A stretch of DNA of 64,000 bases. Source: an uncultured Arenicella sp. Lineage in GTDB: Bacteria > Pseudomonadota > Gammaproteobacteria > Arenicellales > Arenicellaceae. Location: assembly GCA_937974565.1 (NCBI GenBank), contig CALJWL010000004.1:1-64000 (forward strand). The letters run 5' to 3'. This document shows, in pieces, positions 1-64,000 of the stretch; the stretch's first letter is position 1, and each line of letters starts with the position of its first letter. Made by a program: the position numbers and the translations under genes. Under the pieces are notes generated by a model. It worked only from the letters and a program-made list of their open reading frames with translations, was not told the origin of the DNA and did no database searches.

Positions 1-116
1 AACAGATGGTGAGGCTGATTCAAACAAATTTATTTGCTAAACGTAGCTTAGTAGACTTATTTAGGCCGCCACCCTCCCCGAAGATAAGAAGCCCTCAAAT
101 GAGTTTACTCGTATGA
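1..116 (+). pseudogene. C-terminal tail of an ORF entering from the left, possibly an IS4-like transposase
   Basis: Reading from base 3, 37 codons are open up to a TGA at 114-116. The peptide contains the run MVRLIQTNLFAKRSLVDLF followed by a Pro-rich end. This looks like the C-terminus of IS4-type transposases, an impression from memory that has not been searched. The rest of the gene lies outside the window, so whether it is intact cannot be judged. It points towards the convergent gene at 154-945, and its setting next to other mobile-element pieces fits an insertion sequence end. Confidence 0.35.
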
Positions 117-153
117 AAATCACTAAGTGGGACAGCAATGGGCTTAAGCCCCT

Positions 154-945
154 TTAGTCTTTAATTTCAAGTTTGGGCTTATTCTGTCCCTCTACACTTC
201 GACCTATCTTTCTGTGCTGTAAGATCAGCCAATCGGTAAAGTCCTCAAAACTCTCCAGAGCCATTTCTACAGGGAATTGTAGAACGATCTGACCTTCTTC
301 AATATTAAATATATCTTGTTTCATATCTTGATCACCTGAACTTTTCAGAGCATCACTATGGCTAGTTTCTTTGAACATGTTGCCAGTAAGTTTGGTGACA
401 TCGTTCTTGAGTTTTTCCTCAAATTGGCTATTCCCGCCTTCATGCTCATTTTCATCTGCGATAGTTTCTGCGCTTCCGTCAACGTAATTTAGTGCATCTC
501 TGTAGACTTTGATTATATCAGAAACTGCATTTGGGTTGTAACCTTGTTGCTTTAGATAAAAATCAAGACTTCCATCAGATACTTGGGAATTAGGGTATTT
601 ATCAAAAAGCTCCCTCAATATTTTAGGCCTTAAAGCTGCTTTAGATAATATCTTATTTCTATCAGAAGGGTCGTCTCTTGTATCGTACACATAATTCAAA
701 GCATCCGGTGTTAGAGAAACCATTCTATTGGCACCAGTACCCTCATCGTTCAATAAGCCGTATGCTTTCAACGATGCTATTACTGTTAATCCTCCGCTAC
801 TTTTTTCACCATACCCCCAGTGAGTGACAGCGACTTTTACAGGCGCGGCATTTATTGTTTCTGCATCATAGAACTGGTTTATGCGTTTTACAGCATCACT
901 AATTTTCAGTGCTGGGTAAGCTGGGCTTCTGTGTCGTTTTGCCAT
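154..945 (-). CDS. Uncharacterised protein with winged-helix-like N-terminus
   Basis: 263 residues, not assigned to a named family. The first 100 residues look like a small helical or winged-helix fold: a Lys/Arg-rich start, a SDAVKRINQFYD helix, a segment around THWGYGEKSSGG, and a strand-turn-strand near LNDEGTGANRMVSLT. The middle (about 155-205) is acidic, polar and probably disordered. The last 50 residues form a compact block around VLQFPVEMALESFEDFTDWL. It starts at ATG 945, with a GGA about 8 bases upstream. There is no signal peptide or membrane segment, so it is probably cytoplasmic, and a DNA-binding role is only an inference. It stands alone among mobile-element debris, which suggests an island gene. 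Confidence 0.7.
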   Translation of the reverse strand: MAKRHRSPAYPALKISDAVKRINQFYDAETINAAPVKVAVTHWGYGEKSSGGLTVIASLKAYGLLNDEGTGANRMVSLTPDALNYVYDTRDDPSDRNKILSKAALRPKILRELFDKYPNSQVSDGSLDFYLKQQGYNPNAVSDIIKVYRDALNYVDGSAETIADENEHEGGNSQFEEKLKNDVTKLTGNMFKETSHSDALKSSGDQDMKQDIFNIEEGQIVLQFPVEMALESFEDFTDWLILQHRKIGRSVEGQNKPKLEIKD

Positions 946-1065
946 AATAATAGTCCAATCATTGAAATTTCATCAATCATATCATTTTATCTTAGATAAA
1001 AACAAGATATATGGTTGCGATTATATCAGAATGGAGTTATATTTCGCTTGTGCCGCTTCTTGTGG

Positions 1066-1106
1066 CAATAAAAAACCTCGAATCGATTGCAGTCGAAACG
1101 AGGTTT
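1066..1106 (-). terminator. Intrinsic terminator reading leftwards
   Basis: AAACCTCG at 1073-1080 pairs with CGAGGTTT at 1099-1106. Read on the minus strand, the stem is followed by a run of T (bases 1075 down to 1071) and ATT. The 18-base loop contains a further TCGA/TCGA pairing. It would end leftward transcription from the XRE-like gene side and separate it from the 154-945 gene. Confidence 0.55.
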
Positions 1107-1228
1107 GGACACTTAAATGGTGAATGGTGTTCACAATTTGAAGCGGCATATAGCAAGTGCAATTGTACCATAGTCCTTCATTTTGGCCAATCGGCAAACT
1201 CACCCAACATAAATTAAGGAGAACCATT

Positions 1229-1327
1229 ATGGTTTGTTCTTGGCCTATGCCTGTACGCGTTAGAGCGTACACTCGGGTGAGATTTGGTCGCTTAGAGTAC
1301 GTTTGTACTCACTGCCGCTCTCGTTAA
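1229..1327 (+). CDS. Small basic 32-residue protein with an ideal ribosome binding site
   Basis: An AAGGAG at 1216-1221 lies 7 bases before ATG 1229, and the frame closes with TAA at 1325-1327. The peptide is short and basic. Its core reads VRVRAYTRVRFGRL, it carries three cysteines including a C-T-H-C motif near the end, and it closes with CRSR. Small arginine-rich proteins with a VRAYTR/VRAHTR core are, from memory, found near filamentous phages and other small mobile elements; this is not proven here. A perfect 12-bp inverted repeat starts 8 bases after the stop. The spacing of the Shine-Dalgarno site, start, stop and hairpin makes translation likely. The function is unknown. Confidence 0.5.
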   Translation: MVCSWPMPVRVRAYTRVRFGRLEYVCTHCRSR

Positions 1328-1334
1328 TTAAAAA

Positions 1335-1365
1335 GCCCTTAACGATGCACTAGATCGTTAAGGGC
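1335..1365. repeat. Perfect 12-bp inverted repeat with 7-base loop
   Basis: GCCCTTAACGAT (1335-1346) pairs exactly with ATCGTTAAGGGC (1354-1365) around GCACTAG. There is no clear T-tract on the plus side; on the minus side the stem is followed by TTTTTAATTAA. It could terminate the convergent small ORF and leftward transcription, or be a protein or recombination site. A second short inverted repeat, TTGTGAG-7-CTCACAA, lies at 1393-1413. Confidence 0.6.
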
Positions 1366-1392
1366 CATAACTGCCTTTATCGGGGCAATCGA

Positions 1393-1476
1393 TTGTGAGC
1401 GTTTGACTCACAAAGGAGGATGTCAGCGGTGTATAACTATTCCCGCTTATTATCGGTAGGGCGCTAACCAGCGCCC
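1393..1476. other. Inverted repeats and AGGAGG between small ORF and XRE-like gene
   Basis: TTGTGAG (1393-1399) and CTCACAA (1407-1413) form an inverted repeat directly followed by a strong AGGAGG. A GTG nine bases later opens only a 12-codon frame. The hairpin GGGCGCT-AACC-AGCGCCC (1459-1476) includes the stop codon of the XRE-like gene. The cluster of hairpins suggests a compact mobile-element non-coding region, with no gene product beyond tiny frames. Confidence 0.35.
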
Positions 1477-1736
1477 GTTACCTCTTTATTATATACATTC
1501 ATGATCGCAACACCATCATCATAGTTGGGTTGCGCTCGTTTTCCTGTTCTGAGTTTAGTTAGATTACTTCTATTTATACCTGTCAGCTCTTCCATTTTGT
1601 AATCGTTGAACCCAGCGTCTTTTAAATCGCTCAGTATTTTTGAAAAATCTGTCTTTGCATCATTCATAGCCCGAAGTCTATACATGCCATTATCGAACCA
1701 CAATACTTTTAGGTACAAAAATCCCTTTTTCTTCAT
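1464..1736 (-). CDS. Small XRE-like helix-turn-helix protein
   Basis: About 90 residues from ATG 1736; a TTG at 1760 or an internal ATG at 1667 are alternatives. The segment YKMEELTGINRSNLTKLRTG has the pattern of an XRE/Cro recognition-helix pair (a helix, a GI-turn, then a helix with SNLTKL), followed by a basic KRAQPNYDDG stretch and a final helix. It is probably a DNA-binding repressor of a small mobile element. It is divergent from the transposase. The gap between them carries CTCTATT-GAA-AATAGAG at 1740-1756, just upstream of ATG 1736, which would suit autoregulation. Confidence 0.5.
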   Translation of the reverse strand: MKKKGFLYLKVLWFDNGMYRLRAMNDAKTDFSKILSDLKDAGFNDYKMEELTGINRSNLTKLRTGKRAQPNYDDGVAIMNVYNKEVTGAG

Positions 1737-1739
1737 TTG

Positions 1740-1756
1740 CTCTATTGAAAATAGAG
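1740..1756. promoter_or_regulatory. Candidate operator CTCTATT-3-AATAGAG
   Basis: A perfect 7-bp inverted repeat with a 3-base spacer, lying between the divergent XRE-like gene (start 1736) and the transposase start (1781). Its position immediately ahead of a helix-turn-helix gene is the usual place for an autoregulatory operator. If the XRE-like gene instead began at TTG 1760, the repeat would be inside it. Confidence 0.35.
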
Positions 1757-1780
1757 ACAATAGTACCTATTATAATTCTC

Positions 1781-2799
1781 ATGAAGACAACCAAAGGCCA
1801 AAATTATCTACTTTCAGCGCAGGCACGAAGCCTGTCGTTGATGCAGATTATGCGCCTTTCGGATGATGAAGCCTTTGAACTATTTAAAGAGGCTCGATGG
1901 TCTGAGTCTGGGGTGATGCGGTATGTCCTGATTGCGGAAGCATAAGCCACTACTGGATTAAAACGCGCAAGCAATGGCGCTGTAAGGATTGCAAACACTC
2001 ATACTCAGTAACTAGCGACACTATCTTCGCTAACCATAAAATGCCTCTTAGGAACTATCTGGCTGCGATTGCGATTTATTCAAACGCCGCAAAAGGTATC
2101 TCAACACTTCAACTATCACGCGACCTAGACTGTCAGTATAAGACGGCTTTCGTGTTGGCTCACAAATTGCGTGAATCATTGGTCGATATGAAGGGTGAGA
2201 ACTTTAACGGTGAAGTTGAGATTGACGGCTGCTATGTAAACAAGCATGTACGCCCCTCAAACCGAGTTGAAAATCGTGTTGATCGTCGCTTGGCTTCTAA
2301 CCGTAATCCTAATCGCCGAACGGTTATGGTTATTCGTCAACGTGGCGCAAAGGGCGAAGGTGCTTCTAAGACTCGTGTATTCGTTACTAAGAGCGAAAAC
2401 AGCAAAGCGAATATGTATATTGCTCTAACTAATATTGACCGCACTACAACCATTTACGCCGATCAGCACGTATCGTATGACCAACTTCACAGTACTTTAC
2501 TCATGAAACGTGTCAATCACGAAAAATACTACAGTGCCCCTGATGGCTCTAATACCAATCAAGCCGAGTCGTTCTTTGCTCGTTTTCGTAGAATGCAGTA
2601 CGGCCAAATGCACCGCATGGGTAACTTGTACATGGATAGATACGCCAATGAAGCCGCCTATCGTGAAAACACTCGACGCATCAGCAATGGCCACACCTTC
2701 TCTGACATTGTTAAGCGCTGCGCTAAATCAGAAGTATCAAGAGATTTTGCGGGTTACTGGCAAGGCAATAAGCGCCTAAAAGAAAATCTAGCGATTTAG
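1781..2799 (+). pseudogene. IS1595/ISXO2-type transposase, disrupted by a frameshift near 1924
   Basis: The N-terminal part (ATG 1781) reads in one frame to about 1924. The rest continues in the -1 frame to the TAG at 2797-2799. Joining the frames gives about 339 residues with the family layout: an N-terminal helical domain ending ARWSESGVMRY, a zinc ribbon CPDCG...CKDC, then the ISXO2-like catalytic domain. The acidic residues are visible in EVEIDGCY, TIYADQHVSY and NQAESFF (DDE type). One missing base at about 1919-1924 would explain the break, and no slippery heptamer is seen there. The fragment starting at ATG 2041 alone lacks the zinc ribbon. It is likely inactive, unless the indel is a sequencing error. 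Confidence 0.75.
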
Positions 2800-3228
2800 T
2801 ATCAATTGCCAGACTATCTCTAATCCATTTCTCTCGACTTCTTCAATAACCCCACTCTTTTGCAATCGCTTTAAGATCACAAACAAGCTGGCTCTAAGCG
2901 CTTTCACGTCGATTGCCTCACGATCAAAACCCTTTCTACTAATCACTTCATCAAGTAGGTCGCCAGTGGATATAGGGCGTGCCACCTCCCTGAAAACATC
3001 CATTAGTAAAGTATTACCCTCTCTTGGTTCAAAGAATGAGTTTTTACCGTTTGTCTTACGCTTCTTGATCTTGGTTAGATCATAGTCAGGCTGGAAAACT
3101 TTAATAGCAGCATCCATAGACGCCATATCCGCCCTTATTTGCTTGATCTGGTTTTGGTGGTAATCTATTTGTCCTGCTAGTTCACCGCGTTTAGTTACTA
3201 GCGCAGACATTACATGTGATTCTGCCAT
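2788..3228 (-). CDS. Coiled-coil plus winged-helix protein, probable IS passenger
   Basis: 146 residues, convergent with the transposase and overlapping its 3' end by 12 bases, so both probably lie within the same element. Residues 1-45 are heptad-rich and likely a coiled coil (KRGELAGQIDYHQNQIKQI). Residues 46-70 are a basic linker with KIKKRKTNGK. Residues 72-146 resemble a winged helix: LLMDVFREV, the helix STGDLLDEVISRKG, then LFVILKRLQKSGVIEEV and a wing. It could be a DNA-binding accessory or regulator of the element. No named family was recognised. It starts at ATG 3228, with an inverted repeat just upstream. Confidence 0.6.
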   Translation of the reverse strand: MAESHVMSALVTKRGELAGQIDYHQNQIKQIRADMASMDAAIKVFQPDYDLTKIKKRKTNGKNSFFEPREGNTLLMDVFREVARPISTGDLLDEVISRKGFDREAIDVKALRASLFVILKRLQKSGVIEEVERNGLEIVWQLILNR

Positions 3229-3232
3229 TGCT

Positions 3233-3283
3233 CTAATCCGTTCGTTGAAAGGCAGATATTTTAAATTCAGATCAACGGATTAG
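3233..3283. repeat. 10-bp inverted repeat upstream of the passenger gene
   Basis: CTAATCCGTT (3233-3242) and AACGGATTAG (3274-3283) are exact inverse copies separated by 31 bases and lie 5 to 55 bases upstream of ATG 3228. They may be operator half-sites or part of the element end. No matching copy was found on the far side of the transposase. Confidence 0.4.
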
Positions 3284-3839
3284 CTTTGTGCAACTGCTAC
3301 ATAATTCCGAACATAATCGTGATCTTGTGGCTACGCTAGAGTGTCGGTTACTGGGCGCTTACAAACCATCACTCTATTATGCAGTCGCTTGCGTTATTGC
3401 TCACTGTGTTATGAGGAACTAGGACTAATCAAAGGCATCTCGTTAGTGAACCTAACAACCACCCTAAAACAAACATTAATTAAGCCCTCCTCTATGTGAG
3501 TTCAAATTAGCACCAGCTGGCAAGACAACTTGAAAAGTGTTCTAAATATACGCCAGCTTAACGAAGTTCTGAGATTTTTGGACCGGTTCTGACTCGATCG
3601 GCAGGCCATGCAATGTTTAGCGCGACGTTACTCGCTCACTTCGAATACAGGCCTTACCACTCGTAGGCGACGAGGTCACAGTGAACTTTACGTCTTTTAC
3701 TTATATAAACTGGACATCAGTGCGATGTTGGTCGCGCATGCGTGAGTTAAACAGTGGAACGATTGGGTTTCACTCACCACTGATACCTATAATGTGATTA
3801 TCAACTCGTTAATGGCCGATTGTTATTTTGAATGTGTGT
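3284..3839. other. Gene-free stretch between the mobile patch and metF
   Basis: About 550 bases with no convincing reading frame, no tRNA-like fold and no T-tracted hairpin seen on either strand. It lies downstream of metF (which ends at 3840) and upstream of the passenger gene. It is probably decayed sequence at the island boundary. Confidence 0.5.
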
Positions 3840-4841
3840 TCACTGTTGATTTGGAAACCACGGTTCTCGACCATTAAGCACACCAGACTCTTGCACCATA
3901 TCAGCCACGGACGACTCTTGTTTATACGCCATGATATGCACACCACTCACGCCTTCCATTTCTTTAATTTTCTGCATCAATTCAACGCAGATTTTTTGGC
4001 CTTCGGCTTTTTGATTTACCGTGCCTTCTAAGCGTTTGATCAGAGCTTCAGGAATATGCACGCCGGGCACGTTATTTTTTAACCATCGTGCGGTGCTGGC
4101 CGATGCCAAAGTACCCACGCCAGGTAAAATAAACGCGCGCTCGGTTAGCCCCATATCCACGGCACGTTTCATCATGTCTCGCAGCACTGGCATGTCAAAA
4201 CAGTATTGTGTTTGAATGAATTCGGCACCCGCATCAATTTTTTTCTTTAGTTGTAATACTCGGCTTGCTACGGGTGGCACGAAAGGATTGACAGTCGATC
4301 CAGGAAAAATGGCAGGCGGAGAATCTATTTTTCGGCCGCTTAGAAAGTGAGATTTATCTCTCAACGTTTTAATCGTAGAAAGCAAGGAAACACTGTCTAA
4401 ATCAAACACCGGCTTTGCTTGAGGGTGATCGCCAGCCGAAACATCGTCGCCTGACAGTGCCAACACATTACAAATACCGATTGCTGCCGCACCCAGAATA
4501 TCACCCTGAATAGCAATTCGATTTTTATCTCGGCAAGAGATTTGCATGATAGGTGAGTAACCTACTCGGGTAAGCAACGCGCACACAGCCATGCTCGACA
4601 TATGACAATTAGCACCCGAGCCATCAGTTGCATTAATGGCATCTACCACACCGTCAAATAGCATTGCTCGGTGATAAACTTCATCTGGATCAGCTGAGTC
4701 TGGAGGTGCGATTTCGCTGGTCACCACAAAATGTCCAGCTCTCAGCACACGCTCAAGACGACCTTGAGAAATATGGCCTTCGAGTGTTGGTAACGGGCTA
4801 CCCGGATTATCGACATATGGGTGCCGCTCTACGACACTCAT
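3840..4841 (-). CDS. metF: Methylenetetrahydrofolate reductase (MetF family)
   Basis: 333 residues from ATG 4841. A GGAG lies about 9 bases upstream, and the start overlaps the MetV-like stop codon as ATGA. A longer frame opening at 4907 would overlap the neighbour by 70 bases and is less likely. It is a TIM-barrel flavoprotein that reduces 5,10-methylene-THF to 5-methyl-THF. Family segments are VVTSEIAPPDSADPDEV at the N-terminus, INATDGSGANCHMS, the ALSGDD loop, and GAEFIQTQYCFD with a following ILPGV. It is shorter at the N-terminus than plant or animal enzymes. Coupling to the Fe-S MetV-like protein suggests a two-subunit reductase like that of acetogens, perhaps serving C1 or demethylation metabolism rather than only methionine synthesis. 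Confidence 0.85.
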   Translation of the reverse strand: MSVVERHPYVDNPGSPLPTLEGHISQGRLERVLRAGHFVVTSEIAPPDSADPDEVYHRAMLFDGVVDAINATDGSGANCHMSSMAVCALLTRVGYSPIMQISCRDKNRIAIQGDILGAAAIGICNVLALSGDDVSAGDHPQAKPVFDLDSVSLLSTIKTLRDKSHFLSGRKIDSPPAIFPGSTVNPFVPPVASRVLQLKKKIDAGAEFIQTQYCFDMPVLRDMMKRAVDMGLTERAFILPGVGTLASASTARWLKNNVPGVHIPEALIKRLEGTVNQKAEGQKICVELMQKIKEMEGVSGVHIMAYKQESSVADMVQESGVLNGREPWFPNQQ

Positions 4842-5320
4842 GATGCTTTCTCCACGGTTAACTGTTCCTTTGCTTGCACTTCTCGTTGCTTCAAGATGTT
4901 CAACCAAGCACTGCTGCCTTGCACTGATTTATCCGTTGCAAACTGTAAGTCATTAATTTTGTTTCCGTTTTTCATGCGTTCAGCGCCTTCCCATGCTTGC
5001 ACCCACACGCACACCATTTCAGGCTTGACCTCACATTGACCGTTCTCTCGCACACCACCGCAAGGGCCGTTGCGGATGGTTTTAGGGCAATTCATTGGGC
5101 AAGTCATACCGGTGCTGGACAACACGCAGTTGCCACACATTTTACAATCGAATAAAAACCCTTTGCTGGCTTTTTCCATGCGAGTCATTAGGCCGTCCAA
5201 TCGACCGCCGGAAATGTTACTTACTATTCTCATGATGTTAAGAATAATAGGTTCCGAAAAAGCATAGAAACGCTCGTATAAGCGAGAATAGCGTGTGGCA
5301 AACAGTCTGGCTTTATACAT
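4838..5320 (-). CDS. MTHFR C-terminal-domain protein (MetV-like), cysteine-rich
   Basis: 160 residues. An AAGGT lies about 8 bases before ATG 5320. The cysteines are clustered as DCKMCGNC, then MTCPMNCPK and NGPCGGV, with more in QCEVKPEMVC. This is the pattern of the MTHFR_C (MetV) family, whose acetogen members bind Fe-S or zinc and form a complex with MetF. The first 45 residues are aromatic and basic, with a hydrophobic stretch FSEPIILNIM that is unusual and might contact the membrane (inference). The stop overlaps the metF start by four bases, so the two are translationally coupled. It is separated from der by 243 bases that hold a long inverted repeat. Confidence 0.75.
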   Translation of the reverse strand: MYKARLFATRYSRLYERFYAFSEPIILNIMRIVSNISGGRLDGLMTRMEKASKGFLFDCKMCGNCVLSSTGMTCPMNCPKTIRNGPCGGVRENGQCEVKPEMVCVWVQAWEGAERMKNGNKINDLQFATDKSVQGSSAWLNILKQREVQAKEQLTVEKAS

Positions 5321-5376
5321 TGTTTATAACCTTAATGGGTATGTTAATGATTTGGGCTGCGCACACCACCTCATTT

Positions 5377-5429
5377 ATAACCACTGAGGATTCAATCGGT
5401 CACAGAAATCCATCATGTTCAGTGGTTAT
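5377..5429. promoter_or_regulatory. 11-bp inverted repeat upstream of metV-metF
   Basis: ATAACCACTGA (5377-5387) and TCAGTGGTTAT (5419-5429) are perfect inverse copies. The spacer is 31 bases and the centres are 42 bp apart, close to four helical turns. They lie 57 to 109 bases upstream of the metV-like start, in the only space available for its promoter. Paired binding sites for a dimeric or looping regulator are the simplest reading; an RNA hairpin is the alternative. Confidence 0.45.
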
Positions 5430-5563
5430 GTGCGATTTTATTATTGTAAACTCACAGGCATTGTTTGGTAAACAACTCGGCTTATTCTCACTCAACAACT
5501 TAGCAAGACATCAATAGCATATCTTGCTTACATCCACAAAGGCACAAAAAAGCACAACAAACG

Positions 5564-7084
5564 TTACGCTCCTGTTCGACCGCTTTTCTTTCGGCTGCCT
5601 CGAAATTTTACTTTATCTTTGCTTTTACGAGACGGCCTGGCTGATGTGTCGTGGTAAGGATTATCCGATGTTTTAAAACTGAGTTTTACCTTAGTCCCTA
5701 ACATACCGAAGGCCTTTTCATAGGTGTTCGATAAATAACGTTGGTAAGTCTGTGGCAACTTATCCAGTTGGTTACCATGAATAATGACGTGCGGCGGGTT
5801 CATGCCACCTTGGTGTGCGAACTTCAGCTTGATCCGAAAATTGCCCACCATTGGTGGGTTGCGGCGCTCTTCTGCTTCCTTTAAAATTTGATTAATCCGG
5901 CCGGTGCCCATGTCGGTCATGGCACTGTCATAAAGCTTGTCAACCAACGGCATAATCACATTGATACCTTTACCGTATTTGGCGGAAATAAACTCGATGG
6001 GGATGTTGCCCATATGACCAAATTTACGATCAATCTGCGCTTTGACTTGATCTCGATCGTATTGGCTCATGCCATCCCACTTATTAACCAAAATCATTAA
6101 CGAGCGCCCACTGTTAAACACGAGGTTGATCAGGCGATTGTCTTGATCAACAATGCCGTCTCTGGCATCAAGTACAATAGCCACCACTTGCGCTAATTCA
6201 ACCGCGCGCAGTGTTTTCATCACCGAAAAACGTTCAACTCGATCATCGATACGTGACTTTTTGCGCATACCTGCAGTGTCAATCAGCACGTATTCTTTTT
6301 CGTTAAATTCAAAAGGCACGTGAATGCTGTCGCGGGTTGTGCCTGGCATGTCATAGACGACCACCCGCTCTTCACCAACCAAGCTGTTTAACAGCGTTGA
6401 TTTACCCACATTGGGACGTCCTACTATTGCTAGACGTGCAACACCGGCTGGAATTTCATACGAATTCTCTTCTCGTTGACGGCCTTCTGTTTCGCTCAGC
6501 ACTCGGTTTAACAGCTTCTGTATACCATCACCATTCTTACCCGAAACAACGATGGGCTCATCTAAGCCTAGTTGGTAAAAATCTGCACCAACGATGCCTT
6601 TGTCTAGCCCTTCGGCTTTATTAACAGCCAAGTAGACTTGAATGCGTTCATTTAAACGCAATTGCTTAGCGATCTCGAAATCAACCGGTGTGGCTCCATC
6701 ACGACCGTCAACAATAAAGATCACAGCGTCACTGTCATCTAGAGCTTGGTCTACCTGCTCTTTCATCAGCAGGTGGATACCATCGTCGTCGCTTTCAATG
6801 CCGCCAGTGTCGACCACCCAATACGGTTTTTTCCCAACACGCCCTACGCCCACCATTCGGTCGCGAGTAACACCAGGGCGATCATCAACAATGGCATCTC
6901 GGCTGCGTGTCAGTCGGTTATAAAGCGTGGATTTACCAACATTAGGCCTACCCACAATCGAGATAATTGGTTTAGGTGTTTCTTCCTTGGGGGGTTGCTC
7001 CGCTAGAAGGCGGTCTTCTGCACTAAGTTCATCGTAAGCAAACGTCTGATTGTGTGTTGAATTTGAATCTTTTGGGTCTTGCAC
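5564..7084 (-). CDS. der: Ribosome-assembly GTPase Der (EngA)
   Basis: 506 residues with two consecutive GTPase domains and a C-terminal KH-like domain, the Der arrangement required for 50S subunit maturation. The G1 loops GRPNVGKST are at about residues 45-53 and again near 220. DTGG and DTAGM are the G3 motifs, and NKAE and NKWD are the G4 motifs. The C-terminus is basic (RPSRKSKDKVKFRGSRKK). It starts at GTG 7084 with an AGG 8 bases ahead. This leaves about 40 residues before the first G domain, an acidic extension that E. coli Der lacks, and no better start lies closer to the domain. It is last in the ndk-to-der gene order, about 200 bases after bamB. Confidence 0.95.
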   Translation of the reverse strand: MQDPKDSNSTHNQTFAYDELSAEDRLLAEQPPKEETPKPIISIVGRPNVGKSTLYNRLTRSRDAIVDDRPGVTRDRMVGVGRVGKKPYWVVDTGGIESDDDGIHLLMKEQVDQALDDSDAVIFIVDGRDGATPVDFEIAKQLRLNERIQVYLAVNKAEGLDKGIVGADFYQLGLDEPIVVSGKNGDGIQKLLNRVLSETEGRQREENSYEIPAGVARLAIVGRPNVGKSTLLNSLVGEERVVVYDMPGTTRDSIHVPFEFNEKEYVLIDTAGMRKKSRIDDRVERFSVMKTLRAVELAQVVAIVLDARDGIVDQDNRLINLVFNSGRSLMILVNKWDGMSQYDRDQVKAQIDRKFGHMGNIPIEFISAKYGKGINVIMPLVDKLYDSAMTDMGTGRINQILKEAEERRNPPMVGNFRIKLKFAHQGGMNPPHVIIHGNQLDKLPQTYQRYLSNTYEKAFGMLGTKVKLSFKTSDNPYHDTSARPSRKSKDKVKFRGSRKKSGRTGA

Positions 7085-7282
7085 AATAAATACCTGTAAA
7101 AATAACCGTGCTAATCGAGATCAGGGCTTATTAAGCCCCTTTGCTGCGAAGGAAGGTCAAGGAATCTACCGATGGTCAATGCCCTCGCCTATTTAATCTT
7201 TTGATTTATGGTAATAATACGTAACATCAATTGATGTGCTAAAACTCACATAATCGTTGTACACAATGCCAGGGCTTTCACC

Positions 7283-8443
7283 TTACTCACTAATGGAAAC
7301 AGATTGAACCGCGCCACTTGCATCCATAAAATAAACCTTACCGTTATCGACCACAGGCTGACCGACAATTGTTTTAGCTCCTAGACCATGTTTACCGATC
7401 AAAGCTCCATTAGACTTTCTAATCACGTAAAGGCTGCCATCACCATCGGAGACAACTAGATAAGGGCCCACAGAGGCTGGGGCACTGGTGCTAAAAAGGC
7501 GCAAGCCTTCTTGCGACCACCTGATCTCACCACTGCTGCGATCAATTTGATGCACCACTCCATTACGATCACTGATGTACAAATTAGCCGCATCGAATGC
7601 CATGGCGTTAAACGAGGACACTTCAGCACTCCAATCAATACGTTGGCTCTGAATATTTAAGGCATGAGTAACTTGGCGGTAAGAAGTAACATAGAGGTAT
7701 TCGCCCACCAATAAAGGATCCGTATCCACATCAGCCAAGCGGTCTATTTCGTTAGTGCCACGAGCAAAAGAAATTGGGAAGTCCCACAATGCGCGACCGG
7801 TCTTGGCTTCTAAAGCAGCCATATTACCGTCTGAAAAACCAGTAAAAACAACACCTTGAGTTACAACAGGACGAGATTCACCACGCAAACTAAGACGAGG
7901 TAATTGCCGACTAATGGTCCAAAGAACGGTACCGTCAAACGTGTCTATGCCATAGACTTTACCATCCCCAGAACGTGCAACAACCACGTCGTTACCCACA
8001 ACAGGGCTGGCTAAAATTTCGCTGTCTAATTGAGCCGTCCATGACGTGCTACCGTCGGACTGCTTAAAGGCATGTATAGTACCGTTGCCCGTACCAACTA
8101 ACACCAAGCCGCTGCCAACACCAACGCCAGCTGTAATGTTATCTTTTTCGATTTTTGCGCGCCATAGGCGCTCTCCTGTGCTGGCGACGATTTTTTCAAC
8201 CCGGCCTTTAATTGATGCAACGTAAATATGATCACCAAAAAGAGCAGGAGACAGCACCGCATCACCACGCCCAATCTTGTCGCCCACATTCGCCTTCCAG
8301 TGGCGTTTTAACTTAGTTACGGTACTTACTTTTGGCTTTTTGGCCTTTTCCTCTTCACCGAAAAAATCAGTTTTGCTGGTCTTACTGCAAGCAACCAAAG
8401 CCAAAAGTACAAAACAGGCAAGTAATGAACGCATTATTTTCAT
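7283..8443 (-). CDS. bamB: Outer membrane assembly lipoprotein BamB
   Basis: 386 residues. A lipoprotein signal peptide ends at the lipobox LVAC (Cys19), followed by PQQ-like beta-propeller repeats such as GRVEKIVASTGERLWRAKIE, DGKVYGIDTFDGTVLW and DGNMAALEAKTGRALWDF. BamB is a periplasm-facing part of the Bam complex that inserts outer-membrane proteins. The length matches the family. It lies between yfgM and der, as in most gammaproteobacteria. It starts at ATG 8443; ATG at 8434 is possible. Confidence 0.93.
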   Translation of the reverse strand: MKIMRSLLACFVLLALVACSKTSKTDFFGEEEKAKKPKVSTVTKLKRHWKANVGDKIGRGDAVLSPALFGDHIYVASIKGRVEKIVASTGERLWRAKIEKDNITAGVGVGSGLVLVGTGNGTIHAFKQSDGSTSWTAQLDSEILASPVVGNDVVVARSGDGKVYGIDTFDGTVLWTISRQLPRLSLRGESRPVVTQGVVFTGFSDGNMAALEAKTGRALWDFPISFARGTNEIDRLADVDTDPLLVGEYLYVTSYRQVTHALNIQSQRIDWSAEVSSFNAMAFDAANLYISDRNGVVHQIDRSSGEIRWSQEGLRLFSTSAPASVGPYLVVSDGDGSLYVIRKSNGALIGKHGLGAKTIVGQPVVDNGKVYFMDASGAVQSVSISE

Positions 8444-8602
8444 AGTTTTATTCGCTCTTTCAGAATTTCTGGATCAGAGTTAGTGGTACTCATTTGGCCA
8501 TATTAAATGAAAGCTTAAATTAAGCTGTCTTCAAGGCTGAGGAGGTTTCATCAAGTTTAAGGCTGTCTTCTCATCAAACCTTAAGCTATCTGTTTATTCA
8601 GA

Positions 8603-9304
8603 TCACGTGTCTGAGCCAGCTTCTTCAGCGGTTTCTGGCATTGACTCTTCTGGCACAAGTTGACCTTCTGGTTCAGGTAAACGGTCTAGTTTAATGTTTA
8701 AAACTTGGACATACGTATCTTGTTGGCCTTCTAGCGCATCAATCGCCGCTTGAAAGTGATTTCTTGCCACAATAGCCTCACCTTGACGCAACGCAATGTC
8801 GCCCAGTACTTCTTGATAGTGTGATTCAAAGCCTTGAGTAGGAGTATGGCTGGCCAGTTTTTTTGCTTCATCTAACTCACCTAAAGCCAGCTTAATTTTA
8901 GCCTGTCGAACACGAGCCGTGTGAACCAACCCAGCTTCAGGCGCATTATCAATAACCCATTGCAATTCATTGAACGCACTGGGCAAATCATTCACAGACA
9001 ATTGTCTTGCTTTAAGCAACACGGCCTTCGCTGCGTATGATGTACTGGCATGCTCTTCTTTTAAACTCGACACTTGGCTATCGATGTCAGACAGCTCAGA
9101 ATCATTGATTTCGCTGGCGGCTTGTTGAAATAAAGAAGAAGCGGTTTCAGCATCAAGTTGTTTATTATCTTTATACTGGTTATAACCAACTACCGCCGCT
9201 AAGCCCAGCGCAATACCAATTGCAAGAGCTGGCAGGTTATCTTTAAACCATTGGCGCGCGCGCTCATCTTGCTCTTCTGGGGACAGGAAAATATCATCAG
9301 CCAT
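8603..9304 (-). CDS. yfgM: YfgM family TPR protein, ancillary SecYEG/chaperone factor
   Basis: 233 residues. It has a short cytoplasmic N-terminus (EEQDERARQWFKDN), one membrane segment at about residues 25-42 (LPALAIGIALGLAAVVGY), then a periplasmic TPR-like helical region to about 215 and an acidic tail. In E. coli, YfgM binds the SecYEG translocon together with PpiD and acts with periplasmic chaperones. It lies between hisS and bamB, as is usual. The 159-base gap to bamB has short repeated AAGGCTG/CTGTCTT words but no clear terminator. Confidence 0.85.
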   Translation of the reverse strand: MADDIFLSPEEQDERARQWFKDNLPALAIGIALGLAAVVGYNQYKDNKQLDAETASSLFQQAASEINDSELSDIDSQVSSLKEEHASTSYAAKAVLLKARQLSVNDLPSAFNELQWVIDNAPEAGLVHTARVRQAKIKLALGELDEAKKLASHTPTQGFESHYQEVLGDIALRQGEAIVARNHFQAAIDALEGQQDTYVQVLNIKLDRLPEPEGQLVPEESMPETAEEAGSDT

Positions 9305-9395
9305 GTTTTAAACTCTAAATCGTTAACTTTTGAGGCGCCGGCCATTACTAAACATTACTTGGCAGGCCTTATTGTGTATTTTTATTGACGGTGAA

Positions 9396-10700
9396 TTATA
9401 GCGAATCCAGCAGATTAGTCACGACATTGAGAGCATCGTTTTGCGCTAACGTTTGTTGTTGAGCATTAGGCAAACGCCCAGCCACCTCTCGTCGAAGCAC
9501 TTTCACGCTTACTTCGTTACTCTCAGCCTCACTTTCGCCAATGATAAGCCCTAAGGTAGCACCACTTTTATCGGCCCGCTTAAATTGATTTTTCATGCTT
9601 CCAGTGCCCATATGACACTGGACACGGATGCCGTTTTTGGTTAATGCTTGCTGTAATATAAGCGCCTGTAAACGTGCTTGATCACCCACCGACACAAGAA
9701 ACACATCAGCGGCGTTCTGATGGCTGACACTCTTAGCGCCTTGCTCTTGCAACATTTCAATAAGACGTTCCAAACCCATACCAAAACCAAACGCAGGCGT
9801 GGTTTGTCCGCCCATTTGTGCGACCATGTTGTCATAACGACCACCGCCACACACCGTTGATTGTGCGCCGTAGCCATGATTAATCCATTCAAACACAGTG
9901 TCGTTGTAGTAGTCTAAGCCGCGTACCAGTTTGGGGTTTATTTCAAATTCAATCTCCAGTGCTGTCAGATACGCTTGAAGTTGTTCGAAATGTTGCCGTG
10001 ACTGTTCCGATAAAAATTCATGAATGTCCGGAGCCTTTTTAAGCAGCTCTTGAACTCGCTGGTTTTTTGAATCTAAAATACGCAGAGGGTTGGTGGTTAA
10101 ACGCCGCTGACTGTCTTCATCTAACTCTTTTTCGTATTTTCTTAGATATTCAACAAGAGCGTGGCGGTAACGAGTACGTGATTCACTGTCACCCAGACTG
10201 TTTATGTAAAGCTTGGTATTCTCTAACCCCAAAGTGTTGAAGAGTTGGTCAACCATACCCAATACTTCGGCTTCAATGTCCGCCGTTGGCCAGCCATAAC
10301 ATTCAACACCAACTTGATAAAATTGGCGGTAGCGGCCCTTTTGTGGGCGTTCGTGGCGAAACATTGGCCCTACATACCAGAGTCGTTGTTGTTGATTATA
10401 AAACAAACCATGTTCGATGCCTGCGCGTACGCAGCTTGCAGTCCCCTCTGGGCGAAGAGTTAAACTGTCACCGTTACGGTCATCAAAGGTATACATTTCT
10501 TTAGAAACGATGTCTGTTTCTGCACCGATAGAGCGTGCGAACAGATGGGTACTCTCGAGCATGGGTGTGCGAATCTGCTGGTAGTTACGCCTCGAAAACA
10601 CTTCAGCACACAGCGACTCTACCTTTAGCCATATAGCGCTATCGCTCGGCAGAATATCTTTCATGCCTTTAACAGCTTGAATTTGACCTTGTTTACTCAT
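9396..10700 (-). CDS. hisS: Histidine--tRNA ligase
   Basis: 434 residues from ATG 10700, chosen over an in-frame TTG at 10730 because homologues begin close to the QAVKGMKDILP motif. It is a class II synthetase charging tRNA-His. Motif 2 is FRHERPQKGRYRQFYQ, the histidine-specific motif is GLDYYNDTVFEW, and motif 3 lies around GFGMGLERL. The C-terminal anticodon-binding domain includes ADVFLVSVGD and GTGSMKNQFKRADKSGA. It sits between rodZ and yfgM. The ispG gene that normally separates hisS from rodZ is absent; only about 100 bases lie between them. Confidence 0.95.
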   Translation of the reverse strand: MSKQGQIQAVKGMKDILPSDSAIWLKVESLCAEVFSRRNYQQIRTPMLESTHLFARSIGAETDIVSKEMYTFDDRNGDSLTLRPEGTASCVRAGIEHGLFYNQQQRLWYVGPMFRHERPQKGRYRQFYQVGVECYGWPTADIEAEVLGMVDQLFNTLGLENTKLYINSLGDSESRTRYRHALVEYLRKYEKELDEDSQRRLTTNPLRILDSKNQRVQELLKKAPDIHEFLSEQSRQHFEQLQAYLTALEIEFEINPKLVRGLDYYNDTVFEWINHGYGAQSTVCGGGRYDNMVAQMGGQTTPAFGFGMGLERLIEMLQEQGAKSVSHQNAADVFLVSVGDQARLQALILQQALTKNGIRVQCHMGTGSMKNQFKRADKSGATLGLIIGESEAESNEVSVKVLRREVAGRLPNAQQQTLAQNDALNVVTNLLDSL

Positions 10701-10806
10701 TGGAAACGATGAATTTAGATTTAGGGACAATACTAAGAGCCGCCGGTTAAATCACAAGATTAGTCTCTAACATCTCAACCTTGTGATTTATTCAATAAGC
10801 TGCAAA

Positions 10807-11715
10807 TTATTGAGTCGGGGTTCCTACGGTGAACTTAGCGTATACTCCTTCGGTATGCTGACCTAAGTCATAAGGCTGCCCATTTAATGTCATTTGCACG
10901 CCTTTGGCATTACCAATAAGCACAACCAACGCCCCGGGTGCTGAAACATTTAAAGTCCGACCAGCAGGGTAACTTTGATAGGCAAGCCTGTTTTGTTGTT
11001 CATCACGAATATCAACCCAAGATGTTTCAGTAAAACTGAGTTCCACCTGAGTTTCATTGGAATTAGCCACTTCTTCAAAACCAACTTCGGCAACCGGAGC
11101 AACCTCATCACCAACCACTGATTCAATTTGCGGACTCAAATCAGGTTTAGGGGCAACAGCACTAATGCCCTGTTCATCTATCTCAAGTTCGAGTTCAGTA
11201 TCAATGGCGTCAACAATACCACCTTCGATCACAACAAATTCAGAGTTACTCGAGCCACCATCGTTCTGCCCCGCCTGTTTACCTAAAAAGCCATCGAAAG
11301 TTCCAGAATACCAAAAGAAAGCCAACAGTCCACTTAAAACCAAAAAGACAATCACTCGGGCTGGACTAAACAGACTAGGCTCGGCGGTATCGGCATCGCC
11401 AAGGCCTCTGGGCATGTCATCAAGGTTGGCGGACTTTTGCCAGTTTTTATTCAAATAGTGACTTAATACTTCTTCGGCATTTAAACCCAGCAAGTTTGCA
11501 TACGCACGAATATAACCACGCACGTAAGTGGGTTCTGGTAAACCTTCACTTTGATCAAGTTCTATTGTACGAATCTGACTGAGAGATAAATTGAGTTCAT
11601 CGGACACCTCTTCAATCGTTTTCTTTTGTTTCTTACGCTCAGCCGCTAACACAGCGCCACTACCAAGGGTTGGCACCTGTTCTTGTTCTTCAATACTATT
11701 ACTTCTATCTTCCAT
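10807..11715 (-). CDS. rodZ: Cytoskeleton protein RodZ
   Basis: 302 residues. The N-terminal HTH domain (about 15-85: LGSGAVLAAERKKQKKTIEE, then LNLSLSQIRTIE and YVRGYIRAYANLLGL) binds MreB in the family. One membrane helix lies at about 120-138. An acidic periplasmic linker follows, then a C-terminal DUF4115 beta domain (ELSFTETSWVDIRDEQQNRL to the end). RodZ controls rod shape and links MreB to wall synthesis. It lies between pilW and hisS, as is conserved. It starts at ATG 11715, with GAG a few bases upstream. Confidence 0.9.
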   Translation of the reverse strand: MEDRSNSIEEQEQVPTLGSGAVLAAERKKQKKTIEEVSDELNLSLSQIRTIELDQSEGLPEPTYVRGYIRAYANLLGLNAEEVLSHYLNKNWQKSANLDDMPRGLGDADTAEPSLFSPARVIVFLVLSGLLAFFWYSGTFDGFLGKQAGQNDGGSSNSEFVVIEGGIVDAIDTELELEIDEQGISAVAPKPDLSPQIESVVGDEVAPVAEVGFEEVANSNETQVELSFTETSWVDIRDEQQNRLAYQSYPAGRTLNVSAPGALVVLIGNAKGVQMTLNGQPYDLGQHTEGVYAKFTVGTPTQ

Positions 11716-11782
11716 TTGAGAGGTCTCTAATAACCCTACCCTATTTATAGTTTAAGAAATAGCCAATTAGCTCACAGAGAAG

Positions 11783-12598
11783 TTAATTAGCTCGATCAAT
11801 ACTGCGCAACGATTCAGCTTGCTTTGAACCAGGAAAATCCTCTAGCAATTTTTTACGATACGCTTCTGCTACATCGTTGGCACGCAAGCTTGATTCTATT
11901 TGATACGCTAATAGCAACGCGTCAGGTTGCGGTTTAGTAATGGCCATATAACGTTCGATATACGCTCTGGCGCTTAAATTTTGACCGTTCTTTTTTTTAA
12001 ACATAGCCAACCTAAAAAGAGCGGGCCTAAGTTTGGCGTTATAGGTCAATGCTTTTTTTAAAAAAGCTTCGGCTCTTGTGTCGTTAATTCGATCTAAGCA
12101 TTCGCCGGCTCTCATGTAACTTAACTCGGCTCTTTTGAACAAGGGGTTGGATGCCGCAATTTCAAAATACTCCACGGATCGCCGTTCTTTGCCTGTTTGG
12201 CAAAGCAACATTCCAAAATCATGAGCGGCCGAAGAGTTCTCTGGGTCGCTTTTTACTGAACGTTCCAGATAATACTCAGCGTCTTTGACGTTGTTGAGCT
12301 GAATCATCAAAAGCCCCATCACATAATTACTGTCCGAATGGTTTGGCGATAATCTCAACGCTTTTTCTAACTCGAGTTGGGCAGTCGCAAGTTGCTTTTG
12401 CCCCATATACTCACGAGCTAGGCGAGTGTGTAACATGGCCCTATCGGATTTTGGCGTCTTTTTCGCCGCATCAATATTGGGTTTTGAAGAATTGCTTGCG
12501 CAGCCAGAAAGGCTCAGACAAACGACAACTAAGAGACTGTATTTTTTAAGTTTTTCTAACACTATCAACGGCACAATTTGAGTGACATGGCCGTTCAT
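11783..12598 (-). CDS. pilW: Type IV pilus biogenesis/stability protein PilW (PilF) lipoprotein
   Basis: 271 residues. A signal peptide with lipobox LSGC (Cys33) is followed by tetratricopeptide repeats from about residue 50, including [20 protein letters not shown] and [16 protein letters not shown]. PilW is an outer-membrane lipoprotein needed for assembly of the PilQ secretin. The ATG overlaps the rlmN stop codon as ATGA, so the two genes are translationally coupled. The start could instead be a downstream ATG-less position near the signal peptide, since the first 15 residues are longer than usual, but the ATGA overlap favours this start. Confidence 0.85.
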
Positions 12599-13785
12599 TG
12601 TATTTTTTCAACAAGGCTTTGTCTAAATTTTTCGGCACGACGAGTTTTATCCATCACATCGCCAGCTAATTGACCGCACGCAGCATCAATGTCGTCGCCG
12701 CGCGTTTTACGTACAGTTACAATCACGCCTTTATGGTGAAGTATGTCGCGAAAACGATTAATTCTTGAATTCGAAGAACGCTTATATTCGATTCCGTCAA
12801 AGGGGTTGAACGGAATTAAGTTTACCTTTCCTGGCACCGTTTTCATCAATGCGGCCAGCTGATGCGCGTGTTCCAACTCATCATTAACTCCTTCGAGCAT
12901 CACATATTCAAAGGTAATGCGGGCTCGCTGTGAGTCAGCCACATAGCGATTACAAGCATCGAGCAGCATCTGAATATTATACTTACGATTAAGGGGCACC
13001 AATACGTTACGCAAATCATCGTTTGGCGCGTGGAGGCTGACCGCTAAACTGACTGGGCACGCTTGCTTAAGTTCGTCGATTTTAGGCACCACGCCAGCGG
13101 TACTCAATGTGATGCGTCGTTTAGACAGGCCGAAACAGAAGTCATCTTGCATGATACGCATGGCCGAGACAACATGATTAAAGTTCATCAATGGCTCGCC
13201 CATACCCATCATCACAACATTGCTAACAATGCGCTTATCGGTCTGATACTGCTCGGCTAACAAATGTTTCGCGATCCAAACCTGACCAATGATTTCAGCG
13301 GTAGTGAGGTCACGATTGTAGCCTTGTTTACCGGTTGCGCAAAACGAACAATTTAATGTGCAACCCACCTGCGAAGAGACGCACAAGGTACCTCTGCTTT
13401 CCTCTGGAATGAACACCATTTCAATGGCACTCTTGCCGGGCACCTGAAGCAACCATTTACGAGTGCCATCTTCAGATAAGTTGTCTGAGATAATCTCAGG
13501 CACGGATATATGCGCGTCTTCAGTCAAATTTGCTCGCAGTGTTTTACTGAGATTGGTCATCTGAGTAAAGTCGCTCACCCCAAGTTGATGAATCCATTTC
13601 ATTACCTGAGAAGCGCGGAATGATTTTTCACCGATGGAAGCAAAATAAGCCTCCATCGCCTCACGATCCAAACCCATAAGATTGGTTTTGGTAGTTACGC
13701 CATTTGAACTCACACCTGAAACACTGGTGCCATCGGATGAGGTTGGCGCGCCCACTTCAATCTCAATATTTTTTAGATCGCTCAT
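12595..13785 (-). CDS. rlmN: Dual-specificity 23S rRNA/tRNA adenine-C2 methyltransferase RlmN
   Basis: 396 residues from ATG 13785; a GTG four codons upstream is possible. It is a radical-SAM enzyme methylating A2503 of 23S rRNA and A37 of tRNAs. The cluster motif CTLNCSFC has its cysteines at 142, 146 and 149. The methyl-carrying pair corresponds to Cys135 (TLCVSSQVG) and Cys370 (AACGQL), both present. The first 35 residues are rich in Ser/Thr and longer than in E. coli. It lies between ndk and pilW and overlaps pilW by four bases. Confidence 0.95.
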
Positions 13786-13818
13786 TATCAATTGCACACT
13801 TATAAAGCCGCATTTACC

Positions 13819-14250
13819 TTATCGAGTGCGCGGGCAAACACCGTCTTCACCAAAGAAAAATTCAATTTCTTGAGCTGCTGTCTCAGGTGCATCTGAACCA
13901 TGACAAGCGTTTTCATCAATGCTTGTGGCAAAATCAGCACGGATAGTGCTCGCAGCCGCTTCAGCTGGGTTCGTTGCACCCATAACATCGCGATGCGTCG
14001 AAATTGCATTTTCACCTTCCAACACTTGCACAATCACAGGACCAGAAGTCATGAATGACACTAGGTCGGCGTAAAAAGGACGCTCTTTATGTACAGCGTA
14101 AAACTCACCCGCTTGTTCGTCGCTCAAATGCATCATACGCGCAGCAACGATATTAAGGCCCGCTTTTTCAAAGCGTGAGTAAATTTCACCGATAACATTT
14201 TTAGCTACTGCATCAGGTTTGATGATTGAAAGGGTACGTTCAACAGCCAT
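13819..14250 (-). CDS. ndk: Nucleoside diphosphate kinase
   Basis: 143 residues from ATG 14250, with GGAG 7 bases upstream; an in-frame TTG at 14262 would overlap that site. It transfers the gamma phosphate between nucleoside triphosphates and diphosphates. The N-terminus [12 protein letters not shown] is diagnostic, and the phosphorylated histidine is His117 in [10 protein letters not shown]. Most homologues have NLVHGSD, so the residues just before the histidine differ, but the active residue is intact. It heads the conserved ndk-rlmN-pilW-rodZ-hisS series. Confidence 0.96.
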
Positions 14251-14473
14251 TTTAGACTCCAAAATATAGATTTAAGTTCAATGTGTTTGAGCCGAGGAAC
14301 CTCAAATGATTACGGTGTTCACATATCGTAAGCCACCAACCTCGCGGGCGCATATTCTAACGGCCTTAGAGGTCAAATACTAATTTCTTGATAAAAAAAA
14401 CAACGTTAGAGACAGAGCGGTGCGGTTTAATCACCCGTATCGCTAAAACAACGTCAACATTAAAGGTCAACGA

Positions 14474-15937
14474 TCAATTATGAATCAAACCGACTAAACA
14501 GTCATCTTCGATGCCAACGTACTGCACTCGCGCCCACACTCCCACCGTCACTTCGTGTGAAGGCACAAAACACGGCAAGTAATCTTCGGCACGACAAAGC
14601 GAATAACCATCTCTTTTAGCGCTCTTTTCTGGTAATACCCAAGCCACTTTTCCAATTCGCTGCTCTCGCAATCGTTGCTGTATTGGCCGTGCGGACTCTC
14701 GTAACCGTGCATTACGTTTTTTGCGCTCTGAAATTGGCACTTGCTTGGCCGCTGGAATGTTTGCCGCTGGCGTTCCAGCTCGCTCCGAATAAGAAAACGT
14801 ATGCGGAAAGGCCACATCAATATCCTGGATCATTTGTAAGGTGTCTAAAAACTGCTCTTCGGTCTCAGTTGGAAAGCCCACCATGACATCAGCACTGATC
14901 ACTAACTCAGGCATCGCATTTCGAAGTATTTGAATACGCTCGCGTACCTGATCGGCCGTATAACGACGTTTCATTCTTTTTAAGATCAGGTTATTGCCGC
15001 TTTGTAAGGATAAATGCATATGAGGGCAAATACGTGGTTCTTTGGCCCATAATTCGATTAATTTATCGGTAATATGATAGGGGTCAATTGAACTCAATCT
15101 AATTCGAAAGGGGTTGCCCTCTTCATGTTCCAAACTTAACAATTCAGACAATAAATCAGCAAGATCAAAGTGTTGATCAGCCAACGTTAGGTCGTCGCCA
15201 TAAGAACCAAGGTCAACACCGCAAATAACAATTTCTGGATAACCGTTAAGCACTAAGCGTTGTACTTGACGTTTAATCAAGCTAGGGGCCAACGACCGAC
15301 TGGGCCCTCGAGCAACATGGATAATGCAGAACGTACAACCTTGATCACAGCCTTGTTGAATTTGCACAAAGGCGCGGGTTTGCGCTTCGTACCCCGCCAA
15401 CAATTGATCCGGGAGGCTAACATGTTGATCCAAATCACCAACCATCACTTGGGGCAAATCGCCCTGCTCTAGCTTGGGCAACAAACGATGCAAGTCCAGC
15501 TTACGATCATTGCCCAGCACTAAGTCAACTCCTGGAATATTCGCACAAGCATCGGGATCCATTTGCGCATAACACCCAGTCACCACAACAAGAGCTTCGG
15601 GGTTACGCTTAATAACTTTGCGCACCTCTTGCCTTGCTTGACGGTCAGCCTCTCTGGTTACAGTGCAAGTATTAATAAGGTAAAGGTCGGCTTGGTCCGT
15701 GTTTGGCACCAGTTTCCAATCGTTGGTCTTTAGGGTTTCACCGATCAACTCAGATTCGTAAGAGTTAACTTTACAACCAAGGGTGGTGATGCCGACCCGC
15801 TTTGCGTGTTCACTAACAACTTTACTTTCAATCGCTTCAGTTGGCCATTCAGGGGGGCTCTTTGTAGACACAGACGAAAGCCCTCTATTGATATGTTCCA
15901 AGCGAACTTCAATCGCATTTTGCTCTGATTTAGACAC
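14474..15937 (-). CDS. mtaB: tRNA t6A37 methylthiotransferase MtaB-like
   Basis: 487 residues. The N-terminal UPF0004 domain has cysteines 55 (TLGCKVNSYESE), 91 (NTCTV) and 122 (TGCYAQ). The radical-SAM motif CDQGCTFC (Cys197, 201, 204) and a C-terminal TRAM-like domain (about 425-487) follow. This is the methylthiotransferase layout with two Fe-S clusters. The GCKVNSYES form of the first motif points to MtaB, which adds a methylthio group to t6A, rather than to MiaB or RimO. The first 47 residues precede the domain and are atypically long, so a later start is possible, although no ATG lies between. It stands alone between ndk and a strong terminator. Confidence 0.85.
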   Translation of the reverse strand: MSKSEQNAIEVRLEHINRGLSSVSTKSPPEWPTEAIESKVVSEHAKRVGITTLGCKVNSYESELIGETLKTNDWKLVPNTDQADLYLINTCTVTREADRQARQEVRKVIKRNPEALVVVTGCYAQMDPDACANIPGVDLVLGNDRKLDLHRLLPKLEQGDLPQVMVGDLDQHVSLPDQLLAGYEAQTRAFVQIQQGCDQGCTFCIIHVARGPSRSLAPSLIKRQVQRLVLNGYPEIVICGVDLGSYGDDLTLADQHFDLADLLSELLSLEHEEGNPFRIRLSSIDPYHITDKLIELWAKEPRICPHMHLSLQSGNNLILKRMKRRYTADQVRERIQILRNAMPELVISADVMVGFPTETEEQFLDTLQMIQDIDVAFPHTFSYSERAGTPAANIPAAKQVPISERKKRNARLRESARPIQQRLREQRIGKVAWVLPEKSAKRDGYSLCRAEDYLPCFVPSHEVTVGVWARVQYVGIEDDCLVGLIHN

Positions 15938-16144
15938 GAAGGGCTTCTCTGATACGAATCACAAGTTTGGTCGTTTAATAAAAAAGGGGGCAGACTAAAG
16001 GCTGAAACATCAAATGCCAGCAACTAACAACTTATCATAATCGCTAGTTGGTAATCTGAATACGCAACCGACGCGGAGTGTGCCACAGCATTGAAATAAT
16101 GCGCTACAGATTCACACTAAAAACCCACAAAAAGACGATTATAT

Positions 16145-16177
16145 AAAGAAAAAGCGGCCTAAAGCCGCTTTTTCTTT
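16145..16177 (-). terminator. Strong intrinsic terminator of the outer-membrane protein gene
   Basis: AAAGAAAAAGCGGC (16145-16158) and GCCGCTTTTTCTTT (16164-16177) form a perfect 14-bp stem with a 5-base loop. A-tracts and T-tracts occur on both strands, so it can work in both directions. It lies 17 bases past the stop of the minus-strand gene at 16195. Confidence 0.9.
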
Positions 16178-16194
16178 TGAGATTATAACAACGC

Positions 16195-17349
16195 TTATTT
16201 TATTAGGTATCGAATACCAGCGCTGAGCATTTTATTATCGGGCAACGAGTCTAAAGTTTCAGAATCACTGTCGAAGAAACGACCTTCTACAAACCATTGC
16301 ACATTACTTTTACCGATATCGCCCCCTACTAAACCATAGATAGAAGCATCTCTAAAATCGCTGTCATCCACGTTCCAAGCACCAATACCGCCCCCAATAA
16401 ATGTACGCTCACTGACCTTATGTTCAACACCAAAATCGATCGCAACGTTATTCTCAGGGTATTCATTACCGTTATTAATACCGTTACGGTCATACACAGA
16501 AAGAACGCCAGACAAGGCTGTTTTTGCGCTCAATTTTTTCAATAAGCCAGCTTTCAAACCAATAATGCCTGAAGAATCACGCAATTCCATTTGCCACGCG
16601 GTCTCTAAACGAGGGCGTGTTTCGGTGCCAACAAACGCACCCAAAAAAGGAACCAAACCTAATGGGGCTGCCGCTTTCTTAGGGGCTTTTTCAGCCACTG
16701 GGGCTACTGAAGACGGAGCAACAGCCACTGGTGTTGCTGGCTTAGGAGCGCATTCGCCAGTCTGATCTTCACTGACTGAAATCAAACTGATATTACAACA
16801 AGCCTTAGGAATCGCCATTTCATAGACGCGGCAATCGCTTTTCACATCTAAAGAAAAGCCTTCAAAAGGTTGTTTTCCCGCCCATTCACGATATGGAAGT
16901 GCAACGTATTCACCGTTTTTCTTAGACCCCATCCAAGCTAGCTTGGTGCCTGCTGGGTAGGCTGTCTCAATGGCATCACCCGCCGCAACGGCTGCCAACA
17001 CGGCATCTGCACTGCCTGACCAACCTGAATCAGCCAAAATCGTACGGATAATACCCGGGTTTCCCGCAAAATAAGCCTGCAATTGTGCTTCGGTTTCAAC
17101 TCCGCCAACACAGACAGATTGTGATGTGCCAAGACGAGTTATCTTTTTGTAGTTTTGCGCACTGGTGACGGCACTTGTCGATAAAGTAACCACGGCAGCC
17201 AATGCTAACGAAAATGATTTCAAGGTTGTACGTTTTCCAAAAAACGTTTGACCAGATTCACTAACTCTTGACTCACCAGCTGCCGCTTGATTGAGTTCCA
17301 AATTAGACAATGCTTTGTTAAAAATCACGACAAAAACCCTCTGTTTCAA
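16195..17349 (-). CDS. Outer-membrane beta-barrel-like protein with ESPR-like extended signal peptide
   Basis: Up to 384 residues. The first candidate start is TTG 17349; GTG 17328 has a GAGGG 9 bases ahead but would cut the leader. The N-terminal stretch RVFVVIFNKALSN resembles the extended signal peptide region found on autotransporters and other large surface proteins. It is followed by a polar linker and then a normal signal core, SFSLALAAVVTLSTSAVTSA. The mature part has several cysteines (SVCVGG, DCRVYE, ACCN, GECA), a Pro/Ala-rich linker near 215-245, and a C-terminal half of alternating strands (TAWQMELRDSSGIIGLKAG, ERTFIGGGIGAWNVDD) ending SAGIRYLIK. It is probably an outer-membrane barrel with a periplasmic or surface domain. 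No named family was recognised. Confidence 0.65.
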   Translation of the reverse strand: MKQRVFVVIFNKALSNLELNQAAAGESRVSESGQTFFGKRTTLKSFSLALAAVVTLSTSAVTSAQNYKKITRLGTSQSVCVGGVETEAQLQAYFAGNPGIIRTILADSGWSGSADAVLAAVAAGDAIETAYPAGTKLAWMGSKKNGEYVALPYREWAGKQPFEGFSLDVKSDCRVYEMAIPKACCNISLISVSEDQTGECAPKPATPVAVAPSSVAPVAEKAPKKAAAPLGLVPFLGAFVGTETRPRLETAWQMELRDSSGIIGLKAGLLKKLSAKTALSGVLSVYDRNGINNGNEYPENNVAIDFGVEHKVSERTFIGGGIGAWNVDDSDFRDASIYGLVGGDIGKSNVQWFVEGRFFDSDSETLDSLPDNKMLSAGIRYLIK

Positions 17350-17419
17350 TTTGATTTATAGGCAAATTCGGCTCAAAGTGATCCGAACTCTGTATTCCTT
17401 ATTCTATGCTTTTTATTGA

Positions 17420-17440
17420 TTGATAGCACAGACTTATCAA
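17420..17440. promoter_or_regulatory. Inverted repeat TTGATA-9-TATCAA ahead of the outer-membrane gene
   Basis: The perfect 6-bp arms TTGATA (17420-17425) and TATCAA (17435-17440) lie about 70-90 bases upstream of the gene at 16195-17349, in its AT-rich promoter region. This may be a regulator site, but short arms like these also occur by chance. Confidence 0.25.
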
Positions 17441-17565
17441 TAAAAATCATTAATAAATTCGACACGTTTAACAGTTTGACACATTCACCCATGCGAAATA
17501 CCAGACTCAACAAACGTGAGCAACGCCTTATTATTTTACTATCGCCTCACAAGAAGGCCTAAAAT

Positions 17566-17889
17566 TTACGCCTGAACAGCAAAACTTTCGCCACAACCGC
17601 ATTCATCGGTGGCTTTAGGGTTGGAGAATTTAAAAGTTTGATTTAAACCTTCAGACACATAATCAATTTGTGTGCCTTTAAGCACGGCTAAGCTTTTTTG
17701 ATCAACAAACACTTTGACACCAAATTGCTCGAAGACTTGGTCATCATGACCACGCTCATTAGCAAAGTCCAGCACATAAGAATAGCCAGAACACCCCGAT
17801 TCTTTAGCCGCAAAACGCAGAGCAAGTGCGCTATTTTTAGCAATTTGGTCTTGGATTCGGTCCGCTGCAGATTTTGTTAATGTGATCAT
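17566..17889 (-). CDS. iscA: A-type Fe-S carrier protein (IscA/ErpA family)
   Basis: 107 residues. The three cluster-binding cysteines of the HesB/IscA fold are present: one in ESGCSGYSY and the CGC pair near the C-terminus (DECGCGESF). The length and MITLTKSAADRI start are typical. It receives and delivers Fe-S clusters to apoproteins. IscA is the closest subfamily, but ErpA cannot be excluded. It lies downstream of cysE, yet iscR, iscS and iscU, which usually sit between cysE and iscA, are not there. Confidence 0.85.
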   Translation of the reverse strand: MITLTKSAADRIQDQIAKNSALALRFAAKESGCSGYSYVLDFANERGHDDQVFEQFGVKVFVDQKSLAVLKGTQIDYVSEGLNQTFKFSNPKATDECGCGESFAVQA

Positions 17890-18027
17890 TTTTACTTCCG
17901 CTTAATGCTTATGTGGGTCTAGTATGTAGGTCTAGGTTTGGCTCTCAACAATACGAATATTACCATTGACTACTGAGTCTACGGTAATAAGAGCCTTTTA
18001 AAATTCTAAATTAATGTTAGCACTGTA

Positions 18028-18783
18028 CTAAATGTTCTCTATCGCCGGCTTCTCAACTGGCGCCAATTCAATGCAATCTGTTTTTATCGGCGGCGGCGAT
18101 AGTTCTGACGTATCAAAACCAGCTTCACCTAATTTAGCAACCAAGTCTCTGTTGTACTTATCAAGCGCTTGTAATTGTTGACACAGACCGTGAATGGCCA
18201 TCGCCACCGGGTCATCTGCTGAAGGCTGATGTCCATAGGCATCAAAATCGCCATTCGCTCTTTTGTACTCGACAGACCCTACCACATGAGCCGGAATACC
18301 CACCACGGTATTAGCCTCTTCAACGGATTTAACAACCACAGAATTAGAGCCAATACGCGCATTATTACCTATTTCGATTGGCCCCAATATTTTAGCACCC
18401 GCACCGACAACAACACCATTACCTAAAGTAGGGTGACGCTTACCACCATCCCAACTTGTGCCTCCGAGCGTAACACCATGATAGAGAGTGCAATCATCCC
18501 CTATTTTGGCCGTCTCACCGATAACGACTCCCATGCCATGGTCGATAAATAATCGCCGCCCAATTTTTGCGCCTGGATGAATCTCAATGCCAGTAAACCA
18601 GCGCGCGAGTGCGGAAATAAAACGAGCCAGCCACTTTAAACCCAGATTCCAACACTGATGCGATAAGCGGTGAAACATAACGGCATGCACGCCGGGGTAA
18701 GTGGTTAGTATCTCTAATACGTGACGCGCGGCTGGGTCACGAGCAAACACGGTTCGAATGTCTTCTATATAACGTTTAAACAT
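18028..18783 (-). CDS. cysE: Serine O-acetyltransferase CysE
   Basis: 251 residues. The N-terminal helical SATase domain (about 1-70) precedes a left-handed beta-helix of hexapeptide repeats ([37 protein letters not shown] to [12 protein letters not shown]) and a C-terminal tail. It makes O-acetylserine from serine and acetyl-CoA, the first step of cysteine synthesis. It is about 20 residues shorter than the E. coli enzyme but matches the short form next to isc genes in many proteobacteria. It lies 42 bases after trmJ, in the same direction. Confidence 0.93.
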
Positions 18784-18825
18784 GGCCTTAATCTAATTCA
18801 ATTTTTAACTAGCTCTTAGTTAACT

Positions 18826-19623
18826 TTATTGCTCGTGTATCTTTTTTTCAGTGGCTGATAATATACCACGCAGTATTTGAATTTCTTCCACGGTAAGTTC
18901 GGCTTTGTTGTACAACCTAGTCAGTTTGCGCATTAGAATCGTTGGCGGCTTAGTATTGATAAAGTCTAGTGCCTCTAATGTGGATTGCAAGTGTTGTATG
19001 TAACCTTCTTTCTGCTTATTCGTTGCTAATACTTGCCGCTGTTCAAGCCCGGTCATCATTGCGGTGTTACTTGCTGCGCCTTCATCAACACAATCAATCT
19101 TAACCAAAGCCTGCATTCTGAGTTCATAGGCCATGATTTGCACTGCGCTGGCAAGATTTAATGAGCTGTATTGAGGGTTGGCGTCGATTCGTATTTGCAT
19201 CTGACACAAATCCAGTTCTTCATTAGTCAAACCGCTGCTCTCACGGCCGAATAAAAGAGCCACGCATGAGTTAGAAGTCGAGTTTATGTGGGCGAAAACG
19301 CCTTTTGCCACTGTGTGAGGATTTTGAGTCGGCCAGCTGACTTCACGATCGCGCACTGATGTGCCTAACACCAACGTACAATCCTCAATGGCTTCTTTAA
19401 CCGTTGTTACCACGCGGGCAGTCTCTAGCACGCTTTCGGCTCCAGCTGCGAGTTTAGAGGCCTCGTAATGGGGGAACTTTTTAGGGTTAACTAATACCAA
19501 AGAAGACAAACCCATCGTCTTCATCGCCCGAGCCACCGACCCGATATTACCAGGGTGAGTGGGCTCAACCAGCACAATATTAATGCCTGATAAGGCGTGT
19601 TCATGAGTTTCTACGTTTTGCAC
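18826..19623 (-). CDS. trmJ: tRNA/rRNA 2'-O-methyltransferase TrmJ
   Basis: 265 residues from GTG 19623; the nearby ATG is out of frame. It is a SPOUT methyltransferase: the N-terminal part has LVEPTHPGNIGSVARAMKTM, and the knot region has LLFGRESSGLTNEELDLC followed by YSSLNLASAVQIM. The C-terminal helical extension is typical of TrmJ. It methylates the ribose of position 32 in several tRNAs. It is divergent from suhB, the standard arrangement, and runs into cysE. Confidence 0.93.
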   Translation of the reverse strand: MQNVETHEHALSGINIVLVEPTHPGNIGSVARAMKTMGLSSLVLVNPKKFPHYEASKLAAGAESVLETARVVTTVKEAIEDCTLVLGTSVRDREVSWPTQNPHTVAKGVFAHINSTSNSCVALLFGRESSGLTNEELDLCQMQIRIDANPQYSSLNLASAVQIMAYELRMQALVKIDCVDEGAASNTAMMTGLEQRQVLATNKQKEGYIQHLQSTLEALDFINTKPPTILMRKLTRLYNKAELTVEEIQILRGILSATEKKIHEQ

Positions 19624-19823
19624 AATACCACTCGGCTTTTATTGAATATTCACGGGTCATTTAAATACTGGGCCTTTTCTTAGGCTTCGTCTTATACCGT
19701 GCAATTTTAACCGACTATTGAAGCAGATTCTTATGCTTTAGTGCCGACTAGAACTTTTATTCTATCTGGCGCGCCGTTACACTACGGCTTTGCTTTTTTA
19801 CAATTTGTTTCTGGGACATCTAA

Positions 19824-20639
19824 ATGGATTCCAACCTTCTTTCTGGTGCGGTCAACGTAGCCACTGCGGCGGCCCGTGAGGCCGGCAAACTTATTTCACA
19901 AAACATCACTCAGTTAGATCGAGTAAAGGTGACCGTGAAATCACAAACTCAAAGTCGTCAGGAGCTTGTTTCAGAAATAGACTTGCTTGCCGAGCAAACC
20001 ATCATTAACGAACTCAAAACAAGCTACCCTGATCATAATATCATTAGTGAAGAGTCTGGTAATCATGGCAAAGAAAGCGACTATTGCTGGATTATTGACC
20101 CGCTCGACGGCACCCATAATTTTATTCATGGACACCCGCATTGTTGTGTCTCCATCGCCCTGGCTTTTCAAGGTGAGGCCGTGGTTGCGGTAGTGTATGA
20201 CGCATTACGTAATGAGCTGTTCTCGGCTCGTAAAGGTGGTGGCGCTCAACTTGAAGGAAGGCGCATTCGCGTATCACAGAATAGCCGTTTAAAAGACAGC
20301 TTATTGTGTACTGGCTTTCCGTATCGAAGTGGCGGTAATTTAAAAAAATGGATGAAGACCTTTGCCGCCCTAATGCCTCGCGCTCAGAGCATCCACAGGA
20401 CCGGTTCATCAGTACTCGATTTAGCGTATGTGGCTTGTGGCCGTTACGACGGTTTTTGGGAATTTGGCCTCAGTGAGTGGGATATTGCCGCCGGCGCTTT
20501 GCTGGTCAAAGAAGCCGGGGGGCTTATTACAGACGAAAATGGCAATGTTGATGTTTCAAAATCAGGCAACATCATTGCTGGGTCGCCTAAGGTCCATGAA
20601 AAAATTTACCACATGGTATCCAACGTAATAGAAAATTAA
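19824..20639 (+). CDS. suhB: Inositol-1-monophosphatase family protein SuhB
   Basis: 271 residues. The metal-binding motifs of the family are present: EESG (SEESGNHG), DPLDGTHNF, and the C-terminal WDIAAGALLVKEAGG. Besides phosphatase activity, SuhB joins rRNA antitermination complexes in E. coli. It is divergent from trmJ, with a 200-base shared upstream region. It is single-gene, as mutS follows after 140 bases. Confidence 0.93.
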   Translation: MDSNLLSGAVNVATAAAREAGKLISQNITQLDRVKVTVKSQTQSRQELVSEIDLLAEQTIINELKTSYPDHNIISEESGNHGKESDYCWIIDPLDGTHNFIHGHPHCCVSIALAFQGEAVVAVVYDALRNELFSARKGGGAQLEGRRIRVSQNSRLKDSLLCTGFPYRSGGNLKKWMKTFAALMPRAQSIHRTGSSVLDLAYVACGRYDGFWEFGLSEWDIAAGALLVKEAGGLITDENGNVDVSKSGNIIAGSPKVHEKIYHMVSNVIEN

Positions 20640-20779
20640 AATTCGATAGCCCGTATGTTAGTCATTACTATTTAGGCGGTATTAAAAGCAGAATGAAATA
20701 AAAATTACTCTGATAAGCCGCATTTTTAATCGTTTTCGTATCTGCACCAAATTCAAACACAGTCTTTCAATTAACAAAC

Positions 20780-23380
20780 GTGACCAACACCAGTACTCAT
20801 CATACTCCGATGATGCAACAATATTTACGCATCAAAGCCGATTACCCTGACACGCTGGTACTCTATCGTATGGGCGACTTCTATGAAGTCTTTTATCGCG
20901 ACGCCGAATTAGCGTCGCAATTGTTAGACATCACTCTAACTCAGCGTGGCAAATCAGGTGGCGAGCCCATACCCATGGCTGGCGTCCCCTTTCACAGTGT
21001 GGATCAATACCTAGCGAAGCTGGTAAAACTGGGGCGATCGGTGGCAATCGCTGAGCAAATCGGTGACCCAGCCACCAGCAAAGGGCCGGTGGAGCGCAAA
21101 GTAGTCAGAGTGGTTACGCCAGGCACACTGGTGGAAGACAGCTTGCTGGATGAGCGACGCGATAACATTCTGGCGGCGGTATATGCACGCAATGGCATTT
21201 ATGGCATCGCAACACTGGAGCTTTCTTTAGGCCATTTTCAAGCGCAACAGCTAAATGACTTAGAACAAGTCAACTCTGAGCTACAACGCTTACAACCCGC
21301 CGAATTACTGATTCCCGATAATTCAAACGAAGACGACCTAAACGCATTTATTACGGGCACTAAAAACGCCACTGAACCCAAAGTCGTGCCCAACTGGTAT
21401 TTCGACTTTGACGTTGCACACGAATTGTTATGTAAACAATTTAGCACCAAAGACTTAGTCGCGTTCGGCTGCCAAGATTTTCCCATCGCTGTAAGCAGTG
21501 CCGGCGCCCTGCTCCAATACGCCAAAGACATGCAGTACGATGCGATGCCGCACATTAACGACTTTGGCATCACACAGAAAAGCGATTTTTTGATCATAGA
21601 CGCCGCAAGCCGTCAAAACTTGGAAATCGAAACCAATTTATCCGGTGGCAAAGAGTTCACCTTAATTTCTTTGATGGATAAATGCTCAAACCCAATGGGG
21701 GCCCGCCTACTAAGGCGTTGGTTGCACGGGCCAATCACCAATCAGACGGCCATTGAAGAACGGCAACAGGCGGTTCAGGACTGCATTAACCGGGTCGACA
21801 CTCACGAATTGCAAAAGCTATTGCGCCAGTGCGGTGATGTGGAGCGAGTTCTGACTCGCATCGCGCTACAAACAGCAAGACCCAGGGATTTAGTAAAACT
21901 TAGGCAAACATTGCATTGTCTGCCTGCCATCACACACCAAACGACAGTGGCTAAAGCGAGCCTAATAACGCAAGCAAGCGGTAAATTAGGCCCCTTCGAA
22001 AACGCCAGAGAGTTGCTTGATAAAGCCATACTGGAGGAACCAGCAGCGGTTATTCGCGACGGGGGGGTTATTAACCCCAGTTTTGATGAGACGTTTCAGG
22101 AGCTTCACACCCTAAGTAAAAATACCGGTGAGTTTTTAATACGGCTTGAACAGCGAGAACGAGAAGATACCGGCATCAACACTCTCAAGGTTAAATACAA
22201 TCGTGTTCATGGCTTTTACATCGAAGTGAGTAAAGCGCAAGGGGAATCGGTTCCAGAACATTACATCCGCCGCCAGACACTGAAAAACGCCGAACGTTAC
22301 ATAACCGAAGAATTAAAAGAATACGAAGATAAGGTGCTAAGTGCGCGTGAGAAAGCACTTGCACGTGAAAAGCATTTATACCAGCAGGTCATCGATCTGC
22401 TGCAACCCGATCTGGCCGCAATGCAAGCCATGGCACAATCGCTGGCACTTATCGACGTCATTGCAAACTTCGCAGAACGTGCCACTACGCTCAACTTCGT
22501 AAAGCCGACCATGAGCAAACAGGTAGGAATGAGCATTATTCAAGGGCGCCACCCAGTGGTAGAAGCAAACCAGTCTGCCCCGTTTATCGCCAACGACCTT
22601 ATTTTCGATAACGCAACACGCATGCACGTCATTACTGGTCCTAACATGGGCGGTAAAAGCACATACATGCGGCAAAATGCTTTAATTGCATTATTGGCGC
22701 ATACGGGAAGTTTTGTGCCGGCTGACGCAGCTAAGATTGGCCCCATCGACAGAATTTTCACCCGAATTGGCGCGGCAGACGACTTAGCTGGAGGGCGCTC
22801 CACCTTTATGGTAGAAATGACCGAGATGGCTAACATCTTACGCAATGCCTCACCCAACAGTTTAGTGTTGGTCGATGAAATCGGCCGTGGCACCAGCACC
22901 TACGATGGATTATCCCTTGCATGGGCTTGCGCCGTTGATCTGGCTCGCCGACTGAAAGCTTTCAGCCTGTTTGCTACTCATTATTTTGAAATAACAGAAT
23001 TAGCTGAACAACTCAAATCCGTGAATAACATTCATTTAGATGCCGTGGAACACGGGCAAGATATTGTATTTATGTACCACGTAAAAGACGGGCCAGCGAA
23101 TCAAAGTTATGGGGTGCAAGTGGCTCGGCTTGCCGGGCTGCCGTCACCGGTACTCGATGCCGCCCTTACGAAGTTAAATGAATTGGAATCAGGGCAATCA
23201 ATTGCCACAGTAGACAATCACCCGCAACAAGCCATTAACTTTCAGCCCGCATCAAACTCAATGGAATCCGATTTGAAACAGCCTCACCCTCTGGAAACTC
23301 AACTCCGAGAATTGGATATCGATAACATGAACCCACGGGAAGCTCTCAACGCGCTCTATGACCTAAAAGAACAGATATAA
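20780..23380 (+). CDS. mutS: DNA mismatch repair protein MutS
   Basis: 866 residues from GTG 20780; homologues also start shortly before HTPMMQQY. The mismatch-binding residues are in MGDFYEVF (Phe34, Glu36). The connector, lever and clamp domains follow. The ATPase has Walker [11 protein letters not shown] at about 619-628 and Walker [17 protein letters not shown], with the signature RSTFMVEM between. The C-terminal tail with the dimerisation region is present. It initiates mismatch repair by binding mispairs and recruiting MutL. No clear Shine-Dalgarno site is visible ahead of the GTG. fdxA follows, as in many gammaproteobacteria. Confidence 0.96.
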
Positions 23381-23541
23381 GAAAATAACTCCAAATACTA
23401 ACCAGGCGAGCAGTCGCCATTGATTTGCTATTTTTGAACGCATAGAATACGCGCTGTTTGCTTATTTACGGTCAAAGCCGAATCAAAAGAAATGGGCTTA
23501 AACCAATTTAAGACAGTAAAAAGAAAGAATCGGAGAACTTA

Positions 23542-23865
23542 ATGACCTACGTAGTTAAAGAAGAATGCATCAAGTGTAAATACACCGATTGCGTTGAAGT
23601 GTGCCCTGTTGATTGCTTCCATGAAGGTCCAAACTTTCTTGTAATTGACCCAGAAGAATGCATTGATTGCAGCCTGTGTGAACCAGAATGCCCAGTTGGC
23701 GCCATCGTGGCGGACGATGATCTTGAAGAAAAAGATGAGCATTATCTGGAGCTAAACGAGGAACTTTCCGCCATTTGGCCTGTAATCACAGAGAAAAAGC
23801 CCGCGCTTGAAGACGCCGATGAGTGGGCTGAAAAAGAAGGCAAGCTCGAACTTTTAGAGCGGTAA
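23542..23865 (+). CDS. fdxA: 7Fe ferredoxin FdxA
   Basis: 107 residues with a GGAG and 6-base spacing before ATG 23542. The cysteines are arranged for one 3Fe-4S and one 4Fe-4S cluster: [17 protein letters not shown] and [12 protein letters not shown]. The acidic C-terminal half ([18 protein letters not shown]) is typical. It is an electron carrier in the cytoplasm. It lies 160 bases after mutS and converges on dsbC, with two hairpins between. Confidence 0.93.
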
Positions 23866-23926
23866 AGGTCAACGGTTAAGGTATTAAATCATTGGCACGG
23901 ATCATTCATTAAAATACAACACCCAT

Positions 23927-23948
23927 TGGGCGCCATGGTAGGCGCCCA
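23927..23948 (+). terminator. Hairpin after fdxA
   Basis: TGGGCGCC (23927-23934) and GGCGCCCA (23941-23948) form a perfect stem with a 6-base loop, 60 bases past the fdxA stop. The following sequence is only moderately T-rich (TTACTATTTG), so it may be a weak terminator or an mRNA 3' stabiliser. Confidence 0.5.
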
Positions 23949-24120
23949 TTACTATTTGCAAAACACAAAGGCGTTGCCTTGAATGAAAGGAAGATTATGT
24001 GAAACTCAATTTTGCGTACAGATTTTCCCGTTCCCCCGTAAACCACCGAGCGCAACGAACACCAATGATATTTGAACTCAGGTTTAGGTATCCCTCCCCT
24101 TTTTCTGGTCTCCATTATAG

Positions 24121-24147
24121 AAAACCCCCGCACGCAGCGAGGGTTTT
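24121..24147. terminator. Bidirectional terminator between fdxA and dsbC
   Basis: AAAACCCCCGC (24121-24131) and GCGAGGGTTTT (24137-24147) pair with one mismatch around a 5-base loop. A/T tracts on both sides suit both directions. It lies between convergent fdxA and dsbC. The 200 bases before it hold no gene. Confidence 0.7.
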
Positions 24148-24238
24148 ATTGATTGCATAAAGAGGCAGACTTTCACCCCTTCATTTTTATAACGACTGAT
24201 TTAGCCTATTCGTTATCACGGTTTACTAAGGCCATTTA

Positions 24239-24988
24239 TTACTCGTTACTTGCAGCAGCAACGGACACACCCATTCTTTGCAGGAGTTGAGTGCTTGGCA
24301 TATAACCGGGAGCGCGAGTACCGTCATCCATGATGATTGTAGGTGTACCATTCACACCAAACTGACGGCCCAGTGAGTAAGTTTCAGAAATGGGGTTATC
24401 GCAGGTGGCATTAGCAACGGTTCGGCCAGATTTGGCATCGGTTAACGCCTGTTGAGGGTTATCATTACACCACACCGATACGTATTTATCGTAGCTTTCC
24501 GAACCAACGCCAGCCCTTGGAAATGCTAAGTATCGAACTTGAACACCCGCTTTATTTAACTCTGGCACTTCTTGATGCAACTTTCGGCAATACCCACAAT
24601 CAATATCAGTAAATACCGTGATATAACGGTCAGCTTCTTTAGGTCCAAATACAATCATCTTGTCTTTGTAGCCGTCTATGTACTTAGCTTGAGCCACATC
24701 ACCTAGGTTTTCTTTGGTTTCAGTGTTATACAAATCACCAATCAAAACGTAATCACCACTTACGTGTGCGTAAGCAAAGTTACCTTGAACTGCTAAACGA
24801 TATACGTCTTTGGCATCGGTAGCGACAATTTCGGCTGTTTCGGCTGGCGGGATCATCTTCGAGAGTTCAGCACGAACTTTCTCAATTTCCGCTTTTTGTT
24901 TATCACTGTCAGCGGCTAAAGCAAGGCTATTTAAGAGCAATGTACTAGCAAACGCAAAAGGGACTGCCAGTGAAACAAATATTTTCAT
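24239..24988 (-). CDS. dsbC: Periplasmic disulfide isomerase DsbC
   Basis: 249 residues. There is a signal peptide of about 25 residues (SLALAA cleavage region), an N-terminal dimerisation domain, and a thioredoxin domain with the active site Cys131-Gly-Tyr-Cys134. A second cysteine pair (VWCNDNP, ATCDNP) matches the structural disulfide of DsbC. The cis-Pro loop is GTPTIIM. It isomerises wrong disulfides in periplasmic proteins. It is monocistronic. The 319 bases upstream to yajQ show no other gene. Confidence 0.93.
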   Translation of the reverse strand: MKIFVSLAVPFAFASTLLLNSLALAADSDKQKAEIEKVRAELSKMIPPAETAEIVATDAKDVYRLAVQGNFAYAHVSGDYVLIGDLYNTETKENLGDVAQAKYIDGYKDKMIVFGPKEADRYITVFTDIDCGYCRKLHQEVPELNKAGVQVRYLAFPRAGVGSESYDKYVSVWCNDNPQQALTDAKSGRTVANATCDNPISETYSLGRQFGVNGTPTIIMDDGTRAPGYMPSTQLLQRMGVSVAAASNE

Positions 24989-25307
24989 GAGTTGTTACCT
25001 AAATTTATAGAACTTAATATATGTATTTTATGGATTTTTTGAGAGTTAACCTGTTAAGGAGAACCTCTGAATTTAATCAAATCAGTCTTATTGAGGCCTT
25101 GACTTGACCCAAACAAAACATTACCGAACTAGATGAGTCATTCTAACTCAATGAGCAATAACGCAAAGCAGGTTAGGTGAAGATTCAATTGGATGACTGT
25201 TAGAACTCAAATAAAGTACACTCGACCACATCATAAATCGCCTTACGCATTTGATGTTGTAAGGCACACTGTTTTACGGTCCGCTATCACACAAGCCGTT
25301 CACCAGA
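24989..25307. other. Non-coding stretch between yajQ and dsbC
   Basis: 319 bases that are AT-rich near the dsbC start. No convincing small ORF, tRNA or T-tracted hairpin was seen. It presumably holds the dsbC promoter. Confidence 0.4.
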
Positions 25308-25793
25308 CTAATCTCTAAAATTATTAAATTGTAAAGGAATGCCGGCATCTGAACCTCGTAAGTACGCGATCACCGCTTGTAAATCATCGCGTTTTTTTCC
25401 GGTGACTCTCAATTGTTCACCTTGAATGGCTGTTTGTACTTTCAATTTTTGGTCTTTAATTTGTTTAACTAACTTACGACCTAAATCACTATTGATGCCT
25501 TCTTTTAGCTCGATTATTTGCTTGGATTTCTCCATGCCTATTTCTTGAATTTCATGGTAATGCAAACAGCTTAAATCAATACCCCGACCGGCCAATTTAG
25601 TACAAAGCACGTCAACCGCTTGTTTTACTTGAAATTCGTTATCGGCAAACACAGTCAGTGTATTGTTATTTAATTCCACTCTGGCATCGGTACCTTTAAA
25701 GTCAAAGCGTGTGCTCAACTCCTTATTGGTTTGATGCAACGCGTTGGTTAACTCAGGCTTATCGATCTCAGAAACTACGTCGAATGATGGCAT
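25308..25793 (-). CDS. yajQ: YajQ family nucleotide-binding protein
   Basis: 161 residues, the usual length. It starts with PSFDVVSEIDKPELTNALHQ and has the two-domain repeat typical of YajQ, with ELSTRFDFKGT and KVQTAIQGEQLRVTGKKRDDLQ. Members bind nucleotides, and cyclic-di-GMP binding is reported for some. It is soluble and cytoplasmic. It starts at ATG 25793 and is divergent from the lytic transglycosylase. Confidence 0.92.
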   Translation of the reverse strand: MPSFDVVSEIDKPELTNALHQTNKELSTRFDFKGTDARVELNNNTLTVFADNEFQVKQAVDVLCTKLAGRGIDLSCLHYHEIQEIGMEKSKQIIELKEGINSDLGRKLVKQIKDQKLKVQTAIQGEQLRVTGKKRDDLQAVIAYLRGSDAGIPLQFNNFRD

Positions 25794-26150
25794 GATCAGG
25801 TCAGTTTAATAATTAATTTCCAGTTACTTTATCAATTTAACATATTTATGGCCCAGCTCATGTAAATTTACCACTGCGCACGAAGATAACATCGAAAACA
25901 AGTTAATCAGTATGTCGGTTTAGATGGCATTTAAACTTTTGCTATTGTCGATGTTTATTATAGTGACACCCGCTTCATTAACACGACCTTAACAGCTAAA
26001 AGCTTGGCCAAATCAATTAATTTCATTGATCTTTCTTAGTTTGCTAGATTCAATTACACTTCTGACTGGACTTAGTTGTCCATGACCGCTGCGACCCTGT
26101 TTTAATCACAACTAACTACAACGTTGAAAATAACCACTGACGCTAGGCCA
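25794..26150. other. Divergent intergenic region yajQ/lytic transglycosylase
   Basis: 357 bases with AT-rich segments that must hold both promoters. No gene, strong hairpin or clear operator was identified. Confidence 0.35.
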
Positions 26151-26774
26151 ATGCCAATAACTAAACGCACACTCTTTGTCACCCTGATCGTCGCTGTTTG
26201 GCTATTTTCTGTGCCAACAGCCGTATTCGCAGCCGTGTATGTGTATGTCGGACCTGATGGTTCCACGCTGATTACAGACAAACGCATCAAAAAGAAAGGC
26301 TACGCATTAAAACGAAGTTATAAAACAAAGCCTTACCGCTCGGGTGGCCGCAACGCGCCCTACTTTGCAAAGCCCATTCGCTCTCAGTACGACGCGTTAA
26401 TTGTCAACACGGCACTCAAGTACGGCCTTGAACCCTCTTTTATCAAAGCCATTATTCACGTTGAGTCAGCCTTTGATCATCTTGCCATATCCAAAGCAGG
26501 TGCAATGGGGTTAATGCAATTAATGCCGGCAACAGCAGCAAGTTACCAACTCACTACCAATACATTTAGGCCTGAGAGAAATATCGATGCGGGCGTTCGA
26601 CACATGAAAGACCTAATGGACAGGTACAATCGCAACAAAAAGCTTTCTCTGGCGGCCTACAATGCTGGCGCTGGCGCTGTTAGCAAATACAACGGCATAC
26701 CGCCTTACAAGGAGACACAAAACTATGTGGTTAAGGTGATGAAGCTTTATAAGCTTTATAAAAAGGAAATTTGA
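26151..26774 (+). CDS. Exported lytic transglycosylase, SLT domain (family 23)
   Basis: 207 residues from ATG 26151, with TAGG just ahead; a TTG nine codons upstream is less likely. A signal peptide (about 1-28, ending AVFAAVY) is followed by a short beta segment VYVGPDGSTLITDKR that resembles the DUF4124 entry. The lysozyme-like SLT domain has catalytic Glu105 in IIHVESAFD, GAMGLMQLMPATAASY and AYNAGAGAV. It cleaves the MurNAc-GlcNAc bond of peptidoglycan. It is small, without further domains. It is convergent with pdxJ, 47 bases apart. Confidence 0.85.
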   Translation: MPITKRTLFVTLIVAVWLFSVPTAVFAAVYVYVGPDGSTLITDKRIKKKGYALKRSYKTKPYRSGGRNAPYFAKPIRSQYDALIVNTALKYGLEPSFIKAIIHVESAFDHLAISKAGAMGLMQLMPATAASYQLTTNTFRPERNIDAGVRHMKDLMDRYNRNKKLSLAAYNAGAGAVSKYNGIPPYKETQNYVVKVMKLYKLYKKEI

Positions 26775-26821
26775 GGCTGGTGTCGCCCACACCTGATGTA
26801 AGCGCCAACCCTTAATCTACC

Positions 26822-27580
26822 CTAAAGCCCTTGCCCTTCAGACTCCAGTCTGGCGCCATTCATTTGCTGTTTCATCGTATGCACAGCCTCATAAAAGCCA
26901 GTCATGGCCGCTCTAGCGACGATAGAGTGACCGATATTCAAACACACCAATTCAGGTATGGCGGCAATAGGGGCAACGTTCTGATAATGCAAACCGTGCC
27001 CTGCATTGACTTGCAAACCCAAGCGGTGAGCATGCCTTGCTCCAATCTTGATTCTATCTAATTCGGCACGCAGAGCTTGGCCCTGCGCTTCAGCGTAGGT
27101 GCCAGTGTGCAATTCAACAATATCAGCGCCAACTTTCTTACTTGCATCAATCTGAGCTTGGTCAGGATCGATAAATAATGATACACGGATGCCTTTGGCT
27201 TTCAGTTCGGCAATGTAGTCACGAAGGTGAGCTATCTGATCGATAATATTAAGCCCCCCTTCGGTGGTCAACTCCTCACGTTTTTCGGGAACCAAACAAC
27301 ATTCATGAGGCCCGACACGTTTGGCTATCTCTAACATCTGTGCAGTCGCCGCCATCTCTAAATTCATTGGCAAGGCCACATTGTCTCGAATGTTATCAAC
27401 GTCGTAATCTTGAATGTGCCGACGGTCTTCGCGCAAATGAACCGTGACACCATCCGCGCCAGCCTGTCGCGCAATATCCGCGGCTTGGGTAGGGTCTGGG
27501 TAAGAGACACCTCGCGCTTGGCGCAACGTGGCAATGTGGTCAACATTAACTCCTAATTCAATGGTGTGATGGTCGATCAT
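26822..27580 (-). CDS. pdxJ: Pyridoxine 5'-phosphate synthase PdxJ
   Basis: 252 residues. It is a TIM barrel with [16 protein letters not shown] at the N-terminus, [23 protein letters not shown] and LHTGTYAEA, all characteristic. It condenses 1-deoxyxylulose 5-phosphate with 3-amino-2-oxopropyl phosphate to form pyridoxine 5'-phosphate. It follows recO, as is conserved; acpS, which often comes next, is missing. Confidence 0.95.
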
Positions 27581-27639
27581 GAAATAAGACGGCTCAACGT
27601 AAGATGGGTTACCAAGTTAATTATCACTCATAATATCAC

Positions 27640-28389
27640 TTAGCGTGGAAAAAACAGGTCGCGGCTCACGATCTTTTTACGCCCTAAGGTTTGCTGTAAT
27701 ATTTCTCGCATCAAACGCTTCCCTTGACTGGCTATTTCTTCGTCACCCACAACGTCGCCTACCCCATGAAGCGACTTTATAACCATACCTAAAACCGCGC
27801 CGGTGAGAGGGCTATTGACGGCCACAAAGCCTTCACTTGGGTGAAATTGGTAATAGGCTTCGTCCCGAATCAATGTTTTACCATCCGCCTCCATTAAAAA
27901 GTCTATTTCATAACCGGTTTCTTTCATTAGGCACTGCTCAAAATTTCTGAGCGTTTCAGCAACCGTTGCTTTCAGCCTGATATCGTTTGAGTTTACGCCT
28001 CTCTGACTCGCCAGTTTAATCATGGTTTCATGATACTCGTCAAACAAACTTGGATGTGGGTCATAGCGATGCAGTAAATTCACCAAAAGTTCGTTGCAAT
28101 AAAAGCCGCAAACCAGAGCATCCCCTCTGAGTTGATGGTTAAGCAAATCAAAATCGGATGAATTTACTTCAGCGGCGGTCATCGTTGGTACCTCACCTTT
28201 GCCAGTCCAACTCAAGATTACCGGTTGAAACGGTTGCAAAGCACCTTTGAGCCTGGATTTGAGTCGGCGAGCGCCCTTAGCCATCAGAGCCATTCTGCCA
28301 AAATCACGGCTGAATATCTCAACCACCCAAGACGTTTCGCTGTAGGGGCGATTCAGTAGAATATAAGCGGCTTGGTTAAAGACTTTCAA
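27640..28389 (-). CDS. recO: DNA repair protein RecO
   Basis: 249 residues from TTG 28389; no ATG lies nearer the OB fold. The N-terminal OB domain contains NRPYSETSWVVEIFSRDFG and MALMAKGARRLKSRLKG. The C-terminal helical domain includes FYCNELLVNLLHRYDPH and LRNFEQCLMKETGYEIDF. It works with RecR and RecA in gap repair. It lies between era and pdxJ. The 257 bases to era carry no clear gene. Confidence 0.92.
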   Translation of the reverse strand: MKVFNQAAYILLNRPYSETSWVVEIFSRDFGRMALMAKGARRLKSRLKGALQPFQPVILSWTGKGEVPTMTAAEVNSSDFDLLNHQLRGDALVCGFYCNELLVNLLHRYDPHPSLFDEYHETMIKLASQRGVNSNDIRLKATVAETLRNFEQCLMKETGYEIDFLMEADGKTLIRDEAYYQFHPSEGFVAVNSPLTGAVLGMVIKSLHGVGDVVGDEEIASQGKRLMREILQQTLGRKKIVSRDLFFPR

Positions 28390-28646
28390 TGATTGATATT
28401 CTTTGTATATTACGATCTATTTTTGGAGTCTAAGCCTGCTAGCATACAAATGCTTCTGATAAAGCTCGCTTACTGTGCTATGCAACCACAAAGAGCGTGA
28501 CCTGATGGGTTGAATGAATAAATCCCAACAAGGCAAAACAAAAAGTGGACTCGGCCCTAAAAGGTTCCGTGAAGATAATCTCATTAATGTTATTGGCCAC
28601 TCACTAACGCTCAAACGAATCAGCCAACACGAATGCTTAAATCAAC

Positions 28647-29561
28647 TCAAACACCTTCATCATACCCTAGGCTATAAAGATCACGGGCATTGTCCGACCA
28701 CCCCGAACGAACTTTAACAAAAAGTTCAAGAAACACCTTTCTCTCCAATAGCGTCTCGCAGTTAAGTCTGGCTGACGTTCCTATTGCCTTAAGAGCGTCG
28801 CCTTTCTTACCAATAACCATGGCTTTATGCGAATCTTTTTCGACCCAGATGTCAGCGTTTATTTGGGCTTTATCGTCAAGCATATCAAATTGAGTAACCT
28901 CCACGGCTGTTGCGTACGGAAGTTCATCACCTAGGCGCCTAAAGAGCTGCTCACGCACCAATTCTGACACCAGAAAACGAAAACTACGGTCGGTAATTTG
29001 GTCCTCATTAAACCCAGGCTCAGCTTCTGGTAAATGTTGTGTAATAACATCCATTAAACGTTCAATATTACCGCCCTGCATTCGACCAAGCGCACAAATT
29101 GGCACAATATCAGCAAAATCAGCCAACTGGCTTGATTCCGCTATTAACGGTAATACATCGTTTATCGATTTAACTTTGTCGATTTTATTGATTACCAAAA
29201 TGACCGGGGCACTGACTTCTTTCAATGCCGTTAAAACCAACTGGTCGCCTTCAGTCCAACCAGTTGCTGAAATCATCATGCAAACAGCGTCCACGCCATC
29301 AATACTGGAAATTGCGGTCTTATTAATAACTCTATTAATCGTTTTACGATTCGACCTTTTGGTTACCGCGTGAATGCCTGGAGTATCAACAAACACAACC
29401 TGTTTCTCATCGTCAGTATGTATACCAAGAATGCGGTGCCTAGTGGTCTGTGGGCGATGTGAAGTAATACTGATCTTTTGACCAATGATTTGGTTCATCA
29501 ACGTGGATTTACCCGCATTGGGCTTTCCAACGATGGTGACAAAACCGAATTTATACGACAT
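28647..29561 (-). CDS. era: GTPase Era
   Basis: 304 residues. GTPase motifs are GKPNAGKST (G1), DTPG (G3) and NKID (G4), followed by a C-terminal KH domain with VEKDSHKAMVIGKKGDALK. Era binds 16S rRNA and helps 30S maturation. The end, VKVRSGWSDNARDLYSLGY, matches the family. It follows rnc in the standard order. Confidence 0.96.
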   Translation of the reverse strand: MSYKFGFVTIVGKPNAGKSTLMNQIIGQKISITSHRPQTTRHRILGIHTDDEKQVVFVDTPGIHAVTKRSNRKTINRVINKTAISSIDGVDAVCMMISATGWTEGDQLVLTALKEVSAPVILVINKIDKVKSINDVLPLIAESSQLADFADIVPICALGRMQGGNIERLMDVITQHLPEAEPGFNEDQITDRSFRFLVSELVREQLFRRLGDELPYATAVEVTQFDMLDDKAQINADIWVEKDSHKAMVIGKKGDALKAIGTSARLNCETLLERKVFLELFVKVRSGWSDNARDLYSLGYDEGV

Positions 29562-29669
29562 ATTGGATTCTCAGTTTTACTTTAGATTAAATCTAAGGAG
29601 TGAATGAAAGCTAGGAGCTTTAGTTTAGAGCTGCGATTCGATTGCAACGCAACCTTGTCGGTACGTATG

Positions 29670-30371
29670 TTAGCCAGATGACTTACGATGTTGGTTAACG
29701 CGATCTATATAACGATCAAGAACCAGTTCAGCCGCCGCTTGCTCTGCGGCTCTGCGAGAGCGAGCGGTTGATTGCTCTACTATTTGTAACTGGCTAAGAC
29801 TGCACTCGACGGTAAACTCTTGATCATGTTGCGCACCAGAAGTTTCGACAATATTATAAATGGGCAACTCAAAGCCGCGCTTTTGCATGGCTTCTTGAAG
29901 GCGGCTCTTAGGGTCTTTATACGTTGAGTTCGACGAAATGCCCTCAAAGTGCGACTTGAAATTTTGGTGGATAAAATCATGAGCCACATTAAAACCAGCG
30001 TCAATGTACAGCGCGCCAATAATACTCTCTACCGTATCGGCCAGAATAGAATCGCGATTAAACCCACCGCTCTTCAATTCGCCTTCACCCAATATTAAAT
30101 GATCAGACAGTTTAAGTTCACGCGCCACTAGAGCCAACGTTTCTTTACGCACCAAACTGGAACGCATGCGACTTAGCTTTCCTTCAGCTAACTCTGAGTA
30201 GTTATGGTATAGCCAATCAGCAACAACAAAGCCTAAAATACTGTCACCCAAAAATTCAAGCCTCTCATAGTTTTTTGCTCCCCGACTACGATGAGTCAGC
30301 GCAAGTGACAGCAAAGTGGCATCAGAAAATTTATGCCCGAGCTTGGTTTGCAATTGATCGAGACTGTTCAA
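29670..30371 (-). CDS. rnc: Ribonuclease III
   Basis: 233 residues from TTG 30371. The catalytic domain has the signature ERLEFLGDSILGFV with the conserved acidic pair and a second acidic cluster ESIIGALYID. A C-terminal double-stranded RNA binding domain covers about 155-225 (DPKSRLQEAMQKRGFELP to AEQAAAELVLD). It processes rRNA precursors and structured mRNAs. It lies in the lepA-lepB-DUF4845-rnc-era series. Confidence 0.95.
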   Translation of the reverse strand: MNSLDQLQTKLGHKFSDATLLSLALTHRSRGAKNYERLEFLGDSILGFVVADWLYHNYSELAEGKLSRMRSSLVRKETLALVARELKLSDHLILGEGELKSGGFNRDSILADTVESIIGALYIDAGFNVAHDFIHQNFKSHFEGISSNSTYKDPKSRLQEAMQKRGFELPIYNIVETSGAQHDQEFTVECSLSQLQIVEQSTARSRRAAEQAAAELVLDRYIDRVNQHRKSSG

Positions 30372-30404
30372 AATTCAGAATCTTGTTGAATCTGCACCCT
30401 TACC

Positions 30405-30830
30405 TTAAGGATCACAACGGCCCGTTAAGTCGCACTCAACCTTAGGGTTAAAACGAGCAATGAGTACCAAATTAGCAACGAGAGGCACCTCACGCACATA
30501 ATTCGCCTCAAGCACGAATTTGTTTCTCGTTCGTGACATTTTAACGTCGTTTTTGTAATCAAGAACCTCATGATTACTGTCGATGTAGAGTTGCTTGTTC
30601 ATTTCACCAATGACATGCCTTCGCGTAACCTTGCGCAAGTCTTGGCCTTCGACACTTTGCACCATGGCCGTTCTTACTGCGCCGTTTGTGCTGTAAATAG
30701 GAATTAATTGCATGCCAAGATACGCCAAAACAAACAACACAGACAGCACAAACATCAAACTCCATACTGTCCAACCTTGCTGATGGTGAATACTTTTAAA
30801 CTGTTTCATATTATTTCTTTGTGTTCTCAT
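30405..30830 (-). CDS. DUF4845 family membrane protein
   Basis: Up to 141 residues; starts at ATG 30830 or ATG 30809 are both usable, and the first has AAGAG upstream. One membrane helix (about 20-44, VWSLMFVLSVLFVLAYLGMQL) precedes a soluble domain outside the membrane. The protein sits between lepB and rnc, where DUF4845 members are found in gammaproteobacteria. The function is unknown, and the pseudopilin-like shape (short N-terminus, one helix, small globular domain) is only a resemblance. Confidence 0.8.
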   Translation of the reverse strand: MRTQRNNMKQFKSIHHQQGWTVWSLMFVLSVLFVLAYLGMQLIPIYSTNGAVRTAMVQSVEGQDLRKVTRRHVIGEMNKQLYIDSNHEVLDYKNDVKMSRTRNKFVLEANYVREVPLVANLVLIARFNPKVECDLTGRCDP

Positions 30831-30940
30831 ACTATTTTCTCTTAACGATTAGTCTAAACCACACGTCTGGAACGACAGGTTTAATTAGACGATTAAAACT
30901 CATTGGCGATGTCAGCATTTTCAGATTGATTAACACCACT

Positions 30941-31753
30941 TTAACCTTCAGCGGACACCTCAAGTGCCTCAATTTCTTCACCTATACGAGAAAAGTCAAC
31001 GCCGTCACCATCAAAGTTTATGTGCATCCAGATGAAAAACGCTCGACCAACCAAATTCTCATTCGGCACGAAAGTGAAATCGCCGCTGCGACTATCGGCG
31101 CTGTTATCTCGATTATCACCCATCACAAAATAATGCCCTTCGGGCACTACCCAACTGCGCGAAGAGGCACTAGCATAGCTGCCACCTAAGTTAAGTATCG
31201 GAAACTTAACGCGAGACCCGTCGCTGCGCTCGATAGTTTGAGTGAATTTATAATGCTCGTAATCCTTGCCATAGGCCTTATAACGACCATCCGCTGTTTT
31301 ACTCACAAGTTTATCGTTAACGTACAGATTTTTACTCGCAAAATCGTAACGAACCACATCCCCGGGCAAACCAATCATTCTCTTTATATAGTTTTGAGAT
31401 GGGTTTGGCGGGTAACGAAATACAACTATATCACCGCGATCTGGGTTGCCTGTATCTAAAATTTTATTATGCAGGATCGGCAGCCTAACACCGTAGCTAA
31501 ATTTGTTGACCAGAATGAAGTCACCAATTTCAAGGTTCGAGAGCATTGACCCAGAAGGAATTCTAAACGGCTCAGCAATAAACCCCCTGAGTAAAAACAC
31601 CAGTAACAAAACCGGAAAAAACGAGCGTGCGTAATCGAGAGGAACTGGCTCTACAGCACCTTTGGCCAGCTCTGGCTTAACGAATCGATAGTAAGCCATC
31701 ACCACCAAACACAAACAAATTATAGAGAACAGCACGATTTCAAATATTTTCAT
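30941..31753 (-). CDS. lepB: Signal peptidase I
   Basis: 270 residues. The N-terminal membrane anchors span about 1-24 and 44-62. The catalytic dyad is Ser69 (RIPSGSM) and Lys124 (YIKRMIGLPGD). Box E, GDNRDNSADSR, is present. It removes signal peptides on the periplasmic side of the inner membrane. The start codon overlaps the lepA stop (TGATG), so translation is coupled. Confidence 0.95.
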   Translation of the reverse strand: MKIFEIVLFSIICLCLVVMAYYRFVKPELAKGAVEPVPLDYARSFFPVLLLVFLLRGFIAEPFRIPSGSMLSNLEIGDFILVNKFSYGVRLPILHNKILDTGNPDRGDIVVFRYPPNPSQNYIKRMIGLPGDVVRYDFASKNLYVNDKLVSKTADGRYKAYGKDYEHYKFTQTIERSDGSRVKFPILNLGGSYASASSRSWVVPEGHYFVMGDNRDNSADSRSGDFTFVPNENLVGRAFFIWMHINFDGDGVDFSRIGEEIEALEVSAEG

Positions 31754-33561
31754 CAGTCATCCGTTGTTTTAAGTACCGCCAAAAAAGCTTCTTGCGGAAT
31801 TTCTACCGAGCCAATTTGCTTCATGCGTTTCTTACCTTCTTTTTGTTTTTCTAAAAGCTTACGTTTACGAGAGGCATCACCACCGTAACATTTTGCCGTG
31901 ACGTTTTTTCGTAACGCTTTCACCGTTTCTCGAGCAATCACTTTAGAACCAATTGCAGCTTGAATAGCCACATCAAACATTTGCCGAGGTATTAGCTCAC
32001 GCATGCGCTTTACCAACTCTCTACCTCGATAAATTGATTGCTCACGATGCACCAATATCGCCAAGGGATCAACAGGATCGCCATTGATTAACACATCCAC
32101 TTTAACCATGTCCGACGCCCGATACTCTTTAATTTCATAATCCAGCGAGGCGTAACCTCGACTGACAGACTTTAATCTGTCAAAAAAATCCATCACGACT
32201 TCATTTAACGGCAACTCAAAATTGAGCATCACTTGCCGACCCAAGTATTGAATGTTTTTTTGGATACCACGTTTCTCGATGCATAAGGTCATAACCGCAC
32301 CAATATATTCTTCGGGCATTAACATGTTTGCTTCAATAATGGGTTCGCGAATTTCTTCGATTTTTGATAGATCAGGCAAGGCGGATGGGTTATCAACCTC
32401 GACCAGTTCACCATTTTTCAGTACCACATCATAAACCACCGTTGGCGCCGTGGTGATGAGGTCCATATCATATTCACGCTCAAGCCGCTCTTGAATAATT
32501 TCCATGTGCAGCATACCGAGAAAACCACACCGAAACCCCAACCCTAACGCATCTGACACTTCAGGGTCATAAATTAACGAGGCGTCATTTAAACTTAATT
32601 TTCCGAGCGCGTCACGAAACGAATCGTAATCGGCTGAGTTAATTGGGTAAAGACCGGCAAAAACTCGAGGTTGAACTTCTTGAAAGCCTGGCAACGGTTC
32701 AGAAACGCCTTGTTTAGCATGGGTGATGGTGTCACCCACTTTAGCCCCCGAGATGTCCTTAACACCCGAAATCAGATAACCAACCTCACCTATCCTTAAT
32801 TCATCTTTTTGCACACGCTTGGGAGTAAAAATGCCAAGGTCTTCAACTTGATACTCAACCCCTGACGACATCATCTTAATACGTTCGCGCTTCTTTATAG
32901 AGCCTGAAATGATTCGTATCAGCGCCACAGTGCCAAGATAATTATCAAACCATGAGTCCATAATAAGGGCAGACATTGGGGCATCAGGGTCGCCTTTCGG
33001 TGCGGGCAACTCGGCGACGATCTGCTCAAGCAAATCTTCGATTCCAAGGCCATTTTTAGCGCTTACGTGCAGCGCACCTGAGCAATCGATGCCCACAACA
33101 TCTTCAATTTCTTCGCTGACTCGATCCACATCGGCCGCAGGCAAATCAATCTTGTTTAACACCGGTAGAACTTCCAGACCTAGATCTACTGCGGTATAAC
33201 AATTCGCCACCGTTTGCGCTTCCACCCCTTGCGACGCATCAACCACCAACAGCGCACCCTCGCATGCCGTTAACGAACGCGAGACTTCGTAGGAAAAATC
33301 CACGTGACCGGGCGTGTCAATCATATTCAATTGATACGTTTGTCCGTCGACCTTTGATTTATAACTCAGCGCAACACTTTGTGCTTTAATAGTGATGCCA
33401 CGTTCACGCTCAATGTCCATAGAATCAAGTACTTGGTCTTCCATTTCACGATCGCTCAAGCCGCCACAGTGCGAGATAAAACGATCGGCAATGGTAGACT
33501 TACCATGGTCAATATGAGCAATAATAGAAAAGTTTCTAATTTTATTAATGTCGTGCGACAT
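31753..33561 (-). CDS. lepA: Elongation factor 4 (LepA), back-translocating GTPase
   Basis: 602 residues, the family length. G domain motifs are [16 protein letters not shown] and NKIDLP. Domains II, III and V follow, and the LepA-specific C-terminal domain includes [22 protein letters not shown]. LepA acts on the ribosome during elongation or initiation. It is divergent from nadB and overlaps lepB by one base. Confidence 0.96.
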
Positions 33562-33833
33562 GCCGAATATTACCTGCTCGCTCAGCGCCCCAAATTTGCT
33601 CGCCCAACGTTATTATGAGTTCATAAAATAAACGAGTACACCATGCAACGGATAACCGTCACTCACGCACTCGCGATAGCGCATTTTAACAAACCATCTA
33701 TGCAAACACACTCACTATATTCAGCACTAGGGCCATCATTCAATATTTGACAAATTTTCACGCCTAACATAGGGAGCCTGTTGCGCTATACTCTCACAAA
33801 ATCAAGAAAAACCTCTTTTTATACCCTTCTGAT

Positions 33834-35483
33834 ATGAACAAAAATCACAGCGATGTACTGATTATTGGCGGCGGAGTCGCAGGGCTCAGTTTGGCCCTTA
33901 GGCTAGCCGAGGAGGACCTTTCCATTACTCTTTTATCAAAGGGTGAGTTAACCGAAGGTTCAAGTCTATATGCCCAAGGAGGTATTGCGGCCGTATTGGA
34001 CAATGACGATAATTTTGAGAACCACATCAACGACACTCACGTTGCCGGTGCAGGCTTATGCAAAAAAGACGCGGTTAGGAAGGTTGTTGAAGGGGCACCC
34101 AACGCCATTAATTGGTTAATTAATAAGGGCGTAAAATTCACCGTCGAAGAAGGGCCAGAATACGATGGCGTGGATGGCAATTACCATCTAACTCGAGAAG
34201 GCGGGCATTCTCATAGGCGAGTCATTCACGCTAAAGACGCCACAGGGCGTGAAGTTGAAACCACCCTTGAGTCTCACGTTCGAAAACAAAGCAATGTGAC
34301 AATACTTGAAAACCACATTGCCATTGATTTAATTACCTCCCAGAAACTAAAGCGCTCTCATGGTTCTAAATGTTATGGGGCCTATGCGTTGGATATTAAT
34401 AATAATCAGGTTAATACCTTTTCGGCGCGAGCGGTAATTTTATCAACCGGTGGCGCTTCCAAAGCCTACCTTTACACAACCAATCCAGACACCTCAACCG
34501 GTGACGGTATCGCCATGGCATGGCGCGCGGGTTGTCGAATAGCCAACATGGAGTTTGTGCAATTCCACCCAACGTGTTTATATCACCCGTACGCGAAAGG
34601 GTCTCTTATTTCAGAAGCCGTCAGAGGTGAAGGCGGCCTATTGCGACTGCCAAACGGTGATCGCTTTATGCCCCAGCATCACAAGCAGGAGGAACTGGCC
34701 CCCAGAGACATTGTTGCCAGGGCGATCGACTACGAAATGAAAAAAGGCGGCTTCGACTCGGTCTTCCTGGATATCAGCCATAAAGATAAAGATTTCATAT
34801 TGGATCACTTCCCAAACATCGCTGAAAGCTGCCAAAGTTATGGTTATGACATGACCACACAACCAATACCGGTGGTTCCAGCGGCGCATTACACCTGTGG
34901 CGGCATTATGACTGATCTTGAGGGGCGCACCGATTTGAAACGACTGTATGCCGTTGGCGAAAGCAGCTGCACAGGTTTGCATGGTGCTAACCGCTTAGCC
35001 AGTAACTCTCTGCTCGAATGCTTGGTAATCGCCGAGTCGGCCGCCACGGATATCGCCAAGCGCATGAAGAAGCCTGAAAAAGAACCTTTTCCCGATCTAC
35101 CTGAATGGGATGAAAGTAAAGTCTCTGACCCCGATGAGCAAATTGTGGTATCTCACAACTGGGATGAGACACGCCGCTTCATGTGGGATTATGTCGGCAT
35201 TGTTAGGACTAAAAAAAGGTTAGAGCGTGCGCAACATCGGGTTAAACTATTGCAAGAAGAAATCGTAGAATACTACGGTAACTTCCGAGTCAACAGCGAC
35301 TTAATTGAACTAAGAAACCTCGCCACCATCGCCGAACTAACTATTGAATGCGCAATGACGCGCAAAGAAAGTCGAGGATTACACTATACATTGGATTACC
35401 CAGAAATTAGTGATTACGCCAGAGATACGATCTTAACGCCCAATAACTTTGTTGGCCATGAGCCTATCCGTGAATGGAAGTAA
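33834..35483 (+). CDS. nadB: L-aspartate oxidase NadB
   Basis: 549 residues. The FAD-binding motif VLIIGGGVAGLSLALRLAE is at the N-terminus. A Gly-rich segment LYAQGGIAAV, the active-site REGGHSHRRVIHAKDATG and TCGGIMTDLEGRT follow, and a C-terminal helical domain has the arginines of the succinate dehydrogenase-like fold. It oxidises aspartate to iminoaspartate for NAD synthesis. It is divergent from lepA. The usual rpoE neighbour of nadB is absent here; an ECF sigma gene lies about 10 kb away. Confidence 0.95.
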   Translation: MNKNHSDVLIIGGGVAGLSLALRLAEEDLSITLLSKGELTEGSSLYAQGGIAAVLDNDDNFENHINDTHVAGAGLCKKDAVRKVVEGAPNAINWLINKGVKFTVEEGPEYDGVDGNYHLTREGGHSHRRVIHAKDATGREVETTLESHVRKQSNVTILENHIAIDLITSQKLKRSHGSKCYGAYALDINNNQVNTFSARAVILSTGGASKAYLYTTNPDTSTGDGIAMAWRAGCRIANMEFVQFHPTCLYHPYAKGSLISEAVRGEGGLLRLPNGDRFMPQHHKQEELAPRDIVARAIDYEMKKGGFDSVFLDISHKDKDFILDHFPNIAESCQSYGYDMTTQPIPVVPAAHYTCGGIMTDLEGRTDLKRLYAVGESSCTGLHGANRLASNSLLECLVIAESAATDIAKRMKKPEKEPFPDLPEWDESKVSDPDEQIVVSHNWDETRRFMWDYVGIVRTKKRLERAQHRVKLLQEEIVEYYGNFRVNSDLIELRNLATIAELTIECAMTRKESRGLHYTLDYPEISDYARDTILTPNNFVGHEPIREWK

Positions 35484-35669
35484 ATCAAATTTTTTACGGC
35501 GTACAAGGCTAAGCGGTGTGTGTTTGATAAAAAGGGCCGCGCAAAGCTAATGAAAAATTCGCCTTTTTATTGGTATGACTTAAGTCACTCTAAAAGCGCT
35601 TTTGAGTTAGCCAGAGCAATACGGCATATGGCATAAAAAAATTTAATTTAATTTTCACAAACCATAACT
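35484..35669. other. Region after nadB with a weak hairpin
   Basis: AAAAAGGGCCG near 35530 and CGCCTTTTTAT near 35563 could form an imperfect terminator for nadB. No gene is visible, and the rest of the gap leads into the LysR promoter. Confidence 0.3.
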
Positions 35670-35675
35670 TATAAT
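35647..35675 (+). promoter_or_regulatory. Possible sigma-70 promoter of the LysR gene
   Basis: TTTAAT (35647-35652) and a perfect TATAAT (35670-35675) are 17 bases apart, in a very AT-rich segment about 120 bases upstream of the LysR-type gene. The -35 box is weak. Confidence 0.35.
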
Positions 35676-35796
35676 TATAGCGCATGTTATTCAGTTAGTT
35701 AGAAATAATAAATTTAACTTTCAACGACAAGTAAACGCATTAACACAGTCATTTAACTCGCAAATTTAATCAACCCGCACCCCGGTAGAACTCATT

Positions 35797-36741
35797 ATGC
35801 AAGACCCATTATCCCGCATAGATTTAAACTTACTAGTCGCCTATCAGGTCTTGATGCAAGAAAAAAACGTAACTCGAGCCGCGGAACGTCTATTTGTTAC
35901 TCAGCCAGCAATGAGCAAAACACTAAATAGGCTTAGAATTTTGATGGAAGACGATTTATTTGTCCGCTCTTCTCACGGCCTGACACCAACCCCGAAAACA
36001 TTAGAACTTGAAGCACCAGTGAATCACATTCTCGGTCAATTGACTGAGTTGATGGTAGCAAACCAAGAGTTTGACCCCGCTAATACCGCCGCCACGATAT
36101 CACTTGCAACGTTGGGAACTTCAGCCAGTGTTGGCATGCCAATTTTCATCGACAAAATTCGTCAACAGGCACCTAAAGTCATGCTATTGAGTCAGAATAT
36201 TGATGATAAATGGGAAGATCGGTTACGCAGCGGAAACCTGGATTTCGCCATCGTTGCAAAAAACAAATTCAGCCCCGACTTCGTTACTCACAAATTAATG
36301 AGCATCAAGCCAGTGCTTTACATGCGTAAAGACCATCCATTAGCCGAAGTTGAACACATCACCTTAGAACAACGTCGAAAGTATCAACATATGGCGGTGT
36401 ATTTTCCCAATTTCGAGACGACGCGTGAAGAAGTTCAAAAGTTGTTCGCGTCTTTCGGAATTCTATCGAATGTTCCCTTTTTGACCACCAATCTTATGGT
36501 TTGCTTGGAGACTCTTAGAAAAACCGACATGTTGATGATTGCATCGGATCGACTTATTGATGCCTCAATCGTGGCTGAGAATTTTATCTGTAAACCACTG
36601 GAGGATTTAATCAACCTTCGAATTGATGCTTTATCATTGGTTCAACACGTGAGAACAAAAAATTCACCACTGCACAAACACTTAACTGAAATGATTGTCG
36701 AAAGCTTTATAGAAGCCGACTCTGCAAGCTCAATCACTTAG
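35797..36741 (+). CDS. LysR-type transcriptional regulator (LeuO/NodD-like)
   Basis: 314 residues. The N-terminal winged helix-turn-helix is RIDLNLLVAYQVLMQEKNVTR, AAERLFVTQPAMSKTLNRLR, with the DDLFVR wing. A substrate-binding domain follows from about 90. The opening DLNLLVAYQVL resembles the LeuO/NodD/PnbR branch. No divergent partner that would reveal a target lies next to it: nadB is upstream in the same direction and dnaJ is convergent. The ligand and targets are unknown. Confidence 0.85.
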   Translation: MQDPLSRIDLNLLVAYQVLMQEKNVTRAAERLFVTQPAMSKTLNRLRILMEDDLFVRSSHGLTPTPKTLELEAPVNHILGQLTELMVANQEFDPANTAATISLATLGTSASVGMPIFIDKIRQQAPKVMLLSQNIDDKWEDRLRSGNLDFAIVAKNKFSPDFVTHKLMSIKPVLYMRKDHPLAEVEHITLEQRRKYQHMAVYFPNFETTREEVQKLFASFGILSNVPFLTTNLMVCLETLRKTDMLMIASDRLIDASIVAENFICKPLEDLINLRIDALSLVQHVRTKNSPLHKHLTEMIVESFIEADSASSIT

Positions 36742-36757
36742 GATGAACCACGGTACG

Positions 36758-36794
36758 AAAAAGCCGCTTTCAGTTGTTCCGAATGCGGCTTTTT
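36758..36794. terminator. Bidirectional terminator between the LysR gene and dnaJ
   Basis: AAAAAGCCGC (36758-36767) and GCGGCTTTTT (36785-36794) form a 10-bp stem with T-tracts on both strands, between the convergent LysR gene (end 36741) and dnaJ (end 36879). Confidence 0.85.
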
Positions 36795-36878
36795 GTTGAA
36801 CCTAATTTATTAAGATCAAACCAAGGGCCATTGGTGCTAAATTATTTTCCAGATTACTTGCTCACAAGCTTTCGCTTT

Positions 36879-38033
36879 CTATGTCACCAAGTCATCAAAG
36901 AATGATTTAATTTTATCTGACCAAGAACTGTTCTGAGGGTTATGTTTGCTTCCACCTTCAAGAATGATTTCATCAAGTTCTTGCAGCAACTCTTTTTGGC
37001 GTTTAGTTAGATTGATCGGCGTTTCAACGTTAACCTCGCAATATAAATCACCAACAAACCCTGCATTACGAACATTTTTTACGCCTTTGCCACGCAAACG
37101 AAACATTTTTCCCGACTGAGTACCCGCTGGAATTTTGAGCTTGGCTCGCCCTTCCAAAGTTGGAACTTCAAGTTCTCCACCCAATGCCAATGTTGTATAG
37201 CTGATTGGCACATTGCAATGCAGGTCAACACCTTCTCGGGTGAATATGGGGTGGTCTTTTAAAGAAACAGAAACGTATAAGTCACCATTAACGCTACCAC
37301 TGCCGGCATTCTCACCTTCACCGGAAAGGCGAATTTGATCACCTTCATCAACGCCCGCCGGAATTTTGACGGATAACTTCTTATTCTCTCTAGTACGACC
37401 TTGCCCATGACAATCACCACAAGGGTCTGTAATGATAGTGCCGCTACCGTGGCATTGTGGGCAAGCCTGTTGCACTGAGAAAAAACCTTGCTGAATACGA
37501 ACTTGTCCTTGACCATGGCAAGTACCACATTGGGATGGAGAACTTCCGGGCTTTGCACCAGAACCATCACAAGTTTTGCACATTGACATACGCGGCACAG
37601 TGATATTCACTTCGGTGCCATTCACGGCATCTTCCAAGCTCAAATCTAAGTTATAGCGCAAATCGGCACCACGGCGTTGTCGTTGACGGCCACCGCCACC
37701 GCCTCCGCCGCCACCAAAAATATCACCGAACATATCCCCAAAAATATCACCAAATCCGCCCGCGCCGCCATTAAAGCCGCCGGCACCACCACGCCCAGCA
37801 CTACCGCCTTCAAAGGCCGCGTGACCAAACTGATCATACGTTGCCCGCTTTTCGGCGTCGGACAGCACTTCGTAGGCTTCTTTAGCTTCTTTAAACTTTA
37901 CTTCAGCTTCTTCGCTGTCGGGGTTGCGATCAGGATGGTACTTCATCGCCAATCGTCGGTACGCTTTTTTCAACTCTGCTTCTGTTACAGACTTGCCAAC
38001 GCCCAAAACCTCGTAATAATCACGTTTTGCCAT
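36879..38033 (-). CDS. dnaJ: Chaperone protein DnaJ
   Basis: 384 residues. The J domain (1-70) has HPD in [10 protein letters not shown] Gly/Phe-rich region follows, with a run of ten glycines ([12 protein letters not shown]). The zinc domain has four CxxCxGxG-type repeats ([32 protein letters not shown]), and the C-terminal substrate domains come last. It delivers clients to DnaK and stimulates its ATPase. It is separated from dnaK by 78 bases holding a terminator-like hairpin, so its level may be set below dnaK. Confidence 0.97.
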
Positions 38034-38053
38034 AATTAATTAACTCTCTTTAT

Positions 38054-38092
38054 TAAAAAGCCCGCACTCAAACACAAGCGCAGGCTTTCTAA
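38054..38092 (-). terminator. Attenuating terminator between dnaK and dnaJ
   Basis: On the minus strand, AAGCCTGCGC and GTGCGGGCTT pair (with G-T wobbles) around a 10-base loop and are followed by TTTAATAAAG. Its place between two genes usually co-transcribed suggests partial termination. Confidence 0.6.
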
Positions 38093-38111
38093 TTACAAGC
38101 AATCGCTTGTA

Positions 38112-40028
38112 TTAAGCTTTGTTTTCGTCGTCTTTAACTTCTTCAAACTCAGCATCAACCACATTATCGTCTGGTGCCGCTTGCTCATCAGCCGAGCCTT
38201 CAGCGCCACCGGTTTGAGCGTACATTTGCTCGGCAAGTTTATGGCTGGCTTGCATCAAAGTCTCAACCTTAGCGCTAATCGCATCAGCATCATCACTTTT
38301 GGTGGCTTCTTCCACCTCGGTTATGGCGGCCTCGATGTTAGTTTTCTCAGTGGCGTCTAGGTTGTCACCCGCTTCTTCCATCGATTTTTTAACACCCATT
38401 ATCATGGCTTCGGCGTTATTTCGCGCTTCAACCAATGCTCTCGCTTTAGCGTCTTCTTCGGCATGGGCTTCCGCATCGGCAACCATGGCCTGAATTTCAT
38501 CATCACTCAAACCTGAACTTGATTTGATGACAATTTTGTTCTCTTTGCCAGTGGCCTTATCTTTTGCTGAAACATGCATAATGCCGTTAGCATCAATATC
38601 GAAAGTCACTTCTATTTGCGGCACGCCGCGCCCTGCTGGTGGAATGTCCGTTAAGTCAAATCGACCTAAAGATTTGTTACCAGCTGCCATTTCTCGCTCG
38701 CCTTGCAGAACATGAATCGTCACGGCATTTTGATTGTCTTCAGCGGTAGAAAACACTTGGCTGGCTTTGGTTGGGATCGTGGTATTTTTATCAATCAGAG
38801 CTGTACGAACCCCCCCCATTGTTTCAATGCCCAGTGTTAACGGAGTTACATCAAGCAGTAATACGTCTTTAACATCACCGCCTAATACACCACCTTGAAT
38901 CGCTGCTCCCATTGCAACTGCTTCATCTGGGTTGACGTCTCGGCGTGCTTCTTTACCAAAGAAGTCTTGTACCGCTTCTTGTACTTTCGGCATACGGGTT
39001 TGACCGCCCACCAAAATAACATCATCAATTTCAGCTGCCGAAAGACCGGCGTCTTTCAATGCCACTCGACACGGTTCAATCGTACGCTTAACTAAATCTT
39101 CAACTAATGATTCAAGTTTGGCGCGTGAAAGCTTGAGGACTAAGTGCTTAGGGCCTGTGGCATCCGCTGTGATATACGGTAAGTTAACTTCAGTCTGCGA
39201 ACTGGACGACAACTCGATTTTGGCTTTCTCAGCGGCTTCTTTAAGACGCTGCATCGCTAAGGGGTCACCTTTTAAATCGATGTTTTGATCTTTATTAAAC
39301 TCAGACGCCAGATAATCGATAATACGATTATCAAAATCTTCACCGCCTAGGAACGTATCACCATTGGTAGACAGTACTTCAAATTGGTGTTCGCCATCAA
39401 TTTCAGCGATTTCAATGATTGATACATCAAACGTACCACCACCGAGGTCATAGACGGCGATCTTACGGTCACCGGTTTTTTGATCCATACCATAAGCAAG
39501 AGCGGCCGCTGTTGGCTCATTGATGATTCTCTTGACTTCTAAGCCAGCAATCTTGCCCGCGTCTTTTGTTGCTTGACGCTGAGAGTCATTAAAGTAGGCC
39601 GGAACGGTAACCACCGCTTCAGTCACTTCTTCACCAAGGAATTCCTCGGCTGTTTTTTTCATTTTCTGTAGCACGCGCGCTGATATTTCCGGCGCCGCCA
39701 TTTGCTTGCCGTTAGCCTCAACCCACGCATCGCCGTTTTTGGCTTTAACAATGTTGTATGGCATCAAATCCACATCACGTTGCACGACTTCTTCGTCGAA
39801 CTTACGCCCAATAAGGCGCTTAACCGCGTAAAGCGTATTCGCTGGGTTAGTAACCGATTGGCGTTTAGCTGGCTGGCCAACCAAGACCTCACCATCATCA
39901 ACAAATGCTACGTAAGATGGGGTTGTGCGATCGCCTTCGCTGTTTTCAATAACACGCGGCTTATCGCCGTCCATCACGGCAACACAAGAGTTTGTTGTAC
40001 CTAGGTCAATTCCAATAATTTTGCCCAT
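38112..40028 (-). CDS. dnaK: Chaperone protein DnaK (Hsp70)
   Basis: 638 residues. The ATPase domain starts [20 protein letters not shown] and includes [14 protein letters not shown] and the [11 protein letters not shown] segment. The substrate-binding domain and lid follow, ending in an acidic tail with [10 protein letters not shown]. It refolds proteins with DnaJ and GrpE. A 192-base leader separates it from grpE and contains a CCCTT/AAGGG repeat near the start codon. It probably belongs to the heat-shock operon read from 40.9 kb. Confidence 0.97.
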
Positions 40029-40220
40029 TGTTGTTTACCTCAAATAAAATCTTTAATATGCCCTTGTAACTAAGGGTCTGTATTCATATTTCAATAACCA
40101 AACACCCGATTTATAGTACAAATTTACAATATCAAGTGTAGCTGTGCAGTTAATGAAGGCTTTTGAGGGCCGCAACCCCCTCTTTATGTATTTTCTAAAC
40201 AATATCGCGTTTGATGGCCA

Positions 40221-40832
40221 TTACTTAACCACGACCACCATTGCTGGCCTAAGCAAGCGACCATGCAGCTCAAAACCCGACTGTATCACCGTTAATATGT
40301 GGCCTGATTCAATGTCTTGCGAGTCAACCATGCTCATGGCTTGATGCAAATTGGGGTCAAGCTTATCGCCAACTTCGGGCGATATTTCCTTAACAGAAAA
40401 TTTGGCAAATGCAGAGTCAAGTTGATTAAGCGTGAGCTTTGAGCCTTCATAGATACTTTTGACGGTCTCATCTGCGTCTTCGGCAAGCTCATTATTAGTA
40501 GCCAACTTGAGGCTGTCGTAAACATTCAGCATCTCTTTAGCAAAGCCTTCGACTGCAAATTTTCGAGAGTTTGCTACTTCTTTTTCAGACCGACGGCGAA
40601 CGTTATCTTCTTCAGCCTTTGCTCGTAAAAATGCGTCCTTGAGTTTGGCTATCTCGTGTTGAGCTAATTCAAGCTCACTAAGTTCATCACTTTCAACAAA
40701 GTCTTCCGCACCAACATCGGCAGGGTCCGCATCGCTCTTTGCGTTCTGCGCGTTTATCATTGTCTCATCCTGATTAGTCTCAATGACTTCTTCAGCTTCT
40801 GGGTTTTGATTTTTCTTATCTACGTCGCTCAT
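40221..40832 (-). CDS. grpE: Nucleotide exchange factor GrpE
   Basis: 203 residues. A disordered acidic N-terminus (1-55) precedes a long helix pair (ELELAQHEIAKLKDAFLRAKAEEDNVRRR) and the C-terminal beta domain with DKLDPNLHQAMS and GFELHGRLLRPAMVVV. It exchanges ADP on DnaK and acts as a thermosensor in E. coli. It is first gene of the grpE-dnaK-dnaJ set, directly behind a sigma-32-type promoter. Confidence 0.95.
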   Translation of the reverse strand: MSDVDKKNQNPEAEEVIETNQDETMINAQNAKSDADPADVGAEDFVESDELSELELAQHEIAKLKDAFLRAKAEEDNVRRRSEKEVANSRKFAVEGFAKEMLNVYDSLKLATNNELAEDADETVKSIYEGSKLTLNQLDSAFAKFSVKEISPEVGDKLDPNLHQAMSMVDSQDIESGHILTVIQSGFELHGRLLRPAMVVVVK

Positions 40833-40887
40833 TTCTGTATTTTTTTAATCTAAATGTCGTTAAAACTGGCGATTAATGGATGCGGGA

Positions 40888-40916
40888 ATTATGGGGATAC
40901 AATCAATGAGTTCAAG
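40888..40916 (-). promoter_or_regulatory. Sigma-32 heat-shock promoter of grpE-dnaK-dnaJ
   Basis: On the minus strand, CTTGAAC (40910-40916) and CCCCATAAT (40888-40896) are 13 bases apart. This matches the heat-shock consensus CTTGAAA-(13-17)-CCCCATNT at nearly every position. It lies about 60 bases upstream of the grpE start. Confidence 0.85.
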
Positions 40917-41599
40917 GGATTAGAGTGAAAATTACTAAGAAAATTCTTACTAAATACGATAACTGTTACTTTTCATGCGCCAACTTTATTTACCAACGCG
41001 GGCGTGATGGCACGCATTTGCCATTTGTACAATGGCCAACAAGCTCGAATGAAAATGACAATAACGCAAACCCGTCTCTCAACGCCTCGTATACCCAGGG
41101 CAAGAAACTGAATTAATTTTGTTTTTTCGGTTTTTGGGTGATGCGCCGTATTGATAGTATAGGCAAACTCGGGGGCGTGTTTAGCTAAATTAAGCCACAT
41201 CAATGCGCAACTTTAACGAATATTGTTGCGTTCTCTTATTCAGCAACTCACAATTCAATGCTTTTTCCAAAGCCCTTACACTAGTCCTTACACTCGTGCG
41301 CTAACGGCCAATTATGTCATGCAAAAATTATCGGCGACATGCCCAACGTATTGAATGGAACCGTGAAAACCATGCGTAAGAAAAGCGCTAAATTATCCAA
41401 TCAAGATTAACTGTATTTAGATAGACATTATAAAGGTTAGCTAATTGGCTAGACGACTTTCACTCAAAACTCCAAACTTCACCGTTAAACAGGCCAACAA
41501 AGTAATAAGCGTGGCTGACCGTGGACAACGTCTTTATGACCCTCGCGAATAAGAAATTAAACACGAGGATATCAATGATATGAATGCCGATTACTGACG
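40917..41599. other. Gene-poor 680-base region between grpE and the beta-glucosidase gene
   Basis: No convincing gene. Two copies of CCTTACACTNGT lie back to back at 41274-41297. A 35-codon frame from TTG 41445 to TAA 41552, with AAGG 8 bases ahead, encodes a basic peptide ending DRGQRLYDPRE. It is too short to trust without a comparison. The short frames at 40925-41116 and 40973-41203 show no recognisable protein. The stretch may be decayed coding sequence. Confidence 0.4.
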
Positions 41600-42985
41600 T
41601 TACTCGTTAAGCATGCGTTTAAACCATCGAGCGCTACTTTTTGGAGTTCGTTTAAGCGTCTTAAAGTCCACATGATGCAGACCAAAGCGCTTATCATAGC
41701 CAGATGCCCACTCAAAGTTGTCCATAAAAGACCACGCAAAATACCCTTTAAGATTCACGCCTAGCTCAATCGCCTTAGCGCACTCTTCAAGGTAAGACTC
41801 ATAAAAATCAACCCTGCTTTGATCGTTAATTTGACCAGATGTATCAATTGGGTCATCGTAAGCACAGCCATTTTCTGTAATATAAATCTCAGGATTCGAA
41901 TATCGATTGGCAATCCATTGCAGCATCTTTCGACACCCCCATGGCACTACCGCCCATTGCATGTCAGTCACGCTCCACGTTGGATCAACTGAAAGGTCGA
42001 TTTTTTGATCTTCGTTTAATCCGCCATTCCCGTAGACCTGTTGCTCAACAGGCTCGTCACCTGCTTCGGCAGCGTACATGGTTGTGTAATGATTGAGTCC
42101 AAAAAAGTCAGACGAACCCTGTATTAAAACGCGGTCCTCGTCACTGATAACGGGCAGTCTGTCCCCCACCCCGGCCTTCATGGTCTCGGGGTAATCGCCC
42201 AAATAAATAGGATCCGCGAACCAACCCAGAAAGAATTCAAGAGCGCGCTGCGCGGCCTGTTTATCCAGATCACTATCCGTTAAGGGTTCGCGCCAATCGC
42301 AATTATTGGTAATCCCAATCTGACCACCCTGTTCTTTTTGATAGTGTTTGCGATAAATATCAACAGCCTGTGCATGCGCCAACAATAGATGATGAGCAGC
42401 CAAATATGGTTCTGAGTTTGATGTGTGGCCTGGTGCAAATACACCTTGACCATAGCCAAGAATAGACACCACCCATGCTTCATTTATTGTAATCCAACGG
42501 CGCACTCGACCGCCAAAGTGTTCAAAACAAACCCGAGCGTAATCGGCGAAACGATCACACACCTGACGATTTAACCACCCCTGTTCTGTACGTTCTAAGT
42601 GATCAGGTAAATCCCAATGATACAGCGTAACCCATGGCTCGATATTATATTCAGCGCAAGCATCGATCACTCTGTTATAAAAGTCGATGCCAGCCTGATT
42701 TAGCGTTGATGGCGTTCCATCCGTCATTATTCTTGACCACGAAATGGAGAATCGGTATGCGTCAACACCCATTTCCGCCATCAAAGCGATGTCTTCCTCC
42801 ACTCGATTGTAGTGATCACAGGCGATATCGCCATTGTCACCATTGTGTATACGCCCGGGTTCATGACTAAACGTGTCCCAGATTGAGGGCCCACGCCCCC
42901 TTTCACTGGCGCCACCTTCAATTTGATAGGCCGAGGTTGCTGTACCCCAGACAAAATCACTGGGGAATCGTTGTTTCAAACTCAT
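41600..42985 (-). CDS. GH1 beta-glucosidase
   Basis: 461 residues from ATG 42985, with GAGG 6 bases upstream; a GTG four codons earlier overlaps the transporter stop and is less likely. It is a TIM-barrel glycoside hydrolase with the N-terminal signature FVWGTATSAYQIEGG. The nucleophile is Glu371 in YITENG and the acid/base is Glu169 in TINEAW. The proline that usually follows (NEP) is alanine here. There is no signal peptide, so it hydrolyses imported beta-glucosides such as cellobiose in the cytoplasm. It lies 8 bases after the SSS symporter, so the pair forms an uptake-and-cleavage unit. Confidence 0.92.
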   Translation of the reverse strand: MSLKQRFPSDFVWGTATSAYQIEGGASERGRGPSIWDTFSHEPGRIHNGDNGDIACDHYNRVEEDIALMAEMGVDAYRFSISWSRIMTDGTPSTLNQAGIDFYNRVIDACAEYNIEPWVTLYHWDLPDHLERTEQGWLNRQVCDRFADYARVCFEHFGGRVRRWITINEAWVVSILGYGQGVFAPGHTSNSEPYLAAHHLLLAHAQAVDIYRKHYQKEQGGQIGITNNCDWREPLTDSDLDKQAAQRALEFFLGWFADPIYLGDYPETMKAGVGDRLPVISDEDRVLIQGSSDFFGLNHYTTMYAAEAGDEPVEQQVYGNGGLNEDQKIDLSVDPTWSVTDMQWAVVPWGCRKMLQWIANRYSNPEIYITENGCAYDDPIDTSGQINDQSRVDFYESYLEECAKAIELGVNLKGYFAWSFMDNFEWASGYDKRFGLHHVDFKTLKRTPKSSARWFKRMLNE

Positions 42986-42993
42986 GTCATTCC

Positions 42994-44847
42994 TCACACT
43001 TTACTAGGAAGCTTATCAAACCACGTTTTTTTCAATATAAGCGCAGTTGTAATGGCTATACCTAAAGTCACGAAGATCGGCAGTGTCTGCTGCAAAACCA
43101 GATAAATTGGAAGGATGACAAGCGATGTTTGCCAAATAATACCAACAAAGACATTAAACGCATCACGTTTAAAATTATTGTTAGCCCGAAAGCTTGGGTC
43201 TTCGGCCATGACCTTTTCTTTAATTGGCCCCCAAAAGCCCCACGGACGGACGTTCTTATAAAACGTTTTTAACACTTCTTCGTCAACAGGCTTGGTTAGT
43301 AAGGTGCCGGCTATACAGCCAATAATTGAAATGAGTAACATGAATGGGAATGTCACATACAAATCAAACATACCATCAACATTAAACATGTCGCCAAACA
43401 TTTGTCTGAACGTTAACGCAGGAATAAGTCCACCAACCATACCCCAAAAGAAACCGGCGCCGTTGAATCGCCACCAATACCACTTAAGCACGTTTGCGGC
43501 CACATAACTGCCGTATAGTCCTGAGACGATCCATTGCAGAATGCTATTTACATCTTTGGCGTAAAAACCCATGACAATACTAATGCTTACCATCAGCACA
43601 CCGGCCAACAAGTTAACTCGAAATATCGTTTTGCTGCCCGCCGTTGGGTTGACGTGTTTCAAGTAAATATCATTGACCAGATAAGCTTGGGTCGCATTCA
43701 GTGTGCCAGCAAACGTTGACATAAAGGCGGCCAATAGGCCCGCTAACAACAACCCCAGAATTCCACTTGGAATAAACTCATTAATGGCCGATGGCAATAT
43801 CTGCTCAAAATCAATTTGGCCGTTTACCAATAAGTCCAGCTTATCAAAGTTAAGTACCGCCAATACCGCAAAACCCGCAATCATAAAATAGCGTAACGGC
43901 ATCAAAATCATACTCACTGAGCCACTCATTAATGCCGCTTCTCGTGGTGACTTAGTTGAGAGAATTTTTTGCATGTCGTAGGTGGGCGCCGGGCCGGCCA
44001 AACTGACTAATATGCCCTTGAACACCATCATCATAAAAAGCGCCGAGAATAGACCAAAGCCATCGCTCTCGACCCTTTGGTTCACCGCAGGGATTATCGT
44101 TGACCAATCTATCGGGGCTTCTCGAAAACCAAAGAATGGCGTCATCCAGCCATCAGGAACCACCATGGTGCTTTCATTTAAAGCCGATATGGCAATGAAG
44201 CCAATCACTATGGCCGCAATGGCCATCAATAGAAACTGTATTACATCGGCCCAGACAATACTCATCATACCGCCTAGTAACGAATAGAACACCGCGAAGC
44301 ACGTTAACACGATACCGTAAAAATGCGGCACGTATTCCGGTGAGATATCAAACGGAACGTAAGCCGAAACCGATTCCCACGGAATAAATATTTCAACGAA
44401 TTTACCTACCCCAATGAACCCGTAAGCTAGATAACCTAAACCTAGAAAAATAGCAAAGATGACGATAATCGTATGAGACATTCCAGCACTGGCGCCATGA
44501 CCAAAACGTGTGCCTATCCACTCGGCCCCAGTAGAAACGTTTGAACGGCGCAGCCACATAGATAAAAACATCATTAAAAATACTTGATTAAAAACCGGCC
44601 ATAGCCAAGGAATCCAAGCACTCTTCAGACCATAAACAAACAACAATGTGACCAGCCACATGGTGCCAGAGATATCGAACATCCCAGAAGCATTTGATAG
44701 GCCGAGCATATACCAAGGTAAATTGTTGCCTCCCAGCATATAATCATTTTTCGAGCGTTCAGCACGCTTTTTGAGCAGCAAACCGATAAACACGGTCGCC
44801 AACAAGTAAGCCAAGATGATAGACACATCCAGCAGTGATAGCTTCAT
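42994..44847 (-). CDS. Sodium/solute symporter (SSS family), SGLT-like
   Basis: 617 residues with about 14 membrane helices. Family segments are YMLGGNNLPWYMLGLSNASGMFD near the N-terminus, FYSLLGGMMSIVWADVIQF, and GLLLAGLLAAFMSTFAGTLNATQAYLVND in the Na+-site region. It is probably a Na+-driven importer of a sugar or beta-glucoside, inferred from its tight coupling to a GH1 enzyme. An AAGGAG about 8 bases before ATG 44847 gives a strong start. A palindrome lies 120 bases upstream. Confidence 0.88.
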   Translation of the reverse strand: MKLSLLDVSIILAYLLATVFIGLLLKKRAERSKNDYMLGGNNLPWYMLGLSNASGMFDISGTMWLVTLLFVYGLKSAWIPWLWPVFNQVFLMMFLSMWLRRSNVSTGAEWIGTRFGHGASAGMSHTIIVIFAIFLGLGYLAYGFIGVGKFVEIFIPWESVSAYVPFDISPEYVPHFYGIVLTCFAVFYSLLGGMMSIVWADVIQFLLMAIAAIVIGFIAISALNESTMVVPDGWMTPFFGFREAPIDWSTIIPAVNQRVESDGFGLFSALFMMMVFKGILVSLAGPAPTYDMQKILSTKSPREAALMSGSVSMILMPLRYFMIAGFAVLAVLNFDKLDLLVNGQIDFEQILPSAINEFIPSGILGLLLAGLLAAFMSTFAGTLNATQAYLVNDIYLKHVNPTAGSKTIFRVNLLAGVLMVSISIVMGFYAKDVNSILQWIVSGLYGSYVAANVLKWYWWRFNGAGFFWGMVGGLIPALTFRQMFGDMFNVDGMFDLYVTFPFMLLISIIGCIAGTLLTKPVDEEVLKTFYKNVRPWGFWGPIKEKVMAEDPSFRANNNFKRDAFNVFVGIIWQTSLVILPIYLVLQQTLPIFVTLGIAITTALILKKTWFDKLPSKV

Positions 44848-44967
44848 TGGGTATCTCCTTCAAACAGTTACACGACTGTGGAGTGTCATGCTTTATTATT
44901 TTTTTACGCGGTTTGTTATAGTTTTTATTTCACCATGCTTATGATACCTGTCACGGGTTGAAAATAA

Positions 44968-44979
44968 CAACCTAGGTTG
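44968..44979. promoter_or_regulatory. 12-bp palindrome CAACCTAGGTTG upstream of the symporter
   Basis: A perfect palindrome centred about 127 bases before the symporter start, in its AT-rich upstream region. It is a candidate operator for a sugar-responsive regulator. No LacI-type CG-centred operator was seen, and no regulator gene is adjacent. Confidence 0.35.
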
Positions 44980-45070
44980 AATAAATAACGTAAGGAAGTA
45001 CTAACCTGCATCTGCAGTGAAATGTGTTTACTATTAACGGCAAACACAGATACATATAATCATTGTCTTC

Positions 45071-45103
45071 ATGCAAAAAAAATGCCTCGCTTGAGCGAGG
45101 CAT
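45071..45103 (-). terminator. Intrinsic terminator after the anti-sigma gene
   Basis: ATGCCTCGC (45082-45090) and GCGAGGCAT (45095-45103) form a perfect 9-bp stem with a TTGA loop. On the minus strand it is followed by eight T. It lies 84 bases past the stop of the gene at 45187, ending the hydrolase-sigma-anti-sigma transcript. Confidence 0.9.
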
Positions 45104-45186
45104 ATTAAATCGTTTTCTTAATTGAATGCCGCCAGTTAAGCGAACAACATGGGTATACAAGGCATTCAACATAAATTAGTTCGCGA

Positions 45187-45927
45187 CTAAATATCCCAAT
45201 AAATGGCTTTTTCAAGCTGTCTGTCAGCAACCTGCAGTGCTTTATTGGTGCGGCTCATAATAATCAAGTTGCCACCTCTGACTGGTTTGATACGCGCAAC
45301 ATAACCCTTATATGAAGCATCCAACAAATCGTCAACTCGATCACCTTTGATATAGGCGAAGGTGACTTGACCATTAGAGGTTTCTAAACTTGCGTGTAAA
45401 CCGCGATATTGGCCCATCGGGCATATTCTAGAAAACTGCAAATTTTCTAGAAACTTGAGTTGCATTTCACCATCGTAGTTAGCCAAATGCGTGTTCGCTG
45501 ATTCATTGGCTTTTTGCGCATCCCATACTGGGGTTAATGGCTGTTCATTCATATGCTCAGCAACACCAGCCAGTAAAGCTTGATAGTCTTCGTCAATCAA
45601 ACTCGCTGAACCAAAATAGTTACTGGCGAAAAATCCAGACACAAATAAGGCAGCGGCAAAACTGGCGGCCATCGCGTAACGCCGCAAACCACTGTTTTTA
45701 CGTGCGCTCTCCTGCGCTTCTTCTTCTAATATTTGGTTAAGTTCAAGCCTTGCCATTAAGCTTGCGGGCATTTGTACATCTATGCTTTTTGATAGATCTG
45801 CGTCCATCTGCATAACACCAGCAATATATTGTCGGCAATCGGGGCACTCTTTACCGTGTATTATAAAGCTTGGTTGAGAACTGTTGGGGTCTGATAAGGC
45901 CAGTCTTCTAAAATCTAAGCAGTTCAT
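45187..45927 (-). CDS. DUF3379 zinc anti-sigma factor
   Basis: 246 residues from ATG 45927; an ATG nine codons earlier has no ribosome site. The cytoplasmic N-terminus carries Cys3 and His24-x3-Cys28-x2-Cys31 (HGKECPDC), the zinc-binding ZAS motif that lets anti-sigma factors grip group IV sigma factors. A membrane helix lies at about 84-104, and the C-terminal 140 residues would face the periplasm. The DUF3379 assignment is from its layout and neighbourhood. It starts about 60 bases after the sigma gene and probably inhibits that sigma factor until a periplasmic signal is sensed. Confidence 0.8.
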   Translation of the reverse strand: MNCLDFRRLALSDPNSSQPSFIIHGKECPDCRQYIAGVMQMDADLSKSIDVQMPASLMARLELNQILEEEAQESARKNSGLRRYAMAASFAAALFVSGFFASNYFGSASLIDEDYQALLAGVAEHMNEQPLTPVWDAQKANESANTHLANYDGEMQLKFLENLQFSRICPMGQYRGLHASLETSNGQVTFAYIKGDRVDDLLDASYKGYVARIKPVRGGNLIIMSRTNKALQVADRQLEKAIYWDI

Positions 45928-45988
45928 TTCTATGTTTTCTTCATTTGTGTACATTTAAATTAGGCAAGCTAATACTAGTCAAACAGAA

Positions 45989-46558
45989 CTAATTGCCCAC
46001 CACACCCAACTGAGGCATTGTTTCATGCCCTAATATTTGTCGCATTTTTTTACGAGCTCTGAATAAACGAGTCATTACCGCGCTTGAACTAATATCCAAA
46101 ATTGACGCTATTTCGTCACACGAAAAACCGCCCAGTACTTGCATCTCTAGAGGCTCTCTATAATCTTTAGGCAATTTAATTAACGCATTACGCAAAGCGA
46201 AAGCTTCTGGACGATCGTCATAACCCATATTATTAGTATCGGCAATTGTATCCATTTGTTCTACGTCTTTATAATCAAATTGTTTACGCTCAAATTGACG
46301 TGCATGCTCACGACGAAAAATAGTGAACAACCACCCCTTTGCCGCTTTTGCTTCGCGTAAACTGTCCAAAGACTTCCAGGCACGCAAAAAAGCCTCTTGC
46401 ATTACGTCTTCCGCCATGTTTTTGTCTTTACAAAGCCACAGCGCATACTTATACAAATCTTGCGAGTGCGCTTCTATCAATAATGCGTATTTTCGTTTTT
46501 TATCCATCATGCTGTAATTGACCTGTTCTTGGTCAATCTCATTGCCAGAATTAGACAT
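45989..46558 (-). CDS. ECF (group IV) RNA polymerase sigma factor
   Basis: 189 residues with only regions 2 and 4. Region 2 includes LYKYALWLCKDKNMAEDVMQEAFLRAWKSL and the KGWLFTIFRREHAR stretch. Region 4 has LPKDYREPLEMQVLGGFSCDEIASILDISSSAVMTRLFRARKKM, with a recognition helix. It redirects RNA polymerase to stress promoters. It starts 4 bases after the hydrolase stop and is followed by a DUF3379 anti-sigma gene. It differs from canonical rpoE, which is found with rseA and mucD. The regulon is unknown. Confidence 0.9.
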   Translation of the reverse strand: MSNSGNEIDQEQVNYSMMDKKRKYALLIEAHSQDLYKYALWLCKDKNMAEDVMQEAFLRAWKSLDSLREAKAAKGWLFTIFRREHARQFERKQFDYKDVEQMDTIADTNNMGYDDRPEAFALRNALIKLPKDYREPLEMQVLGGFSCDEIASILDISSSAVMTRLFRARKKMRQILGHETMPQLGVVGN

Positions 46559-46562
46559 TTTT

Positions 46563-47372
46563 CTACTCTTTTTCTAAAAAAGTTAATACTTGTTCAAGCA
46601 CGGCCTCTTTTTGATCTATATGCAGCCAATGCCCAGCTTGTTCTACCGTCTTTATTTGTGCCGCGGGAAACCGTTCTGTGATGTTGTCATGGTAACGCTC
46701 ATTCACATAATCTGAATCGCCACCTTTCACAAACAAGCAACCTTTGGGATACACGGCTCCCTGTAGTTGAGAGTGTGGGAAACCGGATATTAAAGAGAGG
46801 TTATCAAACAACACATCAACATTAAGTCGCCATTCATAATTTCCCGCACTACCAGCTAGGCTCAACATGATAAATAGACGGGTGCTTTTTTCTGTAATTT
46901 GGGTCGACAAAGCTTGATCAACGGCTGACCTAGACCCCAATCCTTTCAAATCTAGAGACTTCAGTGCTTCAAGTATCGGTGCGTGGCTATGCTCATATTT
47001 AACAGGAGCAATATCAAGCACAATCAATTGGTCGAGCTTCGAAGCGTGTGTTAATGCAAACACCATCGCTGTCTTGCCCCCCATGCTGTGTCCACATAGA
47101 GTAACCTTATCAAGCTTCAATTCTTCTAAAAGAACAAGCAAGTCATCGACTAAATCAAAATAAGAGTTATTTTTTGCATGAGGAGACTGACCATGATTGC
47201 GTTGATCTATCACGATCACTCTGCGTCGTTCAGCAAGTTTTTTGGCAAAACCACGCCAGTTTGCCGTGGAGCCAAATAGCCCAGGAATGATTAGCACTGG
47301 TGATGAATTCCGATGCTCTTGAGTGTAATTAGGATCGGCTAAATCGAAATAGGTTTGATGGTAAAGTTTCAT
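46563..47372 (-). CDS. Alpha/beta hydrolase, YbfF-like esterase
   Basis: 269 residues. It has the alpha/beta fold with an oxyanion segment PVLIIPGLFGSTANWRG, RNHGQSPH, the nucleophile elbow CGHSMGGKTAMVFAL, and a C-terminal histidine in QAGHWLHIDQKE. The form is closest to the YbfF group, which cleaves acyl-CoA and short esters; the substrate here is unknown. It is first gene of an operon with the ECF sigma and anti-sigma genes (4-base gap), and divergent from the TauE-type permease gene with only 68 bases between. Confidence 0.85.
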   Translation of the reverse strand: MKLYHQTYFDLADPNYTQEHRNSSPVLIIPGLFGSTANWRGFAKKLAERRRVIVIDQRNHGQSPHAKNNSYFDLVDDLLVLLEELKLDKVTLCGHSMGGKTAMVFALTHASKLDQLIVLDIAPVKYEHSHAPILEALKSLDLKGLGSRSAVDQALSTQITEKSTRLFIMLSLAGSAGNYEWRLNVDVLFDNLSLISGFPHSQLQGAVYPKGCLFVKGGDSDYVNERYHDNITERFPAAQIKTVEQAGHWLHIDQKEAVLEQVLTFLEKE

Positions 47373-47440
47373 GACTTGATTCTATCAAACTCAGCGATAA
47401 AAACGTCCGCTTATCACTCAAATCGGATACAATTCGCCCC

Positions 47441-48181
47441 ATGTTAGAGTTGATTCTTCTCGTAGTTACCGGTGTCGCCACGGGTTTTTTAAACGTAATG
47501 GCAGGCGGCGGCTCCATGCTGTCAGTGCCTATTATGATTTTCTTAGGCGTACCCGGTACTGTGGCCAATGGCACGAACCGAATTGCCATCATGCCGCAAA
47601 ACATTTCTGCCGTATGGGCATTCTATCGCAAAGGATTTTCAAATTTTAAGCTTAGCTTGAGTTTGGGGGCTTGCACCATTCCTGGCACTTTAATTGGTGC
47701 CCACCTCGCCTCCAGAGTACCAAATGAGCAATTTAACTCACTGCTCGCACTCATCATGGTAGTGGTGTTGATTGTGATGTCACTACCTCAACCTAAGACC
47801 ATAGAAGTACACCAAAGCCCGAGTAAATCACGCCTTATCATAGGCCATGCAGCCATGGTTTTGATTGGCTTTTGGGGCGGGTTTATACACATTGGGGTCG
47901 GTTTTTTGTTAATGCCAGCGCTTAACCGCGTCATGCAACTTGATTTAATCACCACCAACGCGCATAAAGTATTTATTGTTATGTGTTACACAGCCGTTGC
48001 CTTGTTAGTGTTCGCTAATGAATTAGAACTTATTTGGAAATACGGCATAGCCTTAGGCGTGGGCACTTGGATTGGCGCTTGGATCGCGGCCAACATGCAA
48101 ATTAAAAAAGGAATTGGACCTATTAAAGCCACGTTGAACGTGGTAATCGTCGCTTTTATTATCAAACTGTTATTTTTCTAA
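47441..48181 (+). CDS. TauE/SafE family (TSUP) membrane permease
   Basis: 246 residues with about eight membrane helices. The N-terminal repeat motif VATGFLNVMAGGGSMLSVPIM with VPGTVANGTNR, and the second repeat GFWGGFIHIGVGFLLMPAL, are typical. Family members export or import sulfite, sulfonates or organic acids. The substrate here is unknown. It shares a short divergent promoter region with the hydrolase-sigma operon. Confidence 0.88.
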   Translation: MLELILLVVTGVATGFLNVMAGGGSMLSVPIMIFLGVPGTVANGTNRIAIMPQNISAVWAFYRKGFSNFKLSLSLGACTIPGTLIGAHLASRVPNEQFNSLLALIMVVVLIVMSLPQPKTIEVHQSPSKSRLIIGHAAMVLIGFWGGFIHIGVGFLLMPALNRVMQLDLITTNAHKVFIVMCYTAVALLVFANELELIWKYGIALGVGTWIGAWIAANMQIKKGIGPIKATLNVVIVAFIIKLLFF

Positions 48182-48304
48182 ATAGCCATTTTGCCCATAA
48201 CTAGCCATAAAAGGCCCGTATCAATGATGACATCGCTGCGACCAATAATGGACTTTGTAAGAGTAAACTTAATGTTCAATCACTAAAGGCATTTTAAAAA
48301 GTCG

Positions 48305-49606
48305 ATGACTTCCCTACTCAATTCACAACTCGAATTTGATCGTGACCATATATGGCACCCCTACACCAGTGCGACCGAACCGTTACCCACGCAACTGGTA
48401 ACCAGAGCTGAAGGAGTATGCCTAACGTTGGACAACAACAAGACACTGATTGACGGAATGGCCTCATGGTGGTGCGCAATTCATGGCTACAACCACCCCA
48501 CCTTAAATTCCGCCGCTGAATCTCAAATACGGGACATGTCACACGTTATGTTCGGCGGGCTAACTCATACTCCAGCTATCGAATTATGTAAAAAACTGAT
48601 TTCGATCACGCCCAACAACCTTCAACATGTATTTTTGGCTGATTCTGGGTCCATCAGTGTGGAGGTCGCCATGAAAATGGCAATTCAGTATTGGCAAGCT
48701 AGTAACGCGTCCAGCAAAACTAAGATGCTCTCACTGAGAGGTGGGTATCACGGAGATACCTTTGCGGCCATGTCGGTTTGTGACCCTGAAACGGGCATGC
48801 ATCACTTATTTAATAATTCAGTCAATAAACAGGTTTTCACTGAACGTCCCAAGGCTAGATTTGACTCAAAATTTGATCCGTCGTCGCTGACTAAACTTGA
48901 GGCGTCTTTTGACGAAAACCATAAGACTTTGGCGGCTATTATTCTCGAACCGATTGTGCAAGGAGCTGGTGGCATGTGGTTTTATCACCCCGAGTATTTA
49001 AAACGGGTTCGTGAATTATGCGATCACTACAACGTTTTACTTATTGCCGATGAAATAGCCACAGGCTTCGGCCGAACAGGAAAAATGTTTGCTTGTGAAT
49101 GGGCTGAAATTGAACCGGACATTTTGTGTCTGGGCAAGGCACTCACGGGCGGCTATCTGAGTTTGGCCGCCACACTGACCACACCGAAAATAGCGCATGG
49201 TATTTCTCAAAATGGCGGGGTTTTTATGCATGGCCCAACGTTTATGGGTAACCCACTGGCCTGTGCGATTGCCGATGCCAGTGTGGAATTACTTTTATCC
49301 TCGCCTTGGGAAACCAAATTACTACATTTAGAACAAAAAATGACGAGGCTTCTAAGGCCAGCAAAAGATATAAGCTCAGTCGTGGACGTGCGAGTTTTAG
49401 GCGGAATAGGCGTAATAGAAATGTCTGAGCTAATTAGTGTGCCGCAAGCGCAAGCTTTCTTCGTTGAGAAAGGGGTGTGGATTCGCCCTTTTGGTAAATT
49501 GATCTACATCATGCCACCCTACATCATTAATGACCAAGAACTGTCAGTGCTTTGCTCAGCCATGTGTGAATACGCCGAGCTAATTGACGCACGTAAATCG
49601 GTTTAA
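48305..49606 (+). CDS. bioA: Adenosylmethionine--8-amino-7-oxononanoate aminotransferase BioA
   Basis: 433 residues. It is a PLP-dependent class III aminotransferase with the PLP lysine at Lys278 (CLGKALTGGY). The BioA-specific opening FDRDHIWHPYTSA and MASWWCAIHGYNHP are present. It converts KAPA to DAPA in biotin synthesis, with SAM as amino donor. The other bio genes are not adjacent, and no BirA operator (TTGTAAACC-type) was found in the 123-base upstream gap. Confidence 0.95.
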   Translation: MTSLLNSQLEFDRDHIWHPYTSATEPLPTQLVTRAEGVCLTLDNNKTLIDGMASWWCAIHGYNHPTLNSAAESQIRDMSHVMFGGLTHTPAIELCKKLISITPNNLQHVFLADSGSISVEVAMKMAIQYWQASNASSKTKMLSLRGGYHGDTFAAMSVCDPETGMHHLFNNSVNKQVFTERPKARFDSKFDPSSLTKLEASFDENHKTLAAIILEPIVQGAGGMWFYHPEYLKRVRELCDHYNVLLIADEIATGFGRTGKMFACEWAEIEPDILCLGKALTGGYLSLAATLTTPKIAHGISQNGGVFMHGPTFMGNPLACAIADASVELLLSSPWETKLLHLEQKMTRLLRPAKDISSVVDVRVLGGIGVIEMSELISVPQAQAFFVEKGVWIRPFGKLIYIMPPYIINDQELSVLCSAMCEYAELIDARKSV

Positions 49607-49651
49607 TTTGACCGTGAATGGAACGCTCTGCCCTAGGTAATATCAATAAAA

Positions 49652-50917
49652 TCAGGCGTTTCTGAAGTAATCAACTTGCGTATCTAAACCGAGTACGTCA
49701 CGTCTAATCAAATCCATGGCGATTGCCGTGGTTGTTTTTTGAAACGCTCGCCTTGACATCGGCAGAAAAAATTTTCGAGTTTTAAGGCCATTCTTTCTCC
49801 CCCAGGCCATCCAAACCGTGCCCACCGGTTTGTTGGCGGCCCCTCCGGTCGGGCCTGCAATACCGGATACCGCCATGGCCATATCCGCGTTTGTAAGCCG
49901 TATTGCACCGGCAGCCATCTCCAAGACCACCTGCTCACTGACCGCCCCATGCTCTTGTAACGTCTCTGACGACACCCCTAAAATCGAAGATTTCATCTGG
50001 TTTGAGTAAACAACAAACCCACCATTAAAAACAGCTGAAGAGCCCGCTTCGCTGGTAATTTCGGCGGCAATGGCTCCGCCAGTACAAGATTCCGCTGTGG
50101 TAACCACCAACTCATTCAATAACAGTGTTTGATTTAACGCTTGCGTAAGCCGAGTATTATCGTCGCCAATAATGAAGTCACCCAATAAAACCCGAAGCTT
50201 TTCGGCCCAACGCAAGTTAAGTGAATCGTTTTCTTCACCGTAACTGCTTAGCTTTACTTCTATCACGGGGAGCTGAACTCGAAACCCAAGATCAATCTCC
50301 TTAGGCCAATCTGGAAATTGTTTATTGATAATGTCTTGCAAACCAGACTCAGTCATACCAAAAAGTCGCATACGAGTTACCTTGCTTTTCACGACAATAT
50401 CAAAATGAGATTGCAACAAAGGCAAAACTTGTTGCTCCACCATTTTTTTAAACTCGCTAGGCACACCCGGGGTACATATCACTAAACATTCTTTGTATAA
50501 ACAATGAAACCCCACTGCTGACCCAATAGGATTATCCACCACTTCACACGTTTCAGGCAGGTCAGTTTGCTTAAGGTTTGGTTCGGTGAGTTTAAAATCG
50601 TGAGATGAGGCCCAGTTTTCTAAATGACTCATCGCATCAGGGTGTCGCCTCAATGGCGAGCCCGTCGCTTTAGACAGCGCTAACGCGGTTAGATCATCAA
50701 CCGTAGGTCCCAAGCCCCCATTAATGATCAATACCTCAGAAACAGCGCACAGTTCTTCAATCGACTGAACCAGTAAGTTTAAATCGTCACCCACCACTTT
50801 TTTGATATACGGTGTTACCCCGATGTCTTTTAAAGACTGAGCGATGTAAGCTGAGTTAGAGTCTACAGTATCACCACTCATTAACTCGTTTCCGGTTAAA
50901 AGTAAGGATATTTTCAT
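49652..50917 (-). CDS. cinA: CinA family nicotinamide-nucleotide amidohydrolase, two-domain
   Basis: 421 residues with both domains. The N-terminal MoCF/COG1058 part starts MKISLLLTGNELMSGDTVDSN and contains INGGLGPTVDDLT. The C-terminal PncC deamidase domain includes VTTAESCTGGAIAAEIT and AVSGIAGPTGG. It recycles NMN in pyridine nucleotide salvage. It is convergent with bioA with only 45 bases between and no clear terminator. Confidence 0.93.
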   Translation of the reverse strand: MKISLLLTGNELMSGDTVDSNSAYIAQSLKDIGVTPYIKKVVGDDLNLLVQSIEELCAVSEVLIINGGLGPTVDDLTALALSKATGSPLRRHPDAMSHLENWASSHDFKLTEPNLKQTDLPETCEVVDNPIGSAVGFHCLYKECLVICTPGVPSEFKKMVEQQVLPLLQSHFDIVVKSKVTRMRLFGMTESGLQDIINKQFPDWPKEIDLGFRVQLPVIEVKLSSYGEENDSLNLRWAEKLRVLLGDFIIGDDNTRLTQALNQTLLLNELVVTTAESCTGGAIAAEITSEAGSSAVFNGGFVVYSNQMKSSILGVSSETLQEHGAVSEQVVLEMAAGAIRLTNADMAMAVSGIAGPTGGAANKPVGTVWMAWGRKNGLKTRKFFLPMSRRAFQKTTTAIAMDLIRRDVLGLDTQVDYFRNA

Positions 50918-50967
50918 AATTCTAACGCTCGCTAATTTATTTGAATAACCTGAAAATAAAAAGACGG

Positions 50968-51858
50968 CTAATCGTCTAGTAAAAACGAAATAATTGGGGA
51001 AAGTATGACTTCTCTCTCTTCGTCTATTATCTGAACAACGGGGATGAGATTCTTAAGTTGTTGTTCAAACCAAGCTTCGGCAATCAACAAATAACCTTGA
51101 TCATTGGGATGCAAACGAACTAACTGCGAACCAAATTGCTCTTGATCTAACACTGCATTGAATGAACCAGGGAAGTTCACAAAGTTTGCAAAGTGATCTA
51201 CGTACGGGGCGTTCCTCATGCTAGCCACAGAGCGAATCTGTGCATTAAGTGATTGAATGCTTGAAGGCCCCGAAGAAGGCCTGTCGTCTCTTGGGGTAAC
51301 CGCCCCGATTATCGGTGTAAAACCAACGAAAGAACTTCGTGCAGTGGAAATCATCGCGTCTATATTCTCGGCCGTAGTTTGCGACGATATGCCGAAATTT
51401 AAATCATTTGTTCCGTACATTATCAGCACGATATAGTTATTTCCGGCCAACTGGGATTTTGTGTCAAGTAAGCTATTCAAAAGACGCCTAGATCCAAAAC
51501 CAGTGCTGCTGCCACCTATTCCCCAATTAGCAACAATGGCATTCCTAACCTCATTATTTCCATTATAGATTGGAGCAGATAACTCTTCCGTTGGGCAATT
51601 CACATCACTCAACCTCTCAGGTTCATTCGTCAGTAGGCCACTAAGATAAACCGATGGACATCCATCATGACTTGTCGAACCCGCCGGAATGGGTCGATTG
51701 GTTAAATTCAAATTCTCGCCAACAGTAATACTGTCACCAAACAACGCAATAACAGTACGTTCGCTCTCAGGCAAACTTTCCCCTAGAGTGTTAGACGTGC
51801 CAACAAACAAACAAACAATAAACAACAAACTAAAACGTAACATTAACTTAACGATCAT
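50968..51858 (-). CDS. Exported SGNH/GDSL hydrolase
   Basis: 296 residues with a signal peptide (about 1-25). Block I is IALFGDSITVG (Ser43), block II WGIGGSSTGFG, block III MYGTNDLN, and the C-terminal catalytic histidine is in RLHPNDQGY. The aspartate usually three residues before that histidine is valine (VRLH). The protein would be an esterase or lipase acting in the periplasm or outside, without the canonical acidic member of the triad. Its start overlaps the end of the previous exported protein gene by 11 bases, so the two are probably coupled. Confidence 0.8.
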   Translation of the reverse strand: MIVKLMLRFSLLFIVCLFVGTSNTLGESLPESERTVIALFGDSITVGENLNLTNRPIPAGSTSHDGCPSVYLSGLLTNEPERLSDVNCPTEELSAPIYNGNNEVRNAIVANWGIGGSSTGFGSRRLLNSLLDTKSQLAGNNYIVLIMYGTNDLNFGISSQTTAENIDAMISTARSSFVGFTPIIGAVTPRDDRPSSGPSSIQSLNAQIRSVASMRNAPYVDHFANFVNFPGSFNAVLDQEQFGSQLVRLHPNDQGYLLIAEAWFEQQLKNLIPVVQIIDEEREVILSPIISFLLDD

Positions 51859-52651
51859 TTACTCTGAAATTTTTATTTAGAAAATTACCCGGAATATGCA
51901 CAATATGAAGCGCATTGGTGGGCAAAAAATTGGGAGCTACTATATCTGAAATTGATTTATCTAACACCCAAGCATCATTACTTTCTTGAGCATCGATTTT
52001 TGTTGGTTGATTAGTAGTCGAAATCACCTTTTCCGAAGTTTGGTAACCATTAAGGATGGCACTAAAGCTTTTCCAACGCAGAACAATGTTCCCATTTTTA
52101 TTTAAAGACGTCGATGCGCCATAATCAGGAACCGAATTTTTAGCATGCGCACGCTTAGCAACAGACCATGAACTGCCATTAAACACACTTTGATAAATAT
52201 CGTCATTATCATTTTGATGGGCTGACCAAAAAGCCCATAATTGGCCTTGTGTATCTTCAATTACACTCGGCCCAAGATTTTCAATGCCAATATCCGAAAG
52301 TAAATGCATTTCACCCCAACTGTCTTCTGTTTTCACTAGATAGTTAATAACCGTTCTACTGGTTTGTAACTCACTCCATACCACAACCTTGTTAGAGTTA
52401 TTGGATGAGTATACCGACGGTGTGGTGAGCGGAAATTTCGACGAGTATATTTTTTTACCGGCACTCCAAACACCGTCATGCAGTGAGCTGTATAAAATAG
52501 AGTAAACACGTTTTGTCTTATTACCTGCTTCACTGGCTACCCACACAACTTCGGCTTCTGGAAGTGTTTTTTCGGCTCCTAAGGTAACCACACTGTGGGG
52601 CAAACATCCGATTATAAAGCCAACTAAACAAACAATTTTTATTGAACGCAT
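51848..52651 (-). CDS. Exported protein with beta-propeller-like repeats
   Basis: 267 residues. A signal peptide ends near residue 25 (VTLGA). The mature part has repeating strand-turn units such as LYSSLHDGVWSAGKKIYSS, DTQGQLWAFWSAHQNDND and NKNGNIVLRWKSFS, each with aromatic turns, resembling sialidase or BNR-type propeller repeats. No catalytic set was identified. It ends in a polar tail. It is coupled to the exported SGNH hydrolase by an 11-base overlap, which suggests a shared extracytoplasmic substrate such as a modified polysaccharide (inference). Confidence 0.6.
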   Translation of the reverse strand: MRSIKIVCLVGFIIGCLPHSVVTLGAEKTLPEAEVVWVASEAGNKTKRVYSILYSSLHDGVWSAGKKIYSSKFPLTTPSVYSSNNSNKVVVWSELQTSRTVINYLVKTEDSWGEMHLLSDIGIENLGPSVIEDTQGQLWAFWSAHQNDNDDIYQSVFNGSSWSVAKRAHAKNSVPDYGASTSLNKNGNIVLRWKSFSAILNGYQTSEKVISTTNQPTKIDAQESNDAWVLDKSISDIVAPNFLPTNALHIVHIPGNFLNKNFRVNDR

Positions 52652-52689
52652 ATTCTAATTTCAGAAAGTTTCAGACTAAAACGCGGCGT

Positions 52690-53292
52690 CTAAAGCGCAG
52701 TCAGTAATGAACGAGCGGCATTACGCATGCGTGTGCGTTCCCAAACCAAACGAAAGCGTCCGCCCCCTTTTTGCTGCCATAAAACGGCTGACCTAAGTGC
52801 GGCAAGCAATAAGGCCCTAATTTGTGGTGGCACATACTCTTTTTGTAAATGATGCTCTTCGCCTTGAACGATCACTTGCGGCTGCATGCTTGAAACATAC
52901 TTTTGATAGACCGCCGAACAGGCGGCCGCCATGTCTTCTTCGGGAAACGCACTCAAGCCTTCGACTTCCTTCGCAAATTGACCAAACCTATCTTGGTTTT
53001 TATATAACTGATTTTGCAGCTGCATGATGGTCATGGTGTACCTTAAAAGCTCCATACTCATAGGGTCGGTTGACTGCATCACCCCTTCATTAATCAGTTG
53101 AAGGCCTTTTTTTAAGCCTTCTAAGCCACCATAAATTGCCGGTGTGTTCACGGCATCAAGAACCAAAATTGATTTGATACAAGCCGCATAAAAAACCGGC
53201 TCTGCCACCCCTTCTCGAGCCAACGCTTGCACTTGTGAGCTGGCCTGTATCAGGCCGGCAAGAGCAATAGTTCGTTCTGAAATTATATCCAC
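52690..53292 (-). CDS. hflD: High-frequency lysogenization protein HflD homologue
   Basis: 200 residues from GTG 53292, with AGAGG 11 bases ahead. Helical throughout. The opening ERTIALAGLIQASSQVQALAREG and the RYTMTIMQLQNQLYKN segment are typical of HflD, which in E. coli is membrane-associated and modulates phage lambda lysogeny. It usually sits between mnmA and purB, but those genes are not here. The cellular role is not well known. Confidence 0.85.
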   Translation of the reverse strand: MDIISERTIALAGLIQASSQVQALAREGVAEPVFYAACIKSILVLDAVNTPAIYGGLEGLKKGLQLINEGVMQSTDPMSMELLRYTMTIMQLQNQLYKNQDRFGQFAKEVEGLSAFPEEDMAAACSAVYQKYVSSMQPQVIVQGEEHHLQKEYVPPQIRALLLAALRSAVLWQQKGGGRFRLVWERTRMRNAARSLLTAL

Positions 53293-53338
53293 TGTAGTTT
53301 TTGCCTCTTTTAAAACGTATTAAGCTACCGACAACAGA

Positions 53339-55396
53339 CTAAAGATCCGCCGCAACTAACGCTCGTCGATAAAAATTTAATTCACGCGTCCACGCATCAA
53401 TATTGTTGGCCGACTGCCTGAAACCATGCCCCTCGTCTGGGTACTCCACGTATTCGTGATTAATATTATTTACCAACAACGCATCAACCATTTCATGAGC
53501 TAAAGCTGGCGGCACTATTTTATCTTCACCGCCTTGAAAAATAATCATGTCGCTCTTGATATTATCGATGTGGTTTAAGGGCGAACGAAGGAAGTAAATA
53601 CTCTCTGGCTTCGATGCGTTTTCAGCTTCGTAAGGCTCACCGAGCAGCCGATCCGTATAGTGCTTTTCGAATTTGTGCGTGATTTCAGCAAGCGTTGCAA
53701 GGTTTCCAATACCGTAATAACACGCGCCGGCCCTAAACACCTCGGGGTATTGAGTCAGGGCTCTAAGCACCGCATACCCACCGGCACTCTTGCCTCGGAT
53801 ACAAACTCGCTCAGGGTCTATTAAACCTTCTTTTCCAAGCCATTCAACGCCGTCTACGATATCACTTGCATCAATATCTCCCCATTTCCCATAGAGTGCA
53901 TCTCTGTAACTTCGGCCATAACCAGAGCTGCCTCTGTGGTTAACATCAAGTATCGAAAAACCATGAGAAGCCCAATATTGCTTTTGAACATCGTAGTGCC
54001 CATACGCTCTAGCGGTTGGGCCGCCGTGTACCATCACCATTAAAGGTGGTTTGGTGTATTTTGCATTTGACTGCGAGCCATAATGATCAACTGGGGTATA
54101 AAAGAATCCGTGCGACGTTTTACCATCTCGAGTTGAATACGATATGGGTTTAGCTTTACTAATCGCCTTGGGGAAAGAATGACATGGGCTAGATGAAGCC
54201 ACACTCACGACATTCTTTAAAACACCCAAAGGCTTCTCTGGGTATTCATCAATTACAAAAGTTACCAATTCGGCCTTTGCATCACAGGTTAATTCTATGG
54301 CCAGTAAATGGCCATTGTGGTCGCTGTTTAATGACTGCAAAGTAGAAGAATTTTGGTATACACATTGATAACTCATATCCTGAGTATCGATCAGAAATAA
54401 CGTGTCTCCTTCGATTGAGCTGCCTATGGTTGCCGCGTATCGCTGATCTAACATCGTCATCCTTGAATCACCGTATTGCCAGTGTGGATAACCAAATTCG
54501 AGCGTCTCTTTTGTGACTTTCTTACGCTGACCAGAGGCACAGTTCCAGCTAATGATGTTCCAAAATTGATCTGTTCCGGTGGCGTTCGAATAGTCAACAG
54601 AGAACAAAAGCTCATCACCTGGTGCAAACATCAGTTGGCAACATGATGAACCACTCAATACAGGGTCTGTTGTGATTTCTTGCGCATTCTCAACCTTGAG
54701 ATTCACCAGTTCGGCTAAGAACAACTGATTCTCATCCCATGGCATATTAGGGTGATTCCATTGAACCCATGCAATCTTGGTTTGATCAGCATTCATCACT
54801 AAGTTGCTGTAAAAATCAGCGCCTATAACGATAGGCTTTGGCACTGCATCCGGATTACGACGCTCCACCAAGCCTATAAAACACTGGTTTTGCGCCGCAC
54901 CACGTTGTGATTCAAAATGCTCAACAACGCACAAATAGTGATCATTATCGAGTTTGACCACATCACTAAAAAAATACCTCTCTTGCTCGGTTGGTTTTAC
55001 ACTCACCCTGATGGGCTGGCCCTCAAACTCAAGGTTCGATTCCCTTAAGGTTAGATTTTGAGCGTTTAGGTAGGTCAAGTCTTGAACATACAAACATTGA
55101 TCGTCTTGATTCACAAACACCAACTCATCGCCAAATAACCAGTATGGTTTGCCACCGTATTCGTTTATTTTGGTTCGCAATGAGAATGAAGCAGGCGTGA
55201 TACACTCCGATTTATGCACAGTTTCACTGCCGCTCTCTTTTGTTAACAATTTAACTACGGTTCGGCCTTTCTCAGCGCTTAAGGAGGAAAGCACCAGCAT
55301 ATTATCCCGCCAATACGAAGGATAGGAAAGAGAGTCATCGGCCGCAAACACCTGCTCCAAACTCAACTTAGAGCGCCAATTAAGATAGTCGGTCAT
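53339..55396 (-). CDS. S9 family prolyl oligopeptidase-type peptidase
   Basis: 685 residues from ATG 55396. An N-terminal seven-bladed beta-propeller (about 1-400) precedes an alpha/beta hydrolase domain. The nucleophile is Ser537 in RGKSAGGYAV, with the acid in QGGEDKIVPP and the histidine in DEGHGFR. HGGPTARAYG is the oxyanion segment. No signal peptide is seen, so it is probably cytoplasmic. It is close to the dipeptidyl/acylaminoacyl-peptidase branch, and the exact specificity cannot be read from sequence. Confidence 0.88.
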   Translation of the reverse strand: MTDYLNWRSKLSLEQVFAADDSLSYPSYWRDNMLVLSSLSAEKGRTVVKLLTKESGSETVHKSECITPASFSLRTKINEYGGKPYWLFGDELVFVNQDDQCLYVQDLTYLNAQNLTLRESNLEFEGQPIRVSVKPTEQERYFFSDVVKLDNDHYLCVVEHFESQRGAAQNQCFIGLVERRNPDAVPKPIVIGADFYSNLVMNADQTKIAWVQWNHPNMPWDENQLFLAELVNLKVENAQEITTDPVLSGSSCCQLMFAPGDELLFSVDYSNATGTDQFWNIISWNCASGQRKKVTKETLEFGYPHWQYGDSRMTMLDQRYAATIGSSIEGDTLFLIDTQDMSYQCVYQNSSTLQSLNSDHNGHLLAIELTCDAKAELVTFVIDEYPEKPLGVLKNVVSVASSSPCHSFPKAISKAKPISYSTRDGKTSHGFFYTPVDHYGSQSNAKYTKPPLMVMVHGGPTARAYGHYDVQKQYWASHGFSILDVNHRGSSGYGRSYRDALYGKWGDIDASDIVDGVEWLGKEGLIDPERVCIRGKSAGGYAVLRALTQYPEVFRAGACYYGIGNLATLAEITHKFEKHYTDRLLGEPYEAENASKPESIYFLRSPLNHIDNIKSDMIIFQGGEDKIVPPALAHEMVDALLVNNINHEYVEYPDEGHGFRQSANNIDAWTRELNFYRRALVAADL

Positions 55397-55435
55397 TCTC
55401 AAGACACTAAAAAATTACGTTAATAAGAATCACGA

Positions 55436-56038
55436 TTATTGAGGTTTAGGTGAGCTGATTTCGGTTTCCTCATTCTCAAGCGCAGACCATGAGACAGTAC
55501 TGTCCAAACCAATACTATGATCGTCAAAAAAACCTTTATACGTTTCCAATGCCGCTAAGATGGGCGTTTTAGAAGCGTAGAGTGGTTTACTCAAGCTAAT
55601 CAATGAATAAGGTTGCATTTGATGAATGACGTCAATAGAGCCGTTTTTTTTGATAAAAGCGATGTCTATTGGTGCAACCACATTATTCATGTGAAAGCTT
55701 GGAACGACTTCGTTTTCAAACACAAATAAGATCGGCGTTTTTCGTATAGTTGACGCACATACACGCTGAAAACCTGCTGCTCTTGTGTGATTAGTGTCGG
55801 CCAGTTTCGCCGTTATCGAATGCTCACTGCCGTCACTGCGAATAATCAACACTCGAACTGGCGGCATAGCCTCAAGAGCAGGGTTAGAAATTTGGCATTT
55901 TTCGCTGGCAATACTTGGCGCACTGTTAATCAGCAACACCATTGCCATCAATAAAATCAACCTTGCTCTTCTATCCACAGACAAAGCAAAGAAACGTATT
56001 AAGATGAAAGGGGCTTTAAGCGCATCAAACATAAGCAT
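55436..56038 (-). CDS. DUF192 family exported protein
   Basis: 200 residues. A long hydrophobic N-terminus (about 25-45, ARLILLMAMVLLINSAPSIA) follows a 25-residue basic stretch and could be a signal or anchor. The DUF192 core includes ITAKLADTNHTRAAGFQRV, PILFVFENEVVPSFHMNNVVAPIDIAFI and KNGSIDVIHQMQPYS. The function of DUF192 is not known. A start at ATG 56032 is possible. It lies 33 bases before the S9 peptidase gene, in the same direction. Confidence 0.75.
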   Translation of the reverse strand: MLMFDALKAPFILIRFFALSVDRRARLILLMAMVLLINSAPSIASEKCQISNPALEAMPPVRVLIIRSDGSEHSITAKLADTNHTRAAGFQRVCASTIRKTPILFVFENEVVPSFHMNNVVAPIDIAFIKKNGSIDVIHQMQPYSLISLSKPLYASKTPILAALETYKGFFDDHSIGLDSTVSWSALENEETEISSPKPQ

Positions 56039-56129
56039 TAAGGGTAGGCATTGCCAAGAAAATCATGTGTTATTAAATTAAAGGAAGTATAAACCGTCCA
56101 TGAATGCCTCACTTTTAGGTAACTCACCT

Positions 56130-57077
56130 TTAATGCGATGAGTCGAGCATAATGGATTGTATTTGCTCGGCAAGCTGCAATGCTCTAAGACCTTGTAAGC
56201 CAGTCACCATCGGCACTGCCTGACCGTTACTAACATCGATAAAGTGAGCCAATTCAACTTGCAACGGTTGCTCTGTATCAAATTCAATATGCTCTGTATT
56301 AAGTTCTGCAAAGGAACCGCCTTCTGGCGTGTCGCCTTTCGTGACCACATCCAGCTCTTGATCCATTAAATTGATACCATAATACCCCTCTGGCCCAAAA
56401 ACTCGAAAGCGCCTAAAACGCTTGTTTGATACTCGGCTGGCGGTGATATTTGCCACGGCACCACTTGGAAATTGCAATCGTACATTAGCCAAATCAACAT
56501 GATCTGTTATTACCTTAGAACCGATTGCTTGAACATCTTCAGGCTCCTCATCAACCAATGACAACACTAAATCTAAATCATGAATCATTAAATCAGTTAC
56601 TACATCAACGTCTGTGGCTCTCTCAACGAAGGTACCCAAACGATGCACTTCAATGTATTTTGGTTCAGCCACCTTGGTGGCTACGGCTCTCAAAGCCGGG
56701 TTATAGCGCTCTAAGTGACCGATCAAAAACGGAGTCTCATTTTGCGCGGCTAACTCGACCAACCTTCGCGCTTGATCAACACTGGCTGCGATGGGCTTCT
56801 CAAGCAAGGTGGCTATTCCAGCTTCTAAGAACGGTTGTGCAACGTCGTAATGAAGTGACGTTGGCACCACAATACTCACGGCATCAACTTTATCAAGCAT
56901 ATCCATGAAATTAGTAGTGCAGTCACAACTGTATTGCGCAGCCAAAGATTCAGTGATGTTTTCATCGGTATCCGCCAGCATAACTAAATCGACGTTAGGC
57001 ATGGAATCATAGATTTTCGCGTGTATTTGACCAAGGTAGCCTACACCAACTACCCCTACTCTGGTTTTTTTACTCAT
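56130..57077 (-). CDS. Gfo/Idh/MocA family NAD(P)-dependent oxidoreductase
   Basis: 315 residues. It has a Rossmann fold with VGVVGVGYLGQIHAKIY at the N-terminus, the EKPIAASVDQARR catalytic-lysine motif, and DLMIHDLDL with the active-site His/Asp region. It acts on a sugar or sugar-nucleotide hydroxyl in most relatives; the substrate is not evident here. It is monocistronic and divergent from serB, with a 376-base shared region. Confidence 0.85.
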   Translation of the reverse strand: MSKKTRVGVVGVGYLGQIHAKIYDSMPNVDLVMLADTDENITESLAAQYSCDCTTNFMDMLDKVDAVSIVVPTSLHYDVAQPFLEAGIATLLEKPIAASVDQARRLVELAAQNETPFLIGHLERYNPALRAVATKVAEPKYIEVHRLGTFVERATDVDVVTDLMIHDLDLVLSLVDEEPEDVQAIGSKVITDHVDLANVRLQFPSGAVANITASRVSNKRFRRFRVFGPEGYYGINLMDQELDVVTKGDTPEGGSFAELNTEHIEFDTEQPLQVELAHFIDVSNGQAVPMVTGLQGLRALQLAEQIQSIMLDSSH

Positions 57078-57453
57078 GAAGCGTCTTGCTACTCTCTATT
57101 GTTTAGGCGCTGAGGCTTTCTATTTATGGCTATTTTTGTACTAAGGCTATCTTATATTTAACTCGAAGCCATTCTAGTTTAAGGCTTCAGAGTAGAAAGA
57201 ATCACTGCAGTGACGATTATACGCCAATTATAAAGTAAAGCGATGTTATCAAATGGCCGCAATAAAAGATTGTTATCTTGCGGTAATCAATTTTGCTCAT
57301 AAATAGGGTACACTCGCGCCATTCGCATTACGAAACACCCGAACCTAGGGCGTTTATCACAATTCAAAGCCGTCGACGTTATATCGAGCATCAGTCCAGT
57401 TACGAATAAAGATGAACGTTCATGATTGAGCAAAATACAGCACAGTTATTACC
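57078..57453. other. Divergent region between the oxidoreductase gene and serB
   Basis: 376 bases. A GAAGCC/GGCTTC inverted repeat lies near 57165-57190, and CCGCAA (57257-57262) pairs with TTGCGG (57278-57283). An 11-codon frame, ATG 57422 to TGA 57455-57457, overlaps the serB GTG. No other gene was seen. Confidence 0.4.
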
Positions 57454-58698
57454 GTGAACACTGAAAAGCCTAACGACCTAAACGACCAGATCATTCTGTT
57501 AAACATTTTAGGCCAAGATCGTATCGGCCTCTCTTCAGATCTCTATGCCGTGATCGAGTCCTTTGACGTACGAATCTTAGACATTGGTCAGTCAGTGATA
57601 CATGATCAAGTATCACAAGGCATTATGTTAGCTCTGCCATCTAACAATACAGGGATCCAACAACAGTTATTGGATAAAGCTAGGTCACTGGGCTTATCGG
57701 TCAGAGTTAGATCAATTTCGGAAAACGATTATCTTAGCTGGGTAAATCAGCAAGGCCAAAGTCGATACACGCTCACCTTATTAACGCGTGAAGTCTCAGC
57801 AGAAGAAATCGCCAGAGTCACCACTGTTACCGCAGAACAAGGCTTAAACATTCATGACATCACTCGGCTTAGTGGCCGTTTACCCATAAAAAAGCCGGTC
57901 AGCAACGACACCAAATCTTGCATAGAATTTACCGTACAGGGCACGCCCAACAACACCGAAGAAATGCGTGCCAGTTTTCTTAGCATAGCATCGGAATTAG
58001 ACGTGGATATCGCCATTCAAGAGGACAACGCTTATCGTCGAAGCCGGCGCCTGGTCTGTTTTGATATGGATTCCACACTAATCGAAGCAGAAGTCATTGA
58101 TGAGCTTGCTAAACGCGCTGGAGTCGGAGAGCAAGTATCAGAAATCACAGAAAGTGCCATGCAAGGCGAGATCGACTTTACCGAAAGCTTTACCCAGCGT
58201 ATGGCCTTGTTAAAAGGGCTAAGCGAGTCTGTTCTGCGCGATATTGCGTTAAACCTTCCCATTATGGAGGGGGCTGAAACTTTAGTGAAAAATCTTAAAG
58301 CTTATGGTTTCAAGACCGCAATATTGTCCGGTGGGTTCAGTTACTTTGGTCATTACCTACAAGAGACTCTTGGTATTGATCACGTGCATGCCAATACGCT
58401 GGAGATTATCGATGGCAAACTAACAGGCCGGGTGATTCACCCCGTTGTCGACGGGCAACGCAAAGCATTTTTGCTTAAAAAAATTGCTAAAAGCGAAGGT
58501 TTAAACCCACAGCAGGTCATTGCGGTTGGCGACGGGGCTAACGATTTACCCATGCTCAGTGTGGCGGGATTGGGAATCGCATTCCGAGCCAAGCCGCTGG
58601 TGCGTGAGTCGGCCAAACAGTCTATGTCCACCCACGGTTTAGATGGCATTCTATATTTGCTTGGTTTTAAAGACCAAGACATTACGCGTTACAGCTAG
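57454..58698 (+). CDS. serB: Phosphoserine phosphatase SerB with two ACT domains
   Basis: 414 residues from GTG 57454. Two N-terminal ACT-type domains (about 12-90 and 102-188) precede a HAD phosphatase domain. The nucleophile motif is CFDMDSTLIE (Asp204, with Asp206), followed by ILSGGFSYF and VGDGANDLPML. It makes serine from phosphoserine. The ACT domains likely bind serine for feedback control. The GTG overlaps the stop of a tiny upstream frame (GTGA). Confidence 0.94.
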   Translation: MNTEKPNDLNDQIILLNILGQDRIGLSSDLYAVIESFDVRILDIGQSVIHDQVSQGIMLALPSNNTGIQQQLLDKARSLGLSVRVRSISENDYLSWVNQQGQSRYTLTLLTREVSAEEIARVTTVTAEQGLNIHDITRLSGRLPIKKPVSNDTKSCIEFTVQGTPNNTEEMRASFLSIASELDVDIAIQEDNAYRRSRRLVCFDMDSTLIEAEVIDELAKRAGVGEQVSEITESAMQGEIDFTESFTQRMALLKGLSESVLRDIALNLPIMEGAETLVKNLKAYGFKTAILSGGFSYFGHYLQETLGIDHVHANTLEIIDGKLTGRVIHPVVDGQRKAFLLKKIAKSEGLNPQQVIAVGDGANDLPMLSVAGLGIAFRAKPLVRESAKQSMSTHGLDGILYLLGFKDQDITRYS

Positions 58699-58757
58699 GC
58701 CACCAACTGCACACTGACGGTCATCGGCTTGTTAAGCGTGCGAATGAAAGAAGGCCA

Positions 58758-59939
58758 TTAAAAGTCATCGCTCGGAACTCTAACGTAGCCTTCCATCAGC
58801 ACTCGGGCGCTGCGGCTCATCCCAGCTTTTAACGCGGTCCAACGCCCGTCAACCTTCGCCGCTGTGCCACTAACGCTCAATGTACCGGACGGATGACCAA
58901 AAACCACTCTTTCACGCTCGCCACCGCCCGCCGCTAAATTGACCAGCGTTCCGGGTATTGCCGAAGCCGTGGCAATAGCCACAGCCGCCGTGCCCATCAT
59001 GGCGTGGTGCAGTTGCCCCATGGACATGGCCCTTACCAACAAATCAATGTCGTCACTGGAAATGGGTTTACCACTCGACGACACGTAGGCATGTGGCTTT
59101 GCCACATAAGCCACTTTCGGAGTGTGTTGGCGAGCCTTCGCTTCTTCCAGTTCACTAATTAACCCCATTTTTAAGGCACCATGCGCGCGAATATTTTCCA
59201 ACATTGCCAACTTATCTGGGTCGCGGTTTATATCGCCTTGCAACTCTGTTCCCAGTTGCCCTATCGCAACCGCATTAACAAAAATCGTGGGTATCCCCGC
59301 ATTTATCAGTGTGGCCTCAATGGTTCCTAAGCCCGGCACTTGCAGCTCGTCAACCACATTTGCGGTGGGCAATACTGAGCCATCACTTGCCGCAGGGTCG
59401 ATGAATTCCACGCGCACTTCGGCGGCTGGAAAGGTTACGCCATCCAACTCAAAACAACCCGTTTCTTGCACCTCGCCATTGGACATGGGCACATGCGCGA
59501 TAATGGTTTTATTGATATTGGCTTGCCAAATTCTAACCTCCGCTACCCCATCGCTGGGCACTCTATCAGCATCAATGAGGGCGTTGCTAATTGCAAACGC
59601 ACCCACAGCCGCCGTCAAATTACCACAATTTCCACTCCAATCCACAATGGGTTTATCAATGGAAACTTGCCCAAACAAATAATCCACATCATGGTCTTGC
59701 TTATCACTTTTGGAAAGTATGACCGTTTTACTCGTACTCGACGTAGCGCCCCCCATTCCGTCGGTTTGTTTACCGTAAGGATCGGGGCTACCAATGACTC
59801 TTAGCAACAAATTATCTCTTGCTTGGCCAGCCACTTGGGCGTGTTCAGGCAGATCACGCAAGCAGAAAAACACACCTTTACTGGTGCCGCCGCGCATGTA
59901 GGTGGCTCGAATTTTGGCTTGTGGTGCGTAATGGGTCAT
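58758..59939 (-). CDS. prpF: 2-methylaconitate isomerase PrpF
   Basis: 393 residues, family length. The N-terminal motif IRATYMRGGTSKGVFFCLRDLP and DGMGGATSSTSKTVIL are typical. The second half has AVGAFAI and HAMMGTAAVAIATASAIPGT. PrpF is a diaminopimelate-epimerase-fold enzyme that isomerises the 2-methylaconitate made by AcnD, in propionate catabolism by the 2-methylcitrate cycle. It lies 283 bases after acnD in the same direction. prpB and prpC are not in the window. Confidence 0.95.
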   Translation of the reverse strand: MTHYAPQAKIRATYMRGGTSKGVFFCLRDLPEHAQVAGQARDNLLLRVIGSPDPYGKQTDGMGGATSSTSKTVILSKSDKQDHDVDYLFGQVSIDKPIVDWSGNCGNLTAAVGAFAISNALIDADRVPSDGVAEVRIWQANINKTIIAHVPMSNGEVQETGCFELDGVTFPAAEVRVEFIDPAASDGSVLPTANVVDELQVPGLGTIEATLINAGIPTIFVNAVAIGQLGTELQGDINRDPDKLAMLENIRAHGALKMGLISELEEAKARQHTPKVAYVAKPHAYVSSSGKPISSDDIDLLVRAMSMGQLHHAMMGTAAVAIATASAIPGTLVNLAAGGGERERVVFGHPSGTLSVSGTAAKVDGRWTALKAGMSRSARVLMEGYVRVPSDDF

Positions 59940-60163
59940 GACAATACTCTTGAAGTTGTTTACCGAAATTTCAGCGTATTTAGGAAATCGTTGGTTTAAT
60001 TGTTTTGCCTTTCTTTAGCGAAGCCTTTGCCCTATCAACAACAAAAACAAACTCTTAACTCAATGAGCGACAGCGCAGTCTAAAAGTGCGCTCCCAACTG
60101 AGACTGAATTCGGTTAAATCAGAGGCTTTTTAGAGCAAATATTAAGGTTAATAATCTTAAATT

Positions 60164-60238
60164 GAAGGCTTTCATAGATTACGTTGAAGACTTTCATAGG
60201 TTACGTTGAAGACTCTTGTAGGTTAAGCTGAAGACTCC
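60164..60238 (-). repeat. 22-bp tandem repeat across the acnD stop codon
   Basis: Units start at 60164, 60186, 60208 and a partial one at 60230. Consensus on the plus strand is GAAGACTTTCATAGGTTACGTT. On the minus strand the first unit encodes the last codons of acnD (ESSA and TAA), and the next copies follow as untranslated sequence. The copies differ at several positions, so the duplication is not very recent. Confidence 0.85.
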
Positions 60239-62811
60239 AAAAAATCTTGGGCAAAACGCTGAAGAACCCCACCGGCTTCATAAATCGCCACTTCCTCGGC
60301 GGTGTCTAAACGGCATGTCATCACAGCCGATAATTGTTCTCCGTTTTTACGAGTAATGCGTAAAGTCAACATTGCTCTTGGCGTTCGTTCACCTTCAACA
60401 TGGTACAACTCAGTGCCGTCAAGTCCTAATGTTTTGCGCGTAACGCCATCTTGAAATTCGAGTGGTAAAACCCCCATTCCGATTAAGTTTGTGCGATGTA
60501 TACGCTCAAAACCTTCAGCGGCGATCACCTCCACGCCCGCAAGGCGAACGCCCTTCGCAGCCCAGTCACGCGAAGAGCCTTGGCCATAATCAGCCCCGGC
60601 CACAATAATCAAAGGCTGCTTGCGGTTCATGTAGTTTTCAATCGCCTCCCACATTCGCATTACCTTACCTTCGGGTTCAACGCGCGCCAACGACCCTTGT
60701 TTTACTTCACCGTTTTCTTGCACCATTTCATTTAACAGCTTGGGGTTGGCAAACGTAGCTCGTTGTGCAGTTAAATGGTCACCCCGGTGAGTGGCGTAAG
60801 AATTAAAGTCCTCTTCCGGCACCCCCATTTTGGTCAAATATTCGCCAGCAGCACTGGACGCCAATATCGCATTAGAGGGAGATAAGTGATCGGTGGTGAT
60901 GTTGTCGCCTAAAATAGCCAATGGGCGCATCCCGCTCAGCGTGCGTTCTCCAGCAAGTGCCCCCTCCCAATACGGTGGACGACGTATGTAAGTACTCATT
61001 TCACGCCAATCGTACAACGGGCTTACCTTTTTATCATGAGATACTTCAACATTGAACATCGGCTCATACACTTTACGAAACTGTTCTGGCTTAACCGATG
61101 CAGAGACAATGCTGTCGATCTCTTCATCCGTAGGCCAAATATCATGCAATTTAATTGGATTATTGTCTTGGTCGTAGCCCAACACGCCTTGCTCTATGTC
61201 AAACCGGATAGTGCCTGCAATGGCGTAAGCCACCACTAATGGCGGAGATGCCAAAAAAGCTTGTTTGGCATAAGGATGAATTCGACCATCGAAGTTACGG
61301 TTGCCAGATAAGACCGCCGTCGAGTACAAGTCACGTTCCACAACTTCTTTTTGAATTTCAGGGTCTAATGCGCCGCTCATACCATTGCAAGTAGTGCAGG
61401 CAAAGGCAACAATGCCAAAGCCCAGCGACTCAAGCTCAGCCAAAAGCTCAGACTCTTCCAAATACATTTTGACAGCCTTAGACCCTGGCGCTAAAGATGA
61501 TTTAACCCAAGACTTACGCTTCAAACCTAAGCGGTTTGCATTGCGCGCTAGCAAACCCGCGGCAATCACATTACGAGGATTGGATGTGTTTGTGCAACTG
61601 GTGATAGACGCAATGATGACCGCGCCGTCTGGCATTTTCCCTTCAACGTTTTCGACAACGCCAGTAATGCCGTGGCTCGCTAATTCATTGGTTGGAACTC
61701 GTCTATGGGGGTTTGAGGGCCCAGCAATATTGCGCCCCACACTGGATAAATCGAATGTTAGAACACGCTCATACTTGGCCGATTCTAATGCGTCCGCCCA
61801 AAGCCCCGTTTCTTTGGCGTAAGTCTCAACTAACTTAACCTGCTCGTCGTCACGCCCAGTGAGTGTCAGGTAATCAATGGTGTTTTGGTCAATGTAGAAC
61901 ATCGCGGCCGTTGCACCAAATTCAGGTGTCATATTTGAAATAGTCGCTCTGTCTCCCAACGTTAAGCCAGCAGCACCTTCGCCATAAAATTCAAGGTAGC
62001 AAGAGACAACGCGCTGCTCTCTTAGGAATTCGGTCAGTGCCAATACAATGTCAGTCGCCGTGATGCCTGCTTGCCGCTTACCTGTCAGTTCAACGCCAAC
62101 GATATCGGGCAATCTCATATAAGAAGCTCGCCCTAACATCACGCTTTCAGCTTCAAGGCCACCAACGCCAATTGCAATCACCCCCAAAGCATCTACGTGG
62201 GGTGTATGACTGTCTGTTCCCACCAATGTATCCGGAAAGACAACGCCATCTTTAGCATGAACAACAGGAGACATACGTTCAAGGTTAATTTGATGCATGA
62301 TCCCGTTGCCTGGTGGTATAACATCCACATTTTCAAACGCTGTTTTTGTCCAATTAATGAAATGAAAACGATCTTCGTTTCTACGCTCTTCGATTGCACG
62401 ATTTTTCTCAAAAGCATCTTCTTCAAAGCCTGCATGTTCAACAGCCAATGAATGGTCAACGATGAGCTGTGTTGGCACCACAGGGTTAACTTTCGATGGA
62501 TCACCCCCTTTCTCGGCAATGGCGTCACGCAAACCAGCAAGATCAACAAGCGCCGTTTGGCCTAAAATATCATGGCATACCACGCGCGCAGGAAACCAAG
62601 GGAAATCAAGTTCTCTCTTACGCTCGATTATTTGCTTTAACGAATCAGTGAGCAATTGAGGGTCGCATCGACGGACCAAATTTTCAGCCAACACGCGTGA
62701 CGTGTAAGGCAAAGTTTGGTAGGCCTCAGGGGCTATCTGATTAACGGCCTCCTTGGTATCGAAGTAATCAAAATCAGTGCCTTGCAGGCGCTTTCGGTAA
62801 TCGCTATTCAT
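60223..62811 (-). CDS. acnD: Fe/S-dependent 2-methylisocitrate dehydratase AcnD
   Basis: 862 residues from ATG 62811, with AGGG about 6 bases ahead; a TTG six codons upstream is less likely. It has the aconitase fold with the 4Fe-4S ligands in SITSCTNTS and ACTTCNG. The N-terminal YFDTKEAVNQI and PYTSRVLAENLVRR match AcnD, the methylcitrate-pathway enzyme that produces 2-methylaconitate and so needs PrpF. It lies upstream of prpF, but no prpC or prpB lies adjacent. A strong promoter with flanking palindromes precedes it, and its 3' end has been duplicated in 22-bp units. Confidence 0.94.
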   Translation of the reverse strand: MNSDYRKRLQGTDFDYFDTKEAVNQIAPEAYQTLPYTSRVLAENLVRRCDPQLLTDSLKQIIERKRELDFPWFPARVVCHDILGQTALVDLAGLRDAIAEKGGDPSKVNPVVPTQLIVDHSLAVEHAGFEEDAFEKNRAIEERRNEDRFHFINWTKTAFENVDVIPPGNGIMHQINLERMSPVVHAKDGVVFPDTLVGTDSHTPHVDALGVIAIGVGGLEAESVMLGRASYMRLPDIVGVELTGKRQAGITATDIVLALTEFLREQRVVSCYLEFYGEGAAGLTLGDRATISNMTPEFGATAAMFYIDQNTIDYLTLTGRDDEQVKLVETYAKETGLWADALESAKYERVLTFDLSSVGRNIAGPSNPHRRVPTNELASHGITGVVENVEGKMPDGAVIIASITSCTNTSNPRNVIAAGLLARNANRLGLKRKSWVKSSLAPGSKAVKMYLEESELLAELESLGFGIVAFACTTCNGMSGALDPEIQKEVVERDLYSTAVLSGNRNFDGRIHPYAKQAFLASPPLVVAYAIAGTIRFDIEQGVLGYDQDNNPIKLHDIWPTDEEIDSIVSASVKPEQFRKVYEPMFNVEVSHDKKVSPLYDWREMSTYIRRPPYWEGALAGERTLSGMRPLAILGDNITTDHLSPSNAILASSAAGEYLTKMGVPEEDFNSYATHRGDHLTAQRATFANPKLLNEMVQENGEVKQGSLARVEPEGKVMRMWEAIENYMNRKQPLIIVAGADYGQGSSRDWAAKGVRLAGVEVIAAEGFERIHRTNLIGMGVLPLEFQDGVTRKTLGLDGTELYHVEGERTPRAMLTLRITRKNGEQLSAVMTCRLDTAEEVAIYEAGGVLQRFAQDFLESSA

Positions 62812-62882
62812 GTCGAACCCTGTTGTCAAAAGAGAATGCGTAAGAGTGCGATAATTCAGAGAAAAAACGAATGCAAATCAAT

Positions 62883-62957
62883 ATTGTTTACAATAATCGC
62901 AACTATTATGTAATTTTAGGACTTAATCCGTTAATGTCAACTAAGATTGTAAACAAT
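62883..62957 (-). promoter_or_regulatory. acnD promoter bracketed by two ATTGT-NN-ACAAT operators
   Basis: Palindromes ATTGTTTACAAT (62883-62894) and ATTGTAAACAAT (62946-62957) have centres 63 bp apart. Between them on the minus strand lie TTGACA (62935-62940) and TAAAAT (62913-62918), 16 bases apart, a near-consensus sigma-70 promoter. The distal site abuts the -35 box and the proximal one lies just past the expected start point. This suits repression by a dimeric regulator of the GntR type known for propionate genes (inference from site form). No regulator gene is adjacent. Confidence 0.65.
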
Positions 62958-63096
62958 AAAGAGAGATAGTGCGCTTTATCGTCAATATTAATAAAGGCTT
63001 ATCCGTTTCGGTATACATCGAAACTAATCACACAGCCGAGCATGGGGTTAGGCCCACTGAACTTTTAGGTTTTCACCGAAAGCAAGAGACGATTGA

Positions 63097-64000
63097 TTAC
63101 ACAGAATGAGTCGAATAATATTTGGAGAATACGTTAACGAATGACTCTATTTCACTGGCGGGTAAACTGTTGATGCCAGCCGCCGCCGCTCTTCCCCCAC
63201 CCGTTGGAAATTGCCTACATACGTCATCAGCGCCGGTTTTGCGTGACAGCGGTGCCCGAACACTGACCACAAAAGTGCCATCGTGGCGCTCAGTCACAAC
63301 GGCATGAGCTTTTTCCGGTGACTGGTTTGCTAAATCATTACCAAAGACACCGCTCACACGTCGCGCCCAAGATTCATTAGGTAGCTGGTAGACGGCTGAA
63401 TCTGAGTCTTCATAAAAAGGGTTGGAGTTTACGGCCTTCGCCATGTCTTGATGGTAACCTTCTTCAAGCGTCTGATATGTTTCCTTATCTTGTTGAATAA
63501 ACTCCAAAGCCGTCTGATGGGATACCGTTTTTTTGAATAACTCAGCTGGGTTGTAATATAGGTCTTCTAATGAAGTGCCGTAACCGTTGTAATTCAGATA
63601 GACACCCAGTTTTTCCAATTGACCTAATTGCGAAGTAGATAGGCCCAATGGCTTAGCCAGTATTTCGGCACTGCGCTTAAGGTTATCGCCAAACGTGCCC
63701 ACTACGGCCCACTCAAGGTATTGACCACCCAACCGCTTATTTATCAAAAGAGACGTGCAGACATCAGGACTGGTATTGATTAACGCGTCAAGATGAGCGT
63801 TCTCTGGAATCTCACCAGCATAGTGATGATCGCAATAAAACACGTCGGCTTTGGTTTCAAGTATTCGAAGTAAATCTTCTCGATTTTTGTCCAACGAAAC
63901 ATCCAATACCGTCACTCTATCAGCGGGACCTGCCGTGACTCGATTGAGAAGCTTAATGTCTCGTTTAACACCGGTTATCAGTTCAGACACTCTCGGTTCA
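63097..64000 (-). CDS. DHH family phosphoesterase, N-terminus outside the window
   Basis: At least 300 residues; the frame stays open to the window edge, and the N-terminal metal motifs expected before SELITGVKRDIKLL are missing, so the GTG at 63990 is not taken as the start. DHH features visible are FYCDHHYAGEIPE and the later GGGRAAAAGIN of the DHHA1 part. DHH enzymes cleave phosphodiesters, including linear dinucleotides and nanoRNA; the substrate here is unknown. It ends 63097, about 285 bases before acnD. Confidence 0.8.
   Translation of the reverse strand, partial: EPRVSELITGVKRDIKLLNRVTAGPADRVTVLDVSLDKNREDLLRILETKADVFYCDHHYAGEIPENAHLDALINTSPDVCTSLLINKRLGGQYLEWAVVGTFGDNLKRSAEILAKPLGLSTSQLGQLEKLGVYLNYNGYGTSLEDLYYNPAELFKKTVSHQTALEFIQQDKETYQTLEEGYHQDMAKAVNSNPFYEDSDSAVYQLPNESWARRVSGVFGNDLANQSPEKAHAVVTERHDGTFVVSVRAPLSRKTGADDVCRQFPTGGGRAAAAGINSLPASEIESFVNVFSKYYSTHSV

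Follow-up and report, generated by a model that had tools for sequence, protein, structure and literature searches.

Palindromes six helical turns apart at the acnD promoter of an uncultured Arenicella look like a two-site operator of the propionate regulator PrpR

Upstream of acnD in an uncultured Arenicella sp. there are two palindromes that could serve as landing sites for a regulator, and the locus raises the questions of which protein would bind there and why two sites lie at this distance. The window, which is the whole stretch of 64,000 nucleotides analysed here (contig CALJWL010000004.1, positions 1 to 64,000), carries the following features in this region.

58758-59939, minus strand: prpF, 2-methylaconitate isomerase (TIGR02334, 691 bits, cut-off 441), the next gene downstream of acnD
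60223-62811, minus strand: acnD, Fe/S-dependent 2-methylisocitrate dehydratase, 862 aa, with ATG at 62811 (TIGR02333, 1754 bits, cut-off 1420); given in the list of open reading frames as 868 aa from TTG at 62829
62883-62894, no strand: candidate downstream operator ATTGTTTACAAT, exact palindrome, at about +18 from the predicted start
62913-62918, minus strand: predicted -10 element TAAAAT, 16 nt from TTGACA, with the start predicted near 62906
62935-62940, minus strand: predicted -35 element TTGACA, 5 bp from the upstream operator
62946-62957, no strand: candidate upstream operator ATTGTAAACAAT, exact palindrome, at about -45 from the predicted start

The pair stands upstream of acnD-prpF, 63 bp from centre to centre with 51 bp in between, and 63 bp corresponds to six helical turns. 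The two putative landing sites are near-identical and match the PrpR-type palindrome ATTGT-NN-ACAAT, consensus ATTGTCGACAAT. Both had been reported by the initial annotation, which was made from the letters of the window, and they are exact at those positions. The only exact matches of ATTGTNNACAAT in the window are these two, and looser matches with at most two mismatches numbered 48 against 51.6 expected, which is no excess over chance. The promoter which that annotation placed between the palindromes is also present: the minus-strand TTGACA-16-TAAAAT has 11 of 12 matches to the sigma-70 consensus. By itself it counts for little, because a promoter scan of 62700-63110 gave two promoter-like sites against a shuffled mean of 1.2. 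A gene on the same strand upstream of acnD (63097-63999, continuing rightward) has a DHHA1 match below threshold, and the scan found no terminator-like site between this gene and acnD, so some read-through into acnD is possible.

The regulator had been supposed to be encoded elsewhere or lost, and it is encoded elsewhere. The genome of the organism (72 contigs, 3.37 Mb) contains on contig C57 a prpR of 242 codons with GntR and FCD domains, followed downstream by prpB (406 bits, cut-off 354) and a prpC-like citrate synthase gene; loss of the regulator is rejected on this arrangement. The initial annotation had proposed looking for a GntR-family regulator near prpC/prpB and for further ATTGT-NN-ACAAT copies near propionate genes, and the C57 locus supplies both: an exact site (C57:24928) stands directly before prpR, with a weaker partner TTTGTATACAAA 62 bp upstream of it. 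The regulator is thus present and, with sites at its own promoter, probably controls itself. The pair at acnD looks like a two-site operator of this GntR-family propionate regulator.

There are eight exact sites in the genome, two at acnD, one before prpR, and another five that lie within other open reading frames or close to them. By simple arithmetic from this density, any given site has a chance of about 2e-4 of a second one at 45-80 bp. No further pair was found in the genome beyond acnD and prpR when exact cores were searched at gaps of 40-66 bp. One of the five other sites (C4:71414, L018:7415-7426) falls inside a frame that by eye resembles a short-chain dehydrogenase, some 250 bp from the frame's start and 8 kb from acnD; it is single, and a partner was not seen.

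The spacing is nearly constant within the genus. A search for two exact palindromes at gaps of 40-62 bp in 61 genomes (this organism and its relatives) yielded 16 such pairs, spread over 13 genomes and each spaced 62 or 63 bp; ten precede acnD and six prpR (frames read by eye), and the reversed control gave no match. When the search used the core TTGTNNACAA at gaps of 40-66 bp, 25 pairs were found in 16 of the 18 genus genomes, the present one included with exactly two pairs; 21 were at 62 bp, four at 63 bp and none at any other of the 27 allowed spacings, and the reversed control had one match, in G001. Thirteen of these pairs precede acnD and twelve precede prpR. Gaps of 9-39 and 63-93 bp yielded no pairs in 21 genomes, of which 13 belong to the genus. 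By eye, the DNA between the sites showed no common sequence across species or between acnD and prpR promoters, so the distance itself is what is kept. As the 13 genus acnD promoters were collected by the pair pattern, they cannot tell how many acnD promoters are without a pair.

The predicted promoter is less constant than the spacing. The window has a predicted promoter bracketed by the two sites, as had been described, but this was not seen as a general feature: a comparable promoter was predicted by eye in four of the 13 genus acnD promoters (G000, G011, G013 and G017). In these four, TTGACA or TTGACT lies 4-5 bp past the upstream site, and the predicted -10 element is TAAAAT or TAAATT; the -35-like elements are TTGACA in G011 and G017 and TTGACT in G013, with TAAAAT at 16 nt in G011 and G013. 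In five others (G002, G006, G007, G009 and G012) an extended -10-like TG-N-TA...T abuts the upstream site, again predicted by eye. The idea that the spacing is fixed by the promoter in between is weakened by these differing positions, which argue for the protein, rather than the polymerase, as what sets the distance. The information profile of the 52-bp group (14 promoters) and the 62-bp group (17 promoters) had no third operator between the sites; it had weak TTGA- and ATAT-like stretches, which may be promoter elements. In 61 promoters the inner DNA was slightly richer in A+T than the flanks (0.616 vs 0.574 and 0.560).

Across the class, 369 genomes searched at gaps of 36-66 bp gave 25 pairs in 16 genomes, and the reversed control gave matches in two genomes. 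Eighteen pairs were at 62 or 63 bp, and the others were at 51, 55, 65, 71, 73, 73 and 78 bp. Seventeen of the 25 precede acnD, prpR or a propionate/acetate-CoA ligase-like gene, which scores under the propionate-CoA ligase cut-offs; five of the 17 are in the genus of the window, and among the other 20 pairs ten are before prpR and two before the ligase-like gene. The remaining eight of the 25 are at other genes or unclear. One class genome (G294) has four 62-bp pairs (L131, L132, L133 and L143), before prpR, aceE (pyruvate dehydrogenase E1, over cut-off), a glutathione-transferase-like gene (by eye) and a reductase-like gene (under cut-off), as if the regulon had grown. In another genome (G249, L140) the same palindrome occurs twice at a distance of 78 bp, next to a further GntR gene and within what by eye resembles a purine-degradation cluster.

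To remove the bias of searching by spacing, a set of prpR promoters was collected by protein searches, from the best 80 of 588 confirmed AcnD loci and 45 PrpR matches in 39 of the 369 genomes. In total 141 loci (80 + 16 + 45) were scanned, and 108 upstream regions were left once loci lacking a PrpR match of 120 bits or more, and regions identical to another, had been discarded. For the Rayleigh analysis we excluded ten regions whose locus carried neither prpB nor acnD, leaving 98; for the phase count the five found by spacing (L103, L104, L106, L115 and L118) were dropped as well, leaving 93. A pair at 45-80 bp with at most two mismatches in all was present in 64 of the 93 promoters and in none of 100 rounds of composition shuffles. 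Sixty promoters had a single best pair in this range, and in 59 of them the spacing was within 1.5 bp of 52.5, 63 or 73.5 bp, which are five, six and seven turns of 10.5 bp (by-chance fraction 0.31); the sole off-phase promoter had a spacing of 71. Best pairs at 55-61 or 65-70 bp were absent from all 108 upstream regions. Chance palindromes are rejected by the site density of the genome, the spacing searches in the genus and this 93-promoter set. The six-turn spacing first noticed in the window is therefore strongly constrained, at 62 or 63 bp in the genus and in phase at prpR promoters across the class.

For the 79 of 98 promoters that had a pair, the phase was close to zero and the Rayleigh length at 10.5 bp was 0.80. 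It was 0.83 at 10.6, 0.78 at 11.0, 0.61 at 10.0 and 0.70 at 9.5, which does not single out 10.5, so it is the gaps between the classes that carry the argument and not the exact period. The promoter rows come from related species, and p-values would overstate their independence. In a quick tree built of the 108 PrpR-like proteins, 43 of the 104 inner branches are weak; placing the 78 phased-class rows on it takes a minimum of ten switches between classes. The turn class is strongly clustered on this tree, so common descent accounts for part of the pattern. Only three of 81 paired rows fell outside classes centred at 52.5, 63, 73.5, 86 and 116.5 bp, with ties read in favour of a class.

The integer-turn rule is broad but not absolute. 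In 19 of the 93 prpR promoters no pair reached the threshold; in these, the best in-phase second site had on average 2.9 mismatches vs 5.1 for the best off-phase one (ten offsets each). By our reading, six of the 19 lacked a convincing in-phase second site even when the stringency was lowered (L065, L165, L168, L175, L180 and L191), and L065 has two exact sites just 19 bp apart. Pairs of the Pseudoalteromonas clade are 86-87 bp apart, or 8.2 turns, slightly out of phase; those of Halomonas relatives are at 116-117 bp, and Hahella, L037 (149) and L188 (71) are outside the phase pattern.

We consider it likely that the palindromes are PrpR operators and that dimers bound on the same face of the DNA hold each other, most likely as a tetramer which loops over the acnD promoter and shuts it. 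One PrpR dimer would sit on each palindrome. With six helical turns from one site to the other, both dimers would face one side of the DNA, where they could clasp each other; the resulting tetramer would close a short loop over the promoter. Binding of 2-methylcitrate or 2-methylisocitrate would loosen PrpR, and acnD-prpF and prpRBC would open together. Here DNA binding, repression and the likely inducer are carried over from the Pseudomonas relative and may apply by analogy, while PrpR binding at the acnD and prpR sites, cooperativity, the tetramer and the loop are what we infer from the pairs. Spacings that differ by about 10 bases, and not by about 5, argue for contact between bound dimers on one DNA face. 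A tetramer closing a short loop would be the simplest version of this contact, and Atu1419 is a precedent for it. Loops of 52-73 bp are stiff, and strong protein contacts or help in bending would be needed. Loops in lac- and gal-type repression resemble the proposed one in placing a pair of operators around a promoter, on one face of the helix; they differ in that their proteins are of the LacI family and their natural loops are longer.

The phase dependence would be accounted for equally well if PrpR dimers cooperated without touching, by allostery transmitted through the DNA or by jointly trapping RNA polymerase; phase would matter in both cases, and neither loop nor tetramer would be needed. 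DNA-mediated cooperativity between transcription factors has been reported (PMC8170675), and for trapping the predicted promoter of the window sits between the operators. As a general reason trapping is improbable, since just four of 13 genus acnD promoters have such a promoter, and in our judgement spacings of 73 bp, perhaps also 116-117 bp, are long for DNA allostery. We regard cooperation without contact as unlikely, though it is the most probable of the rivals.

The two sites could also be independent operators, one at the -35/alpha-CTD side and one in the start region, whose spacing follows from the promoter or from common descent. The window sites at about -45 and +18 around the predicted promoter suit such blockers, and the clustering of turn classes on the PrpR tree suits shared descent. 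For independent blockers whole turns would not be required, yet in-phase spacing is seen in 59 of the 60 clear pairs, and the intervals of 55-61 and 65-70 bp hold no best pair. A spacing that was only inherited is at odds with at least ten class interchanges, counted on a quick tree whose forks are in many cases weak, and with just three of 81 paired rows off-class. A spacing set by the promoter is at odds with acnD and prpR promoters both keeping 62 or 63 bp without a visible common inner sequence. Independent operators are thus quite improbable.

That PrpR is an activator, with the upstream site facing RNA polymerase and the phasing coming from contact with it, seems very improbable. The unrelated Fis-family PrpR of Enterobacteria does activate (PMC3223726), and a site near -45 could touch polymerase, yet deletion and complementation showed the GntR-type PrpR of Pseudomonas to repress (PMC9765439), a downstream site near +18 suits blocking, and the predicted promoter does not keep one place with respect to the pair.

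The genome has a second PrpR-like GntR/FCD gene (contig C66, L181:3981-4661), flanked by an ETF-quinone-oxidoreductase-like gene (by eye; no NCBIfam match at threshold) and etfB/etfA-like genes. It is hardly credible that the acnD sites serve this paralogue in place of PrpR: the paralogue shares 43% identity with PrpR, and the divergent gap at its gene contains one near-identical site ATTGTCGACATT, yet the scan of upstream regions found no pair there or at the same-genus copies L182-L184, and acnD-prpF adjoins prpRBC in relatives. Three other PrpR-like genes without a nearby prpB have one site each; of these, L193 also has a weak 73-bp pair, so the contrast between PrpR and PrpR-like genes is not absolute.

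Five relatives have prpR-prpB-prpC next to acnD-prpF in convergent orientation, and the operators lie at the outer ends; of these, G003 showed no prpF, and in G006 prpR has a degenerate partner site. In the present genome prpC is followed by an inositol-monophosphatase-like gene and then by transposase-like pieces (by eye), and acnD-prpF is on another contig than prpRBC, about 25 kb from the nearer contig end, with its pair intact. The two gene groups are on different contigs also in G011, G013 and G014. In two genomes (L147 and L148) prpRBC with a 63-bp pair is divergent to an O-acetylhomoserine sulfhydrylase-like gene (by eye).

Structures of related proteins are on record. PDB entry 7xp0, which we take to be PmiR (7xp0/7xp1 are listed with PmiR), matches the PrpR of this organism at E 1e-61, and 6z74, presumably Atu1419, matches it at E 3e-16. 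The PmiR study (Cui et al. 2022), going by its title, reportedly has 2-methylisocitrate as the inducer. AlkR is also a GntR/VanR repressor, with the palindrome ATTGTCAGACAAT and a binding stoichiometry which suggests four AlkR per fragment; it differs from PrpR in its three-base centre, its one main site with two weak extra sites and its role in alkane regulation.

The motif, its 2-nt centre and the assignment to a GntR-type PrpR are already published (PMC3223726, PMC4494728, PMC9765439). The PrpR of Shewanella and other Gammaproteobacteria is likewise a propionate regulator of the GntR/FadR subfamily, and its sites, like those of the window, have a 2-nt centre between GT and AC; the available portions of these accounts describe no paired, helically phased operators for its regulon (PMC3223726, PMC4494728). 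The 2015 paper of this set mentions double sites in divergent operons and one group with a near-constant inter-site distance, which is the nearest published idea in the available text. In Pseudomonas aeruginosa, PrpR/PmiR (PA0797) has the same 12-nt palindrome before prpR, binds the prpR upstream region and represses the prp operon, and 2-methylcitrate was proposed as its inducer (PMC9765439). The available part of that paper describes a single palindrome 84 bp upstream, in contrast to the pair in the window; one Pseudomonas and one Azomonas promoter have a second site 73-74 bp away. Atu1419 of Agrobacterium fabrum is a tetrameric GntR/VanR repressor with an FCD-type sensor and two palindromes, for which looping was proposed, and GntR regulators before it were described as dimers (PMC7797058). 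Unlike PrpR, it has the palindrome ATGTATACAT and sites 190 or 109 bp apart, and it does not regulate propionate genes (PMC7797058).

Phased PrpR operator pairs appeared in no paper among the literature matches listed, and a mention in the PmiR paper or the J Bacteriol 2012 paper on propionate regulation is possible. The motif and the regulator are known, and the spacing rule with the phased pair is apparently new. It is a known sort of operator in a new form, and not a new kind of system. For the class as a whole, we think it somewhat probable that the gammaproteobacterial PrpR operator is as a rule a pair at five, six or seven turns, that PrpR/PmiR is a cooperative, probably tetrameric looping repressor, and that the published single-site accounts miss a degenerate partner.

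The class-wide phase-locked pair is a strong and cheap prediction on repression by GntR/FCD proteins, a large family usually described as simple dimers. Its practical pointer is to seek a weaker companion of a known site, at a distance of about 52, 63 or 73 bp, and the prpR promoters offer natural spacing variants of one regulator. For this organism, paired operators explain how acnD-prpF could sit apart from prpRBC under shared control.
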